Translations under genes and position numbers: made by a program
The notes under the pieces: generated by a model
What the model was told of the DNA's origin: nothing
Seen by the model: the letters and a program-made list of their open reading frames with translations, nothing else
Database searches by the model: none
Part shown: positions 1 to 33,476 of the stretch, piece by piece
How the letters are laid out: every line of letters starts with the position of its first letter
How positions within the stretch are numbered: the first letter of the stretch is position 1
NCBI GenBank assembly: GCA_943355025.1
Contig: CALRDW010000011.1
Coordinates: 1 to 33,476 of the forward strand
From: Candidatus Magasanikiibacteriota bacterium
GTDB taxonomy: Bacteria > Patescibacteriota > Patescibacteriia > Magasanikbacterales > 2-02-FULL-50-9b
Reading direction: 5' to 3'
Length of the DNA: 33,476 nt

Positions 1-1
1 T

Positions 2-406
2 CATACGCAGAAGCAGTTCTCGGTTTCCTGCACAGCTCCTTCCAAGGATCTGTTGCCGGCGGAACTGCAAGTGCTGAATGTGCTCGGCTGCAAAGTCGAT
101 GTCACATTCACGAGCCAGGATGGTCTGGTTACAACCAAGTCCGCGCCTGACGCTGGTGCACTGATGATCGGAGCAAAAGACACCTGTCTCAAGCCCGCGA
201 GTGTCACGCTGCATCCGCGGCTATGCACAGACACTGATTGCAACACGGAATATCCAGCCAAGCTGGCGGCCGATGGCAAGTGGGTATCGATCATCGATCC
301 CACGAGTGTTGCGGAAGCAGTGCTCAAGCCCACGAAGCCAACGGCCACCGGCGGCCTCGTGTACCAGTTCCTTGGAACGCCGCTGACCTGCCAAGCTATC
401 GAATAG
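2..406 (+). CDS. C-terminal part of a hypothetical, cysteine-containing, probably exported protein (5' truncated by window edge)
   Basis: Frame +2 is open from the window edge (HTQKQFSVSCTAPSKDLLPAELQVLN...) to TAG at 404-406. The ORF track starts only at an internal ATG (53). A terminator-like hairpin follows. Confidence 0.6.
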   Translation, partial: HTQKQFSVSCTAPSKDLLPAELQVLNVLGCKVDVTFTSQDGLVTTKSAPDAGALMIGAKDTCLKPASVTLHPRLCTDTDCNTEYPAKLAADGKWVSIIDPTSVAEAVLKPTKPTATGGLVYQFLGTPLTCQAIE

Positions 407-430
407 ACTTGGTGCGGACACGGCGACGAA

Positions 431-496
431 TGCTGACGACGCATATATTTTTTGGACAAAATCCTCAAAACATATGCGTCGTCGGCACCCTTTTTT
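431..496 (+). terminator. Long-stem rho-independent terminator
   Basis: TGCTGACGACGCATAT (431-446) pairs with ATATGCGTCGTCGGCA (472-487), 16 bp with one G-U. Inner TTTT/AAAA and GGA/TCC helices, then cccTTTTTT. Confidence 0.85.
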
Positions 497-647
497 CACA
501 AGTTAAATTGATCAATTGCTAAACGATTTCACAACGTGCGTTGCGAGCTCATTTGGCCAGTGATCCAGAGAATGATTCCAAGTCGGAGTTGTTTCAACGG
601 GTATGTGTGCCACAGCCGCAGCAGGTGCTGCGTTATCGGAGGATCCC

Positions 648-2897
648 ATGCGCAACTCGCGCACCGGTTCGTTGTTTATTTCCTTGTTCCTGCTCGTAGC
701 TCTGACCGCTGTGGTTGGCTGCGCGACGGACAAAGCTGCACCGATTGCAGAAGGCCCCACGATTCAAACGTTCGGCCAACTGCAGTCAGCCCTTATTACT
801 TCCCCGGTCACGGGCGAGCCCCTCGAGGGCACGCTCGACGACGACTGCAAAGCACTTGGCTTCGGGGAAGATAATATCTTCTTCGCTCCGCGGCTTGCGT
901 GGGTGACGTACAACGGCAAAAAGATTCGCGCCTGCGCCATCAGTTTGAAGTTCGGCTTTCCGGGCTCAGACGGTTGTCAAATCGCGGATCCGCTTCAATC
1001 CTCAACCGACATCAAGTGCCCAGCCCTCACGCTGTGCACCACTGATAAAGGTTGTGGCAAAGATGCTGCTGATGTTTCGGGTAAATGCATGGGCCTCGTT
1101 TCGCTCGCGGGACAAGGTGTTTGCAACTATCCGGGCGCTTTGTGCACGAGCCCTGACAAGGGCGTGTGCGCGGGCACGGGTACGCAGGTGTGGAACGGCG
1201 CGAGCTTTGACTGCAATGCGCAGACAAAGTACAAGGCCGGTCAATTTGCGGAAGTGTGCGACGGGCTCGACAACAATTGCGACGGCAAGATCGATGAAAA
1301 CTTTCCAACTTTGGGACAAGCTTGTGACGGCGCGGATACAGATCTGTGCAAGAACGGCAAACTCCAATGCTCTGCTGATACCCTTTCGGTTGTCTGCGGC
1401 GCGGAAACAATCTCGAACATTGTCGATGTGTGCGACGGGCTCGACAACAATTGCGACGGCAAGATTGACGAATTGTTCGTTGATCTGGGCGTTGCATGCA
1501 ATGTCGGTATCGGTGCATGCAATCAAATTGGTAAAAAGCAGTGCACGTCAGATACCAAAGCAACGGAATGCAGTGTTGGTGCCGCAGCGCCAAAGGCAGA
1601 ATTTTGCAACGATGTCGACGACAATTGCGATGGCAAGGTCGACGAAGGTTGCGACAAAGACGCCGATGGTTACTGTGACAGCGCGCTCAACGTCATCGGC
1701 AAACCCGCCGCATGCCCGAAAGGGCCGGGCGATTGTAGCGACGATCCGAAGATCAAAAACAACGCAAACCTGTTCAATCCCGGCGCCACAGAAATGTGCG
1801 ATGGGCTCGACAACAATTGCGACGGGAAGATCGACGAGCCGTTCGCAAAATTGACGCTGGTTTGTTCAAAAGGTCTCGGCGCATGCAAAGCCGCGGGCGT
1901 GTACGTCTGTTCCGGCGACGGAACTGACGTTGCGTGCAACGCAAAAGACATTGCTCCGATCGCAGAAATCTGCGACGGCGCGCTCGATGAAAACTGCGAC
2001 GGAAAAATCGACGAAGGCTGTGATGCTGACGCCGATGGCTACTGCGCGGTTGGCATGACGCTTGCCAAGGACTTGTCCAAGGTGTGCGCCAAGGGCGGCG
2101 GCGATTGCGCGGCAAATGACTTAGGTGTTAACCCGGGCGCGGTCGAAATTTGCAACGACAAAGACGATAATTGCGATGGCAATATCGACGAAGGTTGCGA
2201 CGACGACGGCGACAAATACTGCGACGCAACCATGGTCGTGGTCGGGATTCCGAAAATCTGCCTGCTGACAACTTCGGGGCCGAAAACAGGGAAAGGCGAT
2301 GATTGTGACGACACAACGAACAAAGCAAACCCTGGTTTGCTCGAAGTGTGCGGCGACGGCATCGACAATAACTGCAACGGTGTCAAGGACGAAGCAGCAG
2401 CGTGCCAGCCGGGCGCGCCGGCAGCGGGGATTACGCTCAAATGCAACGTGAAGGACCAAGTCGTCGACTTCGCAGGCCAAGTTGGTCTCGCGAACAGCGT
2501 TGAGTTCTGGCAGTTTCCTGGAACGTTGGTGAGCAAGCCAACGCAATGGGATTTCGGCGGGAGCGAACGCGTCGCGGCGATTAGTGGCCTCACGAAAGGC
2601 AAGGCCTACCAGGTTTATCTTTCCTTTGCGCCTGACAGCGTCGAGAAAAGTTACTTGCAAGTCATGGTCGCTGCAGTTGCGACCGGCACTAAAGGTCCTG
2701 ATGCAGCGAGCAAAAACGGCGGAGCGCTCGACACCATGTCAGCGTTCATGCCAAAACTTGGCTTGATCGGGAAGACGTACTTTGTTGACTACGATTACAC
2801 CGAAGGCGTTGGTGGCACGAGCGATTCAGTTTGGATCGACACGCGCGCCACGGCCAAAAGCGTGAAGCTTCTGGTCTACGTCTGGTGTGAACTGTAG
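648..2897 (+). CDS. Lipoprotein with about seven MopE-like 'CDGxDNNCDGxxDE' putative metal-binding repeats
   Basis: SD-like GGAGG upstream of ATG 648. Lipobox MRNSRTGSLFISLFLLVALTAVVGC. Repeats CDGLDNNCDGKIDE, CNDVDDNCDGKVDEGCD, CDGALDENCDGKIDEGCD, CNDKDDNCDGNIDEGCD, CGDGIDNNCNGVKDE. Confidence 0.9.
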   Translation: MRNSRTGSLFISLFLLVALTAVVGCATDKAAPIAEGPTIQTFGQLQSALITSPVTGEPLEGTLDDDCKALGFGEDNIFFAPRLAWVTYNGKKIRACAISLKFGFPGSDGCQIADPLQSSTDIKCPALTLCTTDKGCGKDAADVSGKCMGLVSLAGQGVCNYPGALCTSPDKGVCAGTGTQVWNGASFDCNAQTKYKAGQFAEVCDGLDNNCDGKIDENFPTLGQACDGADTDLCKNGKLQCSADTLSVVCGAETISNIVDVCDGLDNNCDGKIDELFVDLGVACNVGIGACNQIGKKQCTSDTKATECSVGAAAPKAEFCNDVDDNCDGKVDEGCDKDADGYCDSALNVIGKPAACPKGPGDCSDDPKIKNNANLFNPGATEMCDGLDNNCDGKIDEPFAKLTLVCSKGLGACKAAGVYVCSGDGTDVACNAKDIAPIAEICDGALDENCDGKIDEGCDADADGYCAVGMTLAKDLSKVCAKGGGDCAANDLGVNPGAVEICNDKDDNCDGNIDEGCDDDGDKYCDATMVVVGIPKICLLTTSGPKTGKGDDCDDTTNKANPGLLEVCGDGIDNNCNGVKDEAAACQPGAPAAGITLKCNVKDQVVDFAGQVGLANSVEFWQFPGTLVSKPTQWDFGGSERVAAISGLTKGKAYQVYLSFAPDSVEKSYLQVMVAAVATGTKGPDAASKNGGALDTMSAFMPKLGLIGKTYFVDYDYTEGVGGTSDSVWIDTRATAKSVKLLVYVWCEL
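1254..2395 (+). repeat. In-frame coding repeats of the D/N/C-rich metal-binding motif
   Basis: A 38-nt identical unit GTGTGCGACGGGCTCGACAACAATTGCGACGGCAAGAT at 1254-1291 and 1428-1465, a near-copy at 1795-1832, and more diverged copies downstream. Confidence 0.85.
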
Positions 2898-2958
2898 CGA
2901 AACCCGTCGGCCGACAACGCCGAACCAGCCTCCCGTGAGAGAGACGTGTCTCATAACC

Positions 2959-3036
2959 AACCCTTGCAGAGTAACCGGTCACAGGATCCCACAAAGATCA
3001 ATCTGTGATACGAACTCTGCGAGGGTTCTTTTTTTT
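2959..3036 (+). terminator. Long-stem structured rho-independent terminator after the MopE-like gene
   Basis: AACCCTTGCAGAGT (2959-2972) pairs with ACTCTGCGAGGGTT (3014-3027), 14 bp with one G-U. Inner CACAG/CTGTG and GAT/ATC helices. Then C plus an 8-T tract. Confidence 0.85.
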
Positions 3037-3044
3037 GCTATACT
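3036..3044 (+). promoter_or_regulatory. Extended -10 promoter element (TGC TATACT)
   Basis: TGCTATACT immediately after the terminator T-tract. -10 at 3039-3044, 9 nt before ATG 3054. Confidence 0.65.
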
Positions 3045-3053
3045 GTATTTGTT

Positions 3054-4427
3054 ATGGTGCGATCAGTTCTTCGTTCAATAGATTTTAAGTTAGTATTGAG
3101 CCTTGCGTGCGTTTCGGCGCTCAGCATTGGTGTATCTTTTTTTATTTCGTGGAGCGCAGTGGTCGTGCTCGCGATTGTTAGCTGTGCATATCTTGTATGT
3201 GTGCTGCGTCCAACGTGGGGCGTATACGCCCTTGCGTTTGCTGCACCGATGAGTGGGCTTGCGATTGATTTTTCGCAGAACCAAAGTTTAGCACGCGTAC
3301 CATACATTGGATCAATCAACGCGCCGCTCAGTGATTTTATCGCGCTGCTCCTGCTCGGCGCACTTGTTTTCCCTGCGCTTATGTGGCCGAGGCAGTTGAA
3401 TTGGCGTGCATTTATTAAAACACTGCCCATTTTTGTAGTGTGGACAGCTGCGTGCGCTGCCTCAGTTTATTTTACGGATGTTGTGTTTTTTGGAATTGCG
3501 ATCAAAGCATTTTTACGGCCAAATTTGTTTGTATATATCGGATTTATGGTACCGATTTTACTCATCGTACGGAGCCGACTTGAAATCGAACGCGCATTTC
3601 TTGCGTATGAAATCGCGGCGCTTTTTGGTGCGCTCCTCGGTTTTTCTTCGCTTGTGCTCGCTAACTCAATCGGGTTTGCACGTGTTCAACCAATCTCAAT
3701 TTTCGGGTTTGCACCATTCGGATACAACCATAATGTTTTAGCAGAAAGTTTGACCGCGATTATTCCATTCGCATGGTGGTGGGCTGAACGCGAGAAAGGG
3801 GAGCGCCGAAATTTTGGATTTATTGCCGCGAGTCTTATCACGGCCGCATCAATTTTAACCTTTTCACGAGCGGCCTGGATTGTTGTTACACTCCAGGGCG
3901 CGTGTTTGCTTTGGTGGCGCGTGCAGCACCGCGAACATCATGTTACGCCGTCACAGCGTCGATCATTTATTTTGGTTGCAACAGCGCTTGCTCTTGCTGT
4001 TGTATTATTTTTTGGATGGATTCAAAACACAGCGGTTGCAGAAAGTAGCGACGCAACGCGCAAAGATTTACTTGGAATTTCTGTGCTTTATTTTTTGCGC
4101 GCGCCGTGGTTTGGTCAGGGTCCGGGAACATTTGTGCCGCTCGTTGCTGAGACGACAGCTTTTCGGATGGACTATGTAGATCCACTCGACGCGCACGGCA
4201 TCATTCAAAAATTGATTACTGAAGTTGGTGCAATCGGTTTTCTCGTGTTTGTGTGGGCACTTGCGCTCGTCGTGTGTGCGCTATGGAAACGTCGACGCGA
4301 GTCGTTTGATTGGATGTTGCTCGTAACCGTGCTGTCGCTTTGGGCGTATCAATTATTTAATACGGGGTATTTTGATGCGAAAGTGTGGGTGATTATGGGC
4401 CTTGCCACAGCCGCTCTGCTGCTATGA
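3054..4427 (+). CDS. O-antigen ligase / Wzy-family polytopic membrane protein
   Basis: Many hydrophobic segments. Wzy_C-like segment 'PWFGQGPGTFVPLVAETT...DPLDAHGIIQKLITEVGAIGF'. Sits in a glycosyltransferase cluster. Confidence 0.8.
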   Translation: MVRSVLRSIDFKLVLSLACVSALSIGVSFFISWSAVVVLAIVSCAYLVCVLRPTWGVYALAFAAPMSGLAIDFSQNQSLARVPYIGSINAPLSDFIALLLLGALVFPALMWPRQLNWRAFIKTLPIFVVWTAACAASVYFTDVVFFGIAIKAFLRPNLFVYIGFMVPILLIVRSRLEIERAFLAYEIAALFGALLGFSSLVLANSIGFARVQPISIFGFAPFGYNHNVLAESLTAIIPFAWWWAEREKGERRNFGFIAASLITAASILTFSRAAWIVVTLQGACLLWWRVQHREHHVTPSQRRSFILVATALALAVVLFFGWIQNTAVAESSDATRKDLLGISVLYFLRAPWFGQGPGTFVPLVAETTAFRMDYVDPLDAHGIIQKLITEVGAIGFLVFVWALALVVCALWKRRRESFDWMLLVTVLSLWAYQLFNTGYFDAKVWVIMGLATAALLL

Positions 4428-5524
4428 AATTAAAATCTGTGAATGGGAAAAAAATAAAAATTGTACACATTATTCCAACGCTTCATCTTGGCGGAGCAGA
4501 ACGAATAATGCTCGACCTTGTGCGGTTTTCAAATTCTGAAATATATGAATGTGCGGTTATAACAATTGCTGACGGCGGGCCTCTTGAAGGCGAACTGCGT
4601 ACACTTGGCATTCCATATTATAGCTTGAAAAAAACAACAGATCTCGGACTCGGCATGCTTGTCGATTTAACGCGATTGCTCAACCGACTTGAGCCAGACA
4701 TCGTACATACACATTTATTTGGAGCGCATTTATGGGGACAGGTTGCGTCGCTGCTCAATCGTGTTCCAGTTATGATTGCCTCAGAACAAAATACTGATGT
4801 TGATCTCGGAGAATTGCGCCATCACATTAAAAAAGTTTTATCATTTGGTGCCGATGTTGTTGTTGCCGCGAGCGATGCAATACGAGAATTTTTAATGAAG
4901 CAAGAACACATTGCGGCGGAAAAAATTGTTGTTATTCGTAATGCGATTGATGTGTCTCGTTATTTGCACGTGCCTCCACCAAAGTTTGAAAAAGTTTTCA
5001 AACTTCTCGCGATCGGTCGGCTTGAGCCGCAAAAAGGCCACGACATTTTATTCGAAGCGTTGTCCCAGCTGCAAGATATTCCATGGGAACTCGCAATTGT
5101 TGGCGAAGGATCTTTGAGTGAAGATTTATCAAATCGTGCGGTGCTTCTTCACATTCATGATCGCGTAAATTTTGTGGGCAGTATATTGGATGTTGCGCCA
5201 CTCATTGCTGCGTGCGATGCGATTGTAATGCCGTCGCGCTGGGAAGGAATTGGGCTTGTTATTATGGAGGGAATGGCGGCAGCACGCCCCGTGATTGCTT
5301 CGCGTGTTGGTGGCATTCCTGAGCTGATCACACACGGAAAAACAGGTGCGCTTGTCACACCAGAAGACCCAAATCAACTCGCTGAAATGGTGCGCTGGGT
5401 TTGGGAGCATCCAGATCGCGCACGCGACCTTGGTGCAGCAGCACGAGAATTTGCTCGTACACACTGCGATGTGCGCGGCATGGTTAAAGAATATGAAAGA
5501 CTCTATGCGAATTTTATTAGTTAA
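4424..5524 (+). CDS. GT4-family glycosyltransferase
   Basis: MKLKSVNGKKIKIVHIIPTLHLGGAERIMLDLV... GRLEPQKGHDILFEAL... PSRWEGIGLVIMEGMAAARPVIASRVGGIPELI. ATGA overlap with the upstream stop. Confidence 0.92.
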   Translation: MKLKSVNGKKIKIVHIIPTLHLGGAERIMLDLVRFSNSEIYECAVITIADGGPLEGELRTLGIPYYSLKKTTDLGLGMLVDLTRLLNRLEPDIVHTHLFGAHLWGQVASLLNRVPVMIASEQNTDVDLGELRHHIKKVLSFGADVVVAASDAIREFLMKQEHIAAEKIVVIRNAIDVSRYLHVPPPKFEKVFKLLAIGRLEPQKGHDILFEALSQLQDIPWELAIVGEGSLSEDLSNRAVLLHIHDRVNFVGSILDVAPLIAACDAIVMPSRWEGIGLVIMEGMAAARPVIASRVGGIPELITHGKTGALVTPEDPNQLAEMVRWVWEHPDRARDLGAAAREFARTHCDVRGMVKEYERLYANFIS

Positions 5525-6707
5525 CAATTTTTTCTACGAAGTTGGTGGAATTGAACGCGTATTTTTTGCTGAGCGCGAACTTCTTCAGCATCACGGACAT
5601 GAAGTGATTGATTTTTCAACGCAGGATGTCCGCAATCATCCGTCGTCGCAGCAAGAATTTTTTGTTTCGAGTGTTGATTTTCAAACACGCGGAAACTTTT
5701 TTAAAAAAGCGATGCGGTTTTTTTATTCGCGCGAAGTTGATCGCGCACTCTCAAAATTAATTGAAGCTACGCGGCCCGATGTTGCACATATTCATGGCAC
5801 GTTTGATGTCTTGGGTCCAACAGTGATTCGCACGCTTCATCGTCATGGCGTGCGAATTATTTTTACCGCGCACGCATACAAATTAATTTGTCCGAATTGG
5901 AAATTATTTGCGCACGGACATGTTGACGAAGGATGTTTTGATCAACCGTTTCATGACGCGTGGAATAAATCGATACAAAATTCGTATATTAAAAGTTTTG
6001 GTGCGGCCGCCGCGTGGTGGTTGCACGAAACAGTGGGAACATTTGCTATGATTGATCGCATAATTTCGCCGAGCATTTTTTTGATAGAAAAACATGTTGA
6101 GCGCGGATGGCTACGAAGCAAATTTGTGCATGTGCCAAATCCGGTTGATATAAATAAATATTTGATTACCCGCGGTGAGGGCGCATATATTTTATTTGTT
6201 GGACGGCTCGTACCTGAAAAAGGAGTTGATATTTTAATTCATGCCGCGGTGCGATTTCCAGAAATTCCAGTCAAAATAATTGGAGACGGACCCGACGCTG
6301 AGCGTCTTGCGCGCATTGTTCATGATCGAGGCATTTCTAACGTTTCATTTCTTGGGCGGCGTTCGTCAGCGGATGTTAAGGAATTTATGCGCGGTGCGTT
6401 TGCGGTTATTATTCCGTCGATTTGGTATGAGAACGATTCTTTGTCTGTGCTTGAAGCTCAGGCCATGGGAAAAGTAGTGATCGCTTCTTATATTGGAGGC
6501 ATCCCCGAACAAATTCGTCATGGCGACACAGGACTTCTTTTTGAGGCGGGGAATCCCGAGGCGCTCGCAGAAATGGTTTTGCATGTTGCAGCACTCTCGC
6601 CGGAGGAGCGACACGTAATTGGCGTGCGAGCGCGCGGGTTTGTTGATGCAATTCGAAACCCAGAATTTTACTATGAGGCCTTAATGGATACGCTCGGAGC
6701 GGTCTAA
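5505..6707 (+). CDS. GT4-family glycosyltransferase
   Basis: MRILLVNNFFYEVGGIERVFFAERELL... FVGRLVPEKGVDILIHA... PSIWYENDSLSVLEAQAMGKVVIASYIGGIPEQI. An alternative ATG lies at 5493. Start overlaps the upstream gene. Confidence 0.92.
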   Translation: MRILLVNNFFYEVGGIERVFFAERELLQHHGHEVIDFSTQDVRNHPSSQQEFFVSSVDFQTRGNFFKKAMRFFYSREVDRALSKLIEATRPDVAHIHGTFDVLGPTVIRTLHRHGVRIIFTAHAYKLICPNWKLFAHGHVDEGCFDQPFHDAWNKSIQNSYIKSFGAAAAWWLHETVGTFAMIDRIISPSIFLIEKHVERGWLRSKFVHVPNPVDINKYLITRGEGAYILFVGRLVPEKGVDILIHAAVRFPEIPVKIIGDGPDAERLARIVHDRGISNVSFLGRRSSADVKEFMRGAFAVIIPSIWYENDSLSVLEAQAMGKVVIASYIGGIPEQIRHGDTGLLFEAGNPEALAEMVLHVAALSPEERHVIGVRARGFVDAIRNPEFYYEALMDTLGAV

Positions 6708-6769
6708 TTTTCGCTAAATTTAGTCAATAAAACGAGAAATTCGCACCTAAAGTTATCCCCGTGCGGGGG

Positions 6770-6798
6770 TTGACTTTCCGTCTCAAATGCTGTATTAT
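6770..6798 (+). promoter_or_regulatory. Sigma-70-type promoter
   Basis: TTGACT (6770-6775), 17 nt, TATTAT (6793-6798), upstream of ATG 6825. A CCCCG-tg-CGGGG hairpin (6757-6768) abuts the -35. Confidence 0.75.
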
Positions 6799-6824
6799 AC
6801 ACAGTTATCTTTTGGTATATACGT

Positions 6825-8003
6825 ATGCAAGACAAAAAACCAACAATCGCTTATATTGGCCAAAAAGGCGCTCCCGCACGATGGGGCGGCGTTGAGCGTT
6901 CGGCAGAAGAGCTGGCCGTTCGCATGGCGCGTGATGGGTACACTGTTATTGTGTATTGCCGCGAGTGGTATACCCAAAACACACCCGCGCAGTATCATGG
7001 CGTTGAGCTTGTATACACACCGTCATTTCGCACTAAGCATCTCGATACTATTTCGCACACCTTTTTTTCCCTCGTGCACGCGTTATATCGTCGCGCTGAT
7101 GTGATTCATTTTCAAGGAATTGGTCCAGCGCTTCTTGCGTGGATCCCGCGGCTTTTTGCACCACACACGAAAGTTTTGGTTACGTTTCACTGCCTTGATC
7201 GCAAATTAAAAAAATGGGGCCCGCTTTCGCGACTTGTGTTTTGGTTTGGCGAATTTGTAACCATGAATTGCGCGCACGAAGTTTTCGTGACATCGCGATT
7301 TCTTCAGGATTATTGTTGGCAGGTATGGCAGCGCGCACTCGTGTATTTACCGAACGGCGTTTTTGAAGATTCAAAAGAAAATATTTCGCCCGATATTCTT
7401 GCGAACTTTGGTGTTTCAGCGCAGAATTATTTTGTAGCGGTCGGCCGCTTCATGCAAGACAAAGCACAACACGAAACTATCGAGGCGTTTGTACGCATGA
7501 AGGATCGGGGCGGTGATGCAGTCGCAGACATTAAACTTGTGTTTATTGGTGACGCTGACGAGGGCGATTTTTATCGCGCGTCGCTTTTTGAACAAGCAGC
7601 GGGCCGTGATGACATTATTTTTGCCGGTAATCAAACAGGCGTTACTCTTAAAACACTGATGCGCTTTGCGTGCGGTGCTGTTGCGCCATCATATTCAGAA
7701 GGGATGCCGCTCGCCGTGCTTGAGCTCGCTGCGTTTAGTGTGCCACTCGTTTTGAGTGATATCCCGGCGCACCGCGAAATTTTTGGTGACGCATATGTGT
7801 ATTCACCGGTCGGCGATATCGAACGCATTTCTCGAAGTATGGAGATTATTGCGCGCAACTATGACGATGTTTCAATGGTCGCTCGCATTCAAGCAACACG
7901 TATTGCCCAGCACTATCGATGGGAAGTTATCGCGGCGCGTTACAATGTGAGCGTCACAGAACTTATCTCGGTCGGTATTCAAGGATTTCCGTCACAAGCG
8001 TAA
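6825..8003 (+). CDS. GT4-family glycosyltransferase
   Basis: MQDKKPTIAYIGQKGAPARWGGVERSAEELAVRM... VAVGRFMQDKAQHETIEAF... APSYSEGMPLAVLELAAFSVPLVLSDIPAHREIF. Confidence 0.9.
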   Translation: MQDKKPTIAYIGQKGAPARWGGVERSAEELAVRMARDGYTVIVYCREWYTQNTPAQYHGVELVYTPSFRTKHLDTISHTFFSLVHALYRRADVIHFQGIGPALLAWIPRLFAPHTKVLVTFHCLDRKLKKWGPLSRLVFWFGEFVTMNCAHEVFVTSRFLQDYCWQVWQRALVYLPNGVFEDSKENISPDILANFGVSAQNYFVAVGRFMQDKAQHETIEAFVRMKDRGGDAVADIKLVFIGDADEGDFYRASLFEQAAGRDDIIFAGNQTGVTLKTLMRFACGAVAPSYSEGMPLAVLELAAFSVPLVLSDIPAHREIFGDAYVYSPVGDIERISRSMEIIARNYDDVSMVARIQATRIAQHYRWEVIAARYNVSVTELISVGIQGFPSQA

Positions 8004-9230
8004 TTATTTTTTTCGTTGTGGCATTTTCGGCGGCTGGCTCAGCAGCAGCACACCACTCTGAGGCCCGAGAGTCACTGAATTCACTATCTTACCCGAGTTA
8101 AAACTCGGGTTTTGTTTTCCTTTGATTTTCTTGTACGCATGTTCGAGGTCAAAAGTTGTCGTTGTCATTCCAGAGTTAGCAAACACACTTCCATTTTCAA
8201 AATCGCGCCGCCATACACCAAATCCGTCTGTGCTTGCGATCCGAATTGGCGCACCGAGCACGGCGTCATATTCATCATACCACCACAAACTTTCGTGCTT
8301 TTGATCACCAAAATCGAACGAATATGCCGCATCTGTTAAAAGTGCTAAGGCGTGGCCATAACGCATTTCTGAAAAATTATTCGGTGCTTCTACGTTTCCT
8401 GCGGTCGCATTTACAATAATAAGCCCATTCGGGTTTTTTTCATGGAATGTAAGCGCTGAACGAATTGCGCGTTCCCAACCAGTTCGCGTACTATTTTCTA
8501 AAACAATTCCGTCGATTTCGTCGTACTGAGTACTACTATTGACAACAAGTCTTGGTTTCGGGTCCAGCCGTTTAATTTCATGAATCATCGTTGTCATTGC
8601 AGTGCGCCACGCAGCGTCAGCGATTACGGATGAATCTAGGGCGCCGTCACGATTAAGATCGATGTCTGTTCCAACATGGGCCGTGACACTATCCCATACG
8701 TTGTCGAGCATAACGCCATCCCACAAATTAGTCGCAAGAACGTTCGAATGAATGAATTGTGGTAAATCAGTTTGCCACGTGCCGGTAATATTAATGAGCC
8801 ATGCAGATGGCCAAAAAGAGAGGCGGCCGTCTGTTGAGTTTTTTGCGTAGGAAGATTCATCAAGAATGTTTGCAAGTTGTGCGCGCAGCGGCGTGTGTGG
8901 ATTGCGCGACTCGATATCTTTGTGAACTTCCTGCGCGGAAATATATGCGAGTAGCACGATTCCGGGGTGGAGTTTTCGTAGGCGCGTGAGTTGCTCCGGA
9001 TGTAGCGCGCCAATCTCCATGTCGAGCACTACAACATCATAGCGCGCGAGTTTTTTAATCGCTGCGTCCGAAATAGACCAGGCTAAAAAAAGCGCGGCGT
9101 GTTGCTCGTGCACTGCTGGAATCTGTTCGGCTGCTGCGGCTGTAGTAGTGCGTATGTTACTGCCAAAGACTAGCGCGGGAATGCACGCAAAAATTAGGAG
9201 TGCGCGTCGATATGTAGAAGGGGGGAGCAT
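8004..9230 (-). CDS. Exported putative glycoside hydrolase (GHL15-like TIM barrel)
   Basis: N-terminal signal-like segment RRALLIFACIPALVFG. Barrel-like motifs YDVVVLDMEIGALHPEQL, GIVLLAYISAQE, LWDGVMLDNVWDSV, IDGIVLENS. Family name is from memory and not searched. Confidence 0.65.
   Translation of the reverse strand: MLPPSTYRRALLIFACIPALVFGSNIRTTTAAAAEQIPAVHEQHAALFLAWSISDAAIKKLARYDVVVLDMEIGALHPEQLTRLRKLHPGIVLLAYISAQEVHKDIESRNPHTPLRAQLANILDESSYAKNSTDGRLSFWPSAWLINITGTWQTDLPQFIHSNVLATNLWDGVMLDNVWDSVTAHVGTDIDLNRDGALDSSVIADAAWRTAMTTMIHEIKRLDPKPRLVVNSSTQYDEIDGIVLENSTRTGWERAIRSALTFHEKNPNGLIIVNATAGNVEAPNNFSEMRYGHALALLTDAAYSFDFGDQKHESLWWYDEYDAVLGAPIRIASTDGFGVWRRDFENGSVFANSGMTTTTFDLEHAYKKIKGKQNPSFNSGKIVNSVTLGPQSGVLLLSQPPKMPQRKK
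8092..8118 (+). terminator. Rho-independent terminator for the + strand glycosyltransferase, inside the convergent minus-strand CDS
   Basis: CCCGAGTT (8092-8099) aa AACTCGGG (8102-8109) followed by TTTTGTTTT. It lies in the 3' coding part of the 8004..9230 minus gene. Confidence 0.75.
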
Positions 9231-9241
9231 ACCCCGTGATG

Positions 9242-9652
9242 TTACAACGGAAGCGGCGGATTTACAAATGTCTGCTGTGCTGGTTGAAGCTGGGGCTCCG
9301 TTTGAGGATCTTTCAAGAGTTCTTCCGTGGGAACATCAAAAGGGAGAGCGTCTTGCGGGAGCGCATGTGTGCGCGGCCGTCGAGCATGTTCGGGGTTTGG
9401 ACTATAGAGCCGGTTTCGAATTTTCCACTGACCGACAAATTGGCCGATGCCGCGTGATTCGAGCTTGTTTGAAATCGTTACGTGGCGTTCCGACCATTTG
9501 ATAAGGCTTTCAAAGCTAACTTTGTACCGTCCTTGCACGACAACATAGCTTACCTCTGCGTTTTTGATGGCACGGCGGATCGTTTGAGCGTTAACGCCGA
9601 AGAGTTTGGCAGCCTCTGAAATAGAGAGTCGGATAACTTCGTCGAGTGACAT
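9242..9652 (-). CDS. HTH (MerR/excisionase-like) DNA-binding protein
   Basis: MSLDEVIRLSISEAAKLFGVNAQTIRRAIKNAEVSYVVVQGRYKVSFESLIKW. Its stop is 11 nt upstream of the 9230 start, suggesting one operon. Confidence 0.75.
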   Translation of the reverse strand: MSLDEVIRLSISEAAKLFGVNAQTIRRAIKNAEVSYVVVQGRYKVSFESLIKWSERHVTISNKLESRGIGQFVGQWKIRNRLYSPNPEHARRPRTHALPQDALPFDVPTEELLKDPQTEPQLQPAQQTFVNPPLPL

Positions 9653-9719
9653 ATAGCAAGAGTCTACAGTATAGTATACAAAAGAGTCAAACACAACCAG
9701 CCATTCACCCTAGATTTGG

Positions 9720-9748
9720 TTGACAAAAAGCAGCCTACCGCCTATAAT
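9720..9748 (+). promoter_or_regulatory. Consensus sigma-70 promoter driving the ECF sigma gene
   Basis: TTGACA (9720-9725), 17-nt spacer, TATAAT (9743-9748). Confidence 0.85.
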
Positions 9749-9828
9749 AACCGGCAACTTTTACCTCGACTCTTTCGGGCCACCCGACGGCAACTGTAAC
9801 ACTTTACCCCTCTAATACGTCTTATTAA

Positions 9829-10404
9829 ATGAGCAGCCAATTACGCGACAAATATCTCCTGTACCAGATTCAGACAAAACGCGATGCGAACGCGTATGCT
9901 GAACTGTACGATCGGTACGTCGCCGGGCTCTTCCGGTTCATTTCCTTTAAGGTGAATTCGAAAGAGGAGGCTCAAGATTTGACCTCGGAAGTGTTTCTCC
10001 GCGCGTGGCATTACGTGCTCGAGTCGCGCGACATTACGAGCTTCAGTTCACTCATCTACCGCATTGCGCGCAACATCGTCATCGATCACTATCGCGCGCG
10101 GCGGCCACACATCTCGCTTGATGAGGAAATTGAATCTGGCAACGACGAGGGCCACCCAACGGATCTGGGAGAACAAATCGAACTCCTCGAAACACACTTG
10201 GAGGCAAACACAGTCATCGAAGCAATGAAGCTTATGAAAGAAGAATATCGCGACGTGCTTATGCTTCGACACGTGGAGGGTCTTTCCGTGGGAGAGATCG
10301 CAGACATCGTTGGTAAAACGCAGGTGCATGTTCGGGTCACAATGCATCGCGCACTCAAAACGCTTCGGACCATTTTAGAAAAACAAAAACACGACAATGA
10401 CTGA
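9829..10404 (+). CDS. ECF-type sigma-70 family RNA polymerase sigma factor
   Basis: Region 2 'AYAELYDRYVAGLFRFISFKVNSKEEAQDLTSEVFLRAW...IYRIARNIVIDHYRAR' and region 4 'YRDVLMLRHVEGLSVGEIADIVGKTQVHVRVTMHRALKTLR'. Confidence 0.93.
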   Translation: MSSQLRDKYLLYQIQTKRDANAYAELYDRYVAGLFRFISFKVNSKEEAQDLTSEVFLRAWHYVLESRDITSFSSLIYRIARNIVIDHYRARRPHISLDEEIESGNDEGHPTDLGEQIELLETHLEANTVIEAMKLMKEEYRDVLMLRHVEGLSVGEIADIVGKTQVHVRVTMHRALKTLRTILEKQKHDND

Positions 10405-11467
10405 TGAACAGGTCGTACAATCGATTGAAGAGCTCCGCAGTGCGCGGCATTCTGTAAACCCGGACGAAGCCTGGGTTCTTAAAACGCGCGCGAAGATGCT
10501 CCAACACATTGCGTTGACTACCGAGGAATTGCCGCGTCGTATTTTTACTTTAAATCATCTGTGGTCAGCGCTGTCGCTGATTCTTCCCCAGAAAACCGTG
10601 TACGCAGTTGTGCGTCCAACGGTTATTTTTGTTGTTTGTTTTACGGTTGGAACCGCTGGCTGGATTACAACTGTGAGCGCGTCATATGCAAGTTTGCCGG
10701 GAGATGCTTTGTATCCAGTTAAAATTGCGACTGAACAGACACAAGCTGCGGTTGTTGAGGCGATACAGGGTAAGGCGGCATCGGCCGAGCTTCACTTGTC
10801 GTTTGCATCGCGCCGCGTTGATGAAGTAAATAAAATTATTGATGCACCAGGTTCTGTGCAGGATAAACAGTCACGCGTCGACGAAGCGGTAAAAAATTTA
10901 AAAAATGATGTTCAGAGCGCAAATCAGAATTTGGTTTCGGCAGGACAAGATACGCCATCTGCAGGGGCCGAAGTTGCGAAAGCAATCGATCGAAAAGTAG
11001 GGGAAATTAAGCAAACATTTGAAACAACAGGCGCTCATATTTCGAGCGCCGCAACTGTTGCAGCTCTCGACGAGTTGCGCGTTGAGGTTGATAAAGCAAA
11101 ACTCGCGGTGGTTACGCAGCCAGGAGTCGCAGCAACATCAACAGTAGGTGTTACTGTCGTGATTGTGACAACAACACCAGCAGTAACGACGACGGAAAGC
11201 AGTGTGGCGAGCAGCACAGCAACCTCGGCAATTTTCTTGATGCTCCCACAGTTGGGTTTGAACACATCAACGACCGCTGCTACAACTACGCCAATGCCAA
11301 TGCCGGTGCGCGCTATTCAGCACTGGGCTCCAGCACCAAAACCAGATACATCACACGAGGTTATCAATCAGCCACCAGTCAAAGATTTACCGGAACGACC
11401 ACAAGAGCTTAATTCAGACGTGGTTGATACAGCGACCCCAATCGGACTTCAGTCGTGGGGAAGTTGA
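10397..11467 (+). CDS. Membrane-anchored DUF5667-like protein, candidate partner or regulator of the ECF sigma factor
   Basis: One TM (VRPTVIFVVCFTVGTAGWITTV) followed by 'SASYASLPGDALYPVKIATEQTQAAV'. Translation-coupled to the sigma gene (8-nt overlap). Low-complexity T/A/V-rich C-terminal half. Confidence 0.7.
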   Translation: MTDEQVVQSIEELRSARHSVNPDEAWVLKTRAKMLQHIALTTEELPRRIFTLNHLWSALSLILPQKTVYAVVRPTVIFVVCFTVGTAGWITTVSASYASLPGDALYPVKIATEQTQAAVVEAIQGKAASAELHLSFASRRVDEVNKIIDAPGSVQDKQSRVDEAVKNLKNDVQSANQNLVSAGQDTPSAGAEVAKAIDRKVGEIKQTFETTGAHISSAATVAALDELRVEVDKAKLAVVTQPGVAATSTVGVTVVIVTTTPAVTTTESSVASSTATSAIFLMLPQLGLNTSTTAATTTPMPMPVRAIQHWAPAPKPDTSHEVINQPPVKDLPERPQELNSDVVDTATPIGLQSWGS

Positions 11468-11482
11468 GCGTAGCTACAAATA

Positions 11483-11574
11483 ACGTAGGCGCAGGTGGAG
11501 TACAGATGAGGAAGGGGATTTGTACTCCACAGTCGGCAGGATTTCCTGCGCGGCACAGTACAAAAATCCTACGT
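11483..11574 (+). other. Multi-helix inverted-repeat cluster, possible structured RNA
   Basis: ACGTAGG/CCTACGT (11483-11489/11568-11574) encloses GTGGAGTACA/TGTACTCCAC (11495-11504/11521-11530) and GCAGGA/TCCTGC (11536-11541/11544-11549). Confidence 0.5.
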
Positions 11575-11653
11575 GCGCAAGCAAAAAAAGTCGAGCCGTA
11601 CCCGCGGCGTAAACGCATTATTTAAGGGTTTATCTATACACTGTAACTTATAT

Positions 11654-14600
11654 ATGAATATTGCAAAGAAAGCGCTGTCATCAGTAGTGGTGTCAACGAC
11701 AATTCTTTGGTCAATGGGTGCTTCAATGCTCGTAGGTCCACTTACTGCACACGCAGCTGTGGCTGATGGCACACTCATCAAGGCTAAGGAAGTTGAAGCT
11801 GTTTACTACTACATGGGTGGCAAGCGTTGGACATTCCCAAATCTTAAAACCTATAAGACATGGTACAAAGATTTCTCAAGCGTTCAAATGGTGACACTTG
11901 CAGAACTCCAGACTTACCAGCTCACAGGTAACGCCGTGTATCGCCCAGGCACACGCTTGGTAAAGATCACGACTGATCCAAAAGTATACGCAGTTGAACC
12001 AAACGGTAAGCTCCGTTGGCTCAAGGACGAAGCAACAGCAAAAGGCCTTTTCGGTAACGCATGGGCTGCTCGCGTTGACGACGTATCAGACGCATTCTTC
12101 ACCAACTATTCAATCGGTGCAGACCTTTCAGCAGGTATGATCCCAGATGGATCACTCGTGCAGAACGGTGCAAACTGGTTCTACATTCTTGGTGGTAAGA
12201 AGCTCTCTGTTTCAGAATCAGTTCTCGCAAGCAACAGTCTCAACACGGCATTCGCAATTACAGCAGACGTTTCAGCTTTGGCTGCCGGCGGCGCACTTGC
12301 AGACGGCCAAGTTAAGGCTGTAACTCAGGGCAACACAGGAGGAACACCGGCTCCAGCACCAGCAGGTGGTGCATTGTCAGTGTCATTGGCATCTGACAAC
12401 CCAACTCCAGGTTCAATCGTGATTGACACTGGCGGTGACGCAGGTGGCCAACGTTTCGCAAAGATGCTCAAGGTTAACTTCACAGCAAATGGCGGTGACG
12501 TTGCAGTGACGCAGCTTCAGGCAAAGCGTCTTGGTATTTCCAAGGACGGTGATGTAGATACTCTCTACCTCGCAGACGCAAACGGCAAACTCTTGTCAAA
12601 GAACACTTCGTTCTCGAGCGGTGTCGGCCAATTTACTGGTACACTCTTCACAGTTCCAGCAGGCCAAACAATGGCTGTATGGCTCCTCGAAGACGTGAAT
12701 GCAAGCGCAGGCTCTGGCTCAACACAGGGTTGGTCGGTTGACGCAGCAGGCATTAAAATTGCAGGTACAGGTTCAGTAACTGGCTCAGCAATGGGCAGTC
12801 TCTTTACCGTAGCTTCAGTTTCAGACATGGGTCAGGTTGAATTTGCATCTTCATCACCACTTACTGCGGTGAATGTAGACGCAGGTAAGACCAGCTACAC
12901 GCTTGGTACATTCAAGTTCCGAGCTGTTAGCCAGGATATCTTGCTCAAGAAACTCAAACTCACACAGATTGGTACAATTTCGCCAGGCGATCTTGCTAAC
13001 TTCAAGATTCAGGTTGGTGGTGTACAGTTCGACGCAGTAAAAGCTGCGATGGATGGTAACACCCTTAGCTTTGACCTCACGAAGGACAGCGCAGGTGCAG
13101 CTAACGCGGACATGGGTATCAAGATTCTCTCTGGTCAGACAAAGTTTGTTGACCTTGTTGGTGACGTAGTTGGTGGTACCAGCCGTAACTTCAAGTTCAG
13201 CGTACAGAACCAGGAAGATGTTACAGCATTCGATAACAACTATAAGGTTTACGTTCCTGTCTTCTCCAACAATGGGTTGGCTGCTAACAGCGAATCGTTT
13301 GCAGTTCAGACCCTTGCAGCAACAACTATCAACACTGGTACGCTTACCATTTCATTGGCAGCGGACACAGCGCAGGGTAATGTTGCTTTGAATGGCAGCG
13401 CTGTAAGCGTAGGTAAGTACACCTTTACTGCTTCAGGTGAAGATATGAAGCTCACGACACTGTCGGTAACAACCACAGCAAGTGACTACCTTGACATTTA
13501 TAAGAATGTCAAGATCTATCTTGATGGCACACAGGTTGGTTCAACTGTATCAACACTTACAGCGGGTAATGCAACAGCATTTACCTTCACGAATAATTTC
13601 GTTGTTCGTGTTGGCAAGCCAAGCGTTCTCGAAGTATTTGTTGACCTCACGGACACCACACAGGCTGCAAACTCAACGTTTGCATTCCAGCTTGTTGGTG
13701 GCAGCAGCAACGGCCAAGGTCTCGTCTCTCTCACAAACATCAGCTCAACAGCTGTTTCAGCTAACACACTCACCCTTAAAACAGGTGCGCCAACGGTAGC
13801 AAAGAACACTGCATTGACTGATGCAACAACCATTGATCCAACGGGTGTAGTGAAAGATCTGAGCGTTAAGATTGGTTCGTTCGTAATCACAGCAGGTGCT
13901 GCAGAAGCATCAAAGATTACATCGATCGCAATCGGCGACTACGTCGGTGGCGGTTTGTCAGCGTACTTCAACCGTATTCGCCTTCAGAATGCAGGTGCAA
14001 ACATTGCTGCTGAAGTTGGTACGGCGAGTGGCGCAAGCTCAACATACACCTACACACTTACCACCCCAGTAACAATTGCTAAGGGTGCACAGTACGTAGT
14101 TGACGTTGTAGCAGACGTTCTCTCAACAACAAGTAATGCTTCAATGAATGCTGGCGTAGCTATCGCAGTCGTCGTTGCAGCTAACGGCATTACTTACCAG
14201 ACAATGGATACAGGCCAGAGTGGAACAATGCCATCATCGGCAACATCACTTCAGAATATATTTCTCGCATCAAAGGGATCTCTCGTCGCAGCTGTCAGTG
14301 CTGATACACCAATCGCACAGCAGCTTGTAATGGGTTCTCTCAATGTGCCGATCTACAAATTCAAATTGACTGCTGGTAAAGTTGAAGATATTAGTGTTAC
14401 TGATATCGCAACTGCAGCAACAATCATGGCTAGTGCAAGCTCAGTTACAGGTATCGTAAAGAATCTTCGCCTGTATGACGGAGACACACCAGTCGGTAGC
14501 CCAGTTGCAGGTCTTACAGCAGGCGATGCTTCAGCAGCAGCAGCAACTTCAACAGCGTACGCGAAGTTCTCCGCTTTGAGCATCGTAATTCCTAAGAACA

Positions 14601-15343
14601 CCTCGAAGACGTATACAGTTGTTGCAGATATTGCATCATCACCAGATACGTACTCGAGCGAAAACTTCACCCTCATGCTTATTGATGGTTATGACCAGAG
14701 CCTTTCTTCAGCCATTGTTTCAAAGGGCGCGAAGAGTGGCCAGACCATCACATCATCAGGTCAGGTGAACGTATTCACCGGTGCAGTTCTTAAGAGCAAC
14801 GTAATGACGACATTCCGCACGAAGATCAGCCTTGCACATGCTGCAACAGCACCTTCAGGCGCATCGTCAGCAAATGCTGCTCAGACCGTTGCTAAGTTCG
14901 TTGTGTCAAACACAGCAAACGTAAACGGTGCCGCTGCGATTGTTAGCCTCATCAACGTTGATGTAGCAACCTCAATCTCAATGGCAGCAGCAACAGCACG
15001 TCTCATTAAGATGTATAAGACTGAGAACTTGATCGCATCCAACCAGGTTGGTGCAAATTCAGATCTCAATCTGACAGCTAATGCTCGTGTATGTGTTCCA
15101 GGTACAACTGCATATGTTGCAGCAACTTGCGGCACATGGGCATTGGCGAACTTCACAGCAGTTACAATCGAAGCTGGTACTTCACAGACATTCGTAACGA
15201 CCTTTGATACAAGCGATGCAGCGTCAGCAAAGACGTTGACCGTAGGTGCTCAGGCTGGTACGGTAACATGGTCTGATGGATATACAGCAGGGATCATAAC
15301 AGTTGATGGTCTTCCACTCAGTGGTAAGACTTTGACCTACTAA
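11654..15343 (+). CDS. Large exported S-layer-like / cell-surface protein
   Basis: MNIAKKALSSVVVSTTILWSMGASMLVGPLTAHAA signal peptide. N-terminal 'YYYMGGKRWTFPNLKTYKTWY...KVYAVEPNGKLRWLKDEATAKGLFG...WFYILGGKKLSVSESV'. Long T/S/A/V-rich beta-like repeats. Confidence 0.8.
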   Translation: MNIAKKALSSVVVSTTILWSMGASMLVGPLTAHAAVADGTLIKAKEVEAVYYYMGGKRWTFPNLKTYKTWYKDFSSVQMVTLAELQTYQLTGNAVYRPGTRLVKITTDPKVYAVEPNGKLRWLKDEATAKGLFGNAWAARVDDVSDAFFTNYSIGADLSAGMIPDGSLVQNGANWFYILGGKKLSVSESVLASNSLNTAFAITADVSALAAGGALADGQVKAVTQGNTGGTPAPAPAGGALSVSLASDNPTPGSIVIDTGGDAGGQRFAKMLKVNFTANGGDVAVTQLQAKRLGISKDGDVDTLYLADANGKLLSKNTSFSSGVGQFTGTLFTVPAGQTMAVWLLEDVNASAGSGSTQGWSVDAAGIKIAGTGSVTGSAMGSLFTVASVSDMGQVEFASSSPLTAVNVDAGKTSYTLGTFKFRAVSQDILLKKLKLTQIGTISPGDLANFKIQVGGVQFDAVKAAMDGNTLSFDLTKDSAGAANADMGIKILSGQTKFVDLVGDVVGGTSRNFKFSVQNQEDVTAFDNNYKVYVPVFSNNGLAANSESFAVQTLAATTINTGTLTISLAADTAQGNVALNGSAVSVGKYTFTASGEDMKLTTLSVTTTASDYLDIYKNVKIYLDGTQVGSTVSTLTAGNATAFTFTNNFVVRVGKPSVLEVFVDLTDTTQAANSTFAFQLVGGSSNGQGLVSLTNISSTAVSANTLTLKTGAPTVAKNTALTDATTIDPTGVVKDLSVKIGSFVITAGAAEASKITSIAIGDYVGGGLSAYFNRIRLQNAGANIAAEVGTASGASSTYTYTLTTPVTIAKGAQYVVDVVADVLSTTSNASMNAGVAIAVVVAANGITYQTMDTGQSGTMPSSATSLQNIFLASKGSLVAAVSADTPIAQQLVMGSLNVPIYKFKLTAGKVEDISVTDIATAATIMASASSVTGIVKNLRLYDGDTPVGSPVAGLTAGDASAAAATSTAYAKFSALSIVIPKNTSKTYTVVADIASSPDTYSSENFTLMLIDGYDQSLSSAIVSKGAKSGQTITSSGQVNVFTGAVLKSNVMTTFRTKISLAHAATAPSGASSANAAQTVAKFVVSNTANVNGAAAIVSLINVDVATSISMAAATARLIKMYKTENLIASNQVGANSDLNLTANARVCVPGTTAYVAATCGTWALANFTAVTIEAGTSQTFVTTFDTSDAASAKTLTVGAQAGTVTWSDGYTAGIITVDGLPLSGKTLTY

Positions 15344-15361
15344 TTCTAGGTTTTAGTCCGA

Positions 15362-15431
15362 TTCACGAGCCCGTTTATTCGGTCTTGTGAAGAGATGAGG
15401 CCCACCCCTTTGGGGGTGGGCCTTTTGTTTT
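15362..15431 (+). terminator. Tandem hairpin 3' end: imperfect stem-loop plus strong rho-independent terminator
   Basis: TTCACGAGCCCG/CGGTCTTGTGAA stem-loop (15362-15391), then GGCCCACCCC ttt GGGGGTGGGCC (15399-15422) and TTTTGTTTTT. Confidence 0.85.
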
Positions 15432-15436
15432 TCAAA

Positions 15437-15465
15437 GGTTGACAAAAAGTCAAAAAAGGTGTAGC
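15437..15465 (+). promoter_or_regulatory. Candidate sigma-70 promoter upstream of the acidic lipoprotein
   Basis: TTGACA, about 17 nt, TAGCTT, shortly after the preceding terminator. Confidence 0.5.
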
Positions 15466-15514
15466 TTAGTAAGCTATACATGAAACGTGTATAGTATGAC
15501 GAACGGAGGGAACG

Positions 15515-17197
15515 ATGTTTTCAAAGACGGCTCTTTTATTGGTACTTTTCTGCGTGTCCGGGTGTCTGGACCCGCTTCCAGACCGGAATATTGAATCGGC
15601 TGCTGAGGAGGTTCAGGGCGATGCGCTGCTTGGGAAACCAGATCAAGAGGCAGATGCAGCAACAGAAACTGAAGCAGACGCGGATATCGTTGATTCTGTT
15701 GAAACAGACGATGTCCAGGGCGCCAGTGACGAGGTCTCCATTGATACAACTGACGCGCAAGATGTGGCGGATGCACAGGACGCATCAGATGCCTCAGACA
15801 CTCAGGAAATCATCGACGCTGCGGATGTTATCGACACGAGCGTTAACGACGCCGAGGATACGACGGTTGTTGTTGATGCGGGCGTTGATGGAAATGATGA
15901 AGGCGATTCAGTTGTCGATGTCGAAGAAGTGAGCGAGGTTTCGGTCGATGCAGCTGATGCAGAGCAGAAGCCAGACCAAGAAATTGGCGAGGACAGTTCG
16001 GATGCATCTGACGCGCAAGACGTGGCAGATGCGCAAGCCGAAGTGGGGGCCCCAGACACTGAGGCCCCAGACATTCAGGAACTCATCGACGCTGCGGATG
16101 CTGTTGACACGAATGTTAACGACGCCGCGGAGACGACTGATTCCATGGACGTGGTCGATGCAAGCGACGCCGCGAAAGAATGCCCTGAAAATTGCACAGA
16201 CAACGACGAGTGCACGGTTGATTCTTGTGAAAACAAGGTCTGTGTGCACGCGAAGAAGTCGTGTGACGACGGCAATGTGTGTACGACGGATGCGTGCGAC
16301 CCGACAGAGGGTTGTCTGCATGTGCCGAACGCCAAACCGTGCACCGATAGCAACATCTGCACTGCGGATGATGCGTGTGCAGCAGGTGTTTGCGCCGGCG
16401 TAAAGCTCACGTGTGATGACGCTTCTGCATGTACCAGTGATGCCTGTAATTTGGCAACAGGGTGTACACACACAGCGTTGAACTGCGACGACGGCAACGT
16501 GTGTACACAGGATTTCTGCGATGTGAAAACCGGCTGCGTGAGTTTTCCTAAGAACGGCGCGTGCAGTGATGGGTCGGTGTGTACCTCTGGAGACACATGT
16601 TCCGGTGGTGCCTGCGTTGCAACGCCCATTGGTTGTGACGACAAAAACACATGTACCGCTGATTCGTGTAATCCCATAAGCGGTTGTGTCTATGCGAAAG
16701 CATCGCCACTGTTTGAGGAAACCTTTGAATCGTGGGCTGCAGATCCAGCAAAGAAGCTGAATCCGCAGATGTGGACGGCGTCGCCCTTTATCATAATCAT
16801 GCCTGCGCCGGTCAATAAGCCGGCAATCATGGGTGAATACGCAATGCTCGAAAATTCTTCTGCAACAGATCAAGAAGTAATCGTCGGCCTCAAGGCGCCG
16901 GTGGAGACACTTGATAAGCGGACACTCAGTTTTGACTGGTTCCGACAGCAGGGGGACTTCAAGAAGAAGTATTACTCGGGTGTGCGGCTGTTCATGGCAA
17001 ATGGGGATTTAGCAACCACCGTGATGATGACCTCCATTGCCCCGTTCGACGGTGTGCAGTTTCTGCACATGGTGGTCGCCCTTCCAAAGGGCGTTGTGTC
17101 AATTGAGTTCTTTACAGGGCATATCGACGAGAACGGCGGACCAGCGTTCTACTTCGACAACTTTCGCATCTTCGCGGGAGACAAAGACTGCCAATAA
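15515..17197 (+). CDS. Lipoprotein with an extremely acidic Asp/Glu/Ala-rich linker and a cysteine-rich CDDGNVCTxDxCDP repeat region
   Basis: SD GGAGGG upstream of ATG. Lipobox MFSKTALLLVLFCVSGC. Repeats KSCDDGNVCTTDACDPTEGC, LTCDDASACTSDACNLATGC, LNCDDGNVCTQDFCDVKTGC, IGCDDKNTCTADSCNPISGC. Confidence 0.88.
   Translation: MFSKTALLLVLFCVSGCLDPLPDRNIESAAEEVQGDALLGKPDQEADAATETEADADIVDSVETDDVQGASDEVSIDTTDAQDVADAQDASDASDTQEIIDAADVIDTSVNDAEDTTVVVDAGVDGNDEGDSVVDVEEVSEVSVDAADAEQKPDQEIGEDSSDASDAQDVADAQAEVGAPDTEAPDIQELIDAADAVDTNVNDAAETTDSMDVVDASDAAKECPENCTDNDECTVDSCENKVCVHAKKSCDDGNVCTTDACDPTEGCLHVPNAKPCTDSNICTADDACAAGVCAGVKLTCDDASACTSDACNLATGCTHTALNCDDGNVCTQDFCDVKTGCVSFPKNGACSDGSVCTSGDTCSGGACVATPIGCDDKNTCTADSCNPISGCVYAKASPLFEETFESWAADPAKKLNPQMWTASPFIIIMPAPVNKPAIMGEYAMLENSSATDQEVIVGLKAPVETLDKRTLSFDWFRQQGDFKKKYYSGVRLFMANGDLATTVMMTSIAPFDGVQFLHMVVALPKGVVSIEFFTGHIDENGGPAFYFDNFRIFAGDKDCQ
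15747..16140 (+). repeat. Duplicated acidic segment within the lipoprotein
   Basis: TTDAQDVADAQDASDASDTQEIIDAADVIDTSVNDAEDTT compared with SDAQDVADAQAEVGAPDTEAPDIQELIDAADAVDTNVNDAAETT. Similarity is also visible at nucleotide level. Confidence 0.8.
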
Positions 17198-17215
17198 TAG
17201 GCGCCAGGTCAAGTG

Positions 17216-17267
17216 CTGGGGAAGTGTGATGCGCGATGCGTACCATATTTACCCCGGTCTTTTTTTA
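17216..17267 (+). terminator. Possible rho-independent terminator
   Basis: CTGGGG (17216-17221) pairs with CCCCGG (17252-17257) with one G-U, then tcTTTTTTT. The loop is long. Confidence 0.4.
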
Positions 17268-17313
17268 TTCCTACAGGTGCGGTAAACTACGTGCAGTTTT
17301 GTATTAATTTTCT

Positions 17314-19158
17314 ATGCGATTTTTTCAGCGACTTTTAACTGCTGCGTGCGCAACAATTCTGTTGGTTCCTCTGCTCGATGTTTCGCTCGCATGGTTTTTT
17401 CCAGCGTCGAATATTCGTCTCGTTGCACTGAGCGTCCTTATTTTTTTGTGTGCAATAATTGTTTTACTGCGCGCCGAGTTTCAACTCTTTTTTCAAAATT
17501 TTAAGCATCCAATCCTGTGCTCATACGTGGCAGTATTTGGTTTTCTTGCCGTTCGCTCTTTTTTGTCTGGCGGGATTACTGATGTGGGTGCATCGTGGTG
17601 GGGAAATTGGATTCGTACGGATGGCGTATGGACATGGATTGTGTGGGGAATGCTCGTCGCTGTTATGGCAGGCCTTTTCAAACAATCTGAGGGTTCTCGC
17701 AAAACAGTGTTGTGGGTGTTTGGCAGCGGTTTACTCCTGAGCAGCATCGTCGCATGGTTTTTTCCGGAGCTTGCAGCAAGCTCAGTTGGAAATGGAATTC
17801 GATTTGCAGGATTTGCGAGCAATCCCTGGTATTTTGCGCAGCTACTTATTTTCTTGCCATGGGTCACTGTTGAGCTGTGTGCTGGTCATCGTTTTTCTGG
17901 TCGCGTCGCGCTTGTTGTTACCGCACTCACTGGGTATTTTCTATTTGTTGGCGGTGTTCGAGGTGCGCTCGTAGCTGCTGCAGTTGCCCTTATATTTGTT
18001 GGTGCGCGTGTATCCCGCAGAATAGCTGTTCCAATAATAATTATACTCGCGCTCGTGGTCTGCACGACGTTATTGGTCAAGTTTAATTCGCGGTATGATC
18101 GAATCATGACCGATCCATCTATAAAAACACGTCTGACGCTCTGGCAACACGCACTCACTGATTTACATGCACAACCAATCATTGGATTTGGATTTGCGCG
18201 CCGTGAAGCAGTGCTTCAGAGCGCAGGGACTGACGCTGAAAAAATATTGTATTCTAACAAAAGCATTGATACTGCACATTCAGGTTATATAGATATTTTA
18301 CTCGATGGCGGAATAATTGGCCTCGCGTTATTTGGTTTGTGGATTTTTTATTTTATGAGGTCCGCAAACGGTTCTTCAAAAGATATTTTAATTATTACCG
18401 CACGGCAAGCAACGCTTATCGCTTATTTTCTTGCGGCAGGTACAGAATTTTTTACCGTGTGGGGGAGTCTTCCGCTTGCGCTACTTGCAGCTGTAATTAT
18501 TGCTGGTACAGAGAAATATTCTCCAACAAAGATACCAAATAACCGCACGGCGCAACTCGGCGCGCGCGCAGCTGCACTATTTATTTGTGTGCTTGTCGGC
18601 ACGAGTGCATTTTTTGTTCTGCGCGTTGTACCACAGCAAGCCGCAGCTCTTGCATCGGCGGAAAACGCTGCAGCGACTCGAGATATTGTTATGTTTGACC
18701 AGGCTTCAGCCGCACTTACCGGCGCATTTCCATTTTGGATTGAACGAGATGCTCAGTTTGTTCGACTCGCGACGATTTTGATGGAATCTGGGCCGCAACC
18801 GGATGTTGTTGAACACATCATGTCCCTCGCAGCGCCGCGATTTGACGCGCTTGTAGCACGAACAGATCTGCTCGCTCGCGATGATGCAGCGCTTGCGTTG
18901 TTTGCAGAATCACGCGCTCTTGCTCAGCATGGCCAGCTTGCACAAACGGACTTACAGTTGGCAGAAGAACTTACGCACCGTGCGCTTAAAAAATCTCCCG
19001 ACTACCCAGCGTATATTTTCAACCTAGCGGATATTTTACGAGAAGAGGGGCGTGGAGACGAGGCGCTTGCGCTTTTGGATGCGTATGCGAGCGCCCACCT
19101 CGAGATACCAAAAGCTGCGGAGTTGGCTCGCCTCATGCATGAGATTTTGAAGAAATAG
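17314..19158 (+). CDS. O-antigen ligase family membrane protein with soluble C-terminal (probable TPR) region
   Basis: Multiple TMs. 'PIIGFGFARREAVLQSA...SIDTAHSGYIDILLDGGIIGLALFGLW'. C-terminal 'YIFNLADILREEGRGDEALALLDAYASAH'. Confidence 0.75.
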   Translation: MRFFQRLLTAACATILLVPLLDVSLAWFFPASNIRLVALSVLIFLCAIIVLLRAEFQLFFQNFKHPILCSYVAVFGFLAVRSFLSGGITDVGASWWGNWIRTDGVWTWIVWGMLVAVMAGLFKQSEGSRKTVLWVFGSGLLLSSIVAWFFPELAASSVGNGIRFAGFASNPWYFAQLLIFLPWVTVELCAGHRFSGRVALVVTALTGYFLFVGGVRGALVAAAVALIFVGARVSRRIAVPIIIILALVVCTTLLVKFNSRYDRIMTDPSIKTRLTLWQHALTDLHAQPIIGFGFARREAVLQSAGTDAEKILYSNKSIDTAHSGYIDILLDGGIIGLALFGLWIFYFMRSANGSSKDILIITARQATLIAYFLAAGTEFFTVWGSLPLALLAAVIIAGTEKYSPTKIPNNRTAQLGARAAALFICVLVGTSAFFVLRVVPQQAAALASAENAAATRDIVMFDQASAALTGAFPFWIERDAQFVRLATILMESGPQPDVVEHIMSLAAPRFDALVARTDLLARDDAALALFAESRALAQHGQLAQTDLQLAEELTHRALKKSPDYPAYIFNLADILREEGRGDEALALLDAYASAHLEIPKAAELARLMHEILKK

Positions 19159-19165
19159 AATGAGC

Positions 19166-21205
19166 TCAATTGGCGATAAATTTGGAAAACTTCTGAGCCT
19201 CTGTGTGCATGCCCGCTCCCTCAAGCGCCTTTAAAATAAACGTAGAAACAGGATCGGGAATTATTGCTTTGCCGAGCCCGTTTTTAATTGCACGATCAAG
19301 CTCGTTCCAGCCCGCTTGTGGATTGTGCTCCGAAAAATATGTGAGCGCCAGAAACCAATGAGCAGGCGCAAAAGCCATGTCAATATCAATTGCTTTTTTG
19401 AAATAAAGCTCGGCAGCATCGAAGTTGTTAAGATGTAACTCAAGTTGGCCTAGTAAAATCAGCGGTTCAACGCGCAGTGGAGCAAGTGCGTGCGTTGTTT
19501 CGAAGTATGTTTTTGCGCGCTCAGAAAGCACAGGATCTTTCACGATATAAAATAATTTAAGGTTAGTGCGGCCAGCCGCGAGCTGCCACCAGGCATTCTG
19601 TGCATGCGCGTCGGCAAGTGTTTCGGTTAGCGCGCTCTCGATACGTGCGTTTTGCTGCCACGCGGTTTGCTCTGCTGCGGGGAGTGCGGCAAGCGCTGCT
19701 GTATTACTCCAATAAGGATCAAGAACTACCTCTCCAATACTTTGCCATGCGTCAAACGCAATCGGTGAAGCTGCGCCGCGCGTCGCGATGATTTGAATGG
19801 ACCGTGTTTGTTCGCTCGGCAGCGAGGTTTGTGCAAGCGCAGCCATGGCGTATGCGACGGGGAGTTCGTTGAACAGCACAGTATATGTAACCCACACGCT
19901 TGGGAGTGCGGTAAGGAGGAGGACGGTTCGAGTTATAAGCTTGTCGCGCCGAAGTGTCGTGGACTCTTGTGCCGGAGCGGTCAGTAACTCTGTGGCATCA
20001 TATCGCGCGGAAAGAATCGTGAGCATGAAGAAAAACAGAATCAGCGGCCCTTGAGTCTCAAACGCAAACGCGTTTTGAATTTCGTGCGCCACAAAAAAAC
20101 CAATGAGCAAGGCGGTTCCCTCAACTGAAAGTGCGTCGCGTTTTTGCAAAGTGCGACAGTACAGAAGCGCGATAAAGATAAGTGCGCCATACGAACACAA
20201 GCCGAGCACGCCAGTAGTTGCGCCGAGCTCGAGTTGTGCATTATGCGGTTTGTCCGTGTAGGTTTCCTGGAATCCAAATTTTGACAAGCGGGGATCGAAT
20301 AATTCATCGGCAACAACGCGATAATTTTCGGGACCAACACCAAGAACGGGGTGGGTGCGAAGTCCAGAAAGCGCGACGCGCCAGTTGATAAGGCGTGTTT
20401 CAGTGGTTACTGTACCAGTCGATAAAATATTCATTTTCAAAAGGAGAACTATACAGAAAAGTAATGCAACAATTACTCCAACCGCAACACCGATTTTTTT
20501 TCGATTTACTGCACCAGAAAAAAACATCCACAGGAAGGCGACGAGCATTCCCAGAGCGAGCCCGGCAAATGGGCCGCGCGAAGCAGTAAAAATAAGAATG
20601 ATGAATGCTGCGCTGCAACAAATGAGTGGGAGAGTCTTTGCGCGTTTATCTACTGTGCGTTGCTCCGTCCAGAAAAAAGCAAAAATAAAAATTGCAAGCA
20701 CCGCGTACATGCCAAAAAAAATCGCGTTGCCGAGGGTTCCGCCAATGCGATCACCAGAAAATGTTTGTGAAAATCCGTGGATGAATTTTTGTGCGACGCC
20801 CCATGCACACATGAGCAGCACTATTACTGCGAGTGCACGAATGAGATTTTTTTCTGAACGTTTTTCGAGCAATAATTGTTTGAGTGCGAAGTGGTTGCCA
20901 AGAGCAAGCACCCACCAGGAAACACCGACAAGACGAGGCATTGAACTCCACCAACTCCCAGCCGGATCTGCGCCAACAAGAGCTGCCACGACAAGAACGG
21001 CGACAAAAATAGTGAGGGCGACGTCCAAGCGATTGATCCGAATCGCCCGTTTCGAGCGCCACGCACGCCACGTTGCCACAATAATTATTGCTGAGCTGAA
21101 GACTGCAAGCCAAATCCAACGCGGAAATGCATGTGGATAGGGGAGCGAGTTCCAGAGAACGAGTGGCGAAAATAGAAGTGCGATTTCCAAAATAAGCAAA
21201 TTCAT
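19166..21205 (-). CDS. O-antigen ligase family membrane protein with C-terminal TPR
   Basis: MNLLILEIALLFSPLVLWNSL... 'HPVLGVGPENYRVVADELFDPRLSKFGFQETYTDKPHNAQLELGATTGVLG'. TPR-like 'NNFDAAELYFKKAIDIDMAFAPAHWFLALTYFSE'. Confidence 0.85.
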   Translation of the reverse strand: MNLLILEIALLFSPLVLWNSLPYPHAFPRWIWLAVFSSAIIIVATWRAWRSKRAIRINRLDVALTIFVAVLVVAALVGADPAGSWWSSMPRLVGVSWWVLALGNHFALKQLLLEKRSEKNLIRALAVIVLLMCAWGVAQKFIHGFSQTFSGDRIGGTLGNAIFFGMYAVLAIFIFAFFWTEQRTVDKRAKTLPLICCSAAFIILIFTASRGPFAGLALGMLVAFLWMFFSGAVNRKKIGVAVGVIVALLFCIVLLLKMNILSTGTVTTETRLINWRVALSGLRTHPVLGVGPENYRVVADELFDPRLSKFGFQETYTDKPHNAQLELGATTGVLGLCSYGALIFIALLYCRTLQKRDALSVEGTALLIGFFVAHEIQNAFAFETQGPLILFFFMLTILSARYDATELLTAPAQESTTLRRDKLITRTVLLLTALPSVWVTYTVLFNELPVAYAMAALAQTSLPSEQTRSIQIIATRGAASPIAFDAWQSIGEVVLDPYWSNTAALAALPAAEQTAWQQNARIESALTETLADAHAQNAWWQLAAGRTNLKLFYIVKDPVLSERAKTYFETTHALAPLRVEPLILLGQLELHLNNFDAAELYFKKAIDIDMAFAPAHWFLALTYFSEHNPQAGWNELDRAIKNGLGKAIIPDPVSTFILKALEGAGMHTEAQKFSKFIAN

Positions 21206-21211
21206 AAGGGT

Positions 21212-21241
21212 AGTATACGGAACCGGCCTTGTTTTGGTCAA
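21212..21241 (-). promoter_or_regulatory. Leaderless-type promoter for the minus-strand O-antigen ligase
   Basis: On the minus strand: TTGACC, 18 nt, TATACT, acccttATG (6 nt from -10 to ATG). Confidence 0.65.
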
Positions 21242-21253
21242 TAAAAGGGAGTA

Positions 21254-21282
21254 TTGAAAAAAACCCCACATTTTTGTACACT
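21254..21282 (+). promoter_or_regulatory. Leaderless-type promoter for the plus-strand O-antigen ligase
   Basis: TTGAAA (21254-21259), 17 nt, TACACT (21277-21282), 7 nt, ATG (21290). Confidence 0.65.
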
Positions 21283-21289
21283 GGTACAT

Positions 21290-23425
21290 ATGATATCTGC
21301 GCGCAAAGTTGGGGAATTTTTTATACATTTGCTCATCCTGTCGCCGCTCGTACTCTATCAGGACACGCTGTATCCTTTTGTTGTACCGCGAAACGCTTGG
21401 ATGCTGACGATGTTTTCTGGTGCGATCCTTGCGATTCTGTGGGCCTTAAAGGCGGGACAGCGAATAAAATTTACAAAACTTGATGTCGCGGTTGTTTGTT
21501 TTGCAGCCGCTCTTGTTGTGACCTCATTCACGGGCTTTGATTTACATATCAGCCTGTGGAGCGAAGAAGGGAGAATAATGGGAGTAATTTTTTGGCTGCT
21601 GTGGGCGCTTGTTTTTGTTGGGTCACGCGCGCTCGATTGGCAACCTGGTGAGTGGCGCAGATTTTTTTATTCAACAACGATCGTTGTTTTTCTCATGAGT
21701 CTTCTTGGTGTGCTCCAAGCGACAGTTCCTTCTTTTGCGTCAACGTCTGGCGCTCGTGTAGTGGGGACACTCGGAAACAGTCTAATTTTCGGGGCTTACC
21801 TCATGCCACATCTTTTTTTGTTAGGGTATTTTATGGCGCGTCAGCAGGCATATACATTTCCACGCTGGTTTGTGCATCGTGCTGTACCATTCACAATCCT
21901 CATGGTAGGCAGCAGTTTATTTTTTACTCAAACACGTTCGTCATTTCTCGGATTATTCATTGGCCTCGCCGTTGCGGCGCTTGGTTTTTTTCTTACGCAA
22001 CACCGTTCAGAAACTGTTCAACGGGCACGGCGGTTTGTGCTCATTGGATCCGCATGTCTGATCATCGGATACATAGCGTTGTTCATAATCGCGCGTCAAA
22101 CCCAGGATAATCGTTTGCTGCGACTTACATTTTCGAGTACACAAAGCTTGACGCTTAAGACGCGCCTCATCAATTGGCAAATAGCGCTCCACGCGATTGG
22201 TGCGCGGCCGATTCTTGGTTGGGGCTGGGAAAATTATCGCGAAGCAACGAATGTGTTTTTTAATCCAGCGCTTGCTTCGTACTCGTTTTACGAAACACGA
22301 ATTGATAAACCGCATAATGCGCTTCTTGAATTGCTCGTAACTACTGGGGCCCTTGGCTTTGCTTGTTACGCAGCACTCATTATTTTGCAACTTTTCGCGC
22401 TTGGGCGTTGGCAAAAAGAACTGGGCGGGGCGCCACTCGCAGCATGGATTTTAATTGGCGGTGCTGTTGCGTACCAGGTTCAGAATTTTTTTGGCTTTGA
22501 TACGCACACGACAGTCTGGGTTTTTGGACTTTTTTTACTGCTCGCGAGCGAACATAGTCCGAGTCTGATCGAGTTTGAGTTACCACGCGCGTGGTCTTTT
22601 TTTCGACCAGTTGCGTTCGTAGCAAGCGCTGTGTGTGTTGGTGCTATTCTTGTTTATGGGGCATGGGGTCCGTTTTTAACAGGTATTCAAATTAATCACG
22701 CGCTTCTCGGGCTTGAGCACCATGATATGTCGCTCGTTACCGCTGCGTGGAGTATAGAAGAGCATTCTCCGGCCGGTCCGTATCCGTTTGAAACATGGCG
22801 TTGGTTTAGTCACGCGTTGCTGTGGAATTATGCGTCGGGCGCGGATAAACTCGAGACAATACCCGCAAGCATCTGGCCCTTATGGGAGGCAGATGTTGCG
22901 CGAATGGGCGTGCTGACTGAGGAATATGCGGCGGAGTATCCGAATTCAGCAGATTGGCAATTATTTACGGGCAAAATCGCGTACTATATTGCGGTAGTGA
23001 AGGATGATGCGCACTTTCTCGACCTCGCGGACACATATTTTCAACGTGCGTTTGTGCTTGCCCCAGAGCGACAAGAAGCGCCGCTCCTGCTATCATATGT
23101 CCACGCGCTCAAGGCAGATAACGCTGGCGCACTCGAATGGTTTGAAAAAGCGGCGTCGCTCACAGTTTCATCCGAGGTAACCAGCACCGTAGATTTTTTG
23201 TCAAAGCGATTCGTTCGCGAGCAAGATTACACACACCTCGTTGCGCTCCTAGTCTTCGCGAGCAACAAAACACCGACTGCGGATCTATTTGCTCAGCTGG
23301 CCGCTGCATATGCCACGACGCATCACTATACAGAGGCGCGTGCTGCAGTCGCGCGAGCAGTCGAACTTGATCCAAGCTTTGAGCAGGAGGCTGAGCAATT
23401 TCTTAAGACTCTTCCAAAACAATAA
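21290..23425 (+). CDS. O-antigen ligase family membrane protein with C-terminal TPR-like region
   Basis: 'RPILGWGWENYREATNVFFNPALASYSFYETRIDKPHNALLELLVTTGALGF'. TPR-like C-terminus 'LADTYFQRAFVLAPERQEAPLLLSYVHALKADNAGALEWFEKAASL'. Confidence 0.85.
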   Translation: MISARKVGEFFIHLLILSPLVLYQDTLYPFVVPRNAWMLTMFSGAILAILWALKAGQRIKFTKLDVAVVCFAAALVVTSFTGFDLHISLWSEEGRIMGVIFWLLWALVFVGSRALDWQPGEWRRFFYSTTIVVFLMSLLGVLQATVPSFASTSGARVVGTLGNSLIFGAYLMPHLFLLGYFMARQQAYTFPRWFVHRAVPFTILMVGSSLFFTQTRSSFLGLFIGLAVAALGFFLTQHRSETVQRARRFVLIGSACLIIGYIALFIIARQTQDNRLLRLTFSSTQSLTLKTRLINWQIALHAIGARPILGWGWENYREATNVFFNPALASYSFYETRIDKPHNALLELLVTTGALGFACYAALIILQLFALGRWQKELGGAPLAAWILIGGAVAYQVQNFFGFDTHTTVWVFGLFLLLASEHSPSLIEFELPRAWSFFRPVAFVASAVCVGAILVYGAWGPFLTGIQINHALLGLEHHDMSLVTAAWSIEEHSPAGPYPFETWRWFSHALLWNYASGADKLETIPASIWPLWEADVARMGVLTEEYAAEYPNSADWQLFTGKIAYYIAVVKDDAHFLDLADTYFQRAFVLAPERQEAPLLLSYVHALKADNAGALEWFEKAASLTVSSEVTSTVDFLSKRFVREQDYTHLVALLVFASNKTPTADLFAQLAAAYATTHHYTEARAAVARAVELDPSFEQEAEQFLKTLPKQ

Positions 23426-23434
23426 TATTCTCAT

Positions 23435-25627
23435 ATGGCAGCAGCGCAACAACAGGAAAATAAATTTGCGGAATTCATGGTTGAGTTATTTGTATACGGC
23501 GCACTGCTTATTCCTCTCATCGTTGCCTCCTCTTCATCAATTTTTCCCTTTGTGTTTCCAAAGGTTATTTATTTTGAGACCGTTGTCGGACTTGCAACGG
23601 CTGCATTTGTAGGCCTCGCATATCGAAAGTCCGGCTACCTTAAATTTAATAGCGCCTATATAAAATTGTGTGGATTGTACGGCCTTGTGCTTGCGCTAAC
23701 CGGTTTTACTGCCGTTGACCCAAACCGTGCGTTCTGGAGTAATCACGAGCGCATGACAGGCATTGTTTTTGTGTGGCATTGTTTGTTATTTTCAGTCATG
23801 ATCGCAGTATTTTATGCGCATAATCGCGATCGTATTGAACGATTTCTCGTCTATGCGTGCGGCGTTGCCTCGGTTGTCTCACTCACAGGTATTTATCAAA
23901 AAATTGATCACAGTTTTTTAATGGGAACTGGTGATCGCGTTGCAGGCACGCTCGGGAATCCAATTTATTTGGGCGGCTATGCAGCAGAGTTTTTTCTGCT
24001 CAGCGCATATCTTGCATATCGGTTCCGTGGAAATTGGATGAAGTGGTTGATGCTTAGCTTCGCACTCATTAATTTTGTAGGCATGTATTTGAGCGGCACA
24101 CGCAGCGCAGTCATTGGCCTTGTTGGCGCACTCGGTGTTCTTGTGATTGTTGGGCTCGTTAATCTCTGGAAAAATGGCCGGAAAAAATTTGTGGGCGTAA
24201 TTATTAGCGGCATTATAGCGTGCGCTGTCGTGATTGTTTTACTCAGCAGCGTTTTGCGTTCATGGGTTCCTGAGGGTTCGCTTTTGGAGCGCTATACTAA
24301 CATTTCAATAACAAATACTACGGCGAGCACCCGCTTTATTGCCTGGAATATTGCTATTAAAGGGTTTGAAGAGCGACCGCTTCTTGGGTGGGGCCCAGAA
24401 AATTTTTATTATGCATTTAATAAATATTTCAATCCAAAATCACTACTCTTTGGCACATCAGAAACATGGTTTGATCATGCGCACAACGCAGTCTTTGATA
24501 CGTTGGTAACCGAGGGCGTGATTGGATTTATCGTGTATCTTGCCCAGTTTATTTTAATCTGGTGGATGTGCGCGAAAACCTTTGTAAAAGAGGGTGATTC
24601 AAATGAGCGCTGGCTCTCTGCGACGCTCGCCGCTATATTTGTTCTCCATTTTATTCACAATATTTTTGTGTTTGACCATCCGGGCTCATACGTTGTGTTT
24701 TATATGTTCGCGGGAATAGTCGCCGCGCGCTACGCAACAAGCCGACTGCCGGCTCCTCCGACGAAAATGCATTCACCAATTCGCGAACCGTCCTACGGCA
24801 TAATCGCTGTACAAGTCGCCATTATTGGGATCGCAGGATTTGTTATCATTCCATCGGTTCGTCAGAATAATTTAGATTTAAAGGCTCAGATCGCGAGCTA
24901 TTCGGATATGGGTTTGGCGCAACAGTTGTTTGAACAATCGATTGCGATTAACGGGCCGCACACACCGGACGTACTCCTTGATGTCGGACGCGTTGCGCAA
25001 CATGGTAGAATTACGAAGGATTATTTTAATTTTGCAGTTAATTCGCTTGATTTGCTTTTGACAAAATACGAGCCAGATAATGTTTTGGCTGCGATCATGG
25101 AGGGTCAGATTTTAATGAGTGCGGTTGATGCAGGGAATACAGAGCTTGTTGCGAAAGCTGACAGCGTGTTTGCACATGCCGCTGAGTTGAGCCCTAAGCG
25201 ACAGCAAGTGTATTATGCGTGGGCACGGCTTAAACTCATCACGAATCGAATTGATGAGGGACAAAAATTGCTTCAAAAAGCTGTGGACGATGAGCCAAAC
25301 GTTGGAATATCGCATTGGTATTTGTCTGTGCTTGTGGCAGATACAGATCCAAAGCGTGGCGCACGCGAGCTTGATTTAGCGCTCGCGCATGGATTTATCA
25401 TTCCGGACACATCAATACGTATTGCTGCAGCACTTGTGTATGAAAAAAATAATGAATATGAAAAATCTGCGGATTTGATTACGCCGTTAGTCGAAGATCC
25501 GAATTCAACTGGCTGGGACGAAATCCTTATTAAAGAAACAGATGTGATTTTGGCGAAAGCACACAGACTTGTTACACAGCAACATTTGCGCGAAAGATTT
25601 CCGGCGGTTTTTCAGAAAAAAGTATGA
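23435..25627 (+). CDS. O-antigen ligase family membrane protein with C-terminal TPR-like region
   Basis: 'RPLLGWGPENFYYAFNKYFNPKSLLFGTSETWFDHAHNAVFDTLVTEGVIGF'. C-terminal 'ADSVFAHAAELSPKRQQVYYAWARLKLITNRIDEGQKLLQKAVDDEP'. Confidence 0.85.
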   Translation: MAAAQQQENKFAEFMVELFVYGALLIPLIVASSSSIFPFVFPKVIYFETVVGLATAAFVGLAYRKSGYLKFNSAYIKLCGLYGLVLALTGFTAVDPNRAFWSNHERMTGIVFVWHCLLFSVMIAVFYAHNRDRIERFLVYACGVASVVSLTGIYQKIDHSFLMGTGDRVAGTLGNPIYLGGYAAEFFLLSAYLAYRFRGNWMKWLMLSFALINFVGMYLSGTRSAVIGLVGALGVLVIVGLVNLWKNGRKKFVGVIISGIIACAVVIVLLSSVLRSWVPEGSLLERYTNISITNTTASTRFIAWNIAIKGFEERPLLGWGPENFYYAFNKYFNPKSLLFGTSETWFDHAHNAVFDTLVTEGVIGFIVYLAQFILIWWMCAKTFVKEGDSNERWLSATLAAIFVLHFIHNIFVFDHPGSYVVFYMFAGIVAARYATSRLPAPPTKMHSPIREPSYGIIAVQVAIIGIAGFVIIPSVRQNNLDLKAQIASYSDMGLAQQLFEQSIAINGPHTPDVLLDVGRVAQHGRITKDYFNFAVNSLDLLLTKYEPDNVLAAIMEGQILMSAVDAGNTELVAKADSVFAHAAELSPKRQQVYYAWARLKLITNRIDEGQKLLQKAVDDEPNVGISHWYLSVLVADTDPKRGARELDLALAHGFIIPDTSIRIAAALVYEKNNEYEKSADLITPLVEDPNSTGWDEILIKETDVILAKAHRLVTQQHLRERFPAVFQKKV

Positions 25628-26772
25628 GTGACGGCAGAAAGCCCCATGTAATTGTTGCCACAACTGCATTCTTGCCTTTGGTTGGCGGCGCTGAGGTTGC
25701 TGTTCAAGAACTCATCGGGCGTTTGTCTGGGGATTTTTCTTTTACTGTTGTAACAGCGCGACTCTCCCGGATGTTGCCCGCACGAGAGCAATGGAATGGC
25801 GTCCAGATTATTCGCGTTGGTTGGGGAACACGGTTTGATAAAGTGTGGATGCTCATTGCGCTCACCTGGCATGCGGCGCGGCTGCGACGGGCTGGTGGCG
25901 TTGACCTTGTGTGGGCAGTGATGGCAAGTTACGCAGGCGCGGCCGCGTGGGTTGCACGCACTATTTTGCGCATTCCATATGCACTCATGCTGCAAGAGGG
26001 CGATAATCTAGTTGCGCTTGAACGCCGTCTTGCTGCGGTGCTTCCATTATATAAATTAATTTTTAAGCACGCCGCAGGCATTCAGGCAATTGCGCCGTTC
26101 CTCGCTGATTGGGCGCACCACATGGGCGGAGTGCGTGCGGCGGTTGTTATTCCAAATGGTGTTGCGTCTGGAGATTTTATTACGTCTGTTGAGGAGCACG
26201 CATCACTCAGAGCTTGCACACGTCAAGAACTTGGAATTCCAGCGGACGCGCCAGTGGTGCTTTCGGTGTCGCGCCTCGTTGTTAAAAATGGGCTTGCAGA
26301 TTTAATCGCTGCTGTGCAAAAACTTTCCGCACGAACACATCTTATTATTGTTGGAGAGGGCGAGCTCCGAGCATCGCTCGAGAAACAGGCAACATCCCTC
26401 GGACAACGGGTACATTTTGTGGGAACAAAATCTCAGAAGGAATTGCTTGCATATACCTGTGCCGCGGATATATTCTCGCGGCCGTCCCTCAGCGAAGGGC
26501 AGGGCATTGTGTTTTTGGAGGCGATGAGTGTCGGTCTTCCAATTGTTGCAACACATGTCGGCGGAATTCCGAGCATGATTGAGACAGAGATCACAGGCCT
26601 TCTTGTACCCCCGCATGCACCGGACGAATTGGCTGGCGCTCTCAGCCGATTGCAGGAGAACCCCGAGCTCTGTGAACGCCTTGTTCACGCAGGTCGCACG
26701 CAGGCCACGCGTTTTTCCTGGACACTCATTGCGCCACAAATAAGCGCCTGGCTTACCTCGTGTCTTGGCTAG
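25624..26772 (+). CDS. GT4-family glycosyltransferase
   Basis: MSDGRKPHVIVATTAFLPLVGGAEVAVQELI... SVSRLVVKNGLADLIAAV... FSRPSLSEGQGIVFLEAMSVGLPIVATHVGGIPSMI. ATGA overlap with the upstream stop. Confidence 0.92.
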   Translation: MSDGRKPHVIVATTAFLPLVGGAEVAVQELIGRLSGDFSFTVVTARLSRMLPAREQWNGVQIIRVGWGTRFDKVWMLIALTWHAARLRRAGGVDLVWAVMASYAGAAAWVARTILRIPYALMLQEGDNLVALERRLAAVLPLYKLIFKHAAGIQAIAPFLADWAHHMGGVRAAVVIPNGVASGDFITSVEEHASLRACTRQELGIPADAPVVLSVSRLVVKNGLADLIAAVQKLSARTHLIIVGEGELRASLEKQATSLGQRVHFVGTKSQKELLAYTCAADIFSRPSLSEGQGIVFLEAMSVGLPIVATHVGGIPSMIETEITGLLVPPHAPDELAGALSRLQENPELCERLVHAGRTQATRFSWTLIAPQISAWLTSCLG

Positions 26773-26773
26773 T

Positions 26774-26803
26774 TTGACAGTAAAAAGAAAAGTTTGCTAT
26801 CCT
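26774..26803 (+). promoter_or_regulatory. Promoter with extended -10, leaderless-type
   Basis: TTGACA (26774-26779), 18 nt ending in TGC, TATCCT (26798-26803), 9 nt, ATG (26813). Confidence 0.7.
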
Positions 26804-26812
26804 GTTTGGGCT

Positions 26813-27619
26813 ATGAACAAAACAAAACAAATTGGTATTATTGGTGCTGGTATGGTGGGCGGGGCCTCACAGCGCTATTTTGAAAAAGCCGGTTTTCCGA
26901 CGCTTGTTTACGATCCTCCTAAGGGTTTTGACGACGTATCGGTGCTCGAGCGCGCTGACTTTATTTTTGTGTGTGTTCCAACGCCCTACGACGAAGAAAA
27001 GGGTGGTTTTGATTTGAGTTTTGTTGATGCTGCGTTCAAGCTGATTCCTGATGGAAAAATTGTCGTTATCAAATCAACAATTTTGCCAGGAACAACCGAA
27101 GAATTCCAGAAAAAATATCCGAATTTGAAAGTTTTGTTCAACCCAGAATTCTTGACCGAAGTTACCGCTGATCAGGACATGAATTTTCCAGACCGTCAGA
27201 TTGTTGGTTATACGAAGGAAAGTTACACGGTCGCCGGTGACATTATGCAGATTTTGCCGCTCGCACCGATTGAACGAATTATTCCTGCAACTGCGGCAGA
27301 AATGGTAAAATATTACGGCAACACGTGGTTCTCTGTTAAGGTTGTTTTTGCAAACCAAATGTATGATATTTGCAAAAAACTTGGAGTTGAATATGATCAG
27401 GTGATGGATGCAGCGTCCGCAGACAAGCGAATTGGCCGCTCGCATCTCCAAATATTCCACAAAGGATATCGAGGGTATGGCGGTAAATGCTTGCCAAAAG
27501 ATACTCGCGCACTTATTCAGCTCGGCGACCGCCTTGGAGTTTCGCTTGATTTGCTTAAAGCTGCCGAAGCCATCAATAATAAATTAGTGAATCAGGGCAA
27601 TCTTGACGCGGATCGTTAA
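26813..27619 (+). CDS. UDP-glucose/GDP-mannose dehydrogenase family protein lacking an obvious C-terminal UDP-binding domain
   Basis: IGIIGAGMVGG Rossmann motif. VFVCVPTP-type motif 'FIFVCVPTPYDEEKGG'. KSTILPGTTE, NPEFLTE, and catalytic 'YRGYGGKCLPKDTRAL'. Only about 268 aa. Confidence 0.85.
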   Translation: MNKTKQIGIIGAGMVGGASQRYFEKAGFPTLVYDPPKGFDDVSVLERADFIFVCVPTPYDEEKGGFDLSFVDAAFKLIPDGKIVVIKSTILPGTTEEFQKKYPNLKVLFNPEFLTEVTADQDMNFPDRQIVGYTKESYTVAGDIMQILPLAPIERIIPATAAEMVKYYGNTWFSVKVVFANQMYDICKKLGVEYDQVMDAASADKRIGRSHLQIFHKGYRGYGGKCLPKDTRALIQLGDRLGVSLDLLKAAEAINNKLVNQGNLDADR

Positions 27620-27643
27620 TTCTTGGAACAAATTCTCAAAACT

Positions 27644-28552
27644 ATGCGCTACGTTGTAACCGGCGGTGCCGGATTTATCGGTTCTACACTTGTTGAAGCA
27701 TTGCTTGGCGCGGGTAATGAGGTTGTTATTCTGGATAATTTTGAGACAGGGAAGCGCGAACGCGTTCCAGCAAGCGCGACGCTTGTTGAAGGTTCAATTA
27801 CAGATTACGAAACGTGCATACAGGCATTCGCGGGTAGCGATGGTGTGTTTCACACAGCGGCAATTCCTCGTATGCCGTATTCGATTGAGCATCCACGTGA
27901 AACAAATGAAGTAAATGCGAACGGCACGCTTACCGTATTACTTGCGGCGCGCGACGCAGGCGTTAAACGTGTTGTGTATTCCGCTTCGTCGAGCGCATAT
28001 GGCGTTCAGGATTCTCTGCCGTTTGTTGAAACGATGACCGCACGACCGATGAGTCCATACGGATTACAGAAGTTTATCGGCGAAGAGTATGCGCGATTAT
28101 TTTCATCGCTCTATGGACTCGAAACCGTTTCGCTTCGGTATTTCAACGTGTATGGGGGCAAATTTCAGTCAGCGGATGGTTCATATCCTCTCGTCATCGC
28201 ATTATTTTTAGCTCAAATTGAAGCGGGGAAAAAAATGACGCTCACGGGCGATGGAGAATTTAAACGAGATTTTACACATGTGAGCGATGTTGTGCGCGCA
28301 AATATGCGTGCGATGACAGCGCCGAGCGTCGGTAATGGCGAAGTTATTAATATCGGGGCGGGCCATAGCTATTCAATGAAGGAGGTCGCGGCGCTTGTTG
28401 GCGGTGAAACAGAATTTATTCCAGAGCGTGCGGGCGATCCACGGGCAACACTTGCGGATAATTCAAAGGCACGTGAATTACTTGGATGGGTGCCGGAAGT
28501 TACGCTTGAAGAAGGGATTGCGGATCTTAAAAGGATCCATGGTTTGAAATAA
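27644..28552 (+). CDS. NAD-dependent sugar-nucleotide epimerase/dehydratase (extended SDR, UDP-glucose 4-epimerase-like)
   Basis: MRYVVTGGAGFIGSTLVEALL, YSASSSAYG, MSPYGLQKFIGEEY, SLRYFNVYG. The ORF-track start at 27623 uses a TTG; ATG at 27644 fits the family. Confidence 0.9.
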   Translation: MRYVVTGGAGFIGSTLVEALLGAGNEVVILDNFETGKRERVPASATLVEGSITDYETCIQAFAGSDGVFHTAAIPRMPYSIEHPRETNEVNANGTLTVLLAARDAGVKRVVYSASSSAYGVQDSLPFVETMTARPMSPYGLQKFIGEEYARLFSSLYGLETVSLRYFNVYGGKFQSADGSYPLVIALFLAQIEAGKKMTLTGDGEFKRDFTHVSDVVRANMRAMTAPSVGNGEVINIGAGHSYSMKEVAALVGGETEFIPERAGDPRATLADNSKARELLGWVPEVTLEEGIADLKRIHGLK

Positions 28553-28562
28553 CAGCGCTTCA

Positions 28563-28650
28563 ACATATACTCAAAAATAAAAACTATTACTTCTCAGGGG
28601 GAGATAAACGAGGAGCCCCCGTCGAAGTAATAGTTTTTTTGAGTATACGT
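28563..28650. terminator. Very long inverted repeat / bidirectional terminator between convergent genes
   Basis: ACATATACTCAAAAA(taa)AAACTATTACTTC pairs with GAAGTAATAGTTTTTTTGAGTATACGT, with inner GGGGG/CCCCC. T-rich tracts on both strands. Confidence 0.85.
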
Positions 28651-28668
28651 TCATTCGGGTGCTATACT
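28639..28668 (+). promoter_or_regulatory. Candidate promoter overlapping the terminator's right arm
   Basis: TTGAGT (28639-28644), 18 nt ending in TGC, TATACT (28663-28668). ATG at 28678. Confidence 0.5.
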
Positions 28669-28734
28669 GTCCCCGATATGCTTCCAAATTTTCAGGAGTT
28701 GCTGTTGGGTGATTGTAGTGTTGGTGCGAAGAAT

Positions 28735-29175
28735 TTATTTTTTTTCTGTCGTACACACGTGGTGCTCACCGATAATTTCAAAGGTGAGCCAGAGAATCGG
28801 GCGGCCGGCAAGAAGCGAGGCGATTTTTTCTGCCCACTCAATTACAACAAGACATGATGAATCGTTAAAAAAATCTTCAGCACCAATCGCCGCAAGCTCG
28901 TCCGCGCTTTCAAGTCGATACGCATCTATGTGGACAAGTGTTTCAATTCCACGAATCGCGCGCGGCAATTCATAGGGCTGCATGAGGGTAAATGTCGGTG
29001 ACACGATGGTTTCGGAAACACCAAGAGCTGCACCGAGCGCTTTTACAAATGTTGTTTTTCCTGCGCCAACAGGCCCGCTGAGCGCTAAAATCATGCCAGG
29101 CTCGAGGGAATTTATAAGTTTCTCAGCAAACGCTGAGGTATCAGCGAGCGTTAAAAGTTTGCGGTGTGTATTCAT
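28735..29175 (-). CDS. tsaE: tRNA threonylcarbamoyladenosine biosynthesis ATPase TsaE
   Basis: Walker A 'LALSGPVGAGKTTFVKALG', 'VSPTFTLMQPYE', 'LVHIDAYRLESADELAAIGAEDFF', 'LVVIEWAEKI'. Confidence 0.92.
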   Translation of the reverse strand: MNTHRKLLTLADTSAFAEKLINSLEPGMILALSGPVGAGKTTFVKALGAALGVSETIVSPTFTLMQPYELPRAIRGIETLVHIDAYRLESADELAAIGAEDFFNDSSCLVVIEWAEKIASLLAGRPILWLTFEIIGEHHVCTTEKK

Positions 29176-29183
29176 ACACAAAC

Positions 29184-29189
29184 ATTCTA
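29184..29189 (-). promoter_or_regulatory. Candidate leaderless-type -10 for tsaE
   Basis: Minus strand TAGAAT then gtttgtgt ATG (8 nt). No clear -35. Confidence 0.4.
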
Positions 29190-29207
29190 CCAGGGGCAGT
29201 CACTCTG

Positions 29208-29216
29208 TGCTATACT
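29208..29216 (+). promoter_or_regulatory. Extended -10 (TGC TATACT) for the small membrane protein
   Basis: TGCTATACT, 11 nt, ATG 29228. Same element as at 3036 and 28660. Confidence 0.55.
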
Positions 29217-29227
29217 GCAGAGCAGAT

Positions 29228-29668
29228 ATGTGGACCACGTTCCTCCTCAAACTTGGCGGCGCACTACTTTCAATTTTTGCGACTGCAAATATTGCGGATT
29301 GGTTTTTTAGTGGTTCAAAGTGGGCACATAAATACTATGCAGCGTTCCCAGAAATTTGGCGACCGCTCGGCGAGCATGCGGGCAGTGGCGAAGAAGGCCG
29401 CGTAATTCGCTCCGCGATTTTCCTTGGTTTTGAATTTGCATTTGCGTTTGTGCTTTTCTATCTTTTTTTTCAGCCCGGCGTTGTGTTTTCATCGCCACTC
29501 ACACGCGGCCTTGCTGTCGGACTCATACTCTGGCTGCTCATTCCCGTTCCACTCCTCCTTACCCAGCATCTGTTCATTAAGTATCACAAGGTGAGCACAC
29601 TGGGCCATTTGGCAACGTGGTATGTAAAACTCACGGCTGCGAGTCTCATAATGGCATTCATGTTTTAA
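29228..29668 (+). CDS. Hypothetical polytopic membrane protein
   Basis: MWTTFLLKLGGALLSIFATANIADWFFSG... with several hydrophobic helices. Start set by the promoter element, not the longer ORF-track start. Confidence 0.7.
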   Translation: MWTTFLLKLGGALLSIFATANIADWFFSGSKWAHKYYAAFPEIWRPLGEHAGSGEEGRVIRSAIFLGFEFAFAFVLFYLFFQPGVVFSSPLTRGLAVGLILWLLIPVPLLLTQHLFIKYHKVSTLGHLATWYVKLTAASLIMAFMF

Positions 29669-29672
29669 TTCT

Positions 29673-29987
29673 ATGACCGAGCTCCTTCATCAAAATATTA
29701 TTTCGCTTTTCGGCCTTTCGCGTGCGAGCACGGGCGCGAAAAATCAGCTGCTGAGCCGATTAGTCGAGCTGGTTGAAAAACGCGTGCTCGTAATTATTTT
29801 GGATCGCTTAACACCTGAGCAGCAGGAGGACTTTTTGCGGATACTCGATAATGGCACGGACGAGGATCGCACAATTTTTTTGGGACAACATGTTCCGGAT
29901 GTTGGGCACCTCATTGATGACGAAGTGAATAAAATTAAATTACAAGCACGCACATTCGGTGCGCAATACGCTCCTCAGGCTGCATAA
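29673..29987 (+). CDS. Small conserved hypothetical protein (DUF5663-like)
   Basis: MTELLHQNIISLFGLSRASTGAKNQLLSRLVELVEKRVLVIILDRLTPEQQEDFLRILDNGTDEDRTIFLGQHVPDVGHLIDDEV. Family recalled, not searched. Confidence 0.6.
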   Translation: MTELLHQNIISLFGLSRASTGAKNQLLSRLVELVEKRVLVIILDRLTPEQQEDFLRILDNGTDEDRTIFLGQHVPDVGHLIDDEVNKIKLQARTFGAQYAPQAA

Positions 29988-29990
29988 CTT

Positions 29991-32900
29991 ATGACACACG
30001 AAATTCCAGACTCATCAGAAAATTTACTCGAGGCTCCAATACAATTAGAGGGGGAAGAAGGGCAGGACGGATATATGGAGCCGGATTTAAATCCTGCGGA
30101 TCACATTGTTGACGGCGTTGACGTTCCGCTCAAACAAAAATCGATAAATGAGATTAAGCGTGAGGAGCGGACAGAGCTCACACGTCGTTCGCCGCAGTAT
30201 ACAGAAATTGTGAGTGACTGGATGGAGTATGTTGTTATTCCACAGCGGGACGATGCCCAGAAAGATCTTTTCCTGCTGCAACTCAGCGCCCGAAAAAATG
30301 ATGTGGCAGCGCGTCAATTTCTGGCTGACGTCGCTGGTTGGGATGATGGTGAATGGCGGAGCAGCATGTGGTTTCAGCGATATACAGATCGCGCGGTGCA
30401 TCGCCAGCTTGGCAAACTTTTGTCACTGCCAGAAGATGAGCTGATTAAGCACGTTGAGCGCGATGTGCAGCTTATTGAGCACGTGGACAAATGGGAAGGG
30501 GCTCAAGATAAAATTTCGCGCGCAAAGTATACGCAGCATTATGTTCGCGCTGTTGCCCTTCAAGAGCTGCCAATAATTCTTGAGGGTCTCAACCGTCACG
30601 AGCTTGGAAAACGCGTGCTTGCGTATATTAATTCCGCGCCGCACAGCGGACAAACGGAAAGCGCTGCACGCGCGAATCTTGAGTTTGAGAATCCGCCGGC
30701 TCCAGAAACTCGTCTTGCCCGCGCAGCAAACCAAATTCGTCGGTCAGAGCTTCCGCACCATGCAGATAATGCCGAAAAAAATCAGCGCGGCGACACAGTT
30801 AAATTGTGGGTAACGGTTGATGAAAACGGGAAACTACATCGCGATGATGCGACACTTGTTGAAAAAGGTGCCGCACGGATAGTTCGTTTTAAATTTCGTG
30901 ATGCGAAAACTCCGCTTGCACCGGGCTCGTATTTATTAGTTTTGCGTGCAGAGGCAATTAATCCTATTCCGGGCACTGTAGGCGGCGTCGAATTTCAATT
31001 TATTGCAGATCGCGACTTTTTTCACACTGGCCAAACGACGCGGCCGATCGGCTTTATGCGTGATGCGCGCGGTGGTTTACAATATATTTTGGCGGATGGA
31101 TCGAGCGCGCTTTTGCCGCCAGCGCATTGGGGTGAGGTAAATAGAAACGTAGGAAAGTTACGCGATACTGGGCGTTGCGACGACGGAACATTTCCGCTCA
31201 TTCGCGTTGTACGCGAAACGAACAAGGAAATGATTGCACAACCTGTTTCTGAAAACGAAATGCAGTATCGACAGCAACTTGACGAGGTGCTTGCTCAGTA
31301 TGCAATGCCGCCTGAAGGCCGTGAAAATTATTGGTTTTCAAAAGGAAATAAGTGGCCACCTGGGTTTCATTCCGATGTACTCACCCGCGAACTTCGTGGC
31401 GGGCAGTCGTTTCGAGAAAATGCACGCGAACTTATAAAAAAGAATACAGAAGAATTTCCAATTCCAATGGTCGTGAGCATGAAGGCCGGACAAATTTCGC
31501 GCGGTTTTCAGAGAGTTATTGCAGGTTTTGAGGCTGAAGCAGAAAAAGACCAGGTCAATTTGGTACTCACGCGTGCAGCAAAAGACGCCGAACGTGCGTT
31601 TAACGCGATATCTCATGCACGCAATAGCGGCATGGATTTGCCAGTTGCGGTCGAGCAGGCATATTTTGATGAGTACGTCCGGTTCTTTACATTGCTTCAC
31701 CAGTTTGATGAGCAATATAAGGGTCAAAACCGACCACTGTTTTTTTCGTCAGACCTTGATGGCGAAACGTCAATCCAATTGTTCAACTCAGTCGGAATTC
31801 ATACCCTCGTTGTGCCATTCGTGCCAGACAATAGTCGAGTGCAGCGGGGGAAATATGCCGCATATATTGAACGAGCAGTTCATGTTGACGCGCACCATGG
31901 TAGCGGCAAACTGATTATCCCTGAGGGACATGCGTATCGAAATGCGGATGGCGAACAGGAAATTTTGCCACAAGGAGTCAGTGTTGTGCTCGACGAGAAC
32001 CTTCCTGATTTTAATTCAGCTGTTGGTGCAACAGAATCATTTCTACAGGACCTTGGATTCTTGAGCATGGACATGGAGCACAATGCAGATCCACTGGTCC
32101 GTGCGCGGTTCTATCTCATTCGGTTTGTTGATGCGATTGATTCGCATTCAGGCCCTCTGGCAACAAAAAATGGTCGTGCGCGCGTGTTCAATGGCGACTT
32201 ATCGAAACCGTATGACACACGTGTAGATTATCGTCGGAGCATTTACGGCCTGAGCGATAATGTTCTTAACACACCAGAAATTGGCCGCGCTGACTTGGTT
32301 GCACAATTTTTTGACGCGGTTGTTCCAGGAATTGAAGCGCAAATTTTAAAAGAAGATGCGATGCAGGGCAAAAAAAATATGGATCCAGACGTGGGGCCAC
32401 TGTGGCGACGCGTGCTCGAACGACTGGTTGATGTTGACGCGCTTGATTGGATTGAAAAAAATGCTGCACCAGAAGACACACCAAGCATAACAAAAGAAGC
32501 GAATTTCAAATACGACATGTCGATTTGTGGGATGCACAATTTGATTGAAGGAGGCTTTGTTGCGCAAACACGCTTTGGTAAAACACTGTTCGATCCATTC
32601 GGCTTCGTACCGTCGCGTGGCATGGCGCCGTTTACTGTTGGAGCGAATCCTGTGTATGGACTGCCACAGTTTGATGCGTTCATAAGTTATAACCTTGAGG
32701 GAAAGATGTGTTCAATTATTGTTTCGGGCGACAATCTTGACGCACAAGGCAATCCAATTCTTATTCCCCATGATTTACTCATGAACAGTTCGGGGACTGG
32801 CCAAAAGGTAACACGAATTATTGGTGGTGTTATGGCGGTTATGAATCAATCATCGCGCGATCGTTTGACAGGTATCGAAGAACTTCTACGTGCTGTTCAT

Positions 32901-33476
32901 GCGCGGCTGGAGGGTGGACGTCCGGGCGAATTGCCACGAGGTCTTCAAAATATGCTCGACATTGAGCACGGAATTGATATCCAAACACGAAAAGCAAGCT
33001 CAGCAACACCGCTCGAAGTTTATAAAAAATATCGCAAGTGGGCTCGCAATCTGACACCGCACGATATTGCAGCAAGAAAATCGCATGATGCGGAGCGGCG
33101 GGCAGGGCGCGGCCCCGCGGCTTCGCAGAAAGAGCGTGCAGCTACAGAGACAATCCAAGAGGAGACTCGTCACGCAAAACCTCAGGAATTGGCGCCGCCT
33201 GAAGAAAGCCACACTGAAAACATTTCAGTTCACAGTCCAATTAGAAAGGCGATTGATGCTCTCCGTAAACCAGAAACGCGCGAGACAGTGCGATCAAAAG
33301 AATTACGTATTGAACTCGCTGGACTCGTTGAACAAGCATCCCGCAGGCGCTTGTCGGGAGTGAGCGACGAGGAACTTGATCGATTGACGCATGAGATTGA
33401 AGCTGCCAAACGCTTCATGATTGAGGATGCACGATATTTAATCGGACGAGGAGCACAACAACGATTGAAAACAACC
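29991..33476 (+). CDS. Giant protein of unknown function (at least 1162 aa, 3' truncated by window edge)
   Basis: Continuous frame from ATG 29991 (MTHEIPDSSENLLEAPIQLEGEEGQDGYMEPDLNPADHIVDG...) with no stop found by manual translation to the window end (...RYLIGRGAQQRLKTT). It starts 3 nt after the upstream stop. Not in the ORF track. Confidence 0.85.
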   Translation, partial: MTHEIPDSSENLLEAPIQLEGEEGQDGYMEPDLNPADHIVDGVDVPLKQKSINEIKREERTELTRRSPQYTEIVSDWMEYVVIPQRDDAQKDLFLLQLSARKNDVAARQFLADVAGWDDGEWRSSMWFQRYTDRAVHRQLGKLLSLPEDELIKHVERDVQLIEHVDKWEGAQDKISRAKYTQHYVRAVALQELPIILEGLNRHELGKRVLAYINSAPHSGQTESAARANLEFENPPAPETRLARAANQIRRSELPHHADNAEKNQRGDTVKLWVTVDENGKLHRDDATLVEKGAARIVRFKFRDAKTPLAPGSYLLVLRAEAINPIPGTVGGVEFQFIADRDFFHTGQTTRPIGFMRDARGGLQYILADGSSALLPPAHWGEVNRNVGKLRDTGRCDDGTFPLIRVVRETNKEMIAQPVSENEMQYRQQLDEVLAQYAMPPEGRENYWFSKGNKWPPGFHSDVLTRELRGGQSFRENARELIKKNTEEFPIPMVVSMKAGQISRGFQRVIAGFEAEAEKDQVNLVLTRAAKDAERAFNAISHARNSGMDLPVAVEQAYFDEYVRFFTLLHQFDEQYKGQNRPLFFSSDLDGETSIQLFNSVGIHTLVVPFVPDNSRVQRGKYAAYIERAVHVDAHHGSGKLIIPEGHAYRNADGEQEILPQGVSVVLDENLPDFNSAVGATESFLQDLGFLSMDMEHNADPLVRARFYLIRFVDAIDSHSGPLATKNGRARVFNGDLSKPYDTRVDYRRSIYGLSDNVLNTPEIGRADLVAQFFDAVVPGIEAQILKEDAMQGKKNMDPDVGPLWRRVLERLVDVDALDWIEKNAAPEDTPSITKEANFKYDMSICGMHNLIEGGFVAQTRFGKTLFDPFGFVPSRGMAPFTVGANPVYGLPQFDAFISYNLEGKMCSIIVSGDNLDAQGNPILIPHDLLMNSSGTGQKVTRIIGGVMAVMNQSSRDRLTGIEELLRAVHARLEGGRPGELPRGLQNMLDIEHGIDIQTRKASSATPLEVYKKYRKWARNLTPHDIAARKSHDAERRAGRGPAASQKERAATETIQEETRHAKPQELAPPEESHTENISVHSPIRKAIDALRKPETRETVRSKELRIELAGLVEQASRRRLSGVSDEELDRLTHEIEAAKRFMIEDARYLIGRGAQQRLKTT

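Follow-up and report, generated by a model that had tools for sequence, protein, structure and literature searches.

The locus studied here raised the question of what is encoded by the very long reading frame with which the window (the complete 33,476-b contig C11 of a tiny uncultured bacterium, Candidatus Magasanikbacteria) comes to an end, and whether the resemblance to DHH-type phosphoesterases noticed in an initial annotation reflects a true relationship.

A giant gene that continues on a second contig

From the ATG at position 29991, frame +3 remained open for 1162 codons up to the end of the window (29991..33476, + strand), and re-translation, proposed in the initial annotation as a check, revealed neither a stop nor a frameshift along them. 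The gene had been presented as the largest in its part of the window, and its 1162 open codons stand, but it is not the longest frame overall, a rank that belongs to 11573-15343 (1256 aa). The other five frames over the same region contained 30-87 stops each, the probability of a stop-free frame of this length arising by chance at the local base composition was ~1e-26, and the GC content at the three codon positions (64/40/42%) matched the pattern of the adjacent genes. As already suspected from the lack of a stop in the window, the contig ends mid-gene, and the missing stop is an artefact because the window ends where the contig does. With the C-terminal half of a homologue as the query, a search of the same genome led to the corresponding sequence at the end of C4, a contig whose first 15 b (reverse complement) are an exact, in-frame match to the final 15 b of the window (33462..33476, + strand). 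The stop that an extension of the contig was expected to reveal was located on C4, 57 codons past the join, giving a protein of ~1219 aa; the join is based on the exact 15-base overlap, synteny and reading frame, that is, on the sequence level rather than the read level. Next on C4 comes an ORF of 611 aa, homologous to the relatives' C-terminal halves, and then folD, glyA and elp3 in the same order as in those relatives.

A single conserved copy of the giant was present in all 6 genomes examined from its own taxonomic family, the five related genomes being public MAGs named Candidatus Magasanikbacteria, whose proteins matched the N-terminal 1162 codons with E values from 1e-26 to 1e-44. Two of these relatives carry fused proteins of 1829 and 2215 aa, two have the gene divided into 2-3 ORFs, and in one it is cut by a contig end. 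The split giants break after ~1220-1240 aa (1238+709, 1222+153+692 and 1219+611 aa), and a frameshift or pseudogene was ruled out, as the frames are open throughout whether the homologues are fused or split. The gene is genuine, as is the family to which it belongs, and this family is unannotated. Searches of Pfam, NCBIfam, PHROGs, PADLOC and PDB sequences with the giant gave no match, so that the early failure to recognise an established family was borne out as far as annotated families are concerned. A single-sequence search of 51 further genomes of the order yielded no homologue either.

The operon and its DUF5663 gene

The giant is the last of three closely spaced genes, separated by gaps of 4 and 3 b. 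The first (29228..29668, + strand) encodes a multi-pass membrane protein of 146 aa and the second (29673..29987, + strand) a 104-aa protein which passed the Pfam cut-off for DUF5663 (PF18908, E 2.6e-8; 34.7 bits vs 23.7). The divergent neighbour tsaE (28735..29181, - strand; Pfam TsaE, E 6e-34) anchors the synteny. The membrane protein shares 43-53% identity with its homologues in the five relatives, every one of which begins MWT, and shows a weak similarity to DUF1761 that falls under the Pfam cut-off; a longer start at 28982 was rejected, since it overlaps tsaE and is not conserved. The order typA (with an insert in some), tsaE, membrane protein, DUF5663 and giant was kept in the five relatives (L007-L011), although in L009 the DUF5663 ORF is truncated, and folD and glyA came after the giant wherever the contig goes on. 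Both the spacing and this synteny, whose survey had been suggested, confirm the operon initially proposed, in which the small membrane protein and the DUF5663-like protein accompany the giant beside tsaE. The adjoining genes for translation and one-carbon metabolism (typA, tsaE, folD, glyA) alone point to no substrate. No transmembrane segment was found in the giant protein, which may be tethered to the membrane.

Two further groups of genes were observed in the window: 603-2897 and 15515-17197 encode apparently secreted proteins in which CDGLDNNCDGKIDE (MopE-like) and CDDGNVCTTDACD-type cysteine repeats recur, and 17314-25627 holds three successive large membrane proteins, O-antigen ligase-like and with C-terminal repeat regions.

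Of 192 genomes sampled from the phylum, 42 contained DUF5663, against none of 14 control genomes, and a literature search found no paper mentioning it. In three other families, a profile built from 39 DUF5663 proteins picked out the gene that directly precedes the DHH-like giant (E 1e-16 to 1e-20), and no other gene in these loci. DUF5663 thus lies directly upstream in 4 of the 6 families with a DHH-like giant, that of the window included, and is absent in L105 and L024/L107. Given a frequency of roughly one DUF5663 gene in four genomes, the adjacency is very unlikely to be due to chance, and a widespread DUF gains a recurrent genetic neighbour. DUF5663 genes are also followed, within ~30 b, by other giants at L068:1840-5574, L088:2952-7904 and L096:1784-5281, as well as in L075, L084, L086, L091 and L093. 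These giants measure 833-2103 aa and include glycosyltransferase (L068, L088) and calcineurin-like phosphoesterase (L096, E 1.8e-14) domains; the idea of a DHH module in every DUF5663-linked giant was discarded, as the other giants sampled are devoid of it. The L096 locus runs on into apparent PrgI/VirB4-type secretion genes. Of the 40 DUF5663 loci inspected, around one third lie instead beside infB/fmt/priA-type genes, a second context seen in L057-L067, L073 and L080, with an infB-like gene upstream and fmt, def, priA, recJ and map near. The giants may be physical partners of DUF5663 proteins. As a speculation to which we give roughly one chance in four, DUF5663 proteins would be dedicated partners of Patescibacteria-specific giants with interchangeable enzyme domains, the pairs would form machines not seen so far, and the DHH site of Magasanikbacteria would perform a new, carboxylate-rich chemistry.

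Relatives of the giant and the DHH fold

The DHH nuclease fold cuts DNA and short RNAs. Single-sequence searches of genome and viral contigs returned no remote relatives of the giant, which were found by profile alone: the core profile detected three proteins from further families within the phylum (P0010-P0012), and a profile of these detected four more (P0013-P0016). This DHH-like branch is rare and patchy, and was seen in 5 of the 380 and 7 of the 362 genomes sampled across the phylum. The remote relatives carry SDLDG, (V/I)DTG, (F/Y/I)DHHG and DN in the order of the giant's own motifs, and a literal DHH occupies motif III in P0010-P0015 (EHH in P0016). P0013 (339 aa, L106:6081-7100) stands alone, consists essentially of just the DHH module and has motifs I-IV intact with no GGGH, which makes it the protein best suited to biochemical work; phage, plasmid and viral sequences yielded no homologue of it. 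A peptidase C39-like region lies behind the DHH module in L024:6081-9347 and L107:4363-8474, fused in one and a separate ORF in the other. On contig C19 of the window's genome (L110) there is a second DHH paralogue of 392 aa, with the triad position apparently IGY, and a relative (L131) reads EHH, so that the order has a second DHH protein of degenerate type.

When profiles were compared with hhalign, the Magasanikbacteria core aligned with the relatives keeping SDLDG / VDTGN / FYDHHGP / VDN at 99.05% over 274 columns, with an E value (1.9e-18) that refers to one pairwise comparison and not to a database-wide search. These intermediate relatives in turn reached phage NrnB at 90.0% (E 1.7e-6, 227 columns, score 53), on a par with the 89.7% obtained for NrnB vs RecJ as a control. 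The NrnB set had been gathered from phage records with a B. subtilis NrnB fragment as the query, the identities being confirmed by the record annotations. The same intermediates gave 2-45% against RecJ, depending on the set, 2% against NrnA, and 0-2% against the controls HAD, Fmt, FtsA, FtsZ and Map, the raw scores of the non-DHH profiles not exceeding 25 (13 for HAD). Compared directly, the window subfamily scored about 2% with NrnB (1.8%) or RecJ, and 0-2% with all families tried. Because the Magasanikbacteria group alone reaches no known family, the membership of the giant in the DHH superfamily rests on the intermediates and on the structure predictions.

Two AlphaFold2 models were obtained (pLDDT 62.8 and 70.0; pTM 0.63 and 0.70), the DHH half of the core model being low in pLDDT. 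With this core model, Foldseek ranks 1-22 in the PDB were all DHH-superfamily proteins (RecJ, RecJ-Cdc45, NrnA, DhhP and replisome entries); in the last of these we take the matched chain of 530-570 residues to be Cdc45, the table giving the entry and not the chain. The best match, 7bih, had an E value of 6e-3 with a probability of 0.95 over 430 columns, each match being weak alone; none attained 1e-3 in the PDB search of the core model, and rmsd was large. Against a viral structure library, the named top matches of the same model were NrnB, RecJ, DHH phosphohydrolase and phosphoesterase, while the longer model retrieved OB/S1 barrels first and Cdc45/GAN next (E 0.1-0.65) from the PDB. These structural scores are modest singly, and it is their consistency across matches that constitutes the evidence. 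With true-DHH homologues, the NrnB match of the relatives and Foldseek in agreement, the initial assignment to DHH is probably right as to the fold. This points to a patescibacterial branch of the DHH superfamily that has gone unrecognised and is missed by Pfam and NCBIfam.

The predicted metal site and its known counterparts

Alignment of the six proteins (22-30% identity to the window giant), together with hhalign against the true-DHH relatives and Foldseek, placed a putative, divergent DHH domain at residues 575-735 (31713..32195, + strand). Its motif I, SDLDGE (residues 587-592; 31749..31766, + strand), is invariant at all six residues; motif II, DAHH (residues 633-636; 31887..31898, + strand), at D633 and H636; motif III, LDEN (residues 667-670; 31989..32000, + strand), which holds the DHH-triad position, at L, D and E; and motif IV is the invariant aspartate D717 (32139..32141, + strand). 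The initial annotation was correct about motif I but had taken the final HH of HVDAHH for the catalytic DHH, which the alignment excludes, as it belongs to motif II, the first His of which is not conserved (DISHG, DITHG and DASHS in relatives). The true motif III is LDEN in the giant and LDE[DN] in 5/5 relatives, with no literal DHH. Residues 852-990 (32544..32960, + strand) form a predicted DHHA1-like domain, delimited by the AlphaFold2 model and by the NrnB alignment of the relatives, which reaches DHHA1. The GGGH of DHHA1 was absent in 13/13 family members (P0005 ends before that point), and it is not universal among the phage NrnB proteins used either, 3 of 7 showing it. Further upstream, residues 265-340 (30783..31010, + strand) are predicted to form a beta-rich domain, with weak OB/S1-type matches (AlphaFold2, Foldseek).

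The aspartates expected to bind metal in motifs I, II and IV (D588, D590, D633 and D717) were invariant across the six proteins, and 8 of the 9 invariant D/E/H columns of the whole alignment fell at motif positions. All three catalytic histidines are replaced in the giant, and E592, H636 and E669 are invariant newcomers at the motifs. We consider it somewhat better than an even bet that the giant, apparently soluble, carries a DHH-DHHA1 phosphoesterase module of divergent type at ~575-990, from a patescibacterial DHH branch nearest NrnB, with a rebuilt active site in which the four aspartates are kept, the three histidines lost, and E592, H636 and E669 fixed instead. One or two divalent ions could be bound by the kept aspartates, with E669 standing in for the triad histidine that binds metal and H636 perhaps assuming its chemistry. 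Such a module would bind metal and a ligand, and metal-dependent hydrolysis or nucleotide binding is its likely role. Of all features of the giant, the predicted remodelled metal site lends itself best to testing, and it provides a testable fold and active site for one of the longest unannotated genes in a minimal genome.

Lost catalysis would be an equally good fit to the absence of every catalytic histidine and of GGGH, and to the varied lesions elsewhere. Motif I reads N/S in P0014/P0015, motif II N in P0015 and motif III EHH in P0016, and because these other giants bear different lesions, canonical catalysis has probably been lost more than once in the family. The module could accordingly be a pseudoenzyme in the manner of Cdc45, its DHH-DHHA1 fold retained purely for scaffolding or for clamping nucleic acid in a large assembly, and the prominence of Cdc45 and RecJ-Cdc45 among the structural matches agrees with this. 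A dead site, however, would not need four catalytic aspartates invariant in six proteins, and the clustering of the invariant D/E/H columns at the motifs argues against it as well. Cdc45 has inactivating changes in 3/4 motifs (PMC4873980), whereas the giant is changed at motif III and in the histidines, yet keeps its four catalytic aspartates. We regard this possibility as rather unlikely, at under one chance in three.

A new fold unrelated to DHH, with the likeness arising by convergence on acidic motifs, is improbable: the window subfamily has no direct significant profile match to known families and the DHH half of the model is low in pLDDT, but four ordered motifs align with literal-DHH relatives that reach NrnB through DHHA1, and 22/22 top PDB matches are DHH proteins. 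A HAD-type hydrolase, in which SDLDGE would be HAD motif I (DxDG[TS] on inspection) and the other acidic residues motif IV, is very improbable, since three HAD_2 proteins from the same order scored only 13-15 in hhalign (53 for the relatives with NrnB), the structure lists of the core model contain no HAD entry (a HAD-type epoxysuccinate hydrolase appears once for the longer model, E 0.38), and the putative nucleophile, the first D of DxDG, is lost in P0014 and P0015.

The predicted DHH-DHHA1 module can be set beside three known systems. RecJ, archaeal RecJ-Cdc45 and Cdc45 provide the best structural match, over ~430 columns with linker and DHHA1, and a similar DxDGxT motif I, but the giant differs from them in having no GGGH, no direct profile significance for its subfamily and no signs of replication in its neighbourhood. 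NrnB proteins (COG2404), DHH-DHHA1 3'-5' exoribonucleases, share the order of motifs I-IV, a DLDG-type motif I and the succession of DHH and DHHA1; they stand alone at ~300 aa, whereas the giant has ~1219 aa, DEN for DHH and no GGGH, and NrnB is defined by DHH and GGGH (PMC12709177). The third system is NrnA/DhhP; in B. subtilis NrnA the active site comprises D24, D26, D80, D156, H20, H103 and H104, and the D80N D156N variant is inactive (PMC9757072). By alignment, H20, H103 and H104 correspond to F584, E669 and N670 of the giant and are different, whereas the aspartates D24, D26, D80 and D156 find their like in D588, D590, D633 and D717; a DHH to DE[DN] swap with all aspartates kept amounts to a natural experiment on the use of metal by DHH enzymes.
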